A DNA stretch of 64,000 nt from Croceicoccus mobilis. GTDB lineage: Bacteria > Pseudomonadota > Alphaproteobacteria > Sphingomonadales > Sphingomonadaceae. Position 1 is the stretch's first letter; each line of letters starts with the position of its first letter. The stretch is from the NCBI RefSeq assembly GCF_001661965.1, contig NZ_LYWZ01000022.1, positions 806,001 to 870,000 on the forward strand. The letters are read 5' to 3'. A program made the translations under genes and the position numbers. The notes under the pieces are model-generated. The model saw only the letters and a list, made by a program, of their open reading frames with translations, was not told the origin of the DNA and searched no databases. Below are positions 1 through 64,000 of this stretch, one piece after another.

Positions 1-1401
1 CTCAGCAGGTAACAGCGCCTGTGCTTCAATGCTCCCACGGCCATCTGGATTTCGTCCAAGATATCGGCTGAACTTGTCCAGTTCATCCATAGCCTCATCT
101 GCGATCTTCTGCGCCTTCTGCACCGGCGACCGCAAATCAGTAACGTCGGGGATTGCCACATCTCCGCCATCTCCCGCCGTGAGATTGACCGAGCAATTGA
201 ACTCGCTGGATGCAGCACGATAGTCCATTTTCAGAAGCTTGCGAGGCGTTCGAACTTTCAAGCCATCAGGATAAAGCGCGTCGAACTTCAATTTGAAAAG
301 TGCCTTGAATTCGTCACCGCAACGCTCGGCTGGAGTGCGAAGGCGTCGCTCTGGGTGGCAATGCAGCCAGAGATGCAGCCATTCGGCATCGAAGGCTTTG
401 CCTTCAGCGATCATGCCGCCGAGCGCGAACTTCAGCGAAAATGGCAAGTCCCAGCTACGGTTCTCAAGGATCGCCTGCTTGAGTGTCGCATCGTCCAAGG
501 AGATGCCGCCCATCGCCATGATACGCGCGATGTCGAGGAACTCACCGAGATACCTTTGGGCGGAGTAGTTATCGGCGAAAAGAACTTTCAGGCGTTCAAC
601 CTCTGAAACTATTTCCTGCTTCTCGTCGTCGGGTGGTTGATCGACCAGAAATCTGCGCTCCAGACCATAGAAGAACAGAAACATGTAGCCGGGATTGATC
701 GTCCCATCTTGGCGACCACCAGCCAGCCAGTCGAGATAGGTGGCCCTGCACACGGCAGGAATGCTCGAGTACCCCGGCCAATATGACATGTTATCGCCAT
801 TCTTGTCCGACCCGGACCGCGCGACGGATAATGATGGGTCGATATACGCTCGACAACTCTCACCATAGTATGAGGAGCCAATCCGTGGAGGGGTGCCGAC
901 GTAAACCATCCCATCGATGGTGCGATCTGCAATGGTGACGGATTGCCCTTTGCGCACCCAACCTTGCGGCCTTGCCAGTGGCTTTTCCTTCGGCTTGTTG
1001 GGCTTCGAATGCTGATTTAGAAATTGGTTCGCTTGGCTTTGCCGGGTCTGCTTTTCAGCGGCCCTTCGCTCCGCCGCCGCTTCAAGTTCGGCTCTCGCGT
1101 GCTGCCCGACCCGGATAAGCTCGGCATTATTCTGTCGCGGCTGGTATGCTCCGAGTTGGCTCAGTTGTTCGTCTTCTCTCCCCAGCGGGACAGGGCTATT
1201 TGCGAGTATCTCTCGCTCTGAGATTTTGGTTGCGCGACGCTTTTCGTACCACCAGATGAAAGCAATAGGCGCGAGGAGTGCGAACAATGCTTCAAGCGCA
1301 TCGGGTAAACTGTCTAATGCAATTGCCGCGATTATTACGCAAACAAAGAAAGAGACGACGTAAAGCCCGATAATGCGGATGATTTTCCAGACAATCGACA
1401 T
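1..1401 (-). CDS. TerB-N domain membrane-anchored protein (partial, C-terminus off window)
   Basis: An open frame of 467 codons without a stop runs from an ATG at 1401 off the left edge. The N-terminus has two hydrophobic segments (about residues 8-28 and 36-52, ending FIWWYEKRR), then an Ala/Glu/Arg/Gln-rich, coiled-coil-like linker (about 95-130). From about residue 155 to 310 it matches the TerB-N region as I know it, with the hallmark run DWLAGGRQDGTINPGYMFLF and the following YGLERR. TerB-N proteins usually end in a TerB-C domain and often occur with helicases or other genes of stress and defence islands; that part lies outside the window. The cytoplasmic role is unknown. It is the third gene leftward after AbiEi/AbiEii (62 bp behind the toxin) and may be cotranscribed with them. 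The membrane segments are my reading of hydrophobicity. Confidence 0.75.
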   Translation of the reverse strand, partial: MSIVWKIIRIIGLYVVSFFVCVIIAAIALDSLPDALEALFALLAPIAFIWWYEKRRATKISEREILANSPVPLGREDEQLSQLGAYQPRQNNAELIRVGQHARAELEAAAERRAAEKQTRQSQANQFLNQHSKPNKPKEKPLARPQGWVRKGQSVTIADRTIDGMVYVGTPPRIGSSYYGESCRAYIDPSLSVARSGSDKNGDNMSYWPGYSSIPAVCRATYLDWLAGGRQDGTINPGYMFLFFYGLERRFLVDQPPDDEKQEIVSEVERLKVLFADNYSAQRYLGEFLDIARIMAMGGISLDDATLKQAILENRSWDLPFSLKFALGGMIAEGKAFDAEWLHLWLHCHPERRLRTPAERCGDEFKALFKLKFDALYPDGLKVRTPRKLLKMDYRAASSEFNCSVNLTAGDGGDVAIPDVTDLRSPVQKAQKIADEAMDELDKFSRYLGRNPDGRGSIEAQALLPAE

Positions 1402-1463
1402 ACGCACTGCCTGCCATTTTGCGGATGAGAGGTCACGCTGATTTTCGCCAAGCGCATAATCGG

Positions 1464-2381
1464 TCAGCCGAGAAGTACTTTCTCCAGAACCTCAATCAGC
1501 TCTTTCCGCTTCTCAGACAGCATCTTTTCCAGATTCCGCTGCTTCCACAAGACTGCTGGCAAGTGCCTTGCTTCCGGTGTGCCGAGAAGTTCCCAGTCCG
1601 GTTCACCGCGCTTGAAGCCGATCAGGAACTGGCGGTGCGCGTCTGGCATCTCGCCAACCATTGTGGCGACGAGTGCCTCGCGGGTAGCCTCCAGATCGGC
1701 AAGCTCGACATTCTCTTGCGTCATGCCGACAAATCCGCGCTCGAATTCCTCGGCCAGTGGCTTGCGGGTCGGAGCGAGCACTTCGGCCATCGGGCGGTTG
1801 TGGCTGATGAGGTAGACGAGGAATGCGCGCCGCAGTTCGTCGCTTATACCTTCATTTGCCAGCAGGCCTCGCACGTCGAACAGGTCGCGCGGGTGCTGGC
1901 GGTCCAGCGCCGCCATGATCTTCCCCGCATAGAGATCGGCGAAGGAAACGACCGGCATTTCGGCGAAACCGAATGTGTCTTCGACTGTAGGCACTACACT
2001 CATGACCACGGGATCGTAGACGGTGCCGCGCAAGACAGGCGTGATCTCGATCTTGATCTGAACGCCTTCGGAGCGGACGATTAGCTTGGTGATGATGTTG
2101 TCGCCTGCGGATCGCGATGGGGCAACCGCCGCGCCCGGTATCCCGCCTTCGATCCGCTCCTTGATCCGCACCATCGCCGCGTCGATAGCTGCGAGTGATG
2201 AAGCGCGATCCTGGACCGGCAAGTAGGTCAGGTCGATATCCACCGAGAGGCGCGGCAAGTCGCGCACGAAGAGGTTGATCGCCGTGCCACCCTTGAGCGC
2301 GAAGCATTGCTCCTGCGCTACGAACGGGATGGTGCGGATCAGGAGGGCAACCTGCTGCCGATAGGCGTCTTGGAAGGCCAT
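1464..2381 (-). CDS. AbiEii-type nucleotidyltransferase toxin (type IV TA)
   Basis: This is the toxin of a type IV toxin-antitoxin / abortive infection pair, 305 aa. The family is a DNA polymerase-beta-like nucleotidyltransferase; characterised members modify tRNA acceptor ends and stop growth. Visible motifs are GGTA at residues 31-34 (the glycine-rich motif I), the acidic pair D48-x-D50 in the run LSVDIDLTYL (metal ligands), and a later KIMAALDRQHPRDLFD block (about 150-166) typical of AbiEii motifs III/IV. It starts 3 bp after the AbiEi stop, the usual antitoxin-first order. No truncation is seen. The family assignment is strong; the target is inferred from relatives. Confidence 0.88.
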   Translation of the reverse strand: MAFQDAYRQQVALLIRTIPFVAQEQCFALKGGTAINLFVRDLPRLSVDIDLTYLPVQDRASSLAAIDAAMVRIKERIEGGIPGAAVAPSRSAGDNIITKLIVRSEGVQIKIEITPVLRGTVYDPVVMSVVPTVEDTFGFAEMPVVSFADLYAGKIMAALDRQHPRDLFDVRGLLANEGISDELRRAFLVYLISHNRPMAEVLAPTRKPLAEEFERGFVGMTQENVELADLEATREALVATMVGEMPDAHRQFLIGFKRGEPDWELLGTPEARHLPAVLWKQRNLEKMLSEKRKELIEVLEKVLLG

Positions 2382-2384
2382 TTC

Positions 2385-3173
2385 TTATTGCCCTCCAAGA
2401 TCGGCAGGCACCGTGATGTCGTATTGCGGATCGAGCCTGCCCCCCTTCACCAGAACCCGTTTGCCGGAACCCAAATCGATCTTGGCCAGGTCGAGTTTCG
2501 GTCGCCACGCATGGCGGTGCCGGTCGGCAAAGAACAGGAACAGCCGCTTCACCTTTATGCTGGAGCAGGTTTCGAGAAGGGTTTGCAGGCGGCGTGGGCT
2601 GAGATCGCTCAAACCTTCCATCAAGGCATCGACCTGATGAAAGCTCTCATGCTTGGGCAGTTCATCGAGCAATTCGAGAACGGCGCGTTCCTTGCTCGAA
2701 TAGCGAACAGGCAATTGCGCGCCAGCGGCACTATACATGGTGGGGCTTGGCAATGGCGGCGTGTCGGCATCCGCCGGAAACAGGCGCAAGCTGTTGTGCC
2801 ATGCGAATGTCACGTCGAGCGGCAAATCTTCCAGCCAGGTTGGCGGTCGTGTCGGTCCGTAAAGGTGAACCGTCTGGACGTTTGCCGAAAGGTAGTGGGC
2901 ATAGCCTTGCTGTTCGAGCGCGGTGCGGCCGCCAACGGTCAGTGGAAGGTCAAGCATGGTTTGGAGCGAGATCACGACCTGCTGCCAGGTCATAGGCCCG
3001 CGTGAACGGCGATAGACCCGTCGCGCTGGGCTATCCAGCCAGCCGGAACTTACATACTGGCTGCGCAGCGCGGACGAATAGCCATTGGCCTCCAGCCAGG
3101 CGGCGTCGACCAGAAGTCCTTCCGGAAGCTCCTGCTGGAGTTGGTTTAGCTTGCTGTCCAAACGCGTAGCCAT
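2385..3173 (-). CDS. AbiEi-type antitoxin and transcriptional repressor
   Basis: This is the antitoxin partner of the type IV pair, 262 aa. Family members have an N-terminal winged-helix DNA-binding domain and a C-terminal antitoxin domain, repress their own promoter and counter AbiEii without direct protein contact. Here the N-terminus (about residues 1-90: a helical start, then GLLVDAAWLEANGYSSALRS and a YVSSGWL..RRVYRR wing) fits the winged helix, followed by the AbiEi_3-like region with GGRTALEQQGYAHYL. It begins with ATG at 3173, only 1 bp before a repeat-rich leader (3175-3245) that probably holds its operator. The toxin follows 3 bp downstream. Position inside an integrated island supports a plasmid/phage-defence or island-maintenance role, which is inference. 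Confidence 0.88.
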   Translation of the reverse strand: MATRLDSKLNQLQQELPEGLLVDAAWLEANGYSSALRSQYVSSGWLDSPARRVYRRSRGPMTWQQVVISLQTMLDLPLTVGGRTALEQQGYAHYLSANVQTVHLYGPTRPPTWLEDLPLDVTFAWHNSLRLFPADADTPPLPSPTMYSAAGAQLPVRYSSKERAVLELLDELPKHESFHQVDALMEGLSDLSPRRLQTLLETCSSIKVKRLFLFFADRHRHAWRPKLDLAKIDLGSGKRVLVKGGRLDPQYDITVPADLGGQ

Positions 3174-3174
3174 A

Positions 3175-3245
3175 CTTAGTGTTTTGCCACTTGTGTAAAC
3201 TTGTGTCTAGTTTGAAATAGCCTGAAAATACTAAGTTGAACTTAG
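3175..3245. promoter_or_regulatory. Candidate AbiEi autoregulatory operator
   Basis: An 11-bp element CTTAGTGTTTT (3175-3185) faces AAAATACTAAG (3225-3235) as an inverted repeat with one mismatch and about 40 bp between. Between them lie two direct copies of ACTTGTGT at 3189-3196 and 3199-3206, exactly 10 bp apart. A further CTTAG at 3241-3245 makes a short CTAAG-TTGAA-CTTAG dyad. AbiEi-family antitoxins are known to bind inverted repeats in their own promoters, so this fits an operator. No binding data can be claimed. Confidence 0.45.
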
Positions 3246-3582
3246 CGTTCTTGAAAAGATTCAAACCGCGTAGCCAAGCTGACTGCGCAAAAGAAGACAT
3301 GATTCGCGCGCAAAATCCGGCAAAGCTGACGCGCAAATCCGTCGTTATCGTCGCGAATCCGCGCGTGTCAGTCGCAAAATCGCGTCGAACGAAAAAATTC
3401 TCAGCATCGAAGGCAAAGAAGCGGCTTGTCCGTAGAGGTCTCGGACCGTCCATATACGGTTCAAGTCATGCGGATCGTTGAAGAATTGCCCGAATTCCAA
3501 CTCAGACTGATCCTTGAGTTGCGTTGAAAAGTTCTCATTATGTTCCGGTGAGGGGCCGCCAGTATCAAATTGAGAATGCCCC
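3246..3582. other. Intergenic stretch without a recognisable gene
   Basis: Short open frames exist on both strands, but none shows a recognisable domain, a good ribosome site or codon use like the neighbours. It probably carries the promoter and control region for the AlpA-like gene at 3583 and upstream parts of the AbiEi leader. Base composition is lower in GC than the core genes to the right, as expected of island DNA. Confidence 0.5.
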
Positions 3583-3789
3583 ATGTCGAATACCGAACGC
3601 ATTATCCGCCTCAAGACCGTGCTCGACCGCACCGGCCTTTCCCGCTCCACCATTTATCGCAAGATCGCTGAGGGCACGTTCCCGTCGCAAGTGAAGATCA
3701 GCATCCACGGCGCGGGCTGGCACGAGTCAGCAATCAATCGCTGGATCGCCGATCCCGCTCACTATCGTGAAGAGGAACCGGCGGAATGA
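3583..3789 (+). CDS. AlpA-family phage/island regulator
   Basis: A 68-residue protein with the AlpA/MerR-like helix-turn-helix: RLKTVLDRTGLSRSTIYRKIAEGTFPSQVKI, then a GWHESAINRWIADP segment that is near-diagnostic of AlpA (the W..S.I..WI pattern). AlpA proteins of P4-like elements act as transcription activators of the integrase or as excision helpers. It overlaps the next gene by 4 bp (ATGA at 3786-3789), so the two are translated together. The integrase of the same island lies about 3 kb away, past the arsenic genes. Complete at both ends. Confidence 0.85.
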   Translation: MSNTERIIRLKTVLDRTGLSRSTIYRKIAEGTFPSQVKISIHGAGWHESAINRWIADPAHYREEEPAE

Positions 3790-3980
3790 GCGACCATCAA
3801 CCCATCGAACCAATCTGCATCAGGATCAATGACGCTGCCCGCATGATCGGCATAGGTCGCACGAAGCTCTACGAGCTGATCGCGAACGGCGAACTCGAAA
3901 CGGTCAAGATTGGCAAGGCAACGCGCATCACCACCGCCAGCCTTCACGGTCTGATTGACCGCCAGCGTGTCGATAGCTGA
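3786..3980 (+). CDS. Excisionase-like helix-turn-helix protein
   Basis: A 64-residue protein with the excisionase/HTH_17 pattern: INDAARMIGIGRTKLYELIANGELETVKIGKATRITTASLHGLIDRQ. The helix-turn-helix covers about residues 15-45 and the KIG..TRI strand forms the wing. Such proteins bend DNA during excisive recombination or act as small regulators of mobile islands. Its start overlaps the stop of the AlpA-like gene by 4 bp, so the pair is a unit. A second small DNA-binding protein beside AlpA suggests one controls transcription and the other excision; which does which cannot be decided from sequence. Confidence 0.75.
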   Translation: MSDHQPIEPICIRINDAARMIGIGRTKLYELIANGELETVKIGKATRITTASLHGLIDRQRVDS

Positions 3981-4056
3981 GACCACCGGCAAATTCGCCA
4001 ATCCCTGCTGGCCAAATGCAAATATGCGGCTTGACCAAGCTCGCTTCATTCCATAT

Positions 4057-4072
4057 TTCGATATTTGTCGAA
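4057..4072. promoter_or_regulatory. Candidate ArsR operator
   Basis: A perfect dyad TTCGA-TATTTG-TCGAA lies 15 bp before the arsR start codon, within an AT-rich stretch. Its size, symmetry and position between promoter and start fit a binding site of an ArsR/SmtB dimer, which would be released when As(III) or an organoarsenical binds. Inferred from pattern and position. Confidence 0.45.
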
Positions 4073-4087
4073 TCATTGGAGTGATCA

Positions 4088-4426
4088 ATGCAAGCCGACC
4101 GTTTTATCCGAGCCTTGTCCGCTTTGGCACAGGAGCACCGCCTCGCCGCGTTCCGTCTGCTCGTGCAGGCAGGGGAGCAAGGCGTCGCCGCCGGGGTGCT
4201 GGCTGAGAAGCTCGACGTGCCTCCTTCTTCAATGAGCTTTCACTTGGCTCAGCTTGCCAATGCGGGGCTGGTCACCCAGCGACGCGAAAGCCGCTCGATC
4301 ATCTATTCGGCGGACTATGCCGCGATGAATGGCCTGATGGGCTACCTCACCGAAAACTGCTGCGGCGGCATGTCCTGTTCCGAGGATGCTGACTGCCTTC
4401 CTTCTCCTCAACGAAAGAGCGCCTGA
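4088..4426 (+). CDS. arsR: ArsR/SmtB-family arsenic-responsive repressor
   Basis: 112 aa with a winged helix (about residues 5-85: ALAQEHRLAAFRLLVQAGEQG, then VPPSSMSFHLAQLANAGLV as the recognition region and the RRESRSIIYSAD wing). It lacks the ELCVCDL metal site of plasmid R773 ArsR. Instead a cysteine-rich C-terminal tail ENCCGGMSCSEDADC carries a vicinal cysteine pair and a third cysteine, a layout like the C-terminal sites of Acidithiobacillus-type and organoarsenical-selective ArsRs. It should repress the four-gene ars operon; its stop overlaps the arsI start by 1 bp. Coupling with ArsI makes response to trivalent methylarsenical possible (inference). Confidence 0.9.
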   Translation: MQADRFIRALSALAQEHRLAAFRLLVQAGEQGVAAGVLAEKLDVPPSSMSFHLAQLANAGLVTQRRESRSIIYSADYAAMNGLMGYLTENCCGGMSCSEDADCLPSPQRKSA

Positions 4427-4896
4427 TGAAGCGATTCCACGTTCATGTCGGCGTGACCGACATCGACAAGTCCATTGCCTTCTATTCAAGCCTGTTCGGT
4501 GCTGAACCTACCGTGGTGAAGGCCGACTATGCCAAGTGGATGCTCGATGACCCCCGCATCAACTTCGCGATTTCGATGCGCGAGGACGCGACCAAAGGCA
4601 TCGAGCATGTCGGCTTGCAGGTCGAGGACAAAGCCGAACTCGAAGAGGTCTATGGCCGTCTAAAAGCTGCTGACCGTCCCGTTCTGGAAGAGGGCGCGAC
4701 CACCTGTTGCTACGCGCAGTCGGAAAAGAGCTGGATTACCGATCCCGATGGTGTGGTGTGGGAAGCCTTCCTGACCGAAGGCGAGAGCACGACCTATGGC
4801 GGCAGTCCCGATCTCAACCGGCTCGCCTCGGCTAACGCCGCATTGAGCGCCTGCTGCGCACCGCAACTGGCTCAGGCCAAGACTTCCTGCTGCTGA
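4426..4896 (+). CDS. arsI: ArsI/CadI-family C-As lyase (glyoxalase fold)
   Basis: 156 aa, vicinal-oxygen-chelate fold. ArsI is an Fe(II)-dependent dioxygenase that removes the methyl or phenyl group from trivalent organoarsenicals, giving As(III). Expected iron ligands are visible: His5 (or His7) in FHVHVGVTD, His61 in GIEHVGLQVED and Glu113 in VWEAF. The vicinal cysteine pair that binds the arsenical is Cys94-Cys95 (ATTCC). The C-terminus has extra cysteine pairs (143-144 and 155-156). Placed directly after arsR and 8 bp before arsC. CadI-like cadmium-induced proteins share the fold, but the CC pair and the context favour ArsI. Confidence 0.88.
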   Translation: MKRFHVHVGVTDIDKSIAFYSSLFGAEPTVVKADYAKWMLDDPRINFAISMREDATKGIEHVGLQVEDKAELEEVYGRLKAADRPVLEEGATTCCYAQSEKSWITDPDGVVWEAFLTEGESTTYGGSPDLNRLASANAALSACCAPQLAQAKTSCC

Positions 4897-4904
4897 GGCT
4901 ACCC

Positions 4905-5402
4905 ATGTCCGATCAACCGCTGAACGTGCTGTTCCTTTGCACGGGCAATTCCTCTCGCTCGATTCTGGGTGAAGCGATCCTCAACCATGACGGTGAAGGC
5001 CGATTCAAGGCCTATAGCGCGGGAAGCAATCCGACCGGCAAGGTGAACCCCTGGGCGATCCATACGCTCAAGACCCTGGGCTATCCGGTGGAGGGATATC
5101 GCTCCAAGAGTTGGAGCGAGTTCGCCGATGGGCCGGAGTTCGACCTGATCTTCACCGTCTGCGACAGCGCGGCGGCGGAAACTTGCCCGGTCTGGCCGGG
5201 TCGCCCGACCTCGGCGCATTGGGGTATCCCCGATCCGGCGGCGGTCGAGGGTAGCGATGCCGAGAAGGCAGCGGCCTTTCTCGATGCCTTCCGGATGCTG
5301 AAGCGGCGCATCGACCTGATGCTGGCACTTCCGCTTGCCAGCCTGGAGCAGATCGCTCTGCGCGAAAAGCTGCAATCCATTGGCCTTGAGGCGGACAAGT
5401 AG
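4905..5402 (+). CDS. arsC: Arsenate reductase, thioredoxin-coupled / LMW phosphatase fold
   Basis: 165 aa. It reduces arsenate to arsenite in the cytoplasm. The phosphatase-like loop LCTGNSSRS places the nucleophile Cys12 and the loop Arg in a CX5R motif. Two further cysteines, Cys86 and Cys94 in [16 protein letters not shown], match the redox relay of thioredoxin-linked ArsC rather than the glutaredoxin type. The DP dyad ([10 protein letters not shown]) is the general-acid loop. The stop TAG at 5400-5402 overlaps the GTG start of the efflux gene by 1 bp, so the products As(III) and exporter are translationally linked. Confidence 0.92.
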
Positions 5403-6472
5403 TGACTACGGCGGCCGCGGAAATCGACTCCCGCGCGGCGGGTCTGGGTCTGTTCGAGAAATGGCTGTCGGTCTGGGTCGGCGGGGCGATCCTTGTCGGG
5501 ATTGCGCTCGGCAATATCGCCCCGGAATTGTTCTACTCGCTAGCGGCCATCGAATATGCCTCCGTCAATCTCGTCGTCGCGGTGCTCATTTGGGCGATGA
5601 TCTTTCCGATGATGGTCGCGGTCGACTTTGGCGCGGTGCGCCGCGTCGGCGACAAGCCCAAGGGTCTCATCATCACGCTGGTGGTGAACTGGCTCATCAA
5701 GCCGTTCACGATGGCGGCGCTGGGCGTGCTGTTCTTCGAGGTCGTCTTCGCCGACGTCATCGCGCCTGCCGACGCACAGCAATACATCGCCGGACTGATC
5801 CTGCTGGGTGCGGCTCCATGCACCGCGATGGTGTTCGTGTGGTCGCAGCTGACCAAGGGCGATCCGGCCTACACACTGGTGCAGGTTGCAGCGAACGATC
5901 TCATCATGATCGTTGCCTTCGCTCCCATCGTCGCGCTGCTGCTGGGCGTGACCGACATTTCGGTGCCGTGGGAGACGTTACTCCTCTCGGTCGCGCTCTA
6001 CGTGGTCGTCCCGCTCGCTGCAGGTGCTTTCGTGCGTCACCGGCTGCTCGCGACGCATGGCGGCGATGAAGCGGCGGTGTCCGAGTTCACCGGACGCCTG
6101 AAGCCGCTCTCGATCATCGGCCTGTTGCTGACGGTGCTGCTGCTGTTTGGCTTCCAGGCCGAAACCATCGTCGCGCGACCGCTGCTAATCGCTCTCATCG
6201 CCGCGCCGATCATCGTCCAGAGCTATGGTATCTTCCTTATCGCCTATGGCTGGGCAAAGGCGTTGAAAGTGCCGCACGCGGTCGCTGCACCCTGCGCGCT
6301 GATTGGCACGTCCAACTTTTTCGAACTCGCCGTGGCGGTGGCTATCGGCCTTTTCGGCCTTGGAAGCGGCGCTGCGCTAGCGACAGTCGTGGGGGTGCTC
6401 GTTGAAGTGCCGGTGATGTTGTCACTGGTCGCGATTGCAAACCGGACACGGGCCAGCTTTCCCACGGGCTGA
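5402..6472 (+). CDS. arsB: Acr3-family arsenite efflux permease
   Basis: 356 aa, about ten transmembrane segments, starting with GTG at 5402. Acr3 extrudes As(III) by proton antiport. Family landmarks: the conserved cysteine in [15 protein letters not shown] (Cys140, TM4), essential for As(III) transport, and the glutamate in the [13 protein letters not shown] helix (TM9). The N-terminus has a soluble run before TM1. It closes the ars operon; the integrase follows in the opposite orientation 33 bp away. It is Acr3 and not the unrelated ArsB of E. coli, though both are often labelled arsB. Confidence 0.93.
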
Positions 6473-6505
6473 GCGCGATCTCCCCATTCCGATGGGCGCA
6501 TCCAC

Positions 6506-7648
6506 CTACCTCTGACCGAGAAACTCCGCCCACCTCGCCATCAGCTCGCGCCGCTTGTCAAAAAAGTCGGTGCGGCGATAGGCAGCTTCGACCTGATTGC
6601 TCAGCTTGTGCGCCAAGGCCTTGTCCGCCACCTCCTTGGGGAAGTCGGTCTTCTCCGCTGCCCAATCGGTGAAAGCGGAGCGGAAACCATGGACGGTTGC
6701 GCCCTTGATCCCTGCATCGCGCAATAGCTTGGTCATCGTCATGTCGCTGATGGGCTTCTCGCCATTGTTCGAGAAGACGAGGCCATCGTCGCTCGTGCGC
6801 AGTTTCCAGCGCCGACGCAGAATGGAAACCGCTGCCTTAGAGAGCGGTACCACATGGGTTTCCTTTGCCTTCATGCGCTCGCCGGGGATGGTCCAGACCG
6901 CCTTGTCGAGGTCGATTTCGGTCCAGACGGCCTTGCGCGTTTCGCTCGACCGCACGGCGTTGTAGATGGTGAAACGCAAGGCATCGCGGCCCGTAGTGGG
7001 TGATGCTGTCGCCAGTTCCTTCATGAACGCCGGAATCTCTGCATAGGGCATGGCCTTGAAGTGTTCGACCTTGTCGGTCTGGCGCGGCAATCCCTTGCGG
7101 ACAGAGCGCAGCGCGGCCTCTTCTTCCCGCCATCCCTTGATATGCGCGAAGTCGAGCACGGCCCCGATGCGCTGCAAAATCTTGCGGGCGGTGTCGGGGA
7201 TCTCGAGCCAAATGGGCGTGAGCACCTCGACGACGTGGGTGTTGTCCACCCGATCGACGGGCTTCCTGCCGATCAGCGGGAAGACGTGGTTTTCCATGCT
7301 GGAAATCCAGTTTCGATAGTTCTGGTTCTTCCAGCCGCCCTTCAACGCCTCGTAGCATTCGCGCGCTGCGGTTTCGAAGCTCGGCACTACCTTGCGCGAC
7401 TTCCGTCGCTCGGCAACCGGATCGATCCCGGCGCGAACCTGGCGGCGTAATGCGGCTGCGGCGTCCCGCGCCTCGGTAAGCGTCACATCGAGTGCTGATC
7501 CCAATCCGTAGTCGCGCCGCCTGCCGTTGTGCTGCATCCGCAAGACCCAGCTGCGCGAGCCGCTTTCCTTCACGAAGAGGCACAAACCACGGCCATCAAC
7601 GTAGCGACCGGGCTTGGCGTTCTTCACCTTCAATGCTGTCAGTGCCAT
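6506..7648 (-). CDS. P4-type tyrosine integrase of the island
   Basis: 380 aa with the N-terminal arm-binding domain DUF4102 (MALTALKVKNAKPGRYVDGRGLCL... about 1-85), a SAM-like core-binding domain (about 95-185) and the catalytic domain. Catalytic residues are visible: Arg in YNAVRSSETRKAV, the HGFRSAF box (H-x-x-R), the LAHKL histidine and the AYRRTD tyrosine. It would cut and join attP/attB, usually at a tRNA 3' end. It is convergent with the ars operon and its start faces a tRNA-3'-end-like sequence at 7812-7825, as expected if it sits at the right end of the island. The gene is intact, so mobility is possible. Confidence 0.92.
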   Translation of the reverse strand: MALTALKVKNAKPGRYVDGRGLCLFVKESGSRSWVLRMQHNGRRRDYGLGSALDVTLTEARDAAAALRRQVRAGIDPVAERRKSRKVVPSFETAARECYEALKGGWKNQNYRNWISSMENHVFPLIGRKPVDRVDNTHVVEVLTPIWLEIPDTARKILQRIGAVLDFAHIKGWREEEAALRSVRKGLPRQTDKVEHFKAMPYAEIPAFMKELATASPTTGRDALRFTIYNAVRSSETRKAVWTEIDLDKAVWTIPGERMKAKETHVVPLSKAAVSILRRRWKLRTSDDGLVFSNNGEKPISDMTMTKLLRDAGIKGATVHGFRSAFTDWAAEKTDFPKEVADKALAHKLSNQVEAAYRRTDFFDKRRELMARWAEFLGQR

Positions 7649-7811
7649 AGGTTATACACACCATAAAATTGTTCCAACTTTCGACCCCACATGGGACACG
7701 AAATACGGGCAAACGGGGGCGATCAACCGTGAACACGGTAGAAGACAAATCCCTGATTTTACAGAGTGGTTAGGGACGTCCCGACACTGCCTGCGACAGA
7801 AGTTTTAGCAT

Positions 7812-7825
7812 TGTCGGGTGCGCCA
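7812..7825 (+). other. Possible attachment site: tRNA 3'-end-like sequence
   Basis: The 14 bases TGTCGGGTGCGCCA read like the end of a tRNA gene: the last base or bases of the T stem, the acceptor strand CGGGTGC, a discriminator G and CCA. They are followed by a T-run (ATATTTTT). No D or anticodon arm lies upstream, so it is not a full tRNA. A duplicated tRNA end beside an intact integrase is what site-specific insertion leaves (attR). An acceptor strand of this sequence would pair with GCACCCG, which fits a tRNA-Arg-like gene; the identity is a guess. Confidence 0.4.
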
Positions 7826-7908
7826 TATTTTTCAAGGGCTTACGCTGATTCTTGATCATCAGCCGCTGGAGTTTCCGGTGATGCTCCGGTGAAGGCTCCG
7901 GGAACCAT

Positions 7909-8150
7909 CTATTCGATCCGGTCGATGAGGCGCTGTGTAAAGGTCAGCGCGTTCACCAGATAGGCTGCGGAATAGGGCGCATATCGATCAGAAATATCGG
8001 GCTGAAAATGGCCCAGCATGATGCCACCCTCGATCCAGTTCGATGCTCCCATTTCGGCACGAGCTAGCGCAGATACGCTTCGCCTGATCAGCTTGGCGGC
8101 GCTTTGGCCTTCCTGCGGAAAGCCGGCACGCCGCGTCAGATCCAAAGGCT
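7909..8150 (-). pseudogene. Remnant of a second tyrosine integrase (C-terminus)
   Basis: About 78 codons ending at a TAG at 7909 read as the tail of a tyrosine recombinase: an SAAKLIRRSVSALARAEMG helix (the region of the H/R-x-x-R box), then the MLGHFQPDISDRYAPYSAAYL motif with the GH histidine and the catalytic tyrosine (RYAPYS), and a final helix. The N-terminal 250 or so residues are absent, and the frame above 8150 runs into a fragment of another gene on the opposite strand. It differs in sequence from the intact integrase at 6506-7648, so it marks an older insertion at the same place. Confidence 0.55.
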
Positions 8151-8159
8151 GGGGTGTTG

Positions 8160-8404
8160 AAGCTGATCCATGTAGCGCTCTTCAATTTGATCAATGGCAT
8201 TGCCGATGCGCATGCCAAGAACTTCAGTCTGCTGACAAGGCGGGTGATGATGTCGTGTTGACACCGCTCTATGACCTTGTCTCGACCGTCGTGTGGCCGG
8301 AGTTGTCGTCTCGGTTTGCCATGAAATATGGATGCGCGAAGACTCTCGACGATATGTCGGTCGGCCACTTCGAGCGATTTGCAGCGTGTATTGGAAATCT
8401 ATGA
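8160..8404 (+). pseudogene. Frameshifted hipA fragment
   Basis: Two frames together spell the middle-to-late part of a HipA kinase. From about 8172 one frame reads VALFNLINGIADAHAKNFSL, with the conserved DAHAKNFS catalytic/metal-binding motif. Near 8240-8250 the match jumps to the next frame and continues GDDVVLTPLYDLVSTVVWPE...RFAMKYGCAKTLDDMSVGHFERFA to a stop at 8404. HipA is a serine/threonine kinase toxin of type II TA systems. The N-terminal half and HipB are missing, so it cannot be functional. It abuts the integrase remnant, suggesting leftover DNA of a former island. Confidence 0.6.
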
Positions 8405-8638
8405 GCGAGCGCATGGCGCTTCGGAAAATTGCAACGGGAGCTCAATTCTGCAGATAATCATGAGCTAGCATATCTGTCTGCACTTGCTCACGACCGTTCA
8501 GGCCGCCTGCGCGCAAAGCTTGCCGCGTTAATTCCTGGGGTTCGCTTAGCGTTGAAAATCCTTTGCCAACTAAAATTCTAATGGGAAAGATCTGCTCAAC
8601 GGTCAGCCGTGGCGCATGCCAATCGAAGGGTGTTGAGC
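8405..8638. other. Intergenic stretch, no gene recognised
   Basis: Between the hipA remnant and the end of copB neither strand shows a supported coding region. The DNA is lower in GC than copB and is probably further debris of former insertions. No clear hairpin terminator for copB was seen here. Confidence 0.4.
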
Positions 8639-9649
8639 CTAGAACCAGAACCGGATCCCGGCCACGTAATTGGTCGCGCTTGGGTCTTCGCCTGCGGCGC
8701 GGGCGTAATCTGCGCCATGGCCGATTTTCCATTCCTGCTCGATCCCGACATAGGGCGCGAACTGGCGCGTGATTTCATAGCGCAGCCGCAGCCCCGCCTC
8801 TACCGTGTCGAGACCGGCACCGACGCCGAGTTCGGGAATATCCTGCGCGGACAGTCCGATCTCGGCGCGCGGTTGCAGGATCAGGCGCTGGGTTATGCGC
8901 TGATCCAGCTCCGCCTCGATCCGGGCGGTCACATCGCCCCTGGTCGAGATGAAGGCGGCGGCATCGACTTCGAACAGGTAAGGGGCAAGACCCTGCAGGC
9001 CGATTACCGCATGGGTGCGCTCCGGTCCCGTCAGGTCCTGCCGGATGCCGGCCTGAAGGTCCCACCACGGGCCGATCGCGTGGCTCCATAGCGCCTGCAC
9101 TTCAGCCGATTCCGGCTTTTCGCCGAAATTGCCTTCGCCCTCGCTCTTGACCCAGAGCTTGTCGATGTCGCCGCCGTAATAGCCCTGGATGTCCCAGAGG
9201 TAGCCGTCGGACCCTTCCCGCGCGCGATATTCGGCGCGCTCGCCCTGGATCCACAGCAGGTTCATCCCGCTCACCTCGCGGGCTACCGCCGCGCGCGAGG
9301 CTGCCATCTTCTCGGCCCCGACGATGGCGTCGGCGGCATGGGCGGGGCCTTCGAACGCTTCGGGCGGGGGAGGGGTCTGCGGGATCGGCGCTTCGCCGGC
9401 CATGGTTGAATGATTCATCCCCGAGTGGTCCATCAGCTGCTCGTCCGCCTCGGACCTACATGCGCTCATGTCACCGTGATCCATCGCCCCGTGGTCCATT
9501 GCGCCTTCGCCCATCGCGGCGTGGTCGGGCATGGGGCAGGTGTCGTCGGCAGCAGGGGCAGGCGCCGCATGATCGTGGTCCTGCGCAGCGGCGGCGGCGG
9601 GGGCGCTGGCCAGCAGCAGGGCGGCGCCGATCGGGATCGTCTTGCGCAT
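8639..9649 (-). CDS. copB: Copper resistance protein CopB (outer membrane)
   Basis: 336 aa. CopB/PcoB is an outer-membrane beta-barrel that binds copper and lowers its periplasmic level together with CopA. A signal peptide (about 1-22) precedes a Met/His-rich metal-binding stretch with repeats of the type MDHGAMDHGDM and MDHSGMNHS (about 35-85). From about residue 115 the conserved CopB barrel begins (VSGMNLLWIQGERAEYRAR...GYLWDIQGYYGGDIDKLWVKSEGE) and ends with an aromatic barrel terminus (AGIRFWF). Its start overlaps the copA stop by 3 bp (ATGA), so the two are translationally coupled. Last gene of the copper operon. Confidence 0.95.
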   Translation of the reverse strand: MRKTIPIGAALLLASAPAAAAAQDHDHAAPAPAADDTCPMPDHAAMGEGAMDHGAMDHGDMSACRSEADEQLMDHSGMNHSTMAGEAPIPQTPPPPEAFEGPAHAADAIVGAEKMAASRAAVAREVSGMNLLWIQGERAEYRAREGSDGYLWDIQGYYGGDIDKLWVKSEGEGNFGEKPESAEVQALWSHAIGPWWDLQAGIRQDLTGPERTHAVIGLQGLAPYLFEVDAAAFISTRGDVTARIEAELDQRITQRLILQPRAEIGLSAQDIPELGVGAGLDTVEAGLRLRYEITRQFAPYVGIEQEWKIGHGADYARAAGEDPSATNYVAGIRFWF

Positions 9650-11484
9650 CAGTCCGCTCCTGCGTCCAGCGGGCGGACGGTGACGACCTGAAACATCCCG
9701 TTATGCATGTGGTAGATAAGGTGGCAGTGAAACGCCCAGTCGCCCGGTTCATTGGCCGTCAGGTCGAATTGGGCGCTGCCGCCGGGCTGGACGATGAGCG
9801 TGTGCTTCAGCGGCTGATGCCCATGCGGCGCATCGTTCACCAGCTCGAAGAAATGGCCGTGGAGATGAATGGGGTGCGCCATCATCGTGTCGTTCACCAG
9901 CTTCACCCGCACCCGCTCGTTAAAGGCAAAGCGGAGCGGATCGTCGGTCACGGCAGAGAATTTCTTGCCGTCGAAGGACCACATGTACCGCTCCATATTG
10001 CCGGTCAGGTGGATCTCCTTCATCCGTGTCGGGCGGCGCATGTCGGTGTTCATGCGCGCCGCGACCAGTTGCCGGTAGTTGAGGACACGGTGCTCGATAT
10101 CGCCAAGGCCGATCCCCGGATCGCCCATGCGGTCAACCGGGTTCATCGACACCATGTCGATCCCGGGCCCCACCTTCACATCCGGCGGCAGAAGCGAGGT
10201 GTCGCGCATCGACATCGAACCCATGTCCATCCCAGAGGATTCGGTGCCGGTCGAATGATCCATGCCCGCCATTGCGCCGTGGTCCATCGCCCCGTGATCC
10301 GTTGCCCCGTGGTCCATTGCCCCGTGGTCCATTTCAGGGCCCGATGAACCGTGGCTCATCCCCATGTCGGCCATCGTCAGCAGCGGCGGATCGCGCAGGG
10401 GAGGGACAGCGGCGCGAGCGCCTTCGCTGCTTGCCAGCATGGCGACGCCCATGCCCGAACGGTCCATCGCCTCGGCCACGATGGCAAAGGCATCGGCGCC
10501 CGTCGGTTCGACGATCACGTCATAGGTTTCGGCATTGCCGATCTGGAATTCATCGACCTCGACCGGGCGCACGTCCTGCCCGTCGGCAGCGACGACATGC
10601 ATGGCAAGGCCGGGGATGCGGACATTGAAAAAGGTCATGGCCGAACCGTTGATAAAGCGCAGACGGACCCGCTCCCCCGGGTTGAAGGCAAAGCGCAGAT
10701 CGTCTTTCGGTCCGTGGCCGTTGATCAGATAGCTGTAGAGCGGGGCCGACACGTCAGAGATGTCGGTCGGCATCATCCGCATTTTCGCCCACATCCGCCG
10801 GTCGGCTCCCGATAGCGGGTAATCGTCGGTCGCGGTGGTCTTCTGGAAGTTGAAAGGCGCTTCGCCCACTTTCAGCTTCTTGATCAGCGCATGTGGATCC
10901 AGCGGCGACCAGTCGGTCAGCATGACCACATAGTCACGGTCGACCCGGTGCGGATCACCGCCAGCGGGGTCGATGATGATCGGCCCGTAATGGCCCATCG
11001 GTTCCTGCAGCGTATGCGCATGCCACCAATAGGTGCCCGCCTGCCGGATCGGGAATTCGTAGCGGAAGCTCTCCCCCGGCTCCACCGCGGCCATCGACAC
11101 GCCGGGCACCCCGTCCATCTGGAAAGGTACCAGCAACCCGTGCCAGTGGATCGACGTCGCCATGGAACTGTTGTTGAGCAGGTCGACGACAAGGTTCTGC
11201 CCTTCGGTCAGCCTGAGGAGCGGGCCGGGGAGGGTGCCGTTCACCGTGACGGCGGGGCCGGTGCGGCCACCGGTCGCAAAGGCGCTGTCGGCGACTTTCA
11301 TCGTCAGCTGCTTGCCCGAAAGAATATCGCTGCCCTTGCGCGCCATCGCGCCGCCGCCATGCACCCCGCGCGCCCATGCGGGCATGGCAAGGCCCGTGCC
11401 GATCAGGCTGGCAGCACCGGCACTGCGCATCAGGAACTTACGGCGGTCGAGGGGGAGGGTTTCGCGTGTTGCAATCGTGCTCAT
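9649..11484 (-). CDS. copA: Periplasmic multicopper oxidase CopA
   Basis: 611 aa. It oxidises and binds periplasmic Cu(I). It has a twin-arginine signal (DRRKFLMRSAGAASLIG, about 14-40), as is usual for folded copper enzymes. Three cupredoxin domains follow. Type 2/3 copper ligands are visible in HWHGLLVPFQ, HAHTLQEP, HPIHLHGH and HCHLIYHMHNGM, the last also holding the type 1 cysteine. A Met/His-rich insert (about residues 375-430) repeats MDHGAMDHGATDHG and MDMGSMSM, typical of CopA/PcoA copper storage. It lies 33 bp behind the ECF sigma gene in the same operon. Confidence 0.96.
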   Translation of the reverse strand: MSTIATRETLPLDRRKFLMRSAGAASLIGTGLAMPAWARGVHGGGAMARKGSDILSGKQLTMKVADSAFATGGRTGPAVTVNGTLPGPLLRLTEGQNLVVDLLNNSSMATSIHWHGLLVPFQMDGVPGVSMAAVEPGESFRYEFPIRQAGTYWWHAHTLQEPMGHYGPIIIDPAGGDPHRVDRDYVVMLTDWSPLDPHALIKKLKVGEAPFNFQKTTATDDYPLSGADRRMWAKMRMMPTDISDVSAPLYSYLINGHGPKDDLRFAFNPGERVRLRFINGSAMTFFNVRIPGLAMHVVAADGQDVRPVEVDEFQIGNAETYDVIVEPTGADAFAIVAEAMDRSGMGVAMLASSEGARAAVPPLRDPPLLTMADMGMSHGSSGPEMDHGAMDHGATDHGAMDHGAMAGMDHSTGTESSGMDMGSMSMRDTSLLPPDVKVGPGIDMVSMNPVDRMGDPGIGLGDIEHRVLNYRQLVAARMNTDMRRPTRMKEIHLTGNMERYMWSFDGKKFSAVTDDPLRFAFNERVRVKLVNDTMMAHPIHLHGHFFELVNDAPHGHQPLKHTLIVQPGGSAQFDLTANEPGDWAFHCHLIYHMHNGMFQVVTVRPLDAGAD

Positions 11485-11517
11485 GCCCCCTGCTTACGCA
11501 GCGGGCGGCAATGTCCC

Positions 11518-12111
11518 TCAGGAAAAATCGGTTCTTTCCCGCAATCGCTTGCGCGCGCGATAGACGCGGGTCTCGATCGTCTTTTCCGAAACGCCCAAAA
11601 GCTGCGCCGCCTCGCGCTGGCTGCGACCGTCCATGGTGACCAGCACCAGCGCCTCGCGCAGTTTGACCGGCAGGCGCTCGATCTCCTTGCGGACCCTTGC
11701 CAGCATTTCGCGGTCGGCCAGTTCGACATCGGCGCTGGGCCGGTCGCTCGGGGCCCTGTCGGCTGGATTGGCAAAGTCCGCTGCATCGGCGTCCGCTGCG
11801 TCGGAAAAGTTCAGGCGGATCAGCGCCGATGCCTTGCGCCGGCGCAGGCGGTCGCGGCAGCGGTTCAGCGTTACGGTGGTGAGAAAAGCGGCGATCGGCC
11901 GGTCAGGGTCGAGCCGCGCCCGCGCCAGCCATACGGATGCCAGCGCGCCCTGCACGGCATCCTCGGCATCCTCGGCAGAGGCCAGCATGCGCCTTGCCAG
12001 TACGAGGAGGCGCGGCACATGCGGCGCGACCAGCCGGTCGAAGGCAGGCCTGCTGCCTGCTACGACCTTCCTTGCAAGATCACTTTCGTCCGTGGCCTGG
12101 CCCGCTTGCAC
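11518..12111 (-). CDS. ECF sigma factor, CnrH-like, of the copper operon
   Basis: 197 aa if started at the GTG at 12111, 8 bp behind the sensor stop; an in-frame ATG at 12186 would add 25 residues and overlap the sensor gene. Sigma region 2 covers about residues 10-80 (AFDRLVAPHVPRLLVLARRML..AEDAEDAVQGALASVWLARARLD) and region 4 about 135-190 (LPVKLREALVLVTMDGRSQREAAQLLGVSEKTIETRVYRARKRL). ECF sigmas direct RNA polymerase to a few promoters and are held by an anti-sigma. Here the two genes before it encode a CnrX-like sensor and a CnrY-like membrane protein, and copA/copB follow, so it most likely activates this operon under copper stress. Target promoter not determined. Confidence 0.85.
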   Translation of the reverse strand: MQAGQATDESDLARKVVAGSRPAFDRLVAPHVPRLLVLARRMLASAEDAEDAVQGALASVWLARARLDPDRPIAAFLTTVTLNRCRDRLRRRKASALIRLNFSDAADADAADFANPADRAPSDRPSADVELADREMLARVRKEIERLPVKLREALVLVTMDGRSQREAAQLLGVSEKTIETRVYRARKRLRERTDFS

Positions 12112-12118
12112 AGGCGGC

Positions 12119-12559
12119 TCATTCGTCCGGTTCGCTGGTGAGGGAAGCGGCGACGCGCCGGTCGAACAGGCGCTGCTGGTCGGCATGTAAAAGCGCGCGC
12201 ATGGCAAATACGTGACGCACCGTCGCCTTTTGCAAATCGCCCATACTGGCATGCACCTCGTCGATGGCCATGGCGACCTTCGGCCCATATTCCTTTTCTT
12301 CGTCCATGGCCGCGGCAAGGCGGCTGTTGGCCGCGCGCAGCGCCAGTTCCATCTGCTTGCGCTCTACCGCGAAGTCGGCGTGCAGCGCGTCAAGCCGGGC
12401 CTGCTGCTCGGCATCAAGGTCGAATTCCTCCTGCACATAGGCGTGCAGGGTCTGGGCCTTTGCCGGCTCGCGCCATTCGCTCGCGGCAAAGGCGCCAAGG
12501 CAGCCCGCCGCGATCGCGAGCACGAGCGCCATCAAAAGCTGGAGCGGGCCAAACTTCAC
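12119..12559 (-). CDS. CnrX-like periplasmic heavy-metal sensor
   Basis: 146 aa from a GTG at 12559 that overlaps the stop of the gene before it by 4 bp (GTGA). One N-terminal membrane anchor (about 6-27, LLMALVLAIAAGCLGAFAA) is followed by a helical periplasmic domain rich in Glu, Gln, Ala and Arg: HAYVQEEFDLDAEQQARLDALHADFAVERKQMELALRAAN...VAMAIDEVHASMGDLQKATVRHVFAMRALL. This is the CnrX/Spy/CpxP helical hairpin pattern; His and Glu side chains (HADF, EVHASM) are candidate metal ligands. In CnrYXH systems the sensor binds metal, releases the anti-sigma and frees the ECF sigma. The following ECF gene supports this reading. Confidence 0.82.
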   Translation of the reverse strand: MKFGPLQLLMALVLAIAAGCLGAFAASEWREPAKAQTLHAYVQEEFDLDAEQQARLDALHADFAVERKQMELALRAANSRLAAAMDEEKEYGPKVAMAIDEVHASMGDLQKATVRHVFAMRALLHADQQRLFDRRVAASLTSEPDE

Positions 12560-12840
12560 GGTTCGACGTTCAATAAGGCAGCGGGCGAGAAATCCGCGCC
12601 GTCGACCAGACGCACATCGGCCATTTCGGCGTAGGCGGGCGCATGGATGGTGCCAAAGCCCGCGCCAAGGCCGATGACCGTCATCCCGCCCATCAACGCA
12701 AGGCGGCGGCGGGCTGCCGATGCCTCTTCCATCTGGCCGACGCGCATCCACACGCCGTCCATGAACCCGTCGGGCATGGTCGGGGTTTGCGCGTCGCCCA
12801 CGCCGCTCAGGGCCATATCCAGTCGCTTGTCGTCGTGCAT
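12556..12840 (-). CDS. Putative CnrY-like membrane anti-sigma factor
   Basis: 94 aa with a short cytoplasmic N-terminus (about 1-43) holding a possible amphipathic sigma-binding helix (GFMDGVWMRVGQMEEASAARR), one transmembrane helix (about 46-66, LALMGGMTVIGLGAGFGTI) and a short periplasmic tail. CnrY of Cupriavidus is 95 aa with the same build and sits at the same place in cnrYXH. Sequence identity is not evident, so the assignment rests on size, topology and the gene order Y-X-H-copA-copB. First gene of the operon; a purine-rich AAAGGCGGA lies about 10 bp before its ATG on the minus strand. It could instead be an unrelated small membrane protein. Confidence 0.6.
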   Translation of the reverse strand: MHDDKRLDMALSGVGDAQTPTMPDGFMDGVWMRVGQMEEASAARRRLALMGGMTVIGLGAGFGTIHAPAYAEMADVRLVDGADFSPAALLNVEP

Positions 12841-13013
12841 GATGTTCAGATCCGCCTTTACCCCGTCTTACGCCAGCGAAGCCCAAGCCCCTCAAAAAAT
12901 TCGTGAGAGGTGCCGGGGGGCGAGCGTAAATGGCGCGATGCACAAGTCAAACCGGACCGGATGCCGGGGTGGCTTTCCAGGCATACCCTTTCCTCCTGAA
13001 AGGATTGTCACGG

Positions 13014-13181
13014 ATGAACAGGATGATGGCGCTGGCCATGGCCGCGGCAACGATTATCGCGGAGCCTGCGCAGCTGGCGCGGGCGCAGGCGGCTCCCGCG
13101 CAGGGGGCGCCGTTCACCCGCATCCCGCCGGAAACGACGCGGCAAGGTCGCAGGCCTGCGAGATCAAGCATGGTTCGATGA
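13014..13181 (+). CDS. Small secreted protein or truncated gene
   Basis: A 55-residue frame begins ATGAACAGGATGATGG at 13014. Its first 25 or so residues are a convincing signal peptide (MNRMMALAMAAATIIAEPA followed by an Ala-rich cleavage region). The remaining 30 residues (APFTRIPPETTRQG...) show no family and end in a basic, low-information tail. It stands divergent to the copper operon, 173 bp from the anti-sigma start. The mature part is too short for a typical periplasmic metal protein, so this may be the 5' stub of a gene that lost its body, consistent with the decayed DNA that follows. Confidence 0.3.
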   Translation: MNRMMALAMAAATIIAEPAQLARAQAAPAQGAPFTRIPPETTRQGRRPARSSMVR

Positions 13182-13302
13182 TCCGTCGACAGATGGGCGG
13201 ATCCGCGTCGAACGCGCATTATGGTGAGGTCTTTCGTTGCCCATATGCACTTCGGACACGAACGGCTGATCTTATCGCTTAAAGCAAGGTCACGACCTGG
13301 CC

Positions 13303-13445
13303 CTATCCTCTTACCACGCATCTGAAACCGATATGGCTGGTAGAGCTGTCAAAAGGCTGACCCTGCCGTGCGGCAGGTCGGTATCTCTGGCAGTAATTTT
13401 CGGCACAAAGATGCGAGCCGCCCTTGGTCACCCTTCTGGTCTGCC
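13303..13445 (-). pseudogene. C-terminal remnant of a formylglycine-generating enzyme (SUMF1 type)
   Basis: The last 45 or so codons before a TAG at 13303 read [20 protein letters not shown], then a [18 protein letters not shown] stretch. This is the C-terminal signature of formylglycine-generating enzymes: GGS-x-LC-x4-YC-x-RYR-x-AAR with the two active-site cysteines, then the S-x-IGFRC ending. A normal protein has about 280-350 residues; above about 13445 the match stops and no further part is found upstream on either strand. FGEs activate sulfatases by converting a cysteine to formylglycine. No sulfatase is in the window. It is a remnant. Confidence 0.6.
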
Positions 13446-13498
13446 GAAGGATGTCATTCACCAGCCGCTCAGCACGGGCCTTGGCAGGCGATTTTTTC

Positions 13499-13559
13499 AA
13501 GGAGGATTTGGGCTTTAACTTCGTTCCTTCGTCACTACGACGAAGCCCAAATCCTCCTT
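13499..13559. repeat. Perfect 17-bp inverted repeat with 27-bp spacer
   Basis: The arm AAGGAGGATTTGGGCTT (13499-13515) recurs as its exact complement at 13543-13559. The loop is 27 bp and contains smaller complements (CTTCG and CGAAG). It could form a long hairpin in RNA or be the ends of a tiny mobile element. It lies next to the formylglycine-enzyme remnant, so it may be a terminator or scar left by a recombination event. No flanking target duplication was recognised. Confidence 0.75.
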
Positions 13560-13948
13560 AAATCACAACCACAATTCTGTGCCACTGGTGCTGACGGGGA
13601 ACAGGGCAGGATTGAAGTCGAGAAAATGACCGAATGGATCGAACGCAGTGTACAAAAGAGCCCATCGCGCAGCATGGCGACAGAGTATTGTCATGCTTGC
13701 GCTAATTTTCCTCGCCCGCCGATAATCTTTGCAGCCGGGGCGGAATGGCGCGTTTGGTCGGCGGAAACCGCAGCCCTGCGAAATGGCGGCTCGCCTAAAA
13801 CGGCCAATGGCGAAAATTGTATCAAAATCCGAAGTTATTGACGCAATGCGTCAAGGCCTTGTGCGTCCATGCTCAAATTTGATCGGATTCGCCGCCCTCC
13901 TTTTCATATAGTTGCTGCATCCAGCATCGAAAACTTGGGGCGGTTTGC
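13560..13948. other. Intergenic region before the metalloprotease, with a palindrome
   Basis: No supported gene lies here on either strand. The DNA is clearly less GC-rich than the flanks. A 7-bp-arm palindrome TTGACGC-AAT-GCGTCAA sits at 13838-13854, about 95 bp before the metalloprotease start, and could be a regulator site for that gene. Confidence 0.4.
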
Positions 13949-16438
13949 ATGGGACGAATTGGGCGTTGCGGTCATCGGGGTCTTGGCAGGGCATTGCTGT
14001 ATGCAGGCGGCGCGGCGCTGGCGTTTACCGCGCCTGGCCCGGCACCGGCGCTGGCCGCGCCATCCGGCATGATTGCCGGATTGCCGAAAACGGACGGCTA
14101 TGTCCCGTTTTACTGGGATGCGGCGGACGGCAAGGTCCTCCTCGAAATCCCGGCCTTTGACGAGGACGTGCTCTATTACGTTTCGGCCGCGACCAATCCG
14201 GGGTCGGTGCAGGCCGGTTTCGACCGGGGTGTCATCTATACCGCGGTCGTTCATTTCGAACGATCGGGCGACCGGGTGCTGGTGAACCAGATGAACATGG
14301 ATTACCGCGCCACCGGCGGCAGTCAGGCCCTGAAAGACGGGGTGCGCGATTCCTTTCCCAGCTCGGTACTGGCCGTGCTGCCGGTCGTTTCGGATGCAGG
14401 CGGCAAGGTCGTCGTCGACGGCACGCCCTTGTTCATGCGCGACGCGGGCTATGTATCGCGCCGGTTGAAGCGTTCGAAGCAGGGCGATTTCCGTTTCGAC
14501 CCGGCGAAAAGCGCCTTTTACCCGAAACGGATGAAGGCATTCCCGGAAAATACCGAGATCGAAACGGTCGCGACCTTCACTTCCTCTGCCCCCGGCAAGG
14601 CCCTGTCGGAAGTCATGCCCGCGCCCGACATCTTCACCATGCGCGTCCACCATTCCTTCCTGAAGGCGCCCACCGGCTATACCCCGCGTGAGGCCGATGC
14701 GCGCATCGGCGTGGGTTCGATCGAGTTCAAGGATTTCTCCAAGGACTTCGACGATTCCCCTGTCACCAACTGGATCCGCCGCTGGCGGCTGGAAAAGAAG
14801 AACCCCGGCGCCGCGATGAGCGAGCCGGTGGAGCCGATCGTCTATTATTTCGACCCCGCCATTCCCGATCCGATCCGCCACGCGATGAAGGAAGGGCTGC
14901 TGTGGTGGAACAAGTCTTTCGAAAAGGCCGGTTTCATCAATGCGATCGAGGCGCGCGACGCGCCCGCCGACATGGACCCGATGGATATCCGCTATGCCTA
15001 TGTGCTGTGGATTCAGCGCGACCAGCGCGGCTTTTCTTCCAGCGGGGCCTTCATCGATCCGCGCACCGGAGAGGTGCTGGGCTCGAAGACCCACATGGAC
15101 ACCTATCGCATCCGCACCATCGCCAATTATTTCGATGCCTATAGCGGCGGCCTGCCTGCCGATGGCAGCGGGCTGACCGTCGCCGATCCCAGCCTGTTGC
15201 TGGACGCAGACGGGTTCGCCGCCATGCCCAAGGGGCAGCGCGACATGGTGCTGCTGCGCCAGGCGGTGCTGACCGCGCATGAGCTGGGGCATACACTGGG
15301 CTTCGGGCACAACTGGAACGCGAATATGAACGATCGTTCCAGCGTGATGGAATATCCGGTCCCGCGCGTGACGGTAAAGGACGGCAAGCTCGATCTTTCG
15401 CAAAGCTTCATGACCTCGGTCGGGGCCTATGACGACTACATGGTCGAATATGCCTACACTCCCTTTGCGGCGGGGCAGGAGGAAGCGGGGCTCGACGCGA
15501 TCATCGCCGACATGCGGGCCAGGGGCGTGTTGTACACGCCCAGCAGCGACCCGCGCTATGCATGGTATGTCGACGGGCTGGACCCGGTCGCGGAGCTTGA
15601 GAACATGGGCGCGGTGCGCGACATCGCGCTGTCCAGCTTTGGTCCCGCCATGCTCAAGTCCGGGGAGCCATATGGCAATCTGCGCGATATGCGCTTGTGG
15701 ATGATCTACCTGCATGAGCAATACGCGATCGAATACGGTCTGCGTTACATCGGCGGGCAGTTCCAGAACATCGTGGTCAAGGACAAGGAGAATGGCCTGA
15801 CCCCGACCGAGTTCGTTCCCGCCGCGACCCAGCGCGAGATCCTTGGCCAGCTGATGGATATCATCGCCCCCTCCCATCTTGCCATGCCCGAGGATTTGCT
15901 GGCGCAGCTGGTGACAGACCCCGATGACAACCATGAAGACATGTCGGACGATGCGGTTTTCGACCAGCTGAAGGCCGCGCGTATTCTGGCAGCGCAGGTG
16001 CTGGAACCACTGTTCGACGGGGACCGCGCCTCTCGCATGATGGCGCTGGCGGCGCGAAAGCCCGACACGCTGACCTTCCCCCAGATGGTCGACACCGTCA
16101 TCGCGCATAGCTGGGACGTGAAACCGTCGGGCTCGGCGCAGGATCAGGCGCTGCTGCGCGTGACGCAGAATGTCGCCATGCTCGCCATGATGAAGCTGGG
16201 CGCGGACGAGGATACATCGCCCGCCGCGCGCTATTTCGTGCTCGACCGGCTGGACCAGCTGGCAAAGCAACTTTCGGGCCGCAAGGCGCCCGATGCTCTG
16301 ACCGCTGCGTTTTATCGGGAATCGGCGCGGCAGATCGACCGTTACCTCCAGTCACCCGAAGCGCCAGAGAAGATCATGCCCGTATGGGGCCAGGAGCCGC
16401 GTTCGCGCTATCCCGGACCGCCCGGACCGCCGCTCTGA
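13949..16438 (+). CDS. Secreted zinc-dependent metalloprotease (DUF5117/DUF4953 type)
   Basis: 829 aa. An Ala-rich signal region (about 1-36) is followed by an N-terminal domain of the DUF5117 kind (about 60-280, YVPFYWDAADGKVLLEIP... and ..DVLYYVSAATNPGS) and a metzincin-like catalytic domain. The zinc motif HELGHTLGFGHNW lies near residue 444: HExxH plus a third His, followed by NANMNDRSSVMEYP, where the SVMEYP Met-turn is typical. A C-terminal helical domain completes it. Such proteins are exported peptidases of unclear substrate, common in sphingomonads and Bacteroidetes. It stands alone; a GC hairpin at 16454-16481 separates it from the convergent amidohydrolase gene. Confidence 0.88.
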   Translation: MGRIGRCGHRGLGRALLYAGGAALAFTAPGPAPALAAPSGMIAGLPKTDGYVPFYWDAADGKVLLEIPAFDEDVLYYVSAATNPGSVQAGFDRGVIYTAVVHFERSGDRVLVNQMNMDYRATGGSQALKDGVRDSFPSSVLAVLPVVSDAGGKVVVDGTPLFMRDAGYVSRRLKRSKQGDFRFDPAKSAFYPKRMKAFPENTEIETVATFTSSAPGKALSEVMPAPDIFTMRVHHSFLKAPTGYTPREADARIGVGSIEFKDFSKDFDDSPVTNWIRRWRLEKKNPGAAMSEPVEPIVYYFDPAIPDPIRHAMKEGLLWWNKSFEKAGFINAIEARDAPADMDPMDIRYAYVLWIQRDQRGFSSSGAFIDPRTGEVLGSKTHMDTYRIRTIANYFDAYSGGLPADGSGLTVADPSLLLDADGFAAMPKGQRDMVLLRQAVLTAHELGHTLGFGHNWNANMNDRSSVMEYPVPRVTVKDGKLDLSQSFMTSVGAYDDYMVEYAYTPFAAGQEEAGLDAIIADMRARGVLYTPSSDPRYAWYVDGLDPVAELENMGAVRDIALSSFGPAMLKSGEPYGNLRDMRLWMIYLHEQYAIEYGLRYIGGQFQNIVVKDKENGLTPTEFVPAATQREILGQLMDIIAPSHLAMPEDLLAQLVTDPDDNHEDMSDDAVFDQLKAARILAAQVLEPLFDGDRASRMMALAARKPDTLTFPQMVDTVIAHSWDVKPSGSAQDQALLRVTQNVAMLAMMKLGADEDTSPAARYFVLDRLDQLAKQLSGRKAPDALTAAFYRESARQIDRYLQSPEAPEKIMPVWGQEPRSRYPGPPGPPL

Positions 16439-16453
16439 TCTCCTGCGCTTTAC

Positions 16454-16481
16454 CCGGCCGCGCGTCCCTCCGCGCGGCCGG
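16454..16481. terminator. Bidirectional hairpin between convergent genes
   Basis: The arms CCGGCCGCGCG and CGCGCGGCCGG form a perfect 11-bp stem around a 6-base loop (TCCCTC). It lies midway between the stop of the metalloprotease gene (+) and the stop of the amidohydrolase gene (-), where a shared terminator is expected. There is no clear T-run, so termination could be hairpin-only. Confidence 0.6.
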
Positions 16482-16512
16482 AACCGGATTTCCCGCCCGC
16501 CGGGCAGTCAGA

Positions 16513-17850
16513 TCAGGGTTCGATTCCTGCAACTGACAGAACCGCCAGCGTCAGCGCCTCGGTCCCGCTGCGGATCGCGCCTTCGGGATCGGGCGCGAAG
16601 AAGGGGGAATGGTTGACCGGGACCGGCTTGCCCTCGGCCTTGTATTTCGCAAGCGTTTCGGGCGGGATGCCGCCGATCCCCATGAAGACCGATGGGACAC
16701 CGGCCGCAACGACCTCCGAGTAATCCTCGCTCGCCGATCCGGCGGGCTTGTATTCGGGTTCCAGCACCACGCCGTCACCCTTTGCCTGTTTCAGCACAGC
16801 CGCAATCGCACCGGTCAGCGCGACATCGTTCGAAACCGCGGATGCTCCGTTCAAATACTCGATGGTCGGTTCCGGTGCCTTGGCCATTGCGGCGGCGGCC
16901 ATGGCGGTGCGTTTCACTCCGTCCAGCAATTGCTGACGCACATCGGGATCGTGTGAGCGCAGCGTGAGCAGGAGCTGGGAACTGTCGGGGATGATATTGG
17001 GCGCAAAACCCGACTGGAAGCTGCCCACGGTTATCACCCCGAACGCGCCGGGATCGACTTCGCGGCCCCTGATCGATTGCACGTCGCTGACGAAATGCGC
17101 GCCCATCACGATGGGGTCGATGCTGGCAGAGGGCATGGAACCATGCGCACCCTTGCCGTGGAAGGTGATCTTCAGATTATCGGCGGCAGAAGTGCTGACC
17201 CCCTCCTTGAAGGTGACAAGCCCGACCGGCCCCGGCATCACATGCGCGGCAAAGCCGTAATCGGGCTTGGGAAAGCGCGTGAACAGCCCGTCGTCCAGCA
17301 TGGCCGACGCCCCGCTCAGGATCTCTTCGGCGGGCTGGCCGATGAACATCAGCGTGCCGCGCCATTCGTCTTTCATCGCCAACAGGGTCTGTGCGGTCGA
17401 AACCCACCATGCCATGTGAATGTCATGGCCGCACGCATGCATGGTCGGCGTCGCCTTGCCGTCCACGTCCTGCGTATATCGGCTGGCATAGGACAGCCCG
17501 GTCTTCTCCTCCATCGGCAGCCCGTCAAGTTCGGTCCGCACCAGCACGGTCGGTCCATCGCCATTTTCATAGATCGCGACGATCCCGGTGCCGCCGATTT
17601 TTTCGGTCACGGTAAATCCCAGCTGGCGCATATGTTCGGCAAGCAGAGCGGCGGTGCGTTCTTCGCGAAAGCCGACTTCGGGGTGCTGGTGAATATCCTC
17701 GTATAGCGATTTGATCGCCGGGAAGTTGCCATCGAAGATCGTGTCGATCGCGGTCAGCTCGGCCTTGGGGTCGCGATCCGATGGGGCGGCCTGAACGGGC
17801 TGAGCCGCCAGAATCGTTGCCAGCAGTGGTACCAGCCGTCGCGTCTTCAT
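16513..17850 (-). CDS. Exported M20-family amidohydrolase
   Basis: 445 aa. A signal peptide (MKTRRLVPLLATILAAQPVQA, cleavage near 22) precedes an M20D-type peptidase/amidohydrolase, the family of hippurate and IAA-amino-acid hydrolases. Metal-site motifs are visible: HQHPEVGFRE, LVRTELDGLPMEEKTGL, TMHACGHDIHMAWW (Cys-x-x-His) and GQPAEEILSGA (catalytic Glu pair). A dimerisation domain sits in the middle (about 215-335, KITFHGKGAHGS...). It would split an N-acyl amino acid or small peptide in the periplasm. It is separated from pyrC by about 170 bp and reads alone. Substrate unknown. Confidence 0.88.
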   Translation of the reverse strand: MKTRRLVPLLATILAAQPVQAAPSDRDPKAELTAIDTIFDGNFPAIKSLYEDIHQHPEVGFREERTAALLAEHMRQLGFTVTEKIGGTGIVAIYENGDGPTVLVRTELDGLPMEEKTGLSYASRYTQDVDGKATPTMHACGHDIHMAWWVSTAQTLLAMKDEWRGTLMFIGQPAEEILSGASAMLDDGLFTRFPKPDYGFAAHVMPGPVGLVTFKEGVSTSAADNLKITFHGKGAHGSMPSASIDPIVMGAHFVSDVQSIRGREVDPGAFGVITVGSFQSGFAPNIIPDSSQLLLTLRSHDPDVRQQLLDGVKRTAMAAAAMAKAPEPTIEYLNGASAVSNDVALTGAIAAVLKQAKGDGVVLEPEYKPAGSASEDYSEVVAAGVPSVFMGIGGIPPETLAKYKAEGKPVPVNHSPFFAPDPEGAIRSGTEALTLAVLSVAGIEP

Positions 17851-18020
17851 CTCGATGTCCCCCCGGGCACGACCGCCCGTTGCAAGCTACCCATGATCCG
17901 GGGGCAGCTTAGCCATCGAAATATGCTGCGTCAGCAGCAAAGCATGACGGAAAACGGCAATGTTCAGGCCAATTTTGCAGGAATGCTCGGTTTCCTGCAC
18001 TGACCGCACATTATCTCTGG

Positions 18021-19061
18021 TCAGGCCGCGGCCAGCTTCCAGCGAAGTGTTTCCCCAGCGTGGAACGGGACGACGCGGGTTTCGCCTTCGCCCAGTGTGG
18101 CGGGAACGGGATTTTCGGCGCGTTCCAGCGTGATCGTCGCCTCGTTCACTGGCAGGCCATAGAACGCCGGGCCATTCAGCGATGCAAAGGCCTCCAGCTT
18201 GTCGAGCGCGCCTTCATCCTCGAACACCTGCGCATAGGTTTCGATGGCGTAGGGCGCGTTGAAAATGCCCGCGCAGCCGCAGGCGCTTTCCTTGGCGGAT
18301 ATCTCGTGCGGCGCGCTGTCGGTGCCGAGGAAGAACTTGGCCGACCCCGAAATGCCTGCCTTGCGCACGGCAAGCCGGTGCTGCTCGCGCTTGGCGACGG
18401 GCAGGCAGAAATTATGCGGACGCATGCCGCCGACCAGCAGCGCGTTGCGGTTGATGATCATGTGCTGCGGGGTGATCGTGGCCGCGACATTGTCGCTGGC
18501 ATCGTTCACGAATTCGACCGCGTCGGCGGTGGTGATATGTTCGAGCACCACCTTCAGCGCCGGATAATCGCGCACCAGCGGGGCCAGCGTGCGTTCGATG
18601 AACACCGCCTCACGGTCGAAGATGTCGACATCGCCATCGGTCACCTCGCCATGGATGAGGAGCGGCATGCCGATTTCCTGCATCGTTTCCAGCACGCCGG
18701 TCAGCTTGCGGATGTCGGTCACGCCGTGCGCCGAATTGGTCGTGGCATTGGCGGGGTAGAGTTTCGCCGCGGTGAAGACGTCCGCCGCGTGGCCGCGCGC
18801 GATTTCGGCCGGGTCGATGCTGTCGGTGAGGTAGCAGGTCATGAGCGGGGTGAAGTCGATGCCTTCGGGGACAGCATCCATGATCCGCTGGCGATAGGCC
18901 TCTGCCGCTGCGACCGTCGTGACCGGAGGGGTGAGATTGGGCATGATGATCGCCCGGCCGAACTGGCGCGCGGTATAATGCGCAACCGCTTCCAGCATCG
19001 CGCCATCGCGCAGGTGAACATGCCAGTCGTCGGGGCGGCGGATGGTGATCGCGTCGGTCAT
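18021..19061 (-). CDS. pyrC: Dihydroorotase (class II, E. coli PyrC type)
   Basis: 346 aa, the normal length. It cyclises N-carbamoyl-L-aspartate to dihydroorotate in pyrimidine synthesis. Zinc ligands are visible as HVH in [10 protein letters not shown] near residue 15; [11 protein letters not shown] follows. The bridging lysine lies in [15 protein letters not shown] and later histidines in LIHGEVTD and VLEHITTAD; the catalytic aspartate is in FLGTDSAPH. It stands divergent from the NAMPT-like gene with about 138 bp between. It is far from the carbamoyltransferase at 45629, so no pyrimidine operon exists here. Confidence 0.94.
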
Positions 19062-19199
19062 GCGCTTCCCCTAGCCATTTGCCGCGCGGGCGTCGACATG
19101 CTTTGCAGCGGGGGCGACGGCGCGATGCCAAGGGCCGAGAGTTCGGCAATTGCCTCGCTCCCCCTTGCAAGCCCGGTCAATTCGTGAGGAATGGCGGCC

Positions 19200-20573
19200 A
19201 TGACGAACCTTATCCTTGCCACCGACAGCTACAAGCACAGCCATTTCCTGCAATATCCGCCCGAAGCGCGGATTATCAGCGCCTATGCCGAGGCGCGCAA
19301 AGGCGGCATCGCGGAAGAGGCGGTGTTCTTCGGGCTGCAGCCGTTTCTGATCGACTATCTCGGCAAGCCGGTGACCCGCGCCGACATTGATGAGGCCGAA
19401 GCGATCCTCAGCGCGCATGGCGTGCCGTTCAACCGCGCGGGCTGGGAGGCGATCGTCACCGATCACGGCGGGTTCCTGCCGCTGGAGATCACGGCGCTGC
19501 CCGAAGGGACCTTGGTCCCGACCGGCGTGCCCATGCTGCAAATCCGCAATACCGATCCGCGCATGCCCTGGCTGACGACCTTTGTCGAAACCGCCCTGCT
19601 GCGCGCGGTGTGGTATCCGACGACGGTCGCCACCATCAGCCGCGAGGTGCGGCAGGTGATCGCCTCTGGCCTGCAAAAGACCAGCGAGGAGCCGGACGCG
19701 CAGCTCCCCTTCAAGCTCCACGATTTCGGCGCGCGGGGCGTGTCGAGCGGGGAGAGCGCAGCCCTTGGCGGCATGGCGCATCTGGTGAATTTCAGCGGGA
19801 CCGACACGCTGGAGGGGATCATGGCGGCGCGCCGCTATTACGGGGCGGAGATGCCGGGCTTTTCGATCCCCGCTGCCGAACACAGCACGATTACGAGCTG
19901 GGGCCGCGAGCGCGAGACGCAAGCCTATGCCAATATGATCGAGACCTTTGGCGGCATCGTCGCCGTGGTGTCCGACAGCTATGACCTGACCCACGCGGTG
20001 AATGCGATTTGGGGCGGGGAATTAAAGGACAGGGTGCTGGCGCATGAAGGCACTTTGGTCGCGCGGCCCGACAGCGGCGATCCGGTCGATGTCCCGATCC
20101 GCGTGATCGAGGATCTGTGGCGCCACTTCGGCGGCAGCGTGAACGCGAAGGGTTATCGTGTATTGGACCCGCATGTCCGCGTGATTCAGGGCGACGGGAT
20201 GACGCCTGCCACCATCGCCCAGCTGGTCGAGGAACTGATCGCGGCAGGCTATGCCATCGACAATATCGCGTTCGGCATGGGCGGCGGGCTGCTGCAAAAG
20301 GTCAATCGCGATTCCTTGCGGTTCGCATTGAAAGCCAATGCGATGCAGGACGCGGGCGGCCAATGGCACGACGTATCGAAACGCCCCGCGACCGATCCGA
20401 CGAAGGGCAGCAAGGCGGGCGTGCAGGCGGTGGTGATGAAGGATGGCCGCATGACCGCCGTCAGGGCGGATGAAAGCGACCCTGCCGACGATCTGCTGCA
20501 GCCGGTATGGCGCGACGGCGAATTACTGGTTCGCCACAGTTTTGACGAGGTGCGGGCGCGCGCCAATGGCTGA
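19200..20573 (+). CDS. nadV: Nicotinamide phosphoribosyltransferase (NAMPT/NadV type)
   Basis: 457 aa from the ATG at 19200, chosen because GAGGA lies 8 bp before it; an ATG at 19191 touches that site directly. The protein has the NAMPT signature LATDSYKHSHFLQYPP at the N-terminus, the central KLHDFGARGVSSGESAALGG, then PGFSIPAAEHSTI with the catalytic-site His, and later VARPDSGDPVDVP and FGMGGGLLQKVNRD. NAMPT makes nicotinamide mononucleotide from nicotinamide and PRPP, a one-step NAD salvage route. Nicotinate phosphoribosyltransferases share the fold, but length and the DSYKxSH start favour NAMPT. Divergent from pyrC. Confidence 0.87.
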   Translation: MTNLILATDSYKHSHFLQYPPEARIISAYAEARKGGIAEEAVFFGLQPFLIDYLGKPVTRADIDEAEAILSAHGVPFNRAGWEAIVTDHGGFLPLEITALPEGTLVPTGVPMLQIRNTDPRMPWLTTFVETALLRAVWYPTTVATISREVRQVIASGLQKTSEEPDAQLPFKLHDFGARGVSSGESAALGGMAHLVNFSGTDTLEGIMAARRYYGAEMPGFSIPAAEHSTITSWGRERETQAYANMIETFGGIVAVVSDSYDLTHAVNAIWGGELKDRVLAHEGTLVARPDSGDPVDVPIRVIEDLWRHFGGSVNAKGYRVLDPHVRVIQGDGMTPATIAQLVEELIAAGYAIDNIAFGMGGGLLQKVNRDSLRFALKANAMQDAGGQWHDVSKRPATDPTKGSKAGVQAVVMKDGRMTAVRADESDPADDLLQPVWRDGELLVRHSFDEVRARANG

Positions 20574-20588
20574 CGCACGCCGCGCTGA

Positions 20589-21425
20589 TCAGCGTTCGGC
20601 GTCGGCCAGAAGGCGATAGGCCCGCTCGACGATGGGGCGGTCGACCATCGCGCCATCCAGCGCCACGGCGCTGCCGCCTGCGGCCTTGTCCGCCTCGACG
20701 ATGCGGCGGGCGCGGGTGATTTCCTCTTCCGACGGGCGCAGGGCTGCTTCCACCGGGGCAAGCTGTGCCGGGTGGATCACCATCTTGGCGCGGAAACCCA
20801 TGGTCCGGGCGGCGCGCATGGCTTCCTCATTCGCTTCGGGATTGCGGAAATCGGGGGTCACGCCATCGATCGGCGGCGCGATCCCTGCCGCGCGGCTGGC
20901 GATGGCAAGTTGCAGGCGCAGCGGATCGAGCTGCCGGTCGCTGGCCGCCATGTCGATGTCGAGCGCGAGGTCGATGGTGCCGAAGGCAAGCCGCTCCACC
21001 CCGTCGGTCGCGGCGACTTCATGCATGGTCGCAATGCCCTCTGCCGTTTCCAGCAGCGCGACGATGGGCGCAATGGCAGCGCATTCGCACAGGACCGAGC
21101 CGGCGGCTGCCTTTGGCAGCATCACCCCAGCCAGATTGGGGTGATTTGCCAGCTCAAGGTCCTGCGCGAACCAAGGCGTGCCCGGGGGATTGATACGCAG
21201 CATCGCGCTGCCGTTTTCGGCAGGCGTCGATGCGTCGAGCCAGGCGCGGACATGTCCGCGCGCCTCGTCCTTCGCATCGGGGGGAACCGCGTCTTCAAGA
21301 TCGAAGATCGCGACGTCTGCGCCGCTGGACACGGCCTTGTCGAAACGTTCGGGGCGATTGCCCGGTACGAACAGGAAATGGCGCGCTGCCGCGATGCGCG
21401 CGGCGACGCTCTGTCTGTCTGCCAT
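20589..21425 (-). CDS. HpcH/HpaI-type CoA-ester lyase (CitE-like)
   Basis: 278 aa TIM-barrel lyase. Family members split malyl-CoA, citramalyl-CoA or related beta-hydroxyacyl-CoA esters. Diagnostic blocks: FVPGNRPERFDKAVSSGADVAIFDLEDAVPP (CoA site Arg, metal-site Glu/Asp), RINPPGTPWFAQDL (RIN-x5-W) and the later GFRAKMVIHPAQLAPV loop. Residue LLETAEGIATM supplies the second metal ligand. It lies 14 bp behind the CaiB-type CoA-transferase on the same strand, so the transferase probably makes its substrate. Which ester cannot be told from sequence. Last gene of the catabolic operon. Confidence 0.85.
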   Translation of the reverse strand: MADRQSVAARIAAARHFLFVPGNRPERFDKAVSSGADVAIFDLEDAVPPDAKDEARGHVRAWLDASTPAENGSAMLRINPPGTPWFAQDLELANHPNLAGVMLPKAAAGSVLCECAAIAPIVALLETAEGIATMHEVAATDGVERLAFGTIDLALDIDMAASDRQLDPLRLQLAIASRAAGIAPPIDGVTPDFRNPEANEEAMRAARTMGFRAKMVIHPAQLAPVEAALRPSEEEITRARRIVEADKAAGGSAVALDGAMVDRPIVERAYRLLADAER

Positions 21426-21439
21426 GAACTAACCTCTCC

Positions 21440-22597
21440 TCATGCCTCTGCCTTGAGGCCGATCTCGGCGAGGATAGCGTCCGTATGCTCTCCGGGCGAG
21501 GGGATCGGGTCCATCCGTGCATCGTTTTGCCCCGGCGGCAGCAATGCGGCGATGACGCCAGCCTGCGTCTGCACCTCGCGCCAGCGGTCGCGCGCCTGCA
21601 GCTGGCCGTGGTGCCATAGGCCCGCCATGTCATTGACCTTGGCGTTGGCGATCCTGGCTTCGTCCAGCGCCCTGACCAGATCGTCGCTGGTCATGTGGTC
21701 GAGCGTTTCAGCCAAAATGGCGGCCAGTTCCTCACGATTGGCGGATCGGGCGGAATTGGGCGAAAAGCGTGGGTCCTCGGCAAGCTCCGGGCGGTTCAGC
21801 ACGGTTTGGCAAAAGCTTGCCCATTCGCGTTCGTTCTGGATGCCGAACATCACCTCGCCATCGCTGGTGGGGAAGGGGCCATAGGGATAGATCGTGGCGT
21901 GAAACGCGCCGCTGCGGGGCGGCTGCGATGCGCCTTCATAGGCGTAATAGAGGGGGAAGCCCATCCATTCGGCCATGGCTTCCAGCATGGACACGTCGAT
22001 GCGGCGGCCCTTGCCGGTCTTCCCGCGCTCGATAATGGCGGCAAGGATATTGGTATAGGCATACATGCCCGCCGCGATATCGGCGATGGAGCAGCCCGCC
22101 TTTACCACCTGATCTTGCGTGCCGGTGATCGAGAGGAAACCGGATTCGGCCTGGATCAAAAGGTCATAGGCCTTGCGGTCGCGGTCGGGCCCATCCTGCC
22201 CGAAGCCAGAAATATCGCAGCAGATCAGGCCGGGGTGCTCTTTCGCCAGCGTGTCGTAATCGAAGCCCATGCGGCCCACCGCGCCGGGCGCAAGGTTCTG
22301 GACCAGCACGTCGGCCCTGGCGACAAGGCGGCGCAGGGCTTCCTGTCCCTGCTCGCTTTTCAGGTCCAGCGCGACGCTTTCCTTCGACCGGTTGGTCCAG
22401 ACGAAATGCGAAGCGAGGCCATTGACCCGTTCGTCATAACCGCGGGCGAAATCGCCCTTGCCGGGGCGTTCGACCTTGATGACCCGCGCGCCAAGATCCG
22501 CCAGCTGGCGCGTCGCGAAAGGCGCGGCGATGGCGTGTTCAAGGCTGACAACAGTGATCCCTTCGAGCGGGCGCATGATCCCGTTCTCCCTCGTCAT
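21440..22597 (-). CDS. CaiB/BaiF-family (class III) CoA-transferase
   Basis: 385 aa. It moves CoA between carboxylic acids through an aspartyl-CoA anhydride. Landmarks: LEGITVVSLEHAIAAPFATRQLADLGARVIKVERPGKGDFAR near the N-terminus, VQNLAPGAVGRMGFDYDTL, then LICCDISGFGQDGPDRDRKAYDLLIQAESGFLS, which contains the catalytic Asp region (KAYDLLIQA). The start is ATG at 22597; an ATG at 22576 (MRPLEG) is an alternative nearer the usual N-terminus. It sits 70 bp behind an aldehyde dehydrogenase gene and 14 bp before the lyase, suggesting acid activation followed by C-C cleavage. Confidence 0.88.
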   Translation of the reverse strand: MTRENGIMRPLEGITVVSLEHAIAAPFATRQLADLGARVIKVERPGKGDFARGYDERVNGLASHFVWTNRSKESVALDLKSEQGQEALRRLVARADVLVQNLAPGAVGRMGFDYDTLAKEHPGLICCDISGFGQDGPDRDRKAYDLLIQAESGFLSITGTQDQVVKAGCSIADIAAGMYAYTNILAAIIERGKTGKGRRIDVSMLEAMAEWMGFPLYYAYEGASQPPRSGAFHATIYPYGPFPTSDGEVMFGIQNEREWASFCQTVLNRPELAEDPRFSPNSARSANREELAAILAETLDHMTSDDLVRALDEARIANAKVNDMAGLWHHGQLQARDRWREVQTQAGVIAALLPPGQNDARMDPIPSPGEHTDAILAEIGLKAEA

Positions 22598-22667
22598 TCT
22601 ATGATTTCATGTGCCCGGCAAATGCCGCCCCGCCGTCCCAGTATTGGCGGGGCGACAAGCCGGTAAC

Positions 22668-24119
22668 TCACTTGTGGAACATATAGGTCTTGGTGTTGGT
22701 GAACTCGGCGAGGCCTTCCGCGCCGTTCTCCACGCCCATGCCCGACTGCTTGTGCCCGCCGAAGGGGATGTCGATGCCGTGGATGTGGATCTCGTTCACC
22801 CAGACGGTGCCGGTTTCCAGACGCTTGGCCACCGCAATGGCGGCATCGCGGTCGCGGCCCCAGACGCTGCCGGCAAGGCCGAATTCGCTGTCATTCGCCT
22901 TGGCGATGACTTCCTCGACATCGTCGAAGGCGATGATCGGCAGGATCGGGCCGAACGGCTCTTCCTTGACGATGCGGCTGTCCTCGGGCGGGTTGTCGAC
23001 GATGGTGACGGGCACGAAATTGCCCGCAAGGCTGGTGTCGATGGTGCCGCCCAGCGGAACCTTGTAGCCATTGGCCTTTACGTCATCGAACAGGCTCTGC
23101 AGCTTTTCGTACTGCATCTTGTTCTGGATCGGGCCAAGCCCGGTTTCCGGGTCCATGCCGTCGCCGACCTTCACGCTTTTCGCATATTCGACGAACGCCT
23201 TCACGAAATCGGCGTGGATCGAGGAGTGGACATAGACGCGCTTCGACGCGATGCACCACTGGCCCGAATTGCCGAAGGCGGCCCAGAACAGCGTCTCGAC
23301 GATCGGCTCCCAGTCGGCATCGGCCAGCACGATGGCGGCGTCATTGCCGCCCAGTTCCAGCGTGATGCGCTTGAGGTTGGACGAACCCGACGCCATCACC
23401 TTCTTGCCGGTCGCGGTCGAGCCGGTGAAGCTGATCTTTGCAATCGCGGGATGCTCGGTCATCTGCGCGCCGAGTTCATTGCCGCCCGACACGATGTTCA
23501 GAACGCCCGCCGGGAAGATCTGCTGCGCGATTTCACCGAAACGCAGCGTGGTGAGCGGGGTATAGGGCGAGGGCTTCATCACCATGGTATTGCCGGTGAC
23601 GAGGCAGGGGGCGACCTTCCACAGGCCCAGCAGGACCGGGAAGTTCCACGGCGTGATCGCGCCGACAACGCCCAGCGGGGTGTGATGAATCTCGACGACG
23701 TGATCGTCGGTGTCCTCGATCACCTCGACCGGCAGGCGGCGCTTGGCCACTTCGCGGACCCAGAAAATCGCGGCTTCCACTTCGCCGGTCGCCATCGAAT
23801 GGCGCGGCTTGCCCTGTTCGAGCGTGAGGAGCGTGATCAGCTCGTCCTTGTGTGCTTCCAGCGCGTCGGCATAGGTCTCGATCAGCGCGCCGCGCTCGTC
23901 CGCGTCCATCGCGGCCCATGCGGGGAAGGCGGCCTTGGCGGCGGCGATGGCTTCTTCCATCTGCTCCGCGCTGCCTTCGGGGGCTTGCGCCAGCACTTCA
24001 TTGGTGGCGGGGTTGAAGACATCGAAGGTCTGGTTCGTCTCGACCAGCCTGCCGCCGATGGAAAGCTTGTAGGGGCCGGTGAAATCGACGCTTACGCGGT
24101 CGATGTTTTCGGTGGTCAT
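22668..24119 (-). CDS. NAD(P)-dependent aldehyde dehydrogenase (second of cluster)
   Basis: 483 aa from the ATG at 24119, preceded by GGGAGA at a good distance on the minus strand. It oxidises an aldehyde to its acid. Catalytic Cys lies in FGNSGQWCIASKRVYV and the general-base Glu in ITLELGGNDAAIVLADAD; TPWNFPVLLGLWKVAPCLVTGN is the cofactor region and EEPFGPILPI the C-terminal signature. It is clearly distinct from the aldehyde dehydrogenase at 26055, so the cluster has two. The alcohol dehydrogenase gene starts 24 bp upstream, so alcohol and aldehyde oxidation are encoded together. Confidence 0.92.
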   Translation of the reverse strand: MTTENIDRVSVDFTGPYKLSIGGRLVETNQTFDVFNPATNEVLAQAPEGSAEQMEEAIAAAKAAFPAWAAMDADERGALIETYADALEAHKDELITLLTLEQGKPRHSMATGEVEAAIFWVREVAKRRLPVEVIEDTDDHVVEIHHTPLGVVGAITPWNFPVLLGLWKVAPCLVTGNTMVMKPSPYTPLTTLRFGEIAQQIFPAGVLNIVSGGNELGAQMTEHPAIAKISFTGSTATGKKVMASGSSNLKRITLELGGNDAAIVLADADWEPIVETLFWAAFGNSGQWCIASKRVYVHSSIHADFVKAFVEYAKSVKVGDGMDPETGLGPIQNKMQYEKLQSLFDDVKANGYKVPLGGTIDTSLAGNFVPVTIVDNPPEDSRIVKEEPFGPILPIIAFDDVEEVIAKANDSEFGLAGSVWGRDRDAAIAVAKRLETGTVWVNEIHIHGIDIPFGGHKQSGMGVENGAEGLAEFTNTKTYMFHK

Positions 24120-24142
24120 GGATATTCTCCCAATTATGTCGT

Positions 24143-25249
24143 TCAGGGCCGCACGATGGGCTTGAGCACTGCGCCGCTCTCGCTGTCGGCAATGGCCTTG
24201 TTGATGTCTTCCAGCGCGTAGAACCTGGTCAGCTTGTCGAAGGGGAACTTCCCTGCGCGCCACAATTCGATCAGCTGCGGGATGAAGACCTGCGGGACGC
24301 TATCGCCCTCGATAATGCCGCGCACGGTGCGCCCGAACAGCAGCGTGTTCATGTCGAGGTTCGCGCCGACGCCCAGGTCCGCCGCGCCGATCAGCCCGCA
24401 AGTGCCGGGGATCTTCAGCGCACCCACCGCCTGTTCCAGCACCTTGGGCACGCCCGTGCATTCAAGGGAGAAATCAACGCCGCCGGTGCCCGACAGCTTC
24501 TGGATTTCCTCGACCGCGTCAGTCTTGCCGCCATTGATCACGTGGGTCGCGCCCAGTTCCCTGGCGAGTTCAAGGCGTTCGTCATGCAGGTCGACGACAG
24601 CGATGGTGGTGCAGCCGACGGCGGCGGCCGCCATCACGGCGGAAAGCCCGACCGAGCCTGCGCCGAACACGGCGATGGACGAACCGGCATGCGGCTTAAG
24701 CGCGTTCAGCACCGCGCCAGCGCCGGTGGAAATGCCGCAGCCCAGCGGGCCCATCAGTTCCAGCGGTACGTCCTTGCGGATCTTGATCGCGTTCCTTTCG
24801 GTCGCGACGGCGAAGGTGCCAAAGCTCGACTGCGAAAAAAACGCGCTGCCAAGGTTATGGCCGTGGCAATCGCAGATGGCCTGGCTGCCATCCATGCGCG
24901 CGCCCTTGAAATTGCGGTCGTAGAATTCCGCGCAGTAACCCGGCAGTCCGGATTTGCAATTGTCGCAGCGCCCGCAATAGCCAAAGGCGAGCACGACGTG
25001 ATCGCCCTTTTCAAGCGTGGTGACATTCGCGCCCACTTCCTCGATCACGCCTGCGCCTTCATGGCCCAGCACGAGGGGGAGCGGCACCGGATAGCCCTGG
25101 TCGCGCACGACCATGTCGGTGTGGCACACGCCGGTGGCGGTGATCCGCACGATGACTTCGTCGGCCTGCGGTCCGGAATATTTCACCGGTTCGACCGAGA
25201 GTTCCTGGCCCTTGCCGCGGACGATCGCGGCCTTTCCTTCATATGACAT
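24143..25249 (-). CDS. Zinc-dependent alcohol dehydrogenase (class III/aryl-alcohol type)
   Basis: 368 aa MDR-family dehydrogenase. Catalytic zinc ligands are visible as GVCHTD (Cys), LVLGHEGAGVIEEVG (His) and PLGCGISTGAGAVLN (Cys); the structural zinc is held by GYCGRCDNCKSGLPGYC. The NAD-binding Rossmann motif is AVFGAGSVGLSAVMAAAAVG with an acidic residue after the second strand (VVDLHDERL), which favours NAD over NADP. Relatives oxidise benzylic or terpene alcohols. It lies between the SDR gene and the second aldehyde dehydrogenase in the same operon. Substrate not known. Confidence 0.9.
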   Translation of the reverse strand: MSYEGKAAIVRGKGQELSVEPVKYSGPQADEVIVRITATGVCHTDMVVRDQGYPVPLPLVLGHEGAGVIEEVGANVTTLEKGDHVVLAFGYCGRCDNCKSGLPGYCAEFYDRNFKGARMDGSQAICDCHGHNLGSAFFSQSSFGTFAVATERNAIKIRKDVPLELMGPLGCGISTGAGAVLNALKPHAGSSIAVFGAGSVGLSAVMAAAAVGCTTIAVVDLHDERLELARELGATHVINGGKTDAVEEIQKLSGTGGVDFSLECTGVPKVLEQAVGALKIPGTCGLIGAADLGVGANLDMNTLLFGRTVRGIIEGDSVPQVFIPQLIELWRAGKFPFDKLTRFYALEDINKAIADSESGAVLKPIVRP

Positions 25250-25263
25250 GAGCGTCCCTCCGA

Positions 25264-26010
25264 TCAGACCGAGCGGCCGCCATCGACCGGCAATTCGACG
25301 CCGGTGATGTAGTCGGCAGTGGCAAGGTAAAGCGCGGCCTCGGCCACGTCATCGGGCTGGCACAGACGGCCCAGTGGGATCGATTCCATGTATTTCGCGC
25401 GGTTTTCCGGCGTGTCGGGCATGCCCATGAAATCCTCCAGCATGCCGGTCACGCCCATGACGGGGGCAATGGCGTTGACGCGGATGTTCATCGGCGCGAA
25501 TTCGACCGCCAGCGCCTTTGACAGCACATTGGTCGCGCCCTTGGACCCTGCATACCACGACAGGCCGGGACGCGGACGGATGCCCGAGACGGAACCGACG
25601 TTCAGCATCACGCCGCCGCCATTGTCGCGCATCGCCGGAACGACGGCCTGCACCATCTGGTAGATGCCCTTGATATTGACCGACAGCACGCGGTCGAAGG
25701 TCTCTTCATCGACTTCCAGCGCGGCCTGGTTCTTGTGGGTATAGCCCGCGTTGTTGATGACGATGTCGGGCACGCCGAAAGTTTCGATCGCCTTGGCGAC
25801 CACCGCGTCGATGTCGGCGCGCTTCGATACGTCGGCGCGTACGGCGATCGCTTTTCCGCCGCCAATGTCAGCCGCGACCTTTTCGCCCTTTTCGAGGTCG
25901 AGGTCGACGATCACCACTTTCGCGCCGCGCTCTGCAAAGCGATGCGCCATCGCTTCGCCAAAGCCGCTGGCCGCGCCGGTAATCAGGGCCACCTTGCCAT
26001 TCAGTTCCAT
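25264..26010 (-). CDS. Short-chain dehydrogenase/reductase
   Basis: 248 aa classical SDR. The cofactor motif is ITGAASGFGEAMAHRFAERGAKVVIVDLD (TGxxxGxG, acidic Asp after strand 2, so NAD-preferring). NNAG follows near residue 90, the catalytic Ser in NVGSVSGIRPR, and the Tyr-x-x-x-Lys as WYAGSKGATN near residue 152-156. The C-terminal PVDGGRSV is typical. It would oxidise a secondary alcohol or reduce a ketone in the same pathway as its neighbours. 14 bp from the alcohol dehydrogenase and 44 bp from the first aldehyde dehydrogenase. Confidence 0.9.
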   Translation of the reverse strand: MELNGKVALITGAASGFGEAMAHRFAERGAKVVIVDLDLEKGEKVAADIGGGKAIAVRADVSKRADIDAVVAKAIETFGVPDIVINNAGYTHKNQAALEVDEETFDRVLSVNIKGIYQMVQAVVPAMRDNGGGVMLNVGSVSGIRPRPGLSWYAGSKGATNVLSKALAVEFAPMNIRVNAIAPVMGVTGMLEDFMGMPDTPENRAKYMESIPLGRLCQPDDVAEAALYLATADYITGVELPVDGGRSV

Positions 26011-26054
26011 TATGCTCTCCGGGGGTAATTGGGGTCTTGAGGGAGGGAGGGGGA

Positions 26055-27509
26055 TCAGCCGTGGTTGAACACCGCGGTCTTGGTCTTTGAGAAATCGTGA
26101 AGGGCGGCAAAGCCCTTTTCGCGTCCGTGGCCGCTCTTGCCCGCGCCGCCGAAGGGCAGCTCGATGCCCGCGCCCGCGCCATAGCAGTTGATGAACACCT
26201 GCCCTGCGCGGATCGCCTTCATCAGGCGCATCTGGCGGCCGCCATCACGCGTCCACACCGCGGCGACAAGGCCGTAATCGGTGTCATTGGCCAGCTTCAC
26301 CGCATCGGCCTCGTCATCGAAGGGCAGCACGGTCAGGACCGGGCCGAACACTTCTTCACGCGCGATGACATTATCGCGCGGCACGGGGCCAAGCAGGGTC
26401 GGCTTCACATAGAAGCCGTCTTCGGCAATGCCGTCGGCCAGCCTGCCTTCGGCCAGCACGGGGATGCCATCCTCACGCGCCTTGTCGAGGAAGCTCTGCA
26501 CGCGCTTCTGCTGTTTCGCGGTGATGATCGGGCCGCAATCCTTGTCCATCGCCGGCGCGCCGACGGTGACCTTGCCAAAGGCCTCGGCAAGGCGGGCGAC
26601 GAATTCATCATAGGCGCTGCGCTCGACCAGCAGGCGGCTACCGGCCGAACAGGTCTGGCCCGAATTCTGGATGATCGCCTTGACGATGGTGGGGATCGCC
26701 GCGTCGAAATCGGCATCGGCGAACAATACATGCGGCGACTTGCCGCCCAGTTCCAGCGTGCAGGTGATGTAGTGATCGGCGCACAGTTTCTGGATGATCT
26801 GGCCCACTTCCGGCGAACCGGTGAAGGACATGAAGTCCACGCCCGGATGCGAAGCCAGGGCCGCGCCCGCAACCGCGCCGCGGCCCGTCACGATATTGAT
26901 CGCGCCTTCGGGGAAACCGGCTTCGGATGCCAGCTCGGCAAGGCGCAGGGCGCTGGCCGATGCGTCCTCGGCAGGTTTCAGGACGGTGGCATTGCCGACA
27001 GCCAGCGAAGGGGCGAGCGTGCGGCCGAACATCTGCGCAGGGTAATTCCACGGCAGGATGTGGCCAGTCACGCCATGCGGTTCGTGGATGACATCGACGT
27101 GATAGCCGGTGAGATAAGGGATCGTCTCGCCGTGATGCTTGTCGGCCGCGCCGCCATAGAATTCGAAATAGCGGGCCAGCGCGACAATATCGGCATCGGC
27201 CACGCTCTTGGGCTTGCCGGTGTCCTTCGCCTCGATCGCGGAAAGTTCGGCGGCATTGGCAAGGATCAGGTCGCCAAGGCGGGTCAGCATGCGGCCCCGC
27301 TCGGTCGCGGTGGTGCGGCCCCAGGCACCTTCGTCAAATGCCTTGCGCGCGGCCTTGACCGCCATGTCCACGTCATCGGGCGTGCTGTCGGGAATCTCGC
27401 CGAATTGCTTGCCGGTCGCGGGTTCGATCACCGGGAGCATCGTGGCGGTCTTGGGCTCGACCCAGGCGCCTGCAATGAAATTGCGGGTGAAATCCACTTT
27501 CAAAATCAT
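26055..27509 (-). CDS. NAD(P)-dependent aldehyde dehydrogenase (first of cluster)
   Basis: 484 aa. Catalytic Cys in IIQNSGQTCSAGSRLLVE and the Glu in CTLELGGKSPHVLFADAD; LPWNYPAQMFGRTLAPSLAVGNATVLKPAE forms the cofactor site. The C-terminal half has EEVFGPVLTVLPF and FGGAGKSGHGREKG. It is the first gene of the leftward operon and stands opposite the LysR gene at 27625 with 115 bp between, the usual arrangement of a LysR regulator and its target. Its sequence differs from the other aldehyde dehydrogenase throughout, so the two likely act on different intermediates. Confidence 0.92.
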   Translation of the reverse strand: MILKVDFTRNFIAGAWVEPKTATMLPVIEPATGKQFGEIPDSTPDDVDMAVKAARKAFDEGAWGRTTATERGRMLTRLGDLILANAAELSAIEAKDTGKPKSVADADIVALARYFEFYGGAADKHHGETIPYLTGYHVDVIHEPHGVTGHILPWNYPAQMFGRTLAPSLAVGNATVLKPAEDASASALRLAELASEAGFPEGAINIVTGRGAVAGAALASHPGVDFMSFTGSPEVGQIIQKLCADHYITCTLELGGKSPHVLFADADFDAAIPTIVKAIIQNSGQTCSAGSRLLVERSAYDEFVARLAEAFGKVTVGAPAMDKDCGPIITAKQQKRVQSFLDKAREDGIPVLAEGRLADGIAEDGFYVKPTLLGPVPRDNVIAREEVFGPVLTVLPFDDEADAVKLANDTDYGLVAAVWTRDGGRQMRLMKAIRAGQVFINCYGAGAGIELPFGGAGKSGHGREKGFAALHDFSKTKTAVFNHG

Positions 27510-27624
27510 CCTCCTGCCGACTCTCGCGGCTTGTTGGTCTGCAAGCAGGCTAGCGGCGGGTTGTCATTCAATCCAATATAGGCAACAGGCATTTTCGATT
27601 AGTTTGAGATATGGATAACCGGTC

Positions 27625-28518
27625 ATGGAACTGCGCCACCTGCGCTATGCCCTCGCCATTGCCGAGGAACTGCATTTCACCCGCGCCGCGGCGAAGCTGG
27701 GGATCGGCCAGCCGCCGCTTTCGCAGCAGATCAAGGCGCTGGAAAAGGAACTGGGCGTGCAGCTGTTCCACCGCATGACGCGCGGCGTGGAACTGACCGA
27801 AGCTGGCGAGGCGTTCATGCCGCTGGCGCAGGCATCGGTCGCGGCGGCGGAGCAGGCGGCGGCGGCAGCCCAGCGCGCAGCCAAGGGTGAGATTGGCGAA
27901 TTCGCGATCGGGTTCACCAGCTCGGCTTCGTACAACCCGATCGTGCCGCGCATCATTGGCCGCTTCCGCGAACTTTATCCCGAACTCTCGATCCGGCTGA
28001 TCGAGCAGGACACGACCCGGCTGCTGAGGGCGATGGCCGATGGCGCGCTCGACATCGCCTTCCTGCGCCCGGCCTTGGGGGAAACCGATGGCCTGATCGT
28101 GAAACGCCTGCCGGACGAGGAGCTGCTGGTCGCATTGCCGCCCAAGCATCGGCTGGCAGGGCCCGAGACGAAGCGCGTCAATCTCGTCGATCTGGCGGGA
28201 GATCCGTTCATTCTCTATCCGCGCAGCAATGGCAGGTTGCTTTACGATTCCATGATCGCGGCCTGCCGCAATGCAGGATTTTCGCCGCGCATCTCGCAGG
28301 AAGCGCCGCAGATGGCGTCGACGGTCAATCTCGTCGCGGCGGGGGTGGGCGTGGCGCTGGTCCCGGCCTCGATGAACCAGCTCCACGCGCATGGTGTCGT
28401 TTATAAACGGATCAAGGGCGACGGGCCCAAGGCGCAACTGGTGGTGGCGCACCGCAGGGCGGGGCCGCTCTCGCCGACGGTGCGCAACTTCATGGGCTGC
28501 GTCTCCGTCGGCGAGTAG
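27625..28518 (+). CDS. LysR-family regulator of the catabolic operon
   Basis: 297 aa. The N-terminal winged helix-turn-helix (MELRHLRYALAIAEELHFTRAAAKLGIGQPPLSQQIKALEKELGVQLFHR) is that of BenM/CatR-like LysR regulators. The C-terminal co-inducer domain (about 92-297, IGFTSSASYNPIVPRIIGRFRELYPELSIRLIEQDT) follows. It is divergent from the aldehyde dehydrogenase operon (115 bp) and convergent with the GMC gene, whose stop is 6 bp away. It probably activates the leftward operon in response to a pathway intermediate. Regulation inferred from arrangement. Confidence 0.92.
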   Translation: MELRHLRYALAIAEELHFTRAAAKLGIGQPPLSQQIKALEKELGVQLFHRMTRGVELTEAGEAFMPLAQASVAAAEQAAAAAQRAAKGEIGEFAIGFTSSASYNPIVPRIIGRFRELYPELSIRLIEQDTTRLLRAMADGALDIAFLRPALGETDGLIVKRLPDEELLVALPPKHRLAGPETKRVNLVDLAGDPFILYPRSNGRLLYDSMIAACRNAGFSPRISQEAPQMASTVNLVAAGVGVALVPASMNQLHAHGVVYKRIKGDGPKAQLVVAHRRAGPLSPTVRNFMGCVSVGE

Positions 28519-28523
28519 CGCCA

Positions 28524-30236
28524 TCAGATGTCGCCGGCGATCATCTTCGCGGCGCGATAGCCGATCATGATCGAGGGGGCATTGGTGTTGCCCGTGGTGA
28601 TCGAGGGCATGACCGAGGCGTCGGCCACGCGCAGACCTTCCACGCCATAGACCTTGAGGGCAGGATCGACGACCGACATCGCATCGGTGCCCATCTTCGC
28701 CGTGCCGACCGGGTGGAAATAGGTCGACACCGATTTCTGCAGGAAATCGCGGTAGCTTTCCGGGCTTTCCGCCATCGCGCCGGGTAGCAGTTCGGCCTTG
28801 CGGATGTCGTTATAGGCCGCCGAATTGCCGATCTCGCGCGCCAGCTCGGTCGCGGCCTTCAGCGCGACCATGTCCTGCTCGGCCGCCAGGTAGTTGGGGT
28901 CGATCAGCGGCGCGACCCGCGGGTCGGACGATGTGACCGTGACCGCGCCGCGCGATTTCGGGCGCATCACGCCGCACAGGATAGCATAGCCATTGGTCTG
29001 CTGGAGGTTCAGCTCGGTCGTGGCGAAAGGCACGCTGACGTATAGCGCGTTGATATCGGGCACGGTGAGCGAGGGGTCCGACTTCCACCAGAAATAGACT
29101 TCCGAATGATTGTAGTTCGTCGGCGGCACCGGGTGCTTCGATTCAAAGTTGACGCCTGCGCCCAGCACGTGGTCCTGCAGGTTCTGGCCAACGCCCGGCA
29201 GATCGACGAGAGGCGCGATGCCCAGCGATTTGAGATGCGCAGCCTCGCCAATGCCCGAAATGGTGAGCAGTTTCGGCGTGATCAGCGCGCCTGCGGACAG
29301 GATGACTTCCTTGCTCGCCTTCACCGTGACCGGCTGGCCGTTGTGGAGGTACTGAACGCCGGTGCAGCGACCGTTCTCAACGATGAGGCGCATGACCGGC
29401 GCTTCGGTCAGCACCTGCAGCTTTGCGCCCTGTTCGATCGCGGGGCGAAGGAAGGCGACTGCGGTGTTCTGGCGGTTGCCAGCGTGGACGGTCATGTTGA
29501 CCCACGCCGGACCTTCGAGCTGGCCGCCGTTGAAGTCCTTGGTCTCGGGATAGCCCAGCGAGGTCGCGCCCTCCATGAAGGCGACAGCGCCTTCGTGGCC
29601 CTTGGCCGGATCGGGGCGCGTGACGTGAAGCGGGCCGCCTGCGCCGCGAAGCTCGCTCGCGCCGCCTTCCCAGTCTTCGAGTTCCTTGTAGTCGGGCAGG
29701 ACCTTGTCCCACTCCCAACCCGTGGCGCCGTCATAGGCCCAGTCATTATAATCCGCTTCTGCGCCGCGGCAGTAGATCATGCAGTTGACCGAGGAGCAGC
29801 CACCCAGGCCTTCGCCGCGCGGATAGGGGACCACGCGGTCCTGCGCGTGGGCCTGCGGGGTGGTGTTGTAATGCTTGGTGAAGGGGGAGGCCAAAGCCTC
29901 GGGCCAGCGCGCGGGGTCGGTTATCAGGGGAGAGTTGTCCGACAGACCGCCTTCGAGCACCAGCACCGAGGCATCGGTACGCTTGGCAAGCTCACCTGCC
30001 AGCGTGGCACCGGCGGAACCGGCACCGATCACGATATAATCCGCAGCCTTGGGCGCGGTGGTTTCACGCGTTGACTGCGCCCAGGCCTTGCCGCCTGCCA
30101 GCCACAGCGCGTCGGCCATGGCGAAAGCCGCGCCCGCCGCCATCGCGCGGCTGATGAAGCTGCGGCGGTCGGTCTTGCCTGCCGCGTGGTCGCGCAGCGC
30201 TTCGTTGATGCGCTTCGTATCGAGGATGTTGTGCAT
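28524..30236 (-). CDS. Exported GMC-family FAD oxidoreductase
   Basis: 570 aa flavoprotein of the glucose-methanol-choline family. The N-terminus carries a twin-arginine-like signal (DRRSFISRAMAAGAAFAMADALWLAGGKAWA, about 23-53), so the enzyme probably acts in the periplasm. The FAD motif is YIVIGAGSAGATLAGELAKR, followed by VLVLEGG and PRGEGLGGCSSVNCMIYCRG. The C-terminal active-site region STYFHPVGTAKMG...NTNAPSIMIGYRAA contains the catalytic His and Asn. Relatives are alcohol, choline and polyethylene-glycol dehydrogenases. It is 24 bp behind the outer-membrane protein gene, so substrate entry and first oxidation appear coupled. Confidence 0.9.
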   Translation of the reverse strand: MHNILDTKRINEALRDHAAGKTDRRSFISRAMAAGAAFAMADALWLAGGKAWAQSTRETTAPKAADYIVIGAGSAGATLAGELAKRTDASVLVLEGGLSDNSPLITDPARWPEALASPFTKHYNTTPQAHAQDRVVPYPRGEGLGGCSSVNCMIYCRGAEADYNDWAYDGATGWEWDKVLPDYKELEDWEGGASELRGAGGPLHVTRPDPAKGHEGAVAFMEGATSLGYPETKDFNGGQLEGPAWVNMTVHAGNRQNTAVAFLRPAIEQGAKLQVLTEAPVMRLIVENGRCTGVQYLHNGQPVTVKASKEVILSAGALITPKLLTISGIGEAAHLKSLGIAPLVDLPGVGQNLQDHVLGAGVNFESKHPVPPTNYNHSEVYFWWKSDPSLTVPDINALYVSVPFATTELNLQQTNGYAILCGVMRPKSRGAVTVTSSDPRVAPLIDPNYLAAEQDMVALKAATELAREIGNSAAYNDIRKAELLPGAMAESPESYRDFLQKSVSTYFHPVGTAKMGTDAMSVVDPALKVYGVEGLRVADASVMPSITTGNTNAPSIMIGYRAAKMIAGDI

Positions 30237-30260
30237 GTTTCTCTCCCAAGAAATGCGAAA

Positions 30261-31166
30261 TCAGAAGATGCGGAGCAGGCGGATCTGGCCGCGGAAGCCT
30301 TCGCGGAAGCCGTTCTCGACATCGAGATCGGTGCCGGCCTGCGCCATGACCTGCCACTTGGGCGACAGCGTGCGGCGATAGGTGCCCAGAACCGACGTCG
30401 TCTGCGTCTTGTTGCCCTGCGTGACGCCGTTGATGCGGGTTTCGCCGCCATCGACATACATCAGCCGCGCGTTGATCTCGTTCTTGTCGTCGATGAGGTA
30501 GCGGGCAAAGCCCTGCACGCGGTACATGGTGTCCTGCTTCATCGTGTCGCGGGTCGGGCCGTATTTGCCGTTCTTGCCGAAGGTCATGACATCGCCGGCC
30601 AGCTCGGCCACGAAATGATCGCCGAAGCCCTGGCTGATGACGGCCTGCAACGAACCCTTCCAGCGGTTCTCGCCCACGTTCAGCGCTTCGTCCGCGCTAT
30701 ATTCGCCGGTAGGGATGAAGAGATAGGGCGTGACGCCGATATAGGTCTTCGTATTCGGGTTTTCGTGCACCCAGAGGGTGGAGACGAGGATCGTGTCGCC
30801 AAAGCCGGTCGTTTCACCAAGGGCCGCGATCGAGCCGCCCGCCTTCACATGGGCGAAAGGCTGCAGGACCTGGTAGTCGAGGGTCATGCCCGCAACCTTG
30901 GTAAAGCCGACATAGCGGAAGATCGAGACGATCGATTCCAGCTCGGCATCGTCATCGACCTTTTCGCCATTGGCGTAGATCGAACCGGCATTCGAGTATT
31001 GGAGGTAGACGAGGCCCAGCTGCGTGCCATCGGGTGCGGGGACATAGTCGCCCGCGTCGATCGCCTGCGCATTGGCAGCACTCGACAGGCCGATGGTGCC
31101 GGCAGTCAGTGCAGCGCAAGTCATTGCACGCTTGGCGAAACGATAGACGGATTGCTTCAGGGGCAC
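30261..31166 (-). CDS. Outer-membrane channel of the MetA-pathway-of-phenol-degradation family
   Basis: 301 aa with a signal peptide (about 1-33, ending SSAANAQA) and a beta-barrel-like body with alternating patterns: LGLVYLQYSNAGSIYANG, then YVGFTKVAGMTLDYQVLQPFAHVKAGG and GFGDTILVSTLWVHENPNTKTYIGVTPYLFIPTGEY. These blocks match the SphA/phenol MetA-type transporter family, outer-membrane channels often found with catabolic genes. The C-terminus is Phe (LLRIF), usual for barrels. It is the first gene of a two-gene operon with the GMC oxidoreductase and stands divergent from the LysR gene at 31315. Confidence 0.82.
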   Translation of the reverse strand: MPLKQSVYRFAKRAMTCAALTAGTIGLSSAANAQAIDAGDYVPAPDGTQLGLVYLQYSNAGSIYANGEKVDDDAELESIVSIFRYVGFTKVAGMTLDYQVLQPFAHVKAGGSIAALGETTGFGDTILVSTLWVHENPNTKTYIGVTPYLFIPTGEYSADEALNVGENRWKGSLQAVISQGFGDHFVAELAGDVMTFGKNGKYGPTRDTMKQDTMYRVQGFARYLIDDKNEINARLMYVDGGETRINGVTQGNKTQTTSVLGTYRRTLSPKWQVMAQAGTDLDVENGFREGFRGQIRLLRIF

Positions 31167-31277
31167 AGGTCACCTCTCCATGTAAATGTTTTTCGTGCTG
31201 CCTCTTCGGGGGCACGGCTTGCATTTTGTTATTGGCGGGCAAATCGGCTGCGTATATCGACAATTGGGCAAGCTTCA

Positions 31278-31294
31278 TTTCGCAATTTGTGAAA
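31278..31294. promoter_or_regulatory. Candidate LysR binding box
   Basis: TTTCGCAATTTGTGAAA is a palindrome with a T-N11-A core and TTTC/GAAA arms, the classical LysR box shape. It lies 20 bp before the LysR start (31315) and upstream of the divergent channel gene (start 31166). Position and form fit autoregulation and activation of the channel/GMC pair. Not tested. Confidence 0.4.
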
Positions 31295-31314
31295 TTGGGC
31301 TATGGGGCAACGAT

Positions 31315-32208
31315 ATGTTGAGAGACCTTGTCACCTTGCGCCTTTTCGTGCGCGCGGCTGAAACCGGCACGCTGTCGGGCGCGGCGGAGCAGGCCAATCT
31401 CGCGCTTGCCGCCGTGTCGCGGCGCATCGCGCTGATGGAAGAGCGCATGGGGGTAAAGCTGTTTAGGCGCTCGCGTCAGGGGCTGACGCTTACGCCTGCG
31501 GGGACGGCGCTGCTTGAACGGGCGCGCCTGCTCCTGGACCAGGCGCGGGTGATAGAGGGAGAAATGGCCGATTTTGCAGGCGGCATGCGCGGCACGATCC
31601 GCGTGCAGACCAATCCCAGCGCGATCATCCAGTTCCTGCCGCGCGATCTGGCCCAGTTCAATGCACTGCGCCCCGATGTGCGCATCGACATGGAGGAGAA
31701 CGTCAGTTCAGAGGCGATCGCCGCGCTGGACGAGGGGCGCGCGGATCTGGCCATTGTCATCGGCGATACGCCGACCGGCGATCACGAGACCCTGCCCTAT
31801 CGCAGCGACCGGCTGGCGCTTCTGGCCCCGCGCGGCAGGCTGGAGGGGCGCGAGAGGATCGGTTTCGCCGAAGTGCAGGATAAGGATTTCGTAGGGCTCG
31901 TCAGCAATACGGCGCTGACGCGCCTGCTGGTCGAACAGGCCGCGCGGGCCGAGATCGCGCTGCGCCTGCGCATGCAGGTGCGCAGCTTCGATGGCGTATG
32001 CCGCATGGTGGAGGCAGGGTTTGGCTATGGCATATTGCCGCTGATCGCGGCGCGCGGCTTTGCCGCTTCGATGAAGCTCGACGTGGTGCCGCTGTCGGAC
32101 GACTGGGCGACGCGCCGGATGCTGCTGTGCCTCTCGCGCGATACGCCTACGACATCGCCGGCCCATGCGCTGGCGCGTCACCTGCATGAGCTTGCCGAGG
32201 CGGACTGA
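31315..32208 (+). CDS. LysR-family regulator of the GMC/channel pair
   Basis: 297 aa from the ATG at 31315, where the conserved LysR N-terminus begins (MLRDLVTLRLFVRAAETGTLSGAAEQANLALAAVSRRIALMEERMGVKLFRR). The helix-turn-helix spans about 18-40 and the effector domain about 90-295. A possible upstream in-frame start at 31186 gives a hydrophobic, non-family leader and was not chosen. The gene is divergent from the channel/GMC operon across 148 bp that contain a LysR-type palindrome. It differs from the LysR at 27625, so the catabolic region has two regulators. Confidence 0.9.
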   Translation: MLRDLVTLRLFVRAAETGTLSGAAEQANLALAAVSRRIALMEERMGVKLFRRSRQGLTLTPAGTALLERARLLLDQARVIEGEMADFAGGMRGTIRVQTNPSAIIQFLPRDLAQFNALRPDVRIDMEENVSSEAIAALDEGRADLAIVIGDTPTGDHETLPYRSDRLALLAPRGRLEGRERIGFAEVQDKDFVGLVSNTALTRLLVEQAARAEIALRLRMQVRSFDGVCRMVEAGFGYGILPLIAARGFAASMKLDVVPLSDDWATRRMLLCLSRDTPTTSPAHALARHLHELAEAD

Positions 32209-32258
32209 ACCGAAAAGGGGGGAAGCGCGGCAACGCCCCCCCCCCTTCTCGGCGCGGA

Positions 32259-34667
32259 TCAGGCGGTCAGCGCGGCAACCATCGCCATCAGCGCCTGCTT
32301 ACGCTCGGCATCGGGCGCCGCGACTTCGATCTTGCCCACCGGCGCTGCCGCCGCCTTCAGGGCGCGCTTGTCGCCATTGCCCGCCTTCATCGCCTCAAGC
32401 GCCGACGCCAGCGGATCGAGCGTTGCCGCCGGAACCGCGCCTGCGCGGCGCAGCTGGTCGACATAGGCCAGCGCCACGACCGGGCTGTCGGGCCATGCCA
32501 CCGGATATTGCTGCTGCGGATTGAAGGTGCCGTCTTCCTCCTGCGCCAGCGAGGCAGCGGCAATCTCGTTCTCCGAGAGATATTCGCTCGGCTTCAGGTC
32601 GAGTACGTCCAGTCCGCGCACGATGGCGGTGCCATAGATGTGGCCCTTGTAGAAATAGGTCGACCAATAGCCGCCCAGCACCATGCGGTCGGCATCGATG
32701 GGGCCGCGGTCGAAATAGGCGATTTCCTGCGGATTGGCGCTGTCGGTGAAATCCATGATGGAAACGCCGCCCTGATACCATGCCTGCACGAACAGATCGC
32801 GGCCCGGCACCGGCACGATTGAGCCATTATGCGCGACGCAGTTTTCCTTGTCCCCCTGCGCGGCGGGCAGCTTGTAGTGGCTCTGGTAGACGAGCTTGCC
32901 ATCCTTGATGTCATAGACCGCATCGGCGCCCCAGTCCTTCGGGTCGAAGACCTGGCAACGCGGACGCCCGCCGCCGCCCCATTCGTCGGTGAAGACGACC
33001 TTGGTCCCGTCATTGTTGAACGTGGCCGAATGCCAATAGGCAAAGCCCTTGTCGGTGACGGCGTCGATGCGCTTGGGCGCGCGCGGGTCGCTGATGTCGA
33101 GGATGATGCCATTGCCCGAACAGGCGCCCGCCGCCAGTTTCAGCGTCGGGAAGACGGTGATGTCGTGGCACTGGTCGGTGCGGCTGGTTTCTTGGCTGTC
33201 ATCGCCATGCCCGCCGCCGCGCCACAGCCCGGCGATCTGGCCGGTCTTGTCATCGGCAAAGACGCGCGGGGAATCGACGATGCGCGCCTTCGACGGGTCG
33301 TCCAATGGGATCTCGACCACGTCGATGGAGAAGAGGGCCGTATCCTCGTCACCCGGAAGCCCGGCGACGCAGCCCTTCATCTCCTTGTCGCTGCGCACGC
33401 CTGCGGTGCCCGAGACATAGACGATGATCTTGTTGTCCTTGTCCGGCCCCGAAACCACCGAATGGGTGTGCGACCCGCGGCAGGTCTGCACGATGCCCAC
33501 CTGTTTCGGCAGGGCGGGATCGGAAATGTCGAAGATGCGAAGGCCGACCATGCGGTCCTCGCTCACGTCGCTGTCGATGCCCTGAAGCCCGCAATCCACG
33601 CGCCCGCGCTTCTGCTCGACCGACATGATCAGCGTGTCGCCGACGATGGAAACATCGCCCTGCCCGCCGGGGCAGACGGTGGAGCTGACGAGCTGCGGCA
33701 CGCCCTTTTCGCCCAGCCGGTAGATGTTGAAGCCGTGGAAATTGCCCGCGATCATCATGTCGCCTGAAAACGCCATGTCGCTGTTCATGAAATTGAGGTG
33801 GGGCCCACGCGTGCCATAGCTGTCGGTGGGATTGCCGTCGGCATCCTTCTTCTTGGGCGGCAGGCCGACGGGGTTGGCGGGGTCGAAGAATCCGGCGGGT
33901 TTCGGCAGGGCGGCGACCAGCTCCATGTTCATCGCCGCTTCGCCCGCATCGCGGAAGCCCGCGGCCAGACGCGCGCGCGGATCATTGGTCAGGCCCGCCA
34001 GCACAAGCGCCATGGATTCGATCTCGGCCTTCTGCTCGTTCTTCACGTCATTGGTGAAGTCAAACAGCACCGGGTCATAGGCCGAACCCGACTGGTCCAG
34101 CAGATTGTCGACCATGGTCAGCGCGCCATTATGGTGCGCGATCATCAGGGTCAGGAATTCACGGTCGAAATCGGTGCCTTTCGATGCGGCCAGTTTCTGC
34201 ATCTGCGCAGGTGTCGCCATGCCCGCCATCAGCTTCATGCCCGACATGTCGTGCCCCATGGCGGCATGATCCATATTTGCATGGTTCATGCCTGCATGCG
34301 CAGCAGGATCGGGCGCGTGCTCGCCGCGTTCCTTCAGCCAGCCCTGCATGAAGCCGATTTCGTCGTTCTGGCTGGCCTCGATCCGGCTGGCGAGGTTCAG
34401 CACGTCCTTGTTGTTGGTGCGCGCCTTGACCAGCGCGACCATCTCCACCGCCTGATAATGGTGGTGGATCATGTCGGCCATGAACTTCACGTCATCGGGG
34501 GAATAGCTGGCTTCGGCCACCTTGATTGCTTCGGATGCGGGCAGGGTCGTCGATGCCTCACCCGGCGCGCCGGGAAGCACCAGCGGCACATCCTGTGCGA
34601 AAGCGGGCATGGTCAATGCCAGGGCGGCAAGCGAAACAGCGGCAGTGCAAAGGCGTGTGGTCTTCAA
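32259..34667 (-). CDS. Secreted DUF305 - LVIVD-repeat fusion protein
   Basis: 802 aa from a TTG at 34667 that follows GGGGGATCAC; a TTG at 34679 is also possible. A signal peptide (MKTTRLCTAAVSLAALALT..FAQ) leads to a DUF305/ferritin-like helical domain (about 45-235) with two paired-His motifs, MIHHHYQAVEMV and MIAHHNGALTMV, plus a Met/His loop (HAGMNHANMDHAAMGHDMSGM). From about residue 280 a beta-propeller-like region of LVIVD repeats follows (FNIYRLGEKGVPQLVSS, LRIFDISDPALPKQVG, ILDISDPRAPKRIDAV, SIMDFTDSANPQEIAY). DUF305 proteins are linked to copper handling. The fused form suggests a periplasmic or outer-surface metal-linked protein. It is not adjacent to the copAB operon. Role unknown. 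Confidence 0.8.
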   Translation of the reverse strand: MKTTRLCTAAVSLAALALTMPAFAQDVPLVLPGAPGEASTTLPASEAIKVAEASYSPDDVKFMADMIHHHYQAVEMVALVKARTNNKDVLNLASRIEASQNDEIGFMQGWLKERGEHAPDPAAHAGMNHANMDHAAMGHDMSGMKLMAGMATPAQMQKLAASKGTDFDREFLTLMIAHHNGALTMVDNLLDQSGSAYDPVLFDFTNDVKNEQKAEIESMALVLAGLTNDPRARLAAGFRDAGEAAMNMELVAALPKPAGFFDPANPVGLPPKKKDADGNPTDSYGTRGPHLNFMNSDMAFSGDMMIAGNFHGFNIYRLGEKGVPQLVSSTVCPGGQGDVSIVGDTLIMSVEQKRGRVDCGLQGIDSDVSEDRMVGLRIFDISDPALPKQVGIVQTCRGSHTHSVVSGPDKDNKIIVYVSGTAGVRSDKEMKGCVAGLPGDEDTALFSIDVVEIPLDDPSKARIVDSPRVFADDKTGQIAGLWRGGGHGDDSQETSRTDQCHDITVFPTLKLAAGACSGNGIILDISDPRAPKRIDAVTDKGFAYWHSATFNNDGTKVVFTDEWGGGGRPRCQVFDPKDWGADAVYDIKDGKLVYQSHYKLPAAQGDKENCVAHNGSIVPVPGRDLFVQAWYQGGVSIMDFTDSANPQEIAYFDRGPIDADRMVLGGYWSTYFYKGHIYGTAIVRGLDVLDLKPSEYLSENEIAAASLAQEEDGTFNPQQQYPVAWPDSPVVALAYVDQLRRAGAVPAATLDPLASALEAMKAGNGDKRALKAAAAPVGKIEVAAPDAERKQALMAMVAALTA

Positions 34668-34776
34668 GTGATCCCCCAACGGAAACTGGTTACATTCGGT
34701 ACCGGATCAAAGAGGTCCGCCCGTCCCGCGTCAAGCGCCATTCGACGCATCTGCTTGCCTGCTGCCAATTTTTGCT

Positions 34777-36915
34777 GTGAAACCTCTTTCCCATGAAGCC
34801 GTCCTCCATTCGCGCGTTATCCTGCGCATGACCGCCACATCCCTGAACGCCGGTTACGGCACGAGATCGCTTCCTGCCCGCGCGTGGGACTGGCTGCGCG
34901 CGCAGCCCAAATGGCTGACCATTCCGGCAGCGGGGCTCATCGTGCTGCTCCTGTGGGAAGTCTGGGTCGCGCCGCCGTGGAAAGTCGGCGCACCGCCGGG
35001 TGAGGCGGGGATCAATTTCCTCGCCGCCGACGGCTCAAAGCTCGCCCATCGCGGCGAACGGCCCGTGGCCGAGGTCGATGCCGCCGCGTTGCCGCCCCAT
35101 GTGCGGCAGGCGTTCCTCGCGATCGAGGACCGGCGTTTCTATGACCATGGCGGCGTGGATTTCCGCGGTCTGGCCCGCGCCATGTTCAATAATCTGCAGG
35201 CCGGCGGCGTGGTCGAGGGTGGGTCCACCATCACCCAGCAATATGTGAAGAACGCATTCTTCACGCAGGACCGCACGCTGACCCGCAAGGCGAAGGAAAT
35301 GCTGATCGCCGACTGGGTCGAGGGCTGGACCGACAAGGACACGATCCTCTCGCGCTATCTTGAAAACTGTTATTTCGGTGAAGGGCAGACCGGGCTGGTC
35401 GCTGCGGCCCATCACTATTTTTCGAAAACGCCCGAAGAGCTGTCGCTGGGCGAGGCGGCGATGCTGGCGGGCATGGTGAAGGCGCCCTCGCGCCTCGCCC
35501 CGACAGTGGATTACGCCGCTTCGGTCGAACGCATGGGCGTCGTGCTGGGCGCGATGGCGGATGCGGGCTTTATCACGGCCGACGAAGCCGAGGCGGTCTC
35601 CGACCCTGAAATCAGGCTGGGCGAGGAAGAGCGCGAAGTCGATCAGGCAGGCTGGTTTGTCGACTGGCTCGCCGCCGACCTGCCCGAAGGATATGAAGGC
35701 ACGGTCCAGACCACGCTGGAGCCCGAGATCCAGGCCCGCGCCGAACGCGCCATCGCCCGCGCAGGCCTTGGCAATGCGCAGGTCGCGCTGATCGCGATCC
35801 GTGCGGACGGGCGCGTCGCGGCGATGGTGGGCGGCAAGGAGTATACGCCCGAGGCCTTCAACCGCGCCACGCAGGCCGAAAGACAGCCCGGCTCCACGTT
35901 CAAGCTGTTCGATTATTTCGCCGCCATTCGCGAGGGGGCCAAGCCTTCCGACATCGTGACCGACGCGCCGGTGCGCATCGGCTCGTGGCAACCCAAAAAC
36001 GCCTATTCGGGCTATCGCGGGCGCATGACCCTGCGGCAGGCCTTCGCCATCTCCAGCAACACCGCCGCGATCCGCATCGCCGACCGCGCAGGGCTTGACG
36101 ATGTGCGCGACACCGCCCGCGACCTGGGGGTGGAGGGAGACTTGCCGGAAGACGCAAGCCTCGCGCTCGGCACGGCATCCATCACGCTGAAAGAGATGGC
36201 GGGCGCCTATGCCGCCTTTGCCGGGGGGCGCTATCCGGTCACGGTCTATGGGGTCGAAGGTGAGGGGGTGACGCCCACCAACAGCCTCGACCCTGAAACC
36301 GAATGGGCCCCCATGCTCGACCTGCTCTGGAATGCGGCCAATCGCGGGACCGGGCGTGCGGCGCTTCTGAACACAACGACCTTCGGCAAGACCGGCACGT
36401 CGCAGGAAGGGCGCGATGCGCTTTTCATCGGGTTTTCGGGCGATCTGGTCACTGCCGTCTGGGTCGGGCGTGACGATAACAAGCCGGTGCCGGGCAATCA
36501 TGGCGGCGGGCTTCCGGCGCAGATATGGAAAAGCTTCATGCGCGGCGTGACGCTGGGGGAATTGCCGCTGCCGGTCCGGGCTGAGGATCTGCGGCGCGCG
36601 TCGGACGGCCCTGCCCCTGCTGCGTCGGCGGATGAAGAGGATATGGGCATTGTCGCGATCGACGGCGACGACCCGCTGGCGCGAGAGCCCGGCGAATTGC
36701 CGCCGCTCGATCTCGACCTGCCAGCGCCGCCCGACGGGGTGTTCGCAGACCCCGCCGATCCCGAACCGGGCGAAGGCGAACTGCCCCCGGTCGATCAGCC
36801 GGGCCAGCCTGCGCCTCCGGCCCAACCCGCGCCGCCGCGTGGCAATCCGGCCACGCCGAACCCGCCGACCACGCCCCAGCCGGCGGCACCTGCCGCTGCC
36901 GGGGCGGGGGAATAA
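34777..36915 (+). CDS. Penicillin-binding protein, bifunctional class A (PBP1A/1C-like)
   Basis: 712 aa; an ATG at 34828 (MTATSLNAG) is an equally good start, giving 695. One membrane anchor (about 47-66, IPAAGLIVLLLWEVWVAPPW). The glycosyltransferase domain holds the catalytic Glu in FLAIEDRRFYDHGGVDFRG (near 115) and GGSTITQQYVKNAFF. The transpeptidase domain has SxxK in RQPGSTFKLFDYF (near 370), SxN in ISSNTAAIRIAD (near 425) and KTG in FGKTGTSQEGRDALF (near 537). The C-terminus is a long Pro/Ala/Glu-rich tail. It polymerises and cross-links peptidoglycan. Its stop overlaps the mobA start (36915). Confidence 0.93.
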   Translation: MKPLSHEAVLHSRVILRMTATSLNAGYGTRSLPARAWDWLRAQPKWLTIPAAGLIVLLLWEVWVAPPWKVGAPPGEAGINFLAADGSKLAHRGERPVAEVDAAALPPHVRQAFLAIEDRRFYDHGGVDFRGLARAMFNNLQAGGVVEGGSTITQQYVKNAFFTQDRTLTRKAKEMLIADWVEGWTDKDTILSRYLENCYFGEGQTGLVAAAHHYFSKTPEELSLGEAAMLAGMVKAPSRLAPTVDYAASVERMGVVLGAMADAGFITADEAEAVSDPEIRLGEEEREVDQAGWFVDWLAADLPEGYEGTVQTTLEPEIQARAERAIARAGLGNAQVALIAIRADGRVAAMVGGKEYTPEAFNRATQAERQPGSTFKLFDYFAAIREGAKPSDIVTDAPVRIGSWQPKNAYSGYRGRMTLRQAFAISSNTAAIRIADRAGLDDVRDTARDLGVEGDLPEDASLALGTASITLKEMAGAYAAFAGGRYPVTVYGVEGEGVTPTNSLDPETEWAPMLDLLWNAANRGTGRAALLNTTTFGKTGTSQEGRDALFIGFSGDLVTAVWVGRDDNKPVPGNHGGGLPAQIWKSFMRGVTLGELPLPVRAEDLRRASDGPAPAASADEEDMGIVAIDGDDPLAREPGELPPLDLDLPAPPDGVFADPADPEPGEGELPPVDQPGQPAPPAQPAPPRGNPATPNPPTTPQPAAPAAAGAGE

Positions 36916-37442
36916 TGGCGCTGCGACTGCTGGGCGCGGTGATCGCCGGGGGCAAGGGGCGGCGCTTCGGAGCCGACAAGGCGCTGGCCTTGCATGACGG
37001 CAAGCCACTGATCGAACACGCGGTGACCGCGCTTGGCCCGCAGGTCGACGCCATGGTCCTGTGCGGCCGGGACTGGAACGCGATGGAGCGGGTCGACGAC
37101 CGGCCCGAACCGGGGCTGGGGCCCATGGGCGGGATCAATGCGGCGCTGCATCTGGCGGCGGAGCGAGGCTTCGACGCAGTCATCACAGTGCCGGTCGACG
37201 TGTTGCCCCTGCCCGCAGATCTGCGGGCAATGCTGGCAGGCGCGGGCGCAGCAGCCTTTGCCGACCAGCACCTGATTGCTTTCTGGCCCGTGGAGTCGCT
37301 GGCGACGGTGGAAGATTACATCGCCGGGGGCGGGCGCAGGATCGTTGGCGCGCTCGATCTGATTGGCGCGCGTCGGGTTACCGATCCGCCCGGTCTCGTC
37401 AATATCAACCGGCCGCAAGACATGAACCGGTTTTCAACTTGA
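36915..37442 (+). CDS. mobA: Molybdenum cofactor guanylyltransferase
   Basis: 175 aa. MobA transfers GMP to molybdopterin to make the guanine-dinucleotide cofactor. The N-terminal nucleotide-binding motif is LLGAVIAGGKGRRFGADKALALHDGKPLIEH, then RPEPGLGPMGGINAALHLA and the metal-binding VITVPVDVLPL, where the usual D in TVPCDxP is the D of PVDVLP. The C-terminus has NINRPQDM (NINTPED-like). Somewhat short for the family (about 190-200). The ATG shares its A with the last base of the PBP stop, so the gene is cotranslated with it, an odd but clear pairing. Confidence 0.85.
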   Translation: MALRLLGAVIAGGKGRRFGADKALALHDGKPLIEHAVTALGPQVDAMVLCGRDWNAMERVDDRPEPGLGPMGGINAALHLAAERGFDAVITVPVDVLPLPADLRAMLAGAGAAAFADQHLIAFWPVESLATVEDYIAGGGRRIVGALDLIGARRVTDPPGLVNINRPQDMNRFST

Positions 37443-37647
37443 ATCGCGAAAACGCCGGTTTTGCCTTGCGAAGCGGCCCCCGAATGCGCCACAAAGGGGC
37501 CAATGGCGGGCACTCGCTCGCCCAAGGCGTCGGCAAACGGCGCCATCAACAGAACAGATCGAACGCAAGAGGATGCATCGCGACCGGGCAGCCACCCATA
37601 GCCGCCCCTTTCCCGGTGCACCGAGCTGGAGCAGGGCCGACACACGC

Positions 37648-38355
37648 ATGAAGAAACTCTACCCCGATGCCGCCGCAGCACTTGATGGGCTGCTCAAGGA
37701 TGGACTCCTGATCGCGAGCGGGGGTTTCGGCCTTTGCGGCATTCCCGAACGGCTTTTGACGGCCGTGCGCGAAAGCGGCGTGAAGGACCTGACCTTCGCT
37801 TCCAACAATGCGGGCATCGACGGCGAAGGGATCGGCATGCTGCTGCGCACGCGGCAGGTGAAGAAGATGATCTCCTCCTACGTCGGTGAGAACAAGGAGT
37901 TCGAACGGCAATTCCTCTCGGGCGAGCTGGAGGTCGAGTTCTGCCCGCAGGGCACTTTGGCCGAACGCATGCGCGCAGGCGGTGCGGGTATCCCCGGCTT
38001 CTACACCGCGACCGGCGTCGGCACGCAGGTGGCCGAGGGCAAGGAAGTGAAGCAGTTCAGTGGCAAGGACTACATCCTCGAAGAGGGCATCTTCGCCGAT
38101 CTCGCGCTGGTAAAGGCGTGGAAGGCGGATGAAAGCGGCAATGTCGTGTTCCGCAAGACCGCCCGCAATTTCAACGTGCCTGCCGCCACCTGCGGCAAGG
38201 TCTGCGTGGTCGAGGTGGAAGAAATCGTGCCGACCGGATCGCTCGATCCCGATTGCATCCACCTTCCCGGTGTCTTCGTACAGCGCATGATCCTGGGATC
38301 GCCCTATGACAAGCGCATCGAATTCGTGACTACCCGCAAGAAGGACGCCGCATAA
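37648..38355 (+). CDS. scoA: 3-oxoacid CoA-transferase subunit A
   Basis: 235 aa from the ATG at 37648, where the family N-terminus begins ([37 protein letters not shown]). Later blocks: [69 protein letters not shown], and [21 protein letters not shown]. With subunit B it moves CoA from succinyl-CoA to acetoacetate, feeding ketone bodies into acetyl-CoA. The subunit B gene follows 1 bp after the stop. An in-frame start at 37573 lacks family sequence and was rejected. Confidence 0.95.
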
Positions 38356-38356
38356 A

Positions 38357-38992
38357 ATGCCTTGGACCCGCGACGAGATGGCGGCCCGCGCCGCCAAGGA
38401 ACTTGAAGACGGTTTCTACGTGAACCTCGGCATCGGCATTCCGACGCTGGTGGCGAATTTCATTCCCGACGGCGTCGAAGTGACGCTGCAATCCGAAAAC
38501 GGCATGCTGGGCATCGGCCCCTTCCCCTATGAGGGCGAGGAGGATGCCGACCTTATCAACGCAGGCAAGCAGACGATCAGCGAACTCGACAAGAGTTCCT
38601 ATTTCGACAGCGCCACCAGCTTCGGCATGATCCGCGGCGGGCACATCGACCTCACCGTGCTGGGCGCGATGGAGGTCGACCAGAACGGCGACATCGCCAA
38701 CTGGATGATCCCGGGCAAGATGATCAAGGGCATGGGCGGCGCGATGGACCTTGTCGCGGGCGTCAAGAAGATCATCGTGGTGATGGAGCACACGTCGAAG
38801 CACGGCGATCCCAAGTTCATCCCCGAATGCACCTTGCCGCTGACGGGCAAGAACGTGGTCGACATGATCATCACCGATCTCGCCGTGTTCCAGCGGCCCG
38901 ATCACGACAGCCCGTTCAGGCTCGTTGAACTTGCGCCCGGTGTCACGGCCGAGGAAGTGAAAGAAAAGACGACTGCCCATTATGACAGCTGA
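38357..38992 (+). CDS. scoB: 3-oxoacid CoA-transferase subunit B
   Basis: 211 aa, normal length. It holds the catalytic glutamate that forms the CoA thioester, in [21 protein letters not shown] (near residue 50). Other family blocks are [64 protein letters not shown] and [22 protein letters not shown] (here ECTLPLTG). It pairs with subunit A directly upstream. The pair stands before the transhydrogenase genes but with 76 bp and no overlap, so a separate unit is likely. Confidence 0.95.
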
Positions 38993-39068
38993 AAGAAAAT
39001 ATAGGCTGGCTTAGAAGCTGGCTCATGGGCACAAAGATAGTGAACGCCCATGAATTGAGAGGGAGGGG

Positions 39069-40229
39069 ATGCCCATGGACGGAGGTGGGGACCCGCAGGT
39101 TGCGGGACCGGTGATTGCCGCGCTGATGGAGCGTGCGGCAGGCGAAACACGCGTCGCGATGAGCCCGGAGACAGCGAAGAAGCTGATCGGTCTTGGCGCG
39201 ACGGTACGAGTGGAAAGCGGGGCGGGCGTTACCGCCTCTATCCCTGACAGCGAATATGAAGCGGCTGGCGCTGTCGTGGGCGATCTCGCCTCGACCGTGG
39301 CGGGCGCGGACTGGATTTTCGGCGTGGCCGCGCCCGATGTGGCGCTTTTGTCGGGCGCAAAGCCCGGCGCGAAGGTTGCTGCCGTGTTCGATCCGTTCCG
39401 CGACCGGGCGCGCACCGATGCTTACGCTGCCGCAGGGTATGAAGCATTGGCGATGGAGCTGATGCCGCGCATCACCCGTGCCCAGTCGATGGACGTGCTG
39501 TCCAGCCAGTCGAACCTTGCCGGTTACAAGGCGGTGCTGGCCGCGGCCAATACCTATGGCCGCGCCTTTCCGATGATGATGACGGCAGCGGGTACCGTGC
39601 AGGCCGCGCGCTGTTTCGTCATGGGCGTGGGCGTTGCCGGGCTGCAGGCGATCGCCACCGCGCGCCGTCTGGGCGCGCAGGTTTCCGCGACCGACGTGCG
39701 TTCGGCGACGAAGGAGCAGATCAAGTCGCTGGGTGCGAAGCCCATCTTCGTCGAGAAGGTCGCTGGCATCGAAGGCGAAGGCAGCGGCGGCTATGCCACC
39801 GAGATGAGCGATGAATACAAGGCCGCGCAGGCGGAGCTGGTATCGAGCCATATCGCCAAGCAGGACATCGTGATCACCACCGCTCTGATCCCGGGCCGGC
39901 CTGCGCCGCGCCTTATCAGCGATGCGCAGATCGCCACGATGAAACCGGGCAGCGTGATCTATGACCTTGCCGTCGCCGCAGGCGGCAATGTCGAGGGTAG
40001 CGAGCCCGACGTCATCGTCGAAAAGCATGGCGTGAAGATCATCGGCTTTTCGAACACGCCCGCGCATCTGGCCGCCGACGCATCGGCCCTGTTCGCGCGC
40101 AATCTCTTCAACTTCGTCTCGGCATTCTGGGACAAGGAGAAGGGCGAGATCGTGCTCGACGAGGAAATCGGCACGGCCATCAGGCTGACGCAGGACGGCA
40201 AGGTCGTCCACGAACGGCTTCTGGGCTGA
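39069..40229 (+). CDS. pntA: NAD(P) transhydrogenase subunit alpha, NAD-binding part
   Basis: 386 aa. This is domain I of the proton-translocating transhydrogenase, encoded separately from the membrane part as in most alphaproteobacteria. The start is ATG at 39069 behind GAGGGAGGGG. Key blocks: ERAAGETRVAMSPETAKKLI, AVLAAANTYGRAFPMMMTAAGTVQAARCFVMGVGVAGLQAIATARRLGAQVSATDVRSA (NAD site), LIPGRPAPRLIS and KPGSVIYDLAVAAGGNVEGS. It uses the proton gradient to pass hydride from NADH to NADP. The second subunit follows 14 bp later. Confidence 0.95.
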   Translation: MPMDGGGDPQVAGPVIAALMERAAGETRVAMSPETAKKLIGLGATVRVESGAGVTASIPDSEYEAAGAVVGDLASTVAGADWIFGVAAPDVALLSGAKPGAKVAAVFDPFRDRARTDAYAAAGYEALAMELMPRITRAQSMDVLSSQSNLAGYKAVLAAANTYGRAFPMMMTAAGTVQAARCFVMGVGVAGLQAIATARRLGAQVSATDVRSATKEQIKSLGAKPIFVEKVAGIEGEGSGGYATEMSDEYKAAQAELVSSHIAKQDIVITTALIPGRPAPRLISDAQIATMKPGSVIYDLAVAAGGNVEGSEPDVIVEKHGVKIIGFSNTPAHLAADASALFARNLFNFVSAFWDKEKGEIVLDEEIGTAIRLTQDGKVVHERLLG

Positions 40230-40243
40230 GGGGGGACACAGCC

Positions 40244-40558
40244 ATGGACTTCATTTCGATCCTGTCGATCTTCGTAATGGCCTGTTTCGTGGGTTATTAC
40301 GTCGTCTGGTCGGTCACCCCGGCCCTTCACACGCCGCTGATGGCGGTGACCAATGCGATTTCGTCGGTCATCATCGTCGGCGCACTGATCGCGGCGGCAT
40401 CCACCGGTGCGCAAACCGCGAAATGGCTCGGCCTCGTCGCAGTGGTGCTGGCCAGCGTCAACATCTTCGGCGGCTTTGCCGTCACCGAACGCATGCTGGC
40501 GATGTACAAGAAGAAAGAGCCGCGCGCTCCCAAGAAGAGCGAAGGAGACGAGGCATGA
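40244..40558 (+). CDS. pntA2: NAD(P) transhydrogenase subunit alpha part 2 (membrane)
   Basis: 104 aa with three or four hydrophobic segments: ILSIFVMACFVGYYVVWSVTP, TPLMAVTNAISSVIIVGALIAA and LGLVAVVLASVNIFGGFAVTERML, ending in a basic tail (YKKKEPRAPKK). It forms part of the proton channel (domain II) with the start of PntB. It lies between the two other transhydrogenase genes; the ATGA at 40555-40558 overlaps its stop with the pntB start, so all three subunits are made in step. Confidence 0.93.
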   Translation: MDFISILSIFVMACFVGYYVVWSVTPALHTPLMAVTNAISSVIIVGALIAAASTGAQTAKWLGLVAVVLASVNIFGGFAVTERMLAMYKKKEPRAPKKSEGDEA

Positions 40559-42075
40559 TCACCCGTTTCCTGACCGCCGCAGTGCTGACGCCAGATGGTA
40601 GCTACAGCTTTGCCGAGCCAGCCAATGTCGCAGAAGCGCATGGCGTGAACCCGTGGGTTGCGCTTGCCTATCTGATCGCGGGCGTATGCTTCATCCTCGC
40701 CCTGCGCGGGCTTTCCAGTCCGGCGACCAGCCGGGCGGGCAACCGCTATGGCATGGTCGGCATGCTGATCGCGGTCATCACCACGCTCATCACCCATTTC
40801 AACGCCAGCATCATCGAGATCGCGATTGCCATCGCCATCGGCGGAACCATCGGTTTTGTCATCGCGCGGCGCATCGCCATGACCGCGATGCCGCAGCTGG
40901 TCGCCGCGTTCCACAGCCTTGTCGGCATGGCCGCGGTGCTGGTTGCTGGCGCGGCCTATGCCAATCCCGGCGCGTTCGACATCCTTGTCCCGCACCTCAA
41001 TGCCAACGGGCTTGAGACCATGGTCATCAACCCGGTCAGCCGGATCGAGATGGCGCTGGGCGCGGCAATCGGTGCGATCACCTTTTCAGGGTCTGTTATC
41101 GCCTTCCTGAAATTGAACGGGAACATGGGCGGCGCGCCGATCATGCTGCCCATGCGCCACGTCATCAACCTGGGCACGCTGATTGCGATCCTGGTGCTGA
41201 CGGCGATGTTCGCGATTGCCGATCCAGCGCCGGAATGGATCTTCCCGGTCGTCCTGCTGCTGGCCTTCATCATCGGCTTCCTGCTGATCATCCCGATTGG
41301 CGGGGCGGACATGCCGGTGGTCGTCTCCATGCTCAACTCCTACTCGGGCTGGGCTGCGGCGGCGATGGGCTTTACCCTGCACAATACGGCGATGATCATC
41401 ACCGGCGCGCTGGTCGGCGCATCGGGCGCGATCCTCTCCTCCATCATGTGCAAGGCGATGAACCGCTCCTTCATCTCCGTGATCGCGGGCGGGTTCGGGG
41501 CCGAGGATACCGGCGGCGGCGACGGCGCGGTCAAGGTCGACCGTCCGTGGAAGCGCGGCAGCGCGGAAGACGCGGCCTTCATGATGAGCCAGGCCGAACA
41601 GGTCATCATCATCCCCGGATACGGCATGGCCGTCGCACAGGCACAGCACGTGCTGCGTGAGATGTCGGACCTCCTCAAGGAAAAGGGAGTGACCGTCAAA
41701 TATGCCATCCACCCGGTGGCGGGCCGCATGCCCGGGCACATGAACGTGCTGCTGGCCGAAGCCAACGTCCCTTATGACGAGGTGTTCGAACTGGAGGACA
41801 TCAACGGCGAATTCGCACAGACCGACGTGGCTTTCGTCATCGGTGCGAACGACGTGGTGAATCCGGCGGCGAAGACCGACAAGTCATCGCCCATCTTCGG
41901 CATGCCCGTGTTCGACGTGGGCAAAGCGAAGCAGGTGTTCTTCCTCAAGCGTTCGATGGGCGGTGTTGGCTATGCCGGTGTCGACAACGATGTCTTCTAC
42001 ATGGACCAGACGATGATGCTCTTGTCCGATGCGAAGAAGATGGTCGAGGAAATCAACAAGTCGCTGGCCGACTGA
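40555..42075 (+). CDS. pntB: NAD(P) transhydrogenase subunit beta
   Basis: 506 aa from the ATG at 40555, which overlaps the stop before it. The N-terminal half is membrane domain II with about eight or nine hydrophobic helices (AYLIAGVCFILALRGLSSP..., LVAAFHSLVGMAAVLVAGA, MRHVINLGTLIAILVLTAMFAIA). The C-terminal domain III binds NADP: VIIIPGYGMAVAQAQHVLREMSDLLKEKGVTVKYAIHPVAGRMPGHMNVLLAEANVPYDEV, then GANDVVNPAA and KRSMGGVGYAGVDN. A near-perfect hairpin at 42100-42139 probably ends the operon. Confidence 0.96.
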   Translation: MITRFLTAAVLTPDGSYSFAEPANVAEAHGVNPWVALAYLIAGVCFILALRGLSSPATSRAGNRYGMVGMLIAVITTLITHFNASIIEIAIAIAIGGTIGFVIARRIAMTAMPQLVAAFHSLVGMAAVLVAGAAYANPGAFDILVPHLNANGLETMVINPVSRIEMALGAAIGAITFSGSVIAFLKLNGNMGGAPIMLPMRHVINLGTLIAILVLTAMFAIADPAPEWIFPVVLLLAFIIGFLLIIPIGGADMPVVVSMLNSYSGWAAAAMGFTLHNTAMIITGALVGASGAILSSIMCKAMNRSFISVIAGGFGAEDTGGGDGAVKVDRPWKRGSAEDAAFMMSQAEQVIIIPGYGMAVAQAQHVLREMSDLLKEKGVTVKYAIHPVAGRMPGHMNVLLAEANVPYDEVFELEDINGEFAQTDVAFVIGANDVVNPAAKTDKSSPIFGMPVFDVGKAKQVFFLKRSMGGVGYAGVDNDVFYMDQTMMLLSDAKKMVEEINKSLAD

Positions 42076-42099
42076 ACCGGGCCACACGCTTAAAATTTG

Positions 42100-42139
42100 A
42101 AAGGCCGGGATGCGGGGTTAACCCTGCACCCCGGCCTTT
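42100..42139 (+). terminator. Terminator of the transhydrogenase operon
   Basis: AAAGGCCGGGATGCGGGGTT (42100-42119) faces AACCCTGCACCCCGGCCTTT (42120-42139): an inverted repeat with 18 of 20 positions paired. It begins 24 bp after the pntB stop. The stem is GC-rich and closed directly at its centre. There is no long T-run on the + strand after it. Confidence 0.75.
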
Positions 42140-42280
42140 CGCTTGCCAAGCTGTGGAAAACAAGAGATTAAACGTAAAGAGATTACAAAAGATACCGGTT
42201 GCATGTCATTTTTATGACGATAATCTTCATCTCGGGACTGCCCTCCATTTCGGAGGGTGAATGAGTGGAGTTCTCGGGTC

Positions 42281-43465
42281 ATGACAATAAAGGGATATAT
42301 GCTGGCAGGCGTTACCGGCGTGCTGGCAATGGGGGGCGTCATCGCCTCGGGCGCGGCCGCGGCACCGGCTGACAAGGCGGCGGCCCCTGCAGCGGGCGCG
42401 AAGATCGAAAACCAGTTCATCTGCACTTTCTCGGCCAATTGGGCCAAGGGCAAGAACGTGCGCGCCGAGGCCAATCGCGCCGCGACCCCGCAGGGCGGCC
42501 GCGTATTGTTCGACTACTCCCACTCGATCAAGGGATTTGCCGTGCGCATGTCGCCGCAGGGCGTGGCGAAGATGCAGGTCGCCAATCCGCATATCGACAC
42601 CTGCTTTGCCGACCGCGTCGTCGCGCTTGCCCCGCCTGCGGGCAAGGGCCCCGGTGGCGGCGGTAGCGAGCCTGCGGCGCAGACCACCCCGTGGGGCATC
42701 GCCTATGTCGGTACCTCCAGCGGCGCGGGCAAGACCGCGTGGGTCATCGACAGCGGCATCGACCTCGATCACCCCGATCTCAACGTCGACACCGCGCGCA
42801 GCGCCGATTTCACCGGCAGCCGTAAGGGTGCGGACGATGAAAACGGCCATGGCACCCATGTCGCGGGCACCATCGGCGCTATCGACAATTCCGAAGGCGT
42901 GATCGGCGTTGCTGCCGGCGCAAAGGTCGTCGCGGTGCGCGTGCTTGACCGCCGGGGTTCGGGCGCATGGTCGGGCGTGATGGCAGGCGTCGACTATGTC
43001 GCGGCTAATGGCTCGCCCGGCGATGTCGCGAACATGAGCCTTGGCGGCGGCGCGAACGATACGCTGGATCAGGCGGTGCTGAACGCATCGGCCAATTCGG
43101 GCGTGATCTTCGTGCTGGCAGCAGGCAATGACGGCGAAGACGCGGCGAACCATTCGCCCGCACGCGCCGCAGGTGCATCGGCCAATGACAAGGTCTTTGC
43201 CATCGCATCGGCCTATGACACGGGCAATGGCACGCTGGCGATGAACAGCTGGTCGAACTGGGGCAAGCCCGAGGTGACCTTCGCCGAACCCGGCTACCAG
43301 ATCGAATCGACCTGGCTCGATGGCGGCTACAACACCATTTCGGGCACTTCGATGGCATCGCCGCATGCCGCCGGCCTGATGCTGCTGTACGGCACGAACC
43401 TCAATACCCAGGGGTCGGTCACTGGTCCCGACGGCGCCAGCTACGCGGTCGGCGTCGAGGGTTGA
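42281..43465 (+). CDS. Secreted subtilase (S8 peptidase) with propeptide
   Basis: 394 aa from the ATG at 42281 (GTGGAG lies about 10 bp before). A signal peptide ([19 protein letters not shown]..., about 1-28) is followed by an inhibitor-I9-like propeptide (about 40-125, [17 protein letters not shown]...[19 protein letters not shown]). The subtilisin catalytic triad is visible: Asp in [14 protein letters not shown] (near 158), His in [13 protein letters not shown] (near 191) and Ser in [15 protein letters not shown] (near 358). The oxyanion Asn lies in [11 protein letters not shown]. Compact: it ends soon after the Ser block. An exported broad-range serine protease, not linked to the next operon by overlap. 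Confidence 0.92.
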
Positions 43466-43517
43466 TCCCCTTGTGACATAGCCGCTTAGCGCGGTTTACA
43501 GGATCGGCGCGTTCCCA

Positions 43518-44096
43518 GTGGGGAGCGCGCCATTTCCATTTATGGCGCCGATGCTGCGTGTGCGAGAAAGAAAATTTCCCGGCCAAGGTGGCCACGGCGG
43601 CCCCCATTTGATAGGTGCCGCGCCAGAGAGAGGGAGCAACGGGGGAAGCCCGATCAAGGTCGCAAGGGACAAGATATATGCGCGCGCCACCCGGCTGGGG
43701 CTGGTGCCGCTTGCCGCATCCTGCCTGATGGCAATGCCTGCCATGGCGCAGGATCCATCCGCCCCTGCCTTCACCGAAGACAATGTGCCGGTCATCGATG
43801 CCGGGCACGTCGGTTTTGGCTGGACGGCTGACGGCCCGGTCACCATTAGATTGACCCGCGACAATGGCGAAACCCGCGCCGTGTTCGGCGGACAGGGTGA
43901 AAAGCTGTTCCTCTCGGGCCTCGCCGATGGCGACTACATGCTGTCCATCGCGCCCGAGGGCGGGGCGGTCAGCGATACGCTGGCGCTGGAAGTGCGGCAC
44001 CAGTCGCTGGCCCGCGCCTTGTGGCTGACGCTGGTAGGGGCGGTGGTGTTCGCGCTGGTGCTTGCCGTGATCGTGCGGGGCGCGCGCCATGACTGA
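43518..44096 (+). CDS. Anchored secreted protein at the head of the symporter operon
   Basis: Up to 192 aa; the start is uncertain. The first 45 residues look unlike a protein N-terminus, while KVARDKIYARATRLGLVPLAASCLM...AMAQ reads as a signal peptide, so translation may begin later from a non-ATG codon near 43600-43670. The mature part (about 70-150) is a beta-rich, Ig/fibronectin-like stretch (HVGFGWTADGPVTIRLTRDNGETRAVF...GLADGDYMLSIAPEGG), and one transmembrane helix follows near the C-terminus (ALWLTLVGAVVFALVLAVIV) with a short basic tail. It overlaps the symporter gene by 8 bp, so it is part of that operon. It could be an extracytoplasmic partner of the transporter. No named family recognised. 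Confidence 0.6.
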   Translation: MGSAPFPFMAPMLRVRERKFPGQGGHGGPHLIGAAPERGSNGGSPIKVARDKIYARATRLGLVPLAASCLMAMPAMAQDPSAPAFTEDNVPVIDAGHVGFGWTADGPVTIRLTRDNGETRAVFGGQGEKLFLSGLADGDYMLSIAPEGGAVSDTLALEVRHQSLARALWLTLVGAVVFALVLAVIVRGARHD

Positions 44097-45513
44097 GCGG
44101 ACGATTTTCCTCGACCCCACTTTGGGCTGGATCCTGCTGGCGGCCTTTTCGGTCCTGTGGGTCGGGCTCGGCTTCTATTGGGGCCGCCGCAACAAGAGCT
44201 TTGAAGATCACGCTCTGGCGGGCCGCAACATCGGCCTCGCGCTGGGGTCCGCCACGGCGGCGGCGACATGGATCACGTCGAACACCACCATGCTCGCCCC
44301 GCAATTCGCGCTGGAGCTGGGAGTGTGGGGCATGCTCGCCTATTCCACCGCCTCATTGGGCCTGTTCCTGTTCGCGCCGCTTGCCGTGCGTATCCGCAAG
44401 CTGATGCCGCATGGCTATACCAGCGGCGATTTCTTCCGCTTGCGCTATGGGCGCGTGGCGTGGGCGATCTTCCTCGTCTTCACCCTGTTCTATTCGCTGA
44501 CATGGCTGGTCAGCATGGCGATGGCGGGCGGCATCCTGTTGGAGGCTCTGGCGGGCATTGATTACGTCTGGGGGATGAGCGTCATCCTTGGCGTATGCGT
44601 GCTTTATACCATGCGCGGCGGTCTGGGCGCGGTGATCGGGACCGATTTCATCCAGACCCTGATCATATTGATCGGCATCGTCATCGTCGGTTTCGCAGTG
44701 CTCAGTCAGGTCTCGGTCGGCGAAATCCATGCCGAGCTGACCGCGCATAAGCCCGCGCTACTCGACGTCTTGTTCCCTGCCGCGATCATGGCGATCTTCA
44801 ACAATCTGCTCTTCGGTCTGGGCGAGGTGTTTCACAACAATGTCTGGTGGAGCCGCGCCTTTGCTTTCCGCGATGGGGTGGGCGGCAAGGCGTTCCTGAT
44901 CGGCGGCTTCATCTGGCTGCCGATCCCGGTAGCTGCCGGTTTCATTGCGCTGGCATCGGGCGCGCTGGGCGTTGCCATCCCATCCAGCGACATGGTCGCC
45001 CCGCTGGTGATCGCACAGGTCCTGGGAACGGCGGGCGCTGTGGGCATTTTCATCATCGTGTTCTGTTCATTGGCCTCCAGCATCGACAGCCTGCTGGCTG
45101 CGACCGCCGATCTGGTGACGGAGGATATCTGGCGCCGCCTCATCCGCCCCGGCTCCTCGGCAGAGCATCTGAAGGGCGCGGCGCAATGGGTGACATTGGG
45201 GCTGGGGCTTTTGACCTGGGCGCTGTGCGCGCCGCGCATCGGGACACTGGCGACGGTTTTGTTCTTTGCAGGGCCGCTGGTCGGTGCGATGATCTTTCCG
45301 ATCATAACGGGGCTGTATTGGCGGCGGGCCAATACGATCGCTGCCGTGGGCGGCATGGTGCTGGGGGCAGGGGCAGGCCTCGTCACCTATTTCACGATCG
45401 GCTGGTTCGTCGCGACCACGGTTGCCACCGCCGTTTCCTGCGCATGGGTGCTGGGCGCCTGCGCAATGTCCAAATCGCGGTTCGAATGGATCCGCCTGAA
45501 GGAGGACGCATGA
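44089..45513 (+). CDS. Sodium:solute symporter (SSS family)
   Basis: 474 aa with about twelve or thirteen hydrophobic helices. The family pattern is clear: LGFYWGRRNKSFEDHALAGRNIGLALGSATAAATWITSNTTMLAP (TM1 region with the sodium-site Ala/Ser/Thr), GYTSGDFFRLRYGRVAWAIFLVF, YTMRGGLGAVIGTDFIQTLIILIGI and FCSLASSIDSLLAATADLVTEDI (TM8-9 with the Ser/Asp sodium site). SSS members import urea, sugars, carboxylates or amino acids with Na+. The substrate is not evident; the closest feel is the urea/carboxylate branch. It overlaps both neighbours (44089-44096 and 45510-45513). Confidence 0.88.
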   Translation: MTERTIFLDPTLGWILLAAFSVLWVGLGFYWGRRNKSFEDHALAGRNIGLALGSATAAATWITSNTTMLAPQFALELGVWGMLAYSTASLGLFLFAPLAVRIRKLMPHGYTSGDFFRLRYGRVAWAIFLVFTLFYSLTWLVSMAMAGGILLEALAGIDYVWGMSVILGVCVLYTMRGGLGAVIGTDFIQTLIILIGIVIVGFAVLSQVSVGEIHAELTAHKPALLDVLFPAAIMAIFNNLLFGLGEVFHNNVWWSRAFAFRDGVGGKAFLIGGFIWLPIPVAAGFIALASGALGVAIPSSDMVAPLVIAQVLGTAGAVGIFIIVFCSLASSIDSLLAATADLVTEDIWRRLIRPGSSAEHLKGAAQWVTLGLGLLTWALCAPRIGTLATVLFFAGPLVGAMIFPIITGLYWRRANTIAAVGGMVLGAGAGLVTYFTIGWFVATTVATAVSCAWVLGACAMSKSRFEWIRLKEDA

Positions 45514-45632
45514 GTTTTTCAGCCGGTTTTCTGGAGGCGATCGTCTGGGCGTCGCTGGTCTGGTGCGCGGTCTCCGCGACCGGCCTTGGCGTGATGCTTG
45601 TGCGCGATGCGAAAAAGGGGTCGATCTGGTGA
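45510..45632 (+). CDS. 40-residue membrane protein, probable symporter accessory subunit
   Basis: A 40-codon gene begins at ATG 45510, overlapping the symporter stop (ATGA), and ends TGA 45630-45632, overlapping the GTG start of the carbamoyltransferase gene. The product, MSFSAGFLEAIVWASLVWC and then an AVSATGLGVMLVRDAKKG end, has one transmembrane helix (about 7-31) and a short basic tail. Small one-helix proteins encoded next to SSS or DUF4212-type symporters are known accessory subunits. Overlap at both ends makes it a genuine, translationally coupled gene. Function inferred. Confidence 0.65.
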   Translation: MSFSAGFLEAIVWASLVWCAVSATGLGVMLVRDAKKGSIW

Positions 45633-46726
45633 ACGATATCCAGTCCGCCAGCCAGCTCGACCATAAGGCCGATCCCCAGCGCAAGGCCGGGGTGCTGGGC
45701 AATTGCCCCAATCCGCAGGACCTGATCGACATGTCGCCGGGGCTCGATCTCGCCGTGCTGGACCGGCTGCATAATTGCTCGATCCTGTCCTCGCGCCAGT
45801 TCGACAAGGAGCTGATGGGAGAGCTGGCAAAGCTTGCCGCCTATCTCCAGCTGAAGAAGGTGCCCGCGGGGCAGGCGCTGCATGACAAGATCATGGCCGC
45901 CGCCTTTTTCGAACCTTCGACCCGCACGCGCCTGTCGTTCGAAAGCGCGATGCTGCATGTGGGCGGCAAGACCCTGTCGGTAGCGGACGCAAAAACCACC
46001 GGCGTCGCCAAGGGCGAATCCATGCGCGACATTGGGCAGATGTTCAATTCATACGCCGATATCGTGGTCGTGCGGCACACGCAGCAGCAGGCGCTGCAAG
46101 AGCTGACCGATTATCTGCGCATCCCGCTGATCAATGGCGGCAACGGGTCGGACGAACATCCGACGCAGGCTCTGGCGGATTGGTATGCGCTGATGAAATG
46201 GCGGCCGGAACTGGCATTTGGGCAATTGCCCGAACAGTTTCGCCTCAACATCGGCATCATCGGCACGCCGGGCAATATGCGAACGGTGAAGAGCTTCCTC
46301 ACGCTCGCCCTGCTGTTTCATGAGAATATCAACCACATCACCATATTTTCGGAAATGGCCGATCCGCTGGGCGATGAATTGCGCGCGCTGACCAATGCCA
46401 GCCCGATCACCATCGATTTCAGCCGCAATCTCAAGCAGAGCCTTGAGTATCTCGACGTCATCTACATGAATGCGATCGCGTTTCTGGGCGATGGCTATCG
46501 CTTCTTCGGGGACGAGTTCTCGCTGAACTCGGCCAGCCAGATGAAGCCCGACACGGTGATCCTCCACCCGCTGGCACGGGGGGAGGAATTGGGCACCTGT
46601 CTCGATGACACCGATCACAATCTCTATTTCAACCAGGCCGATGGTGCGGTCTGGCTGCGGCAGGCGCTGCTGCTCGCCATTTTCGGGCGCGTGCGCGAAG
46701 TCGTCCCCCGCGAATTCATCAGGTAA
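45629..46726 (+). CDS. pyrB: Atypical aspartate/ornithine carbamoyltransferase-family enzyme
   Basis: 365 aa from the GTG at 45629, longer than normal ATCase catalytic chains (about 310). The carbamoyl-phosphate site is intact: FFEPSTRTRLSFE (93-105), a KGES loop (128-131) and HPTQ (177-180). The region that in ATCase binds aspartate, TRVQKER with Arg229 and Gln231 in E. coli, is replaced by YMNAIAFLGDGY (279-290), and the HPLPRVDE loop reads HPLARGEE (313-320). So the amino substrate may not be aspartate. It is inside a tight operon between the symporter and asparagine synthetase genes, not near other pyrimidine genes. The symbol pyrB reflects family only. Confidence 0.75.
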   Translation: MNDIQSASQLDHKADPQRKAGVLGNCPNPQDLIDMSPGLDLAVLDRLHNCSILSSRQFDKELMGELAKLAAYLQLKKVPAGQALHDKIMAAAFFEPSTRTRLSFESAMLHVGGKTLSVADAKTTGVAKGESMRDIGQMFNSYADIVVVRHTQQQALQELTDYLRIPLINGGNGSDEHPTQALADWYALMKWRPELAFGQLPEQFRLNIGIIGTPGNMRTVKSFLTLALLFHENINHITIFSEMADPLGDELRALTNASPITIDFSRNLKQSLEYLDVIYMNAIAFLGDGYRFFGDEFSLNSASQMKPDTVILHPLARGEELGTCLDDTDHNLYFNQADGAVWLRQALLLAIFGRVREVVPREFIR

Positions 46727-46739
46727 AGGAACGCCATTC

Positions 46740-48677
46740 ATGTGCGGAATCGCCGGGCTGTGGGCCCATAGCCACCACCCTGAGACCATGGCCCGCGCGG
46801 AAAAGATGGCCGATGCCATCTATCACCGCGGTCCCGACGGGCGCGGCTTCCATGTCGATCCCGACAATTCGCTGGCGATGATCCACACGCGCCTGTCGAT
46901 CATCGGCCTGAACGCGGGTGACCAGCCTATCTTTGGCCGCGACAGCGACGGCACCGGCGGCATGGTGCTGACCGCGAATGGCGAATTCTATGACTACAAG
47001 CGCATCCGCGGCCTGCTCAGGACCGATGGCTACGACTTCAACACGAAGTCGGACAGCGAGCTTGCCATCAAGCTTTATCACAAGCACGGCTTGGACTTCG
47101 TGCATCAGCTGCGCGGCGAATTCGCCTTTGCGATTTTCGATGAGGCGAAGCAGCAGCTGATCCTCGTCCGCGACCGTTTCGGCATCCGTCCGCTGTTCTT
47201 CCATAACGGCCCCGCCGGCGTGTTCTGGTCGTCCGAGATCAAGGCCATGCTCGCCCACCCCGAAGTCCCGCGCGAGCTGGACCCGAAGGCGCAGCTGCAC
47301 CAGATGATGCAGGTGATGGTCCCGGGCATGACGCTATGGAAGGGGATCGAGGCGGTGAAGCCCGGTCACATGCTGATCGTTTCAAAGGACGGCGACGGAT
47401 TTGCAGTGGAAGAGCGCCGCTATTGGGACGCCGATTTCCCGCTGGATGGCGAGCATGACGAATTGCCCGATGACGAGCATATCGAGAATGTGCGCCGTGC
47501 CCTCGTCGAATCCATCGCGCTGCGGCTGGAAGCCGACGTGCCGGTCGCCTGTTACCTTTCGGGCGGGATCGACAGCTGCTCGATCCTTGGCATGGCGGCC
47601 GCGATCCAGCAGTCGCCGGTCAAGGCGTTCACCATCGGGTTCGACGATGCGCGTTATGACGAAACCTCGATCGCGACCGAAATGGCCGAAATGGTGGGCG
47701 CGGATCAGGATATTCTGAGAGTTTCCGCGCTCGACCTTTATGGCAAGAATTTTGAGGATGCGGTCTATTATTCGGAACGCACCTTCTACAACACGCTCGG
47801 CGTCGCCAAGATGCTGATGTCAAAGCACGTGACCGACGCCGGATACAAGGTCGTCATCACGGGCGAGGGCAGCGACGAATTGTTCGGCGGCTATGCCCAG
47901 TTCAAGGCGGACTATTTCCTCCACGATCCCGCTTATGCCGAAACCGCCGCAGGCGCGGATATGAAGGAGCGGAACAAGATCTTTTCGGGCAGCGTGCTGG
48001 CCGAACAGACGATCAGCCATCCCGCGTTTGAGGAAGTGATGGGCTTCACCCCCAGCTGGATCCAGCCGTGGATGCTGGTCTATGAACGCGTGAAGCCGCT
48101 GCTGTCGGATGAATTCCTTGCAAAGCTCGACGGGTATGATCCGGTCGCGGCTATCGCCTACAGCCTTGATCGCACGATGCTGGATGGGCGGCACGTGCTC
48201 GACAAGGTGCAGTATAGCTGGATCAAGACCATGCTGGAGGGGCAGATCCTCAACTGGGGCGGTGACCGGGTCGACATGGCTAACAGCCTTGAATCGCGGC
48301 CCGCTTTCCTCGACCACCATGTCGCGGAACTGGCCATGCGCATTCCTCCCAGCGTCCGCATCCGCGACGGCGTCGAGAAATGGGTCGTGCGCGAAGCGAT
48401 GAAGCACGTGCTGCCCGAAGTGCTCTACAAGCGTGAGAAATTCGCCTTCATGGCCCCGCCCGCCCACACCAGCGAGGAAAAGGGCCGCGAAATCGACAAG
48501 CTGCTCGAAAAATGGCTGTCATCCGAGAAAATCGCCGAGCATGGCATCTTCGACGAAGAGAAGCTGCGCGCCAGCATTGCCGAATACAAGCAATCGGACG
48601 ATCATACCGCCAATACGAGGAAGGACATCATCCTCAACCACGCGATCGCGCTGCACGCGATCGAGGAACTGATCTGA
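46740..48677 (+). CDS. asnB: AsnB-type glutamine-dependent asparagine synthetase
   Basis: 645 aa from ATG 46740, needed so that the nucleophile becomes Cys2 after Met removal (MCGIAGLW). The glutaminase domain (about 2-195) shows RLSIIGLNAGDQPI, NGE at 80-82 and RDRFGIRPLFF. The synthetase domain has the ATP pyrophosphatase loop CYLSGGIDSCS (PP-motif 274-279), FTIGFDDARYDE, and GEGSDELFGGY (375-385); the C-terminal PEVLYKREKFAFMAPP is usual. It makes an amide from a carboxylate, glutamine and ATP. It lies 13 bp after the carbamoyltransferase gene and 14 bp before the next. In this context the acceptor could be another acid than aspartate. Confidence 0.9.
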   Translation: MCGIAGLWAHSHHPETMARAEKMADAIYHRGPDGRGFHVDPDNSLAMIHTRLSIIGLNAGDQPIFGRDSDGTGGMVLTANGEFYDYKRIRGLLRTDGYDFNTKSDSELAIKLYHKHGLDFVHQLRGEFAFAIFDEAKQQLILVRDRFGIRPLFFHNGPAGVFWSSEIKAMLAHPEVPRELDPKAQLHQMMQVMVPGMTLWKGIEAVKPGHMLIVSKDGDGFAVEERRYWDADFPLDGEHDELPDDEHIENVRRALVESIALRLEADVPVACYLSGGIDSCSILGMAAAIQQSPVKAFTIGFDDARYDETSIATEMAEMVGADQDILRVSALDLYGKNFEDAVYYSERTFYNTLGVAKMLMSKHVTDAGYKVVITGEGSDELFGGYAQFKADYFLHDPAYAETAAGADMKERNKIFSGSVLAEQTISHPAFEEVMGFTPSWIQPWMLVYERVKPLLSDEFLAKLDGYDPVAAIAYSLDRTMLDGRHVLDKVQYSWIKTMLEGQILNWGGDRVDMANSLESRPAFLDHHVAELAMRIPPSVRIRDGVEKWVVREAMKHVLPEVLYKREKFAFMAPPAHTSEEKGREIDKLLEKWLSSEKIAEHGIFDEEKLRASIAEYKQSDDHTANTRKDIILNHAIALHAIEELI

Positions 48678-48691
48678 GCGGGAGACACGCG

Positions 48692-49054
48692 ATGCGGCTG
48701 GCAGGAACTTTGATGGGCGCGCTGGCCTGCATGGCGCTCGCCCTGCCTGCCGCTGCGCAGGACAAGCCTGCCGATCCGCAGGAGGCCGATGCGGTCTGCC
48801 TCGCCTTTACCGCGCTGCTTGCGGGGCAGAGCGATGAGAAACTGCAGGCGGCTGGCACGATGGGCACGCTCTATTACATCGGCAAGCTGAAGGCGCGCGA
48901 TCCGGACATTGACCTGACTGCCACCATGCGTGGATCGGTCGAGGCGCTGAAGACGGGCAACCGCGAAATGATCGCCAAGCGCTGCGGCATGGAATTCCAG
49001 CAGGTTGGTGACGAATTGCGCCAGGCGGGCGCGGCGCTGAAATCCGAAGACTGA
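48692..49054 (+). CDS. Small secreted protein of the operon
   Basis: 120 aa from ATG 48692 behind GCGGGAGA. A signal peptide (MRLAGTLMGALACMALALP..AAQ, cleavage near 23) precedes a helical domain with two cysteines: DAVCLAFTALLAGQSDEKLQAAGTMGTLYYIGKLKARDPDIDLTATMR and AKRCGMEFQQVGDELRQAGAAL. No family was recognised; similar small helical periplasmic proteins occur in sphingomonads. It sits 14 bp after asnB and 13 bp before the Nramp-like gene, so it is within the operon. Confidence 0.7.
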   Translation: MRLAGTLMGALACMALALPAAAQDKPADPQEADAVCLAFTALLAGQSDEKLQAAGTMGTLYYIGKLKARDPDIDLTATMRGSVEALKTGNREMIAKRCGMEFQQVGDELRQAGAALKSED

Positions 49055-49067
49055 GCCGCAGCATTAC

Positions 49068-50309
49068 ATGAGCAATACTGACAGCAAGCCGGGTGGCACC
49101 TGGCGCCATATCGGTCCGGGCATCGTCGTTGCCGCCACCGGGGTTGGCGCGGGCGATCTGGTCGCGACTTTGATCGCGGGATCGCGTTTCGGCTTTGCGC
49201 TTTTGTGGGCCGCGATTATCGGCTGCATCGTCAAGATCGCGCTGTCCGAAGGATCGGCGCGCTATCACCTTGCCACCGGATCGACGATCCTGACCGGCTG
49301 GCAGTCGCTGGGGCGCTGGACCGGCTGGTATTTCGGCATTTACGTCGTGATCTGGGGCTTCATCTATGGCGCCACCGCGATGAGCGCGACCGCGCTGCCG
49401 CTGGCCGCGCTCTTTCCGGTGCTGCCGCTGACGGGATGGGCGATCCTGGTCGGGCTCGCCGGCTTCGCCTTCGTGTTCTTTAATCGCTACGAACGGCTGG
49501 AAAGCGTGGTGAAGGTGCTGGTCGGCATCATGTTCGTGGTGATTGTCGGCCTTGCCATCATCGTGGCGCCTTCGCTGCCGCAAGTGCTGAAGGGGCTGGC
49601 GCTGGTGCTGCCGGAAGGATCGCTGTTCTACACGCTGGGCCTGATCGGCGGGGTGGGCGGCACGGTCACGACGGCGGCCTATGGCTATTGGGTGCAGGCC
49701 AAGGGCTGGGAAGGCACCGGCTGGCTGCGCGTCATGCGGATCGACAATGCGCTCGCCTATGTGCTGACGGGCGTGTTCGTCGTCGCCATGCTGATCGTCG
49801 GGGCGGAACTGCTCTATAGCGCGGGGATCGCATTGCAGGGCAGCGCCAGCGGGCTTCTCGACTTGTCGAGCGTGCTGGAGGAGCGGCTGGGCCAGCCCGT
49901 CGCCATCGCCTTTCTCATCGGCTTTGCCGCCACCGCCTTTTCATCCGTTCTGGGCGTGTGGCACGGGATGAGCCTGTTCTTCACCGACTGGTACGGCCAG
50001 TTCTTCGACCGCCCCGCCGTCGATGGCCCGGTGGAAAGCACGCTGCCTTTTCGCGCCTATGCCGCGTGGCTGACCTTTCCGCCGATGGCTTTGCTGTTCT
50101 TTGAACGGCCCTTCCTGCTGGCGGTGCTCTATGGCGCTTTCGGGGCTTTGTTCATGCCCTTTCTCGCCATCACTTTGCTGATGCTGCTGAACCGGCGCGA
50201 TCTTCCGCCAGAGGCGCGCAATGGCTGGCTGGCGAATGCGGTGCTGGCCGGATCGGCGCTGCTGTTCGTGGTGCTGGCAGGGCAGCAGATGGTGGAAATC
50301 TTCGCCTGA
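49068..50309 (+). CDS. Divergent Nramp-family transporter without the canonical metal motif
   Basis: 413 aa, about eleven hydrophobic helices. The start GTWRHIGPGIVVAATGVGAGDLVATLI is the Nramp TM1 region, but the metal-binding DPGN is replaced by TGVGAGD (24-30). In TM6 the A-x-x-M-P-H motif is replaced by TTAAYGYWVQ (201-210). Canonical Nramps carry Mn/Fe through just these residues, so this protein either moves another ion (Mg-type relatives exist) or an organic solute; the LeuT fold allows both. Last gene of the operon; a hairpin follows at 50316-50351. Confidence 0.82.
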   Translation: MSNTDSKPGGTWRHIGPGIVVAATGVGAGDLVATLIAGSRFGFALLWAAIIGCIVKIALSEGSARYHLATGSTILTGWQSLGRWTGWYFGIYVVIWGFIYGATAMSATALPLAALFPVLPLTGWAILVGLAGFAFVFFNRYERLESVVKVLVGIMFVVIVGLAIIVAPSLPQVLKGLALVLPEGSLFYTLGLIGGVGGTVTTAAYGYWVQAKGWEGTGWLRVMRIDNALAYVLTGVFVVAMLIVGAELLYSAGIALQGSASGLLDLSSVLEERLGQPVAIAFLIGFAATAFSSVLGVWHGMSLFFTDWYGQFFDRPAVDGPVESTLPFRAYAAWLTFPPMALLFFERPFLLAVLYGAFGALFMPFLAITLLMLLNRRDLPPEARNGWLANAVLAGSALLFVVLAGQQMVEIFA

Positions 50310-50315
50310 ACGAAT

Positions 50316-50351
50316 GAAGGGGCGGGCGACCATTTGGCCGCCCGCCCCTTC
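50316..50351. terminator. Bidirectional terminator between convergent genes
   Basis: GAAGGGGCGGGCG (50316-50328) pairs perfectly with CGCCCGCCCCTTC (50339-50351) around a 10-base loop. It starts 6 bp after the Nramp-like stop and lies between two convergent genes, so it probably ends both transcripts. Confidence 0.75.
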
Positions 50352-50395
50352 GGGCATCCTCTCCGATGCACCTCTTGAATCAGAAGCCGCCTAAA

Positions 50396-51961
50396 TCAGA
50401 AACCGAACGCAACGCCCACGCGGCCACCGGTCGACTTCTTTGCGGTCGATCCGGCGATGCCGCCCGAAACATAGATCCGCGGCGCGACGCGTGCCGCCAG
50501 CGAACCGGCAAAGCCCTGCTCGCCGCGATAGGTCGAGCCGTTGAGCGTGACCGAAACGGTGCTGTCGGGCACGATCATCGTGCCGCCCAGCGCCATCGCC
50601 GCAGCAATGCCGCCACGCGTGCTTTCGTCGATATTGTCGAGCTTGTAGGACAGCGTATCGACATCGGACTGGAGCGCGGCGAACTGCGCATCCGATACGG
50701 CAGCCACCGCCTGCATTTCGGTCGCAAGCCCTGCCACCTGCTGCGAAGTGGCGAGCGCGCTGCCCTTGCCCAGCGTGCCGCTGTCATCGACGGTCACGGA
50801 ATAGAGCTGGCCTTCCTGCGCCGCGGTCGAGGCATCGATGTCGCCGATCTGCACCGAAGAGCCTTCGCCCCCCAATGCGACCTGATCGGATGCGGTGGTC
50901 GTCGCTTCATAGCCGATGGCGGTCGAGCGGGCATAGGCGGCGTTCGCATAGGCGCCGATCGCACTGGAAGCCTCGCCCCCGGTCGTTGCGGCAACGCCGA
51001 TCGCGGTGGAGCGCCCGCCGCCGGCGACGGCGCTTGCGCCGATCGCCGTGGCATAGGCCCTGGTCGCCTTGCTGCGGATGCCGATGGCGGTGGAATTGGA
51101 AGCGGTCGCCTTGGCAAGGCCGCCAATGGCCGCCGATTCGGTGCCGGTCGCGCCTGCCAGCAGGCCGATCGCGGTGCTGCGCGCGCCCGAAGTAGTGGCG
51201 TCGTTGCCGATGGCGGTGGTGCTGATGCCGCTGGCGCTGGCACCCGATCCGATGGCCATCGCGTCGTCTGACGCGGTCGCGACCGATGCGCCGGTGCCCA
51301 TGGCCATCGACTGGTCGCTGGCTGCACTGGCATTGGTGCCGACTGCGATGGAATTCGTGCCGCTGGCATCCGCGCCAACGCGGCTGCCGTCGTTTATGTC
51401 GGCATCGGTGCCGAATGCGATCGCGTTCTGGCCGCTGGCGGTTGCATAGGCACCGATCGCGCTTGCCCCTTCGCCCGATGCGGTTGCGACCTTGCCGATG
51501 GCGGTGCCGAACGATGCGCTGACGCGCGAGTCCGCGCCGACGGCGGTGCCGAAATCGGCATAGTCATAGGTGATCGTCTCGCCATCGTTCGAAACGAACG
51601 AACCGACGCGCGCGTCATTACCGACGGCGATGGTGTCATAGCCAACGGCCACGGCCTGTGCGCCAAGCGCGGTCGCACCGTCAACGTAATCCGCGCTTAT
51701 GCTGCCCGAATCGACATTGGCGACAGATCCATATCCCAGCGCTGTGGCATATCCGTTCTCGGCTGCAGCATCGGTGCCGCATGCCGTGTCGGTCGCATCG
51801 CCGCTGGTCGCGCCCTGCGTGCTGGTCGTCGAGGTGCCGGCATCTTGCATGACGCATTCTTCTGCGAGTGCAGCATTGGACGTGCCGGCAAAGGCGATCA
51901 CCGCCATCGCGCAACCCGAAAGCACGGACGCCCGGCGGGCGAAAACGAAGTTTTTCTGCAT
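50396..51961 (-). CDS. Compact trimeric autotransporter adhesin (YadA family)
   Basis: 521 aa. A signal peptide with the extended form seen in large autotransporters (about 1-33) is followed by a head of YadA-like repeats (about 70-385), each about 14-15 residues of the type AIGSGASASGISTTAIGNDAT and ATAIGASAVAGGGRSTAIGV. A very short neck/stalk (about 385-465, with heptad-like AVSDAQFAALQSDVDTLSYKLDNIDES) leads to the C-terminal membrane anchor (GGIAAAMALGGTMIVPDSTVS...GGRVGVAFGF, four barrel strands). It trimerises in the outer membrane and probably mediates attachment. Almost no stalk makes it unusually compact. Single-gene unit. Confidence 0.93.
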   Translation of the reverse strand: MQKNFVFARRASVLSGCAMAVIAFAGTSNAALAEECVMQDAGTSTTSTQGATSGDATDTACGTDAAAENGYATALGYGSVANVDSGSISADYVDGATALGAQAVAVGYDTIAVGNDARVGSFVSNDGETITYDYADFGTAVGADSRVSASFGTAIGKVATASGEGASAIGAYATASGQNAIAFGTDADINDGSRVGADASGTNSIAVGTNASAASDQSMAMGTGASVATASDDAMAIGSGASASGISTTAIGNDATTSGARSTAIGLLAGATGTESAAIGGLAKATASNSTAIGIRSKATRAYATAIGASAVAGGGRSTAIGVAATTGGEASSAIGAYANAAYARSTAIGYEATTTASDQVALGGEGSSVQIGDIDASTAAQEGQLYSVTVDDSGTLGKGSALATSQQVAGLATEMQAVAAVSDAQFAALQSDVDTLSYKLDNIDESTRGGIAAAMALGGTMIVPDSTVSVTLNGSTYRGEQGFAGSLAARVAPRIYVSGGIAGSTAKKSTGGRVGVAFGF

Positions 51962-52133
51962 GAAGTCCCCTTTGGTCAGGGGGCGCCGGAATATTGTCTT
52001 GGAAAGATTTTACGCGCGTGCGCGCACTCAAACCGCTGCCCCTGTGATCGAATGATCGATACAGAATACGGTCAGCGGGAAAGCATGTTCCCGCGCAGCG
52101 TTAATTTTATTGCCTTTGCAGAAACTTTGGCGG

Positions 52134-53438
52134 TTAACAGGCGTCGCTTGGCAAGGTCTGTGGCGCGATTTGCTGCGCCCCGCACGCCAGCTCGAGCGCA
52201 CAATTGCACAAAAGTTGCGCGCCGCGTTCGATATCGGACCAGTGGGTCCATTCATCGGGCGCGTGGCTGATGCCCTTGACGCTGGGCACGAAGATCAGGC
52301 CGGTGCGCGTCAGCCCTGTAAAGAACTGCACGTCATGGCCCGCGCCCGAAGGCATGATCTTGTAGCTGTAGCCCAGTGATTTCGTGTTGCGCTCCACCAT
52401 CGCGATGATCTCGTCGTTGCAATAGGCAGGGGCGAGCCAGCTCATCTGTTCGTAATCGAATTTCAGGCCATGGCGGCGCGAGATCGATTCCAGCACCTTG
52501 CGGCACGCATCGGCGAGCTTTTTCATGACGTCTTCGTCAAGGTCGCGCCCGACGATGGTGAAATCGGCTTCGCCCGGGACGGTGTGCGGAAAACCGGGTT
52601 TCAGCGCGACATGGCCGATGGTGATGCGGCTCTTGTCGGTGCCTTCTTCATCGATGATGCGCGGGATTTCATGCGCGAAATCGACCATGCCCATCAATGC
52701 GTCGCTGCGCAGGTGCATCGGGGCAGTGCCGGCATGATCGGCCTTGCCCTTCAGCTTCACCATCCATTTGAAGACGCCGGAAATACCCTCGACGATGCCG
52801 ATGGTCGTTTTCTCGACATCGAGCACCGGCCCCTGTTCGACATGCAGCTCCAGGAAGGCGTGCAGCGATTCCGGGCGGCGATAGGCGTGGAGCGCCTGCA
52901 AATAGTCGAGGCCAGCGGTTGCCATTGCGTCTTTCAGCGCCAGCCCATGTTCGTCGGCGGCGTTTTCCAGCCATTCGCGGGTCAAATGTCCGGTCATCGC
53001 CTGCGCGCCCAGCATGCCGCCAAAACGGCCTTCCTCCTCGCTCGTGGCGATGACCTCGATGGGATATGACGGCTCGATCCCGGCATCCTTCATGGTGCGG
53101 ATCACTTCCAGCCCTGCGACCACGCCCAGAACGCCATCGAAAATGCCGCCCGCGGGCACGCTGTCGAGGTGGGAGGCGATCACCACCGCCGGTATCTCGC
53201 CATCATCGTGCGCCGGGCCAAAGCGCCCGATGACATTGCCCGCGCCATCCATGCGGTGCGGCACGCCAAGCGCCTCGAACTGATCGCGCAGCCATTGGCG
53301 CGCGGCCATGTCGTTTTCGCTGAAGCCTTGGCGATAGACGCCGCGGTCATCCTCGTTAAAGCCAAAGCGGGCGATGGCGTTGATGTCGTGCTCGATCCTC
53401 TGGATCGAAATTTTGGGCATGTTGGTCGGGTTGGTCAT
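52134..53438 (-). CDS. M20 hydrolase of the AllC / N-carbamoyl-amino-acid hydrolase group
   Basis: 434 aa. The group hydrolyses ureido or carbamoyl groups (allantoate, N-carbamoyl-L-amino acids, ureidoglycolate). Metal motifs are those of this clade: IASHLDSVPAGGIFDGVLGVVAGLEVIRTM, EEEGRFGGMLGAQAMTG, LHAFLELHVEQGPVLD and KGKADHAGTAPMHLRSDAL, then MPSGAGHDVQFFTGL. It is cytoplasmic (no signal). Its start overlaps the stop of the other amidohydrolase by 3 bp, so the two form a translationally coupled pair. Specific substrate cannot be read from sequence. Confidence 0.88.
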   Translation of the reverse strand: MTNPTNMPKISIQRIEHDINAIARFGFNEDDRGVYRQGFSENDMAARQWLRDQFEALGVPHRMDGAGNVIGRFGPAHDDGEIPAVVIASHLDSVPAGGIFDGVLGVVAGLEVIRTMKDAGIEPSYPIEVIATSEEEGRFGGMLGAQAMTGHLTREWLENAADEHGLALKDAMATAGLDYLQALHAYRRPESLHAFLELHVEQGPVLDVEKTTIGIVEGISGVFKWMVKLKGKADHAGTAPMHLRSDALMGMVDFAHEIPRIIDEEGTDKSRITIGHVALKPGFPHTVPGEADFTIVGRDLDEDVMKKLADACRKVLESISRRHGLKFDYEQMSWLAPAYCNDEIIAMVERNTKSLGYSYKIMPSGAGHDVQFFTGLTRTGLIFVPSVKGISHAPDEWTHWSDIERGAQLLCNCALELACGAQQIAPQTLPSDAC

Positions 53439-54664
53439 TCGGGCAGGCCTTCGTTCAGCACTTCCAGCCCCAGCGCGGCCAGCAGGGCGGCGCCGCGCGG
53501 CAGGGTGCTTTCATCCATATGCATGCGCGGGGAATGCAGGCCGCAGCACTGCGACCAGTCGTCCCCTTCGCGCGCGACTCCAAGGAACAGCATCGCGCCC
53601 GGTGCATGGTTCAGCGCATAGCTGAAATCCTCCGCCGTCATCAGCGGGCGGGCGAGCGCGTGCCAGTGCTCGGCCCCGAATTCGCGGGCGACCACGGTCT
53701 CGGCCAGCTTAAAGGCGCGCGGGTCATTGGCGGTGACGGGGAAATTGCGCGTGACCTTCGCCTCGGCGCTCATGCCATGGGCGGCGGCGATATTCGTGGC
53801 GAGCCGCGCTATGCTGGCGGCGACCTTGGCGCGGGTCTCTTCGGTCAGGGTGCGCACGGTGCCGCGCATGGTGCAGGTATCGGCGATGACATTATCGGCA
53901 TGGCCCGCCTCTATCATCGTGACCGATACAACGACGCTGTCGCCTGCGTCGAACTGGCGCGTGACCATGGTCTGGATCGCGGTCACGATTTCACACGCGA
54001 CGGGCAGCGGATCGGCCGCGCCATGCGGCATGGAGGCATGGCCGCCAGCCCCCTTCACCACGATATTGAGGCCATCGGAGGCCGCCATCAGCGGGCCCGG
54101 ACGGCAGGCGATCTCACCATGTTTCGCATTCGGCATGACGTGGAGTGCGAAGCACGCGTCAGGCGGGCCGTTTTCATCGGTGAGGAGCCCATCCTCGATC
54201 ATCATGCGGCCGCCGCCAAAGCCTTCCTCGCCCGGCTGGAACATCAGCCAGATTTCGCCGTCGAAACTGTCGCAGCGATCGGCCAGCACGCGGGCCGCGC
54301 CCACCAGCATGGCGGTGTGCCCGTCGTGGCCGCAGGCATGCATGCGGCCCTGTCTTTCAGATGCGAAGGGGAGGCCGGTCTCCTCGGCCAGGGGCAGCGC
54401 GTCCATGTCGCCGCGAAGCACGACGCGCCGGCCGGGGCCGCGGCCTTTCAATACGGCGACTGCGCCGGTGGTCTGCGGGCCAGTGCGCCATTCAAGTGGC
54501 AGGTCGGCAAGGGCGGCGCGCACTTTCTCCAGCGTGCGCGGCGTCTGTAGCCCCAGTTCCGGATCGGCATGGATCGCGCGGCGCAGCGCGATGATGTCGG
54601 GCGCGATCGCCTCGGCGGCGTCGGCGATGGTGCCGGGAAGCGGGGGCGAGGGGTGAAGGTTCAT
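53435..54664 (-). CDS. M20D-type amidohydrolase
   Basis: 409 aa from the ATG at 54664; upstream in-frame codons add no family sequence. No signal peptide. Motifs: RRAIHADPELGLQTPRTLEKV, RGDMDALPLAEETGLPFAS, MHACGHDGHTAMLVGAARVL (Cys/His metal ligands), FQPGEEGFGGGRMMIEDGLL and the dimerisation segment VVKGAGGHASMPHGAADPL. A later MTAEDFSYALNHAPGAMLFLG supplies the last metal ligand region. It cleaves an N-acyl amino acid or similar. It is the first gene of a two-gene operon with the carbamoyl-hydrolase-type gene. Confidence 0.88.
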   Translation of the reverse strand: MNLHPSPPLPGTIADAAEAIAPDIIALRRAIHADPELGLQTPRTLEKVRAALADLPLEWRTGPQTTGAVAVLKGRGPGRRVVLRGDMDALPLAEETGLPFASERQGRMHACGHDGHTAMLVGAARVLADRCDSFDGEIWLMFQPGEEGFGGGRMMIEDGLLTDENGPPDACFALHVMPNAKHGEIACRPGPLMAASDGLNIVVKGAGGHASMPHGAADPLPVACEIVTAIQTMVTRQFDAGDSVVVSVTMIEAGHADNVIADTCTMRGTVRTLTEETRAKVAASIARLATNIAAAHGMSAEAKVTRNFPVTANDPRAFKLAETVVAREFGAEHWHALARPLMTAEDFSYALNHAPGAMLFLGVAREGDDWSQCCGLHSPRMHMDESTLPRGAALLAALGLEVLNEGLPE

Positions 54665-54723
54665 GAGAACAGGGCTAACACGGCCCCCATCCCTCGCCAA
54701 GCACCCCCAGCATCATCAGGCCC

Positions 54724-55242
54724 TTACGGGTATTTGACATTCACCCGCGTGGCGAGGCCCGGACGGCTGATCTTGATTGCCGTTTCGCCCCAGCTCGGGC
54801 GGTGGATGCGGCCCATGTCGGGATTGTTCGAAAAGCCGCCGCCCTCGGTCGGGCTCATCTTCAGGAAGTTGAAGTTCAGCTTCTTGTCCTTGTCCTCGTC
54901 GTGATAGACGAAGAAGGCGTAGTTTCCATTGGCGGGCAGCTTCATGCACACGCGCTGGTTGCCCGGTCTCGCGGGCACGCGGATCACGTCCATCGAACCG
55001 CCCGATCCCAGGAAATCGTCGGAGTTGTTGTAGATCTTCACGGTCAGCCAGCCGTTCGAATTGCGAATGCCGTTGGCTTCCAGAAAGACCCAGCTCTTGC
55101 CGCTGGTGTCGCCTTCACAACCCGCCGGGGCCGCATGGGCAGGCGTGGCGGCAATCAGGCCCGCAGAGCCCAGCGCGAGCGCGGCCGCGACATTCCCTGC
55201 GGTTTTTCGCAGGCGGCGATGCAGTGTGTCGTTTGCGTTCAT
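54724..55242 (-). CDS. Exported DUF2141-family protein
   Basis: 172 aa from ATG 55242. A signal peptide (about 1-38, with a basic start and LALGSAGLIAATPAHA) leads to the DUF2141 beta-sandwich: NGWLTVKIYNNSDDFLGSGG, the R-x-P stretch, CMKLPANGNYAFFVYHDEDKDKKLNFNFLKMSPTEGGGFSNNPDMG. The HDEDKDKKLNFN stretch resembles a calcium loop and is typical of the family. The mature protein is small and periplasmic or surface-exposed, role unknown. It lies between the M20 pair and the ABC exporter on the same strand without overlaps. Confidence 0.82.
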   Translation of the reverse strand: MNANDTLHRRLRKTAGNVAAALALGSAGLIAATPAHAAPAGCEGDTSGKSWVFLEANGIRNSNGWLTVKIYNNSDDFLGSGGSMDVIRVPARPGNQRVCMKLPANGNYAFFVYHDEDKDKKLNFNFLKMSPTEGGGFSNNPDMGRIHRPSWGETAIKISRPGLATRVNVKYP

Positions 55243-55383
55243 TGCGTAAGCGTCCGAGTAATGAATGGAAAAGTTCAGCGACCAGATGGGACCGCCGTGG
55301 CACGGATCAAGCGACAGGCCGGTCCGCGTCATTTCAGGTGAGTAATTCGCATATGGGCAGTGAATAGCGACTGAATTCGCCAT

Positions 55384-57084
55384 TCAACATTCGCTCACGC
55401 TTTCAACGCGGCCTTCGCACAATGTGACGATGCGGTCGGCCATGTCGGTCAGTGCGCCGCGATGGCTGATGACCAGTATGGTGCGGCCCTCGCGCATTCC
55501 CGCCACCGCGCGGGCGATGGCAGCCTCGTTCCCGGTGTCCAATGCGCTTGTCGCCTCGTCGAGGATCAGCAGCGCCGGATCGGAAAGCAAGGCGCGGGCA
55601 AGTGCGATGCGTTGGCGCTCACCGCCCGAAAGCCTGCGCCCGGCATCGCCGACCATGGTGTCCATCCCGCCGGGCAGGGACAGGACGAATTCCGCCGATG
55701 CCGCCCGCAATGCCGCTTCCAGCGCCGCGTCATCGGCCTCTGGCACGGCCCAGAGCAGGTTGTCGCGGATCGTCATGTGGAACAACACCGGCTCCTGATG
55801 CAGATAGGCGACCTGTCTGCGCCAACCGGTGAGCGCCCCGCCGGTGAGCGCGCCGCCATCGATCGACAGCGTGCCCGAATCGGGTGCGAACAGCGCGCCG
55901 AACAGATCCGCCACGCTTGTCTTGCCCGCGCCCGATGGCCCGACCAGCGCCGTCATCGTGCCGACCGGCAACACCAGCGAGACATCGTCGAGCGCGGGCA
56001 CGCCTCGATCGGCATGGACAAGCGACACGTTGTGCAAGGCGATCTCGCGCTCCGGTCGGGCGACCATGGAAGGCTCGGCTTCTGGCTCGCGGGCATCGGC
56101 CAGCTGCGCCAGCAGGGTTTCGGCCCGCTGGATCGCGGGCAGCACATGCGCCCATTGCTGCAATCCTGCCTGCAGCGAATTCAAAAGCGGAACCGAGCGC
56201 GCGAACAGCACCACCAGCGGCAGCAGCACGGCAAGCGCCAGCCCCCGCGACCACGCGGTCCACACCACCAGCGCCAGCACCAGCGCGCCGCCCGACTGCA
56301 GTGCCGCGCGGCTGCCGGTCGATGATGAAAGAAACGCGATCTGCGCCTGCCGAAGGCGACGCACCGCCTGCGCAAATCGGCCAGATACGGAATTCTCGCG
56401 CCCATGCGTCTTGATCAGCCGCAATGCGCCCAGCGTTTCCTGCGCTTCGCCCTGCAGCGTTTCGTATTGGTCGATGACATGGGTGCCCATCGCATGGGCA
56501 TGGCGCCGCAGCCGCGCGAACAGGGCCAGAACCGCCAGCCCGCCCAGCGCCGCGATCAGCGCGACCAGCGGGGACAGCGCGATGGCGGCTGCCCAGATCA
56601 CCGCCAATGTCACAGCGCTGGTCACAAGCAGCAGCAGGCGTCCGAAGCCGTCACCGATATTATCGACCTGCGTGATCAGCACGCTGGCATTCGCCGCCTG
56701 CCGCATCTGGGCCAGCCTGCGCCATCCCGCCGCCAGCAGCCCATCCAGAATGCGCATGCGCCATTCATCGACCAGCCGGTGCTGAATCTGCATCTGCAGC
56801 ACGCCCAGCCGGAAGGTAAGGACAGCGCGCGCCGCCACCAAGGCGACGAAAATCCCCAGTAGCCCGGCAATTCCCGGCCCATCGGCCATGGCCGGCACCA
56901 GCCCGGCGGCCCAGCCCGGCAAGCCCGCCGCCACGCTCTCGCCGCCCGACAACAGCGAGAGCATCGGTACCAGCATTAGCAGCCCCACGCCCTCGCTCAG
57001 CGCAGCGGCCAGCATCAGCGCGAACAGCATGGCAAGCCGACCCGGCGGCAGGCTGCGCAACAGCGTGATGGCGGCGTGGATCAT
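55384..57084 (-). CDS. ABC exporter, fused membrane and ATPase domains
   Basis: 566 aa half-transporter. The membrane part (about 15-310) has about six helices; the ATPase part begins near 345. Walker A is GPSGAGKTS (382-390), the signature LSGGE (485-489), Walker B LLILDE (505-510) and the H-loop LVISHRG follows. It works as a dimer and exports a lipid, peptide or small molecule; the substrate is not given by sequence. Upstream genes do not identify a cargo. The LHQEPVLFHMTIRDNLLW Q-loop region is normal. It stands divergent from rpe across about 219 bp. Confidence 0.9.
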   Translation of the reverse strand: MIHAAITLLRSLPPGRLAMLFALMLAAALSEGVGLLMLVPMLSLLSGGESVAAGLPGWAAGLVPAMADGPGIAGLLGIFVALVAARAVLTFRLGVLQMQIQHRLVDEWRMRILDGLLAAGWRRLAQMRQAANASVLITQVDNIGDGFGRLLLLVTSAVTLAVIWAAAIALSPLVALIAALGGLAVLALFARLRRHAHAMGTHVIDQYETLQGEAQETLGALRLIKTHGRENSVSGRFAQAVRRLRQAQIAFLSSSTGSRAALQSGGALVLALVVWTAWSRGLALAVLLPLVVLFARSVPLLNSLQAGLQQWAHVLPAIQRAETLLAQLADAREPEAEPSMVARPEREIALHNVSLVHADRGVPALDDVSLVLPVGTMTALVGPSGAGKTSVADLFGALFAPDSGTLSIDGGALTGGALTGWRRQVAYLHQEPVLFHMTIRDNLLWAVPEADDAALEAALRAASAEFVLSLPGGMDTMVGDAGRRLSGGERQRIALARALLSDPALLILDEATSALDTGNEAAIARAVAGMREGRTILVISHRGALTDMADRIVTLCEGRVESVSEC

Positions 57085-57303
57085 GGGCGGTTCCGGTGCA
57101 TCGAAAACGGGTGTTACCCCGAATTACCCGTCTTGGCACCCGCCGAGATTGCGCGCGGCTTTGCGAATGCTTCACGGGCAGGCGCGATTATGGCCCGGCT
57201 GGGCTATTAAACCTGTCCCTTGGCGGTACGAAAGCGTCGGGCCGTGTGGAAAATAGGCAGGTCTTGCTTGTTGCCGTGGCCCGCTGTGGATTACTGCCGA
57301 TTC

Positions 57304-57966
57304 ATGGCAAAACCGCTCATCTCACCATCCATCCTCTCGGCCGATTTCGCAAAGCTCGGTGAAGAGGTCCGCGCCATCGACGAGGCAGGGGCCGATTGGG
57401 TCCACGTCGATGTCATGGACGGGCATTTCGTGCCCAATATCACCATCGGCCCCGCCGTGGTGAAAGCGCTGCGCCCGCATTCGGCAAAGACTTTCGACGT
57501 GCACCTGATGATCAGCCCGATCGACCAGTATCTCGAAGACTTCGCAAACGCCGGCGCGGACATCATCACCGTCCATCCCGAAGCGGGGCCGCACATCCAC
57601 CGCACGGTCCAGGCGATCAAGGGGCTGGGCAAGAAGGCGGGCATCTCGCTCAATCCGGCGACACCTGCGAAGATGCTCGACTATCTGATCGACGATATCG
57701 ATCTCGTGCTGGTGATGAGCGTTAATCCCGGCTTCGGCGGGCAAAGCTTTATCCATTCGCAGCTGAAGAAGATCGAGGCGGTCAGGAAGATGATCGACAA
57801 GACCAGCCGCGACATCCATCTGGAAGTCGATGGCGGCGTGAATGCCGAAACCGCGCGGCTGTGCGTCGATGCGGGCGCGGACGTGCTGGTCGCAGGCTCG
57901 GCCACGTTCAAGGGCGGGCCGTCGCAATATGCGGCCAATATCGCCGCGCTGAAGGGGGAGGGTTGA
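57304..57966 (+). CDS. rpe: Ribulose-phosphate 3-epimerase
   Basis: 220 aa TIM barrel that interconverts ribulose-5-P and xylulose-5-P in the pentose-phosphate route. The start [21 protein letters not shown] is the family N-terminus, so ATG 57304 was chosen rather than an in-frame ATG at 57220. Metal and catalytic residues: Asp and His in [19 protein letters not shown], His in DVHLMI, and Asp in [13 protein letters not shown]; the phosphate site is VAGSATFKG. It starts the block rpe - heparinase-like - purH; the next gene begins 7 bp after its stop. Confidence 0.96.
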
Positions 57967-57973
57967 ACCCCTC

Positions 57974-59890
57974 ATGGCATTTGACCCCACAAGGCTGCGT
58001 GAAGACGTCCTGCGCAATGCGGAGCATCGCGCCGGCCGTGCCGCGCGCCCTGCGTCGGGCCGGGGCATCCCGCTGATGGGACAGGGCGGCGATGGCGGCT
58101 GGGTGGAGGATGAACCGGCGGGCGCGGACGAATCCGGTCCGCCGCCTTCCGCGCCCCCATCGTCTTCGGCGCGGGATACGGAAATCAGCCTTGCCGAATT
58201 GTCGGCGCCGCGCCTCGGCCTGATCGAGAAGGCGCAGCGTTTCCTGTATGCGCGCGGCGTTTCGGCGCGCAATCTGGTGCGCCCGTTCCACAAACCGTCG
58301 CGCCTGCGCCTGCTGGCGACCGTGGCCGAACCGCTGCCGGGCGAACGTCCGGGCGGCATGGCGCTGCGCGCTGGGCATTTCCTGATCGCGGGCAAGCGGC
58401 TTTCGATCGAGAATCTCGATTTTGGTTCGGCCAAGCTCGCCCCGCCGATCGCGCGGGCGATCCACGGGTTTACCTGGCTGCCGGATCTGGAAGCGGCAGG
58501 CACCCGCGACAAGGTCGCGCCCGTGGCCGAGGACATATTGCGCCGCTGGATGCTGGCGAATCCCGCCATCGGCGAAGGGCCGGGCTGGACGCCGGGGCTT
58601 GCCGGGCAGCGCCTCTTGATGTGGCTGGTGCATGCGCCGCTGATCCTGTCGGGTACCGACCGGTCGTTCCGCGCAGGCGTGCTGCGACAGATCAATGAAG
58701 GCGCGCTCTGGCTCGATCGCCAGCTGCGCCGCCGACTGCCCGCGCATGAGGCTATTCCGGCATGGACCGCGCTGACCGCTGCGGGCCTGCTGCTGCCCGA
58801 TGGCAAGCCGCGGCGCCTGTATGGCGAAGCCGGGCTGATCGATGTGCTGGGCGATGCCGTGGGCGAAGACGGGGGCATGCTGTCGCGCAGCCCCAACGAC
58901 CAGGTCGATACGATCACCGCCCTGCTGCGCCTTGTCGCATGCTATCGCGCCTGCCGCCGCGATCCGCCGCAGCAGATCGAGGTGATGCTACAGCTGATGA
59001 CGCCGCCGCTGCTGGCGCTGGCGCATGCCGATGGCACGCTGGGCAGCTGGCAAGGCTGCGCGCCGATGGATGCGCGCCGCCTGCTGACATTGTGCGAGGC
59101 TGCCGATCCGCGCGCCCGCCCGCTGCGCGATGCCGGGCACTGGGGCTATCAGCGGCTGGCCGCGAAACAGGCGGTGCTGCAATTCGACGCCGCGCCCCCG
59201 CCTGCGGGCCGCGAAGCCAATGGCGGCTGTGCTTCGACGCTTGCCATCGAATTCAGCCACGGTGCCGAACGCATCATCGTCAATTGCGGCGGCGCGTCGC
59301 TTGCCGGCGGCGCGGTCCCGCGCCGGATCGAGGAGGGTCTGCGCTCCACCGCCGCCCATTCGACACTCGTGCTGGGCGAGGCCGATTCCACAGCGGTCGA
59401 ACCGAACGGCCGGCTGGGCAGCGGCGTCAAATCGGTCATCTTCGACCGCGAACGGGCCGATGGCGCGCATATCATGATCGCCAGCCATGACGGCTATGTC
59501 TCGCGCCACGGCCTGTTCCACGAACGGCGGCTGGCGCTGGCCGACAATGGCCATATCCTCGAAGGGCAGGATGCGCTGATGCCGCGCGGGAAAAAGGCGC
59601 GTCGCGGCAGCCATCCCTTTGCGATCCGCTTTCACCTTGGCCCGCGCGTTGCTGCCGATCACGTGGTGCAGACCGAAAGCGGCGGCAGCGGCGCGATGCT
59701 GGCGCTGGCTGATGGCAGCTATTGGCAGTTCCGTGTCGATGGTGCGGATAATGGCGTTGGCCTTGGCATAGAGGACAGCCTCTGGGTCGATGAAGGTGGT
59801 CATCCGCGGCAGGTGTTGCAGCTGGTGGTGACAGGCGATGTGGGCCGCGAAGGCGGGATGATCCACTGGTCGCTTCGCAGAATGGGTTGA
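57974..59890 (+). CDS. Heparinase II/III-like protein
   Basis: 638 aa. The N-terminal part (about 100-370) is an alpha/alpha-barrel-like helical domain (RRLPAHEAIPAWTALTAAGLLL, LSRSPNDQVDTITALLRLVACYRACRR) and the C-terminal part (about 390-638) is the beta-sandwich of heparinase II/III-like lyases with EFSHGAERIIVNCGG and RSTAAHSTLVLGEADS. This type occurs beside purH in many alphaproteobacteria and may act on a cell-surface polysaccharide. No signal peptide is seen. It starts 7 bp after rpe. A short 18-bp tandem repeat covers its stop codon. Confidence 0.85.
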   Translation: MAFDPTRLREDVLRNAEHRAGRAARPASGRGIPLMGQGGDGGWVEDEPAGADESGPPPSAPPSSSARDTEISLAELSAPRLGLIEKAQRFLYARGVSARNLVRPFHKPSRLRLLATVAEPLPGERPGGMALRAGHFLIAGKRLSIENLDFGSAKLAPPIARAIHGFTWLPDLEAAGTRDKVAPVAEDILRRWMLANPAIGEGPGWTPGLAGQRLLMWLVHAPLILSGTDRSFRAGVLRQINEGALWLDRQLRRRLPAHEAIPAWTALTAAGLLLPDGKPRRLYGEAGLIDVLGDAVGEDGGMLSRSPNDQVDTITALLRLVACYRACRRDPPQQIEVMLQLMTPPLLALAHADGTLGSWQGCAPMDARRLLTLCEAADPRARPLRDAGHWGYQRLAAKQAVLQFDAAPPPAGREANGGCASTLAIEFSHGAERIIVNCGGASLAGGAVPRRIEEGLRSTAAHSTLVLGEADSTAVEPNGRLGSGVKSVIFDRERADGAHIMIASHDGYVSRHGLFHERRLALADNGHILEGQDALMPRGKKARRGSHPFAIRFHLGPRVAADHVVQTESGGSGAMLALADGSYWQFRVDGADNGVGLGIEDSLWVDEGGHPRQVLQLVVTGDVGREGGMIHWSLRRMG

Positions 59891-59942
59891 TTGGGCAGAA
59901 CGGGTTGATTGGGCAGAATGGGCCGATCGGGCCGAAACGGGC
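59879..59942. repeat. 18-bp tandem repeat across the heparinase-gene stop
   Basis: The unit AGAATGGGTTGATTGGGC occurs at 59879-59896, 59897-59914 (one change) and 59915-59932 (three changes), with a partial fourth copy to 59942. The first copy contains the last codons and the TGA stop. Divergence between copies shows it is not a recent expansion. It lies in the 167-bp gap before purH. Confidence 0.7.
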
Positions 59943-60057
59943 AAATCTGCCGAATTTCCTGTCGAAAGCCGGGTTGAAGCGCGGGCCTTCCCGCCGTAAG
60001 CGCGCGGGCACAGTCCCTGTGCGCGAATAAGCGCCGCCCGCACGAAAGACCCGTCCC

Positions 60058-61650
60058 ATGGAAAAGCCCGTTCCCGTTCGCCGCGCCCTGCTGTCCGTTT
60101 CCGACAAGACCGGACTTGTCGATCTGGGGAAGGCGCTTGCCGCGCGCAATGTGGAGCTGGTGTCCACCGGCGGCACGGCCAAGGCGCTGCGCGATGCGGG
60201 CCTTGAGGTAAAGGACGTCTCCTACCTTACCGGTTTTCCGGAAATGATGGATGGCCGCGTCAAGACGCTCCACCCCAAGGTACACGGCGGCCTTTTGGCC
60301 GTGCGCGACAATCCCGAACATGCTGCCGCGATGGAAGAGCACGCGATTGGTGCGATCGATGTCGTCGTCGTCAACCTCTACCCCTTCCAGCAGACCGTCG
60401 CCAAGGGCGCGAGCCGCGAAGAGATCATCGAGAACATCGACATCGGCGGCCCCTCGATGGTGCGTTCGGCGGCGAAGAACCATGCCTTTGTCTCGATCCT
60501 TACCGATCCCGCCGATTACCCCGCGCTCATCACCGAGCTCGACGCGGGCGAGGGGGCGACCGGCTATGACTTCCGCAAGATGTTGGCGGCCAAGGCCTAT
60601 GCCGCGACCGCAGCCTATGACGCGGCGATCAGCCAATGGTTCGCCTATGCCGACCAGCAGCTGACCTTCCCGCCGCGCCGCGCGATGGCGGCGAAGCTGG
60701 TGTCGACGCTGCGTTATGGCGAAAACCCGCACCAGCAGGCTGCGCTCTATCTACCCGAAGGCCCGCACACGGTTGGCCTCCCGCAGGCCGAGCAGCTGCA
60801 GGGCAAGGAACTTTCATACAATAATTACAATGACGCCAATGCCGCGCTGGAGCTGCTGGCTGAATTCCGCGACGGCCCGCCGACTGTTGTGATCGTGAAG
60901 CACGCCAACCCTTGCGGCGTCGCCGTGGGCGAGACGCTGGACGAGGCGTGGGACAAGGCGCTTGCCTGCGATTCCGTCTCGGCCTTCGGCGGCATCGTGT
61001 GCTGCAACCGTCCGCTCGATGCGGCGACTGCCGAAAAAATCACCAAGATCTTCACCGAGGTCGTCGTCGCGCCGGGTGCGGACGATGCGGCAAAGGCGAT
61101 TTTCGCCAAGAAGAAGAACTTGCGCCTGCTGATCGTGCCGGGACTGCCGGACCCGCGCCGCCGGGGCCAGACCGTTACCGTGATCGCGGGCGGCATCCTG
61201 CAGCAGGAGCGCGACTACGCCCATGTCGATCCCAAGGACCTCAAGGTCGTGACCAAGCGCGAACCGACCGATCAGGAGCTGAAGGACTGCCTGTTCGCAT
61301 GGACCGTGGCGCGTCACGTGAAGTCGAACGCCATCGTCTATGTAAAGGACGGCCAGACCGCAGGGATTGGCGCAGGCCAGATGAACCGCCGCGATTCGGC
61401 GCGCATCGCCGCCGCCAAGGCTGCCGAAGCGGCAGAGACCCATGGCTGGGCGCAGCCGATGACCGTGGGCAGCGCGGTGGCTTCGGATGCGTTCTTCCCC
61501 TTTGCCGACGGCCTGCTGTCGGCGGCAGAGGCGGGTGCGACCGCGGTCATCCAGCCGGGCGGTTCCATCCGCGACGAGGAAGTGATCGCCGCCGCCGATG
61601 AAAAGGGCCTTGCCATGGTCTTCACCGGAATGCGCCACTTCCGCCATTGA
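60058..61650 (+). CDS. purH: Bifunctional AICAR transformylase / IMP cyclohydrolase
   Basis: 530 aa, full length. The N-terminal MGS-like cyclohydrolase domain (about 1-195: [41 protein letters not shown], then [16 protein letters not shown]) closes the inosinate ring; the C-terminal transformylase domain (about 200-530) has [28 protein letters not shown] with the catalytic Lys-His, [17 protein letters not shown] and the ending [32 protein letters not shown]. Last two steps of purine synthesis. It follows the heparinase-like gene by 167 bp. Confidence 0.97.
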
Positions 61651-61801
61651 TCGGCAGTCATCGGGACCAGGTTTTCCGGGGTACAGGACGCGACAAGCCG
61701 CGACTTTCCTGAACCCCGGACGACAGGCACATTCACGCTTTCTTCAAGGGTTATGCTTTACTGCCCTTAACCATAGTGAACGCATCCAAGAGAATCTGAC
61801 C

Positions 61802-61924
61802 ATGAGCATCGTCGACAAGGACATGATCCGCCATCTTTCCATCGGTTTCGCAATCGGTGCGGGCGGGTTGTTCGCGGTGACGGGCCTGCCGCTCATCCCG
61901 CAGGCGTTTGCCGCGATCTTCTGA
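61802..61924 (+). CDS. 40-residue membrane protein
   Basis: A short gene from ATG 61802 to TGA 61922-61924. The product MSIVDKDMIRHLSIGFAIG, followed by a hydrophobic GAGGLFAVTGLPLIPQAFA end, has a polar start and one transmembrane helix (about 13-33). The start is set by the ATG only; the preceding AGAGAATCTGACC is a weak ribosome site. It stands between purH and msrA. Small and of unknown function, but the amino-acid pattern (DKDMIRHLSIGFAIGAGG) looks like a maintained protein rather than chance. Confidence 0.5.
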   Translation: MSIVDKDMIRHLSIGFAIGAGGLFAVTGLPLIPQAFAAIF

Positions 61925-61982
61925 TCCTTCGAAACTGAAGCGACAAATCGCAGGTTCATCAACGCCTGCTATGATGCGCGCC

Positions 61983-62654
61983 ATGAAACGCGCATTTTCC
62001 CTTTTTGCCCCTATCGCCCTGCTTGCCGGTGCGGCATCGCCCGCTCTGGCAGAGGACATCGTGAAAACCCCCGCTGCCCGCGTCGAATCGCAGGAAAGCG
62101 GCGGGTTGAAGACCGCCATTTTCGCTGGCGGCTGTTTCTGGGGCGTTGAGGGCGTGTTCAGCCATGTCGATGGCGTGACCAGCGCTGTGTCGGGCTATCA
62201 CGGCGGCACAAGGGCCGATGCCGATTACCGGGCCGTCAGCTCTGGCCGGACCCGCCATGCCGAGGCGGTGCGGGTCACCTATGACCCTGCCAAGATCCGC
62301 TATGATCAATTGCTGCAGATCTTTTTCGCGGTCGTTGCCGATCCCACCCAGCTTAACCGGCAGGGGCCGGACACCGGCAGCCAGTATCGCAGCGCGCTCG
62401 TGCCGATGGACAAGGGGCAGGAACAGGTGGCCCGCGCCTATCTGGCGCAATTATCGCGCGCAGATCTGTGGCGCGGGGCTATCGTGACGAAGATCGAAAG
62501 CCCCAAGACATTCTATCCGGCGGAAAGATACCATCAGGACTTCATGCTGAAGAACCCGCGCCATGCCTATATCCAGCGCTGGGACGCGCCCAAGGTGAAG
62601 GGGCTGAGGGAATTGTTTCCCTCGCTCTATCGAGCGAAATTCGTAAAAGGCTGA
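61983..62654 (+). CDS. msrA: Exported peptide-methionine (S)-S-oxide reductase
   Basis: 223 aa from ATG 61983. A signal peptide (MKRAFSLFAPIALLAGAAS..ALA, about 1-22) precedes the MsrA fold with the catalytic GGCFWGVEGVF motif (Cys near 51), YHGGTRADADYRAVSSGRTRHAEAVRVTYDP and SQYRSALVP. It reduces methionine-S-sulfoxide in oxidised proteins; the signal sends it to the periplasm, unusual for the cytoplasmic textbook form. It reads alone, followed by a convergent small gene. Confidence 0.92.
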   Translation: MKRAFSLFAPIALLAGAASPALAEDIVKTPAARVESQESGGLKTAIFAGGCFWGVEGVFSHVDGVTSAVSGYHGGTRADADYRAVSSGRTRHAEAVRVTYDPAKIRYDQLLQIFFAVVADPTQLNRQGPDTGSQYRSALVPMDKGQEQVARAYLAQLSRADLWRGAIVTKIESPKTFYPAERYHQDFMLKNPRHAYIQRWDAPKVKGLRELFPSLYRAKFVKG

Positions 62655-62658
62655 CGGG

Positions 62659-62970
62659 TCAGCCGGGCTTGTGCTGAACCGCGCTCATCGTCTGGCAATC
62701 GTCCAGAGCCTTTTGCAGCTCTTCGCCCTGAAGACGCAGGGCATGGGATTCGAGCTGCGCCATCGCGTTACTGCTTTCCAGCTGACTGACCAGCTGATCG
62801 CGGGCGCCTGCGCGGCGCACCGGATCGTCGATGCCCCAGCCTGCCACCACGTCGATCGCCGCGATGCAGCGCAGCGTCTGCGCATCGCGCGCACTGATGG
62901 CCTGCTCTAGCGGAGCATCGACCACGGCAAGAGATGTAAGGGCGACCAGCGCGAGTATAGAGTGGACCAT
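62659..62970 (-). CDS. Small secreted protein of unknown function
   Basis: 103 aa from ATG 62970 (an ATG at 62976 is also in frame). A signal-like start (MVHSILALVALTSLAVVDA) is followed by a helical stretch with two cysteines (TLRCIAAIDVVAGWGIDDP and KALDDCQTM). No family recognised. Its stop is 4 bp after the msrA stop on the other strand, and its start is 96 bp from the divergent zur-like gene. Confidence 0.6.
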   Translation of the reverse strand: MVHSILALVALTSLAVVDAPLEQAISARDAQTLRCIAAIDVVAGWGIDDPVRRAGARDQLVSQLESSNAMAQLESHALRLQGEELQKALDDCQTMSAVQHKPG

Positions 62971-63066
62971 CTGCAAACTTCCGCACCATTTGCAAAACGA
63001 TCTTCACAGGCGCGCACGTGCTGCACGCTTGTATGATCGGCCCGACAGCAATATCTCAAAGACGTG

Positions 63067-63579
63067 ATGACGCAAGCCGAATTGAATCCGCACCTTCACA
63101 GCTGCGCCGACGAAACCCATGGGCACGAAGAACATTCGGGCCAGGCCCTGCTGCGCGCGGCGCGCAGCGCGCTGACCGATGCGGGTGAACAATGGACCGA
63201 CATGCGCGCCGCCGTCTTTGAACAGCTGATGCGAAACGATGCCCCGGCGTCTGCCTATGACATCGCGGACGAACTGACCCGCGTGCGGGGCAAGCGCGTG
63301 GCGCCCAACAGCATCTATCGCATCCTCGACCTGTTCGTGCGTACCAATCTTGCCAACCGGATCGAGAGCGCGAATGCCTATCTGGTCAATCGCCATCCCG
63401 GTTGCCGCCATGACTGTATCTTCCTGATCTGCGACATCTGCGGCAAGGCCGAGCATATAGACGACGATCGGCTGACCGATGGCCTGCGCGGTGCGGCAGG
63501 CGAAGCGGGGTTTACGGATTTGCGGACCGTCGTCGAACTGCGCGGCACCTGCAGCGTCTGCACGGCTAAGGCGGCCTAA
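63067..63579 (+). CDS. zur: Fur-family regulator, probably Zur
   Basis: 170 aa from ATG 63067. The N-terminus is His-rich (NPHLHSCADETHGHEEHSG), the DNA-binding winged helix covers about 30-100 (LTDAGEQWTDMRAAVFEQLMRNDAPASAYDIADELTRVRGKRVAPNSIYRILDLFVRTNLANRIESANAYL), and the C-terminal metal domain has HDCIFLICDICGKAEHI and a second Cys pair RGTCSVCTAK, the structural zinc site. This pattern fits a zinc-responsive Zur better than Fur. Divergent from the small gene at 62659-62970. Confidence 0.8.
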   Translation: MTQAELNPHLHSCADETHGHEEHSGQALLRAARSALTDAGEQWTDMRAAVFEQLMRNDAPASAYDIADELTRVRGKRVAPNSIYRILDLFVRTNLANRIESANAYLVNRHPGCRHDCIFLICDICGKAEHIDDDRLTDGLRGAAGEAGFTDLRTVVELRGTCSVCTAKAA

Positions 63580-63587
63580 GGCGGGCG

Positions 63588-64000
63588 CTAGCCGATTACG
63601 CGCCAGAGCTTCATGCCGTTGGGGGCATGGCCCTCGATCGGCATCAGCCAGTCGGGCGCGTCGCCATCGGTCAGGCGCTGGGCGAAATTCGCCTTACCCT
63701 GCGCGCGATAGAATTCCATTTCCCGCATTGAGGGGCAGAGCATCACATAACCGACCTTGCGGCTGGCCAGGATGGCGCGGGCCTGATCCTCATCGCCGGT
63801 GAAGAAGCGGATCGTATCGCCAATGCCCCGATGAGCGCGGTGATGGGCGGTGGCGACGACGCTGTGCGGGCTGTCGAGCAGGATCGCAGGTCCCATGTCG
63901 ATGGGGGCGAGAATGGTCGCAGCTTTGCCGCCGATGGCGGGCAGGGCCGCATCCAGATCGCATGCGCTGTTTTGCGCTAAAGTAGCATCGGCAGGTGCAG
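63588..64000 (-). CDS. C-terminal part of a membrane/glycosyltransferase-like protein (partial)
   Basis: An open frame of about 137 codons runs leftward from the right edge to TAG at 63588-63590 without an internal start being required. The visible tail is soluble (TILAPIDMGPAILLDSPHSVVATAHHRAHRGIGDTIRFFTGDEDQARAILASRKVGYVMLCPSMREMEFYRAQGKANFAQRL) and resembles the C-terminal end of large multi-helix membrane proteins of sphingomonads with glycosyltransferase-like folds. The N-terminus and any membrane part are outside the window, so the family is not certain. Convergent with zur, 8 bp from its stop. Confidence 0.55.
   Translation of the reverse strand, partial: APADATLAQNSACDLDAALPAIGGKAATILAPIDMGPAILLDSPHSVVATAHHRAHRGIGDTIRFFTGDEDQARAILASRKVGYVMLCPSMREMEFYRAQGKANFAQRLTDGDAPDWLMPIEGHAPNGMKLWRVIG

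Follow-up and report, generated by a model that had tools for sequence, protein, structure and literature searches.

What does a cell do with two transporters, a carbamoyltransferase and an asparagine synthetase-like enzyme encoded in a single run of genes? Such a run lies in the DNA of Croceicoccus mobilis (Sphingomonadaceae) analysed here, a stretch of 64,000 nucleotides from contig NZ_LYWZ01000022.1 (positions 806,001 to 870,000) that we refer to as the window. An earlier note, made from the letters alone, had described seven open reading frames on the forward strand, and re-reading bore out all seven at their coordinates (Table 1), with −8, −4, −4, +13, +14 and +13 bp between successive frames. 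Pfam assigns SSF to gene 2, OTCace_N and OTCace to gene 4, Asn_synthase and GATase to gene 5 and Nramp to gene 7, the SSS and Nramp transporter families having the LeuT fold in common; genes 1, 3 and 6 have no match in Pfam or NCBIfam at E 0.01. By combining gene neighbourhoods, family models, residue conservation and predicted structure, we arrive at a core of these genes that probably serves the synthesis, uptake and breakdown of a salt-protecting osmolyte, N-carbamoyl-glutamine amide (CGA).

Table 1 Features of the cassette and its surroundings in the window
Feature	Coordinates	Strand	Evidence
Gene 1, secreted protein (single FN3-like beta-sandwich, membrane helix at the C terminus), directly 5' of the SSS gene; putative transporter accessory	43518..44096	+	
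Gene 2, SSS-family sodium:solute symporter; predicted osmolyte uptake	44089..45513	+	Pfam SSF 87.2 bits
Gene 3, 40-aa single-pass membrane protein, last residue Trp, between SSS and CT	45510..45632	+	
Gene 4, carbamoyltransferase (CT), clade apart from aspartate and ornithine transcarbamoylase	45629..46726	+	Pfam OTCace_N, OTCace
Gene 5, AsnB-type glutamine-dependent amidotransferase; predicted alpha-carboxyl amidation	46740..48677	+	TIGR01536 401.6 bits
Gene 6, secreted helical protein; passenger outside the conserved unit	48692..49054	+	0 of 92 loci with a match
Gene 7, Nramp-family transporter; passenger outside the conserved unit	49068..50309	+	Elsewhere only L031 among 92 loci
M20 hydantoinase/carbamoylase-family amidohydrolase; predicted N-carbamoyl removal	52134..53438	-	TIGR01879 347 bits, cut-off 204
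M20 amidohydrolase, upstream of the carbamoylase with a 4 bp overlap	53435..54700	-	TIGR01891 325.8 bits

The conserved unit

The seven genes had been read as one operon, a reading that did not survive comparison with other genomes: outside the window, the Nramp gene recurs in one of 92 loci (a Croceicoccus metagenome-assembled genome, MAG) and the helical gene 6 in none. The conserved unit is instead the FN3-like anchored protein, the SSS symporter, the 40-aa protein, the CT and the AsnB-type enzyme, together with an M20 N-carbamoyl hydrolase that the earlier note had missed. The order SSS–CT–AsnB is kept on one strand in 78 of the 80 named relatives and is therefore beyond chance; in the remaining two (L063 and L071) the CT starts at the left end of its contig. 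CT and AsnB are both visible in 123 of 126 loci, and in 122 of these 123 AsnB lies 3' of CT, on its strand and no more than 600 bp away. The other three loci comprise two contig ends and a CT without any other cassette gene (L205, 18 kb, in genome G1298), which counts against the CGA reading.

The remaining members are slightly less constant. The SSS gene is present in 78 of the 80 named loci and a homologue of gene 1 in 71, and an ORF like the 40-aa one (39–60 aa, with the same last residue) occurs in 79 of 79 loci that have both neighbours, a check that covered the window and L031–L110. No known family in NCBIfam matches the 40-aa protein above cut-off. The GTG start of gene 1 at 43518 is doubtful and the true start probably lies downstream; an AlphaFold2 model of the residues from 43650 on (mean pLDDT 88.7) has a helix, six strands and a helix, and its best Foldseek match is an fn3 domain, a weak one (E 1.9e-3, none below 0.001). 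The M20 carbamoylase, which scores above the cut-off of its family model, is found in 58 of 80 named loci, 10 of 10 from the order, 19 of 19 from Gammaproteobacteria and 14 of 16 from the Ectothiorhodospira family; it is missing from eight of the 49 long named loci, a point against the proposed cycle, and these keep SSS–CT–AsnB.

In many relatives the set is extended by a MarR regulator and an amidase of the isochorismatase type; neither has a match in the window, which also counts against the CGA reading. Putative Asp, Lys and Cys motifs, which we take to be the triad of such amidases, are present in each of the 23 amidases in the recurrent cluster. The second M20 amidohydrolase of the window, which has a counterpart beside the cassette in just one of the 92 loci compared (L031), is a possible stand-in for the amidase.

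Two enzymes with distinct assignments

The carbamoyltransferase had been suspected to differ from the housekeeping ones, and the C. mobilis genome confirms this, as it also holds an OTC above its equivalog cut-off and a PyrB (best family on its N-terminal part, with the aspartate residues kept). Among 126 CT sequences (124 distinct), Arg167 (aspartate transcarbamoylase numbering) is kept in all, Arg229 in none (A, S or M instead), Gln231 in none (A in all) and Pro268 is replaced in all, with the carbamoyl-phosphate residues kept in every row having the column; the rows own_L001 and L159par were left out of the comparison with PyrB. We take Arg167, Arg229 and Gln231 to be the aspartate site of aspartate transcarbamoylase, so that the loss of the latter two in all CTs makes aspartate an unlikely acceptor, and the residue pattern agrees with a different alpha-amino acid as acceptor. 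The window CT lies below the cut-offs of the aspartate transcarbamoylase equivalogs (TIGR00670, 166.1 versus 236.95; PRK00856.1, 166.4 versus 263), and in a tree built without L156 and L154 the CTs form a clade apart from aspartate and ornithine transcarbamoylases with support of 100/100. CTs from other lineages are 42–65% identical to that of the window, and viral contigs scanned with this single protein gave no close relatives.

The AsnB-type enzyme belongs to the asparagine synthetase AsnB family by its TIGR01536 score (cut-off 267.1), its Cys2 and its PP-loop motifs. SGG[IV]DS and GEGxDE occur in all 87 AsnB ORFs longer than 600 aa (of 92) and MCGI in 83 of the 87. The window protein falls below the cut-off of the model for the amidotransferase of N-acetylglutaminylglutamine amide (NAGGN) synthesis (TIGR03104, 292.2 versus 570.1), and it matches the lasso-peptide and XrtA/PEP-CTERM models of the family below their cut-offs as well. 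When AsnB-family matches in the C. mobilis genome are ranked, the cassette protein scores 284 bits and the next best 65.

The cassette in Ectothiorhodospira

According to the accessible literature, CGA was isolated in 1991 from the purple bacterium Ectothiorhodospira marismortui. Run as a prediction of the CGA reading, which it bore out, a search for the CT (E up to 1e-70) found it in 41 of 47 Ectothiorhodospira-family genomes versus 25 of 369 genomes of class Gammaproteobacteria. Two of these 25 matches, G1049 (E 7e-78) and G1159 (E 1e-72), are possibly paralogues, as is the second CT match in G1133 (L159), beside which no other cassette gene was found; G1198, also among the gammaproteobacterial matches, is a contig fragment. 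A phylum-wide draw yielded the CT in only two of 398 genomes (C. mobilis and G019), a lower share than one would expect from the gammaproteobacterial 25 of 369 and a point against our reading.

Genome G1208 fits E. marismortui in its GC content (68.0% over five stretches, 30 kb in all), its reaction-centre genes and its family, and the source species of CGA thus appears to carry the cassette, in the order MarR–M20–amidase–CT–AsnB (L143). The same genome has three carbamoyltransferases, namely OTC, PyrB and CT. Nine Ectothiorhodospira-type loci (L143 and L194–L201) keep CT–AsnB–M20–amidase with no SSS match. From the same genus, PDB entry 1hpi presumably derives from Ectothiorhodospira vacuolata.

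A proposed CGA cycle and its alternatives

Because AsnB follows CT so constantly and is accompanied by the M20 carbamoylase, often also by the amidase and MarR, we propose CGA synthesis. The CT would carbamoylate glutamine on its alpha-amino group, with carbamoyl phosphate as donor. The AsnB-type enzyme, using ATP and another glutamine, would amidate the alpha-carboxyl group to yield a neutral osmolyte, whose reuptake would fall to the SSS symporter and its two partners, the FN3-like and the 40-aa protein. When salt falls, the isochorismatase-type amidase, or in the window's clade perhaps the neighbouring M20 amidohydrolase, would remove the 1-amide and the M20 carbamoylase would strip the carbamoyl group, so that glutamine is regained; MarR probably controls the cassette in many relatives. 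The idea in the earlier note of a small amino-acid-like metabolite that is taken up and modified, or made, is probably right as to dedicated uptake, carbamoylation and amidation, and erred in including the Nramp transporter and gene 6.

An osmolyte role is supported by GSMT and SDMT genes (betaine synthesis from glycine), which adjoin the cassette in four of 125 loci (L067, L090, L094 and L154) and come next after AsnB in L067 and L154, and by the NAGGN operon, which follows the same logic. Many hosts are marine, judged from names only; some names that do not sound saline (Sphingobacterium, Anseongella) count against it.

The osmolyte logic would equally serve another N-carbamoyl amino-acid amide, for example of asparagine or beta-glutamine, as the altered CT pocket speaks against aspartate without naming glutamine and CTs of other lineages diverge considerably from that of the window. 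We regard this as unlikely, given that the accessible solute literature names no carbamoylated amino-acid amide osmolyte besides CGA and that the source species of CGA apparently carries the cassette. Less probable still is a catabolic system, in which SSS would import a ureido compound, M20 and amidase would hydrolyse it, a reversed CT would give carbamoyl phosphate and AsnB would assimilate the nitrogen. SSS members are usually importers and both hydrolases come from catabolic families, but AsnB, of an ATP-using synthetic family, is the CT's most constant partner; the loci lacking an SSS match, those lacking M20 and the betaine-gene neighbours also argue against catabolism. That the system stores nitrogen, or that CT and AsnB build a secondary metabolite or a signal for secretion, is very improbable: CGA would hold four nitrogens, as derived from its name, and the sub-threshold AsnB-family matches would suit a metabolite, yet the often marine hosts, the betaine genes and the NAGGN parallel point elsewhere. 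Almost no credence is left for redundant housekeeping enzymes in a chance operon, since the separate OTC and PyrB genes (in C. mobilis and G1208), the AsnB score gap, the lost pocket residues and the separate CT clade outweigh the ATCases among the CT's best sequence and fold relatives and the AsnB score above the asparagine synthase cut-off.

Glutathione amide was also considered as a product. The accessible text makes it likely in most of the Ectothiorhodospira family and records no glutathione reductase found in E. mobilis and E. marismortui; we rejected it because genomes that we assign to these two species (G1259 and G1208) nevertheless carry the cassette, and CT would have no role.

A possible wider role for CGA

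On balance, we lean towards the cassette being the orphan genes of CGA, spread by horizontal transfer, and towards CGA, or a close N-carbamoyl amide, having been overlooked as an osmolyte rich in nitrogen. Its makers would be many bacteria of the sea and of salt lakes, from about nine phyla as judged by record titles (some of them represented by MAGs alone), and it would be exchanged in seawater through a new kind of transporter unit of SSS, FN3-like and 40-aa proteins. If so, a compatible solute that has been known since 1991 would gain its genes, a molecule hitherto believed limited to a single organism may be a product of many phyla, a carbamoyltransferase class with a new acceptor would be added, and the dissolved organic matter of the sea would be expected to hold a compound rich in nitrogen.

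In its accessible part, a 2013 account places CGA in a single organism, where it is a minor solute, which, the cassette being widespread, counts against our reading. Raman work on E. marismortui, as far as accessible, found betaine and no CGA signal, and a Thioalkalivibrio genome paper, naming betaine and sucrose, likewise counts against it. A further point against it is a solute study of Rhodopirellula baltica in which glutamate, sucrose, trehalose and MGG are named and the word carbamoyl does not occur, even though the cassette is present in L078, a locus whose record bears that species name. The accessible CGA literature describes the compound and apparently never names its genes; the earlier claim that no such system had been described thus holds for the genes in the literature searched, but not for the likely product.

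Comparison with known systems

The CT shares its fold with PyrB (best Foldseek E 1.8e-25, 26–32% identity among the matches listed) as well as the carbamoyl-phosphate residues and Arg167, and differs in the three replaced positions and in scoring under the PyrB equivalog cut-offs. Membership of the M20 hydantoinase/carbamoylase family is shared by the cassette M20, and that of the isochorismatase-type family, which includes biuret hydrolase and RutB, by the cassette amidases, although the two amidases scanned score far below both the BiuH and RutB cut-offs. CGA itself, by the accessible description, bears an N-carbamoyl group and an amide derived from a carboxyl group, both of them modifications that the cassette would introduce. 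A close parallel is the NAGGN operon (PA3458–PA3461, asnO–ngg). It differs in that capping in the cassette would use a carbamoyltransferase rather than the acetylating Ngg ligase, no Ngg-like gene having been noticed by eye among the recurrent neighbour clusters, and in that the cassette adds SSS, FN3-like and 40-aa proteins. According to its accessible descriptions, it likewise combines a MarR-type repressor, AsnB-type amidation of a glutamine carboxyl group, an N-capping enzyme and a hydrolase or peptidase, and it serves osmoprotection, the role that we propose for the cassette too.

Gene content and conservation

The seven ORFs described in the earlier note lie in the window exactly where it placed them, spaced by −8, −4, −4, 13, 14 and 13 bp, and family scans assign SSF, OTCace, Asn_synthase with GATase, and Nramp among them, with no family match for genes 1, 3 and 6. 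Whereas that note treated the whole run as a candidate conserved unit, the unit is drawn differently by its relatives: gene 6 (a secreted helical protein) and gene 7 (Nramp) are passengers outside it, and a conserved M20 hydrolase of the hydantoinase/carbamoylase family falls beyond the run. All ten long relatives fetched (L017–L026) carry the FN3-like anchored protein (g1), the SSS symporter, the carbamoyltransferase (CT), the amidotransferase AsnB and M20, and none of them carries Nramp. Besides the window, Nramp lies beside the cassette in one of 92 loci (L031), and gene 6 has no match in any of these 92. MarR and the isochorismatase-type amidase have no match within the window.

A named scan with the C-terminal part of CT returned 273 relatives, of which the best 80 were kept. 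Among these best 80 of 273, AsnB accompanies CT in 80, SSS in 78, g1 in 71, M20 in 58, the isochorismatase-type amidase in 27, MarR in 11 and Nramp in one, and M20 is absent from 8 of the 49 long loci. Altogether, 126 loci including the window correspond to 124 distinct CT sequences, with some genomes counted twice. CT and AsnB are both present in 123 of them, and in 122 of these AsnB shares the strand of CT and lies no more than 600 bp 3′ of it, the single exception being a split AsnB match; two of the three loci without AsnB are cut by contig ends (L158 and L202), and in the third (L205, 18 kb) CT is the only cassette gene. The 40-aa gene is found in 79/79 loci with both neighbours (window and L031–L110). 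It encodes, between the symporter and CT, a small protein that crosses the membrane once and has Trp as its last residue; no NCBIfam family matches it over cut-off.

Coordinates and placement of features in the window and in fetched loci of relatives (L-numbers; G-numbers are scanned genomes)
Feature	Sequence	Position (strand)	Remark
Seven-ORF run	Window	43518–50309 (+)	
40-aa gene	Window	45510–45632	
M20	Window	52134–53438 (−)	
Subtilase-family (S8) peptidase	Window	42257–43465 (+)	Just upstream of cassette; 32% match also in L020
Trimeric-autotransporter-like protein (by sequence reading)	Window	50396–51961 (−)	Between Nramp and M20; 63% match near L031 cassette
CT	L205 (G1298)	8923–9927	66% identical to cassette type; 18-kb locus without further cassette genes
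Distant carbamoyltransferase	L159 (G1133)	From 8236	36% identity; without other cassette genes
CT	L201	9154–10187	Split over two reading frames
Second SSS-like transporter, ~480 aa	L067	13816–15279	Directly after betaine methyltransferases
Betaine genes	L067		Directly after AsnB, 4-bp overlap
Betaine genes	L154		Directly after AsnB, about 200 bp away; both genes by BLAST only
Betaine genes	L090, L094		2 to 2.5 kb upstream of g1

Distribution

Within the order to which the window belongs, CT occurs in 12 of 246 genomes, the window's own included (E up to 1e-30). The count is 2/289 for the class and 2/398 for the phylum (E up to 1e-60), both times the window's own genome and G019, and 25/369 for Gammaproteobacteria (E up to 1e-70), where two of the hits may be paralogues. 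The phylum draw is lower than the gammaproteobacterial rate would suggest. By record title, the best 80 of 273 relatives span Pseudomonadota, Cyanobacteria, Planctomycetes, Spirochaetes, Verrucomicrobia, Bacteroidetes, Calditrichaeota, Zixibacteria and Bdellovibrionales; MAGs are the sole representatives of several of these groups. Many hosts, such as Croceicoccus, Nitrosomonas marina, Rhodopirellula and Luteolibacter marinus, we take to be marine by name or habitat; some others are not.

Carbamoyltransferase and accessory proteins

The AlphaFold2 model of CT (pLDDT 88.9) has ATCases as its best structural matches. When 126 CTs were aligned with E. coli PyrB as reference, Ser52, Thr53, Arg54, Thr55, Lys84, Arg105, His134 and Gln137 were kept in every row having that column, and Arg167 in 126/126; Arg229 is replaced by A (66), S (59) or M (1), and both Gln231 and Pro268 by A in 126/126. 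We take Arg167 and Arg229/Gln231 to be the residues holding the two aspartate carboxylates in PyrB. Because the former is kept and the latter pair replaced, the alpha-carboxyl contact seems retained and the side-chain carboxylate contact lost. In a 40-row tree, where joins of long branches are unsure, 34 CTs form one clade (100/100 support), and alphaproteobacterial CTs split over two separate subclades, a pattern that horizontal transfer would give. The window's genome also has OTC and PyrB.

The g1 model comprises a signal helix, a six-stranded FN3-like sandwich and a membrane helix, with no Foldseek match under 0.001; Pfam fn3 matches weakly in 5/36 members. The isochorismatase-type amidase adjoins M20 in planctomycetes, verrucomicrobia and gammas, and its cluster keeps Asp, Lys and Cys motifs, presumably the catalytic triad, in 23/23.

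A candidate product

The cassette is likely a widespread, undescribed system and likely holds the missing genes for an osmolyte already described, N-carbamoyl-glutamine amide (CGA). No description of the gene cluster was found in the literature listings searched, and the passages available on the compound (Roberts 2005, Imhoff 2020 and a Raman review) name no genes for it. If the cassette makes CGA, Ectothiorhodospira, the genus of the source species E. marismortui, should carry it. Reaction-centre genes occur in two of 24 further Gammaproteobacteria genomes with CT, one being G1208, and CT is present in 41/47 genomes of its family, taken as the Ectothiorhodospira family. The HiPIP of G1261 is identical over 70/70 residues to PDB 1hpi, which we take to be that of E. 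vacuolata. By fit rather than by name, G1208 matches E. marismortui, with a GC content of 68.0% (five stretches) vs 68.2% tabled for strain DSM 4180. Its locus (L143) reads MarR–M20–amidase–CT–AsnB, with no SSS, and the genome carries three carbamoyltransferases (OTC, PyrB and CT). The CT of L201, from a genome that matches Ectothiorhodospira sp. BSL-9, spans two frames and so is possibly a broken or misread copy.

Against CGA we count the loci without M20, the lone CT, the window's missing MarR and isochorismatase matches, and the low phylum count. The available solute passages likewise name no CGA for Rhodopirellula baltica or Thioalkalivibrio sp. K90mix, nor, by Raman, for E. marismortui; the Raman review terms CGA a one-organism, minor solute.

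A possible osmotic link is seen in 4 of the 125 non-window loci, where the cassette is neighboured by genes for making betaine from glycine. Of the two methyltransferases, GSMT exceeds the NCBIfam cut-off in L067 and L094 and is found by BLAST only in L090, and SDMT is the best family but below cut-off in all three. The operon for another osmolyte, N-acetylglutaminylglutamine amide, follows a plan parallel to that of the cassette, with, in the passages available, a MarR repressor and an AsnB-like enzyme.
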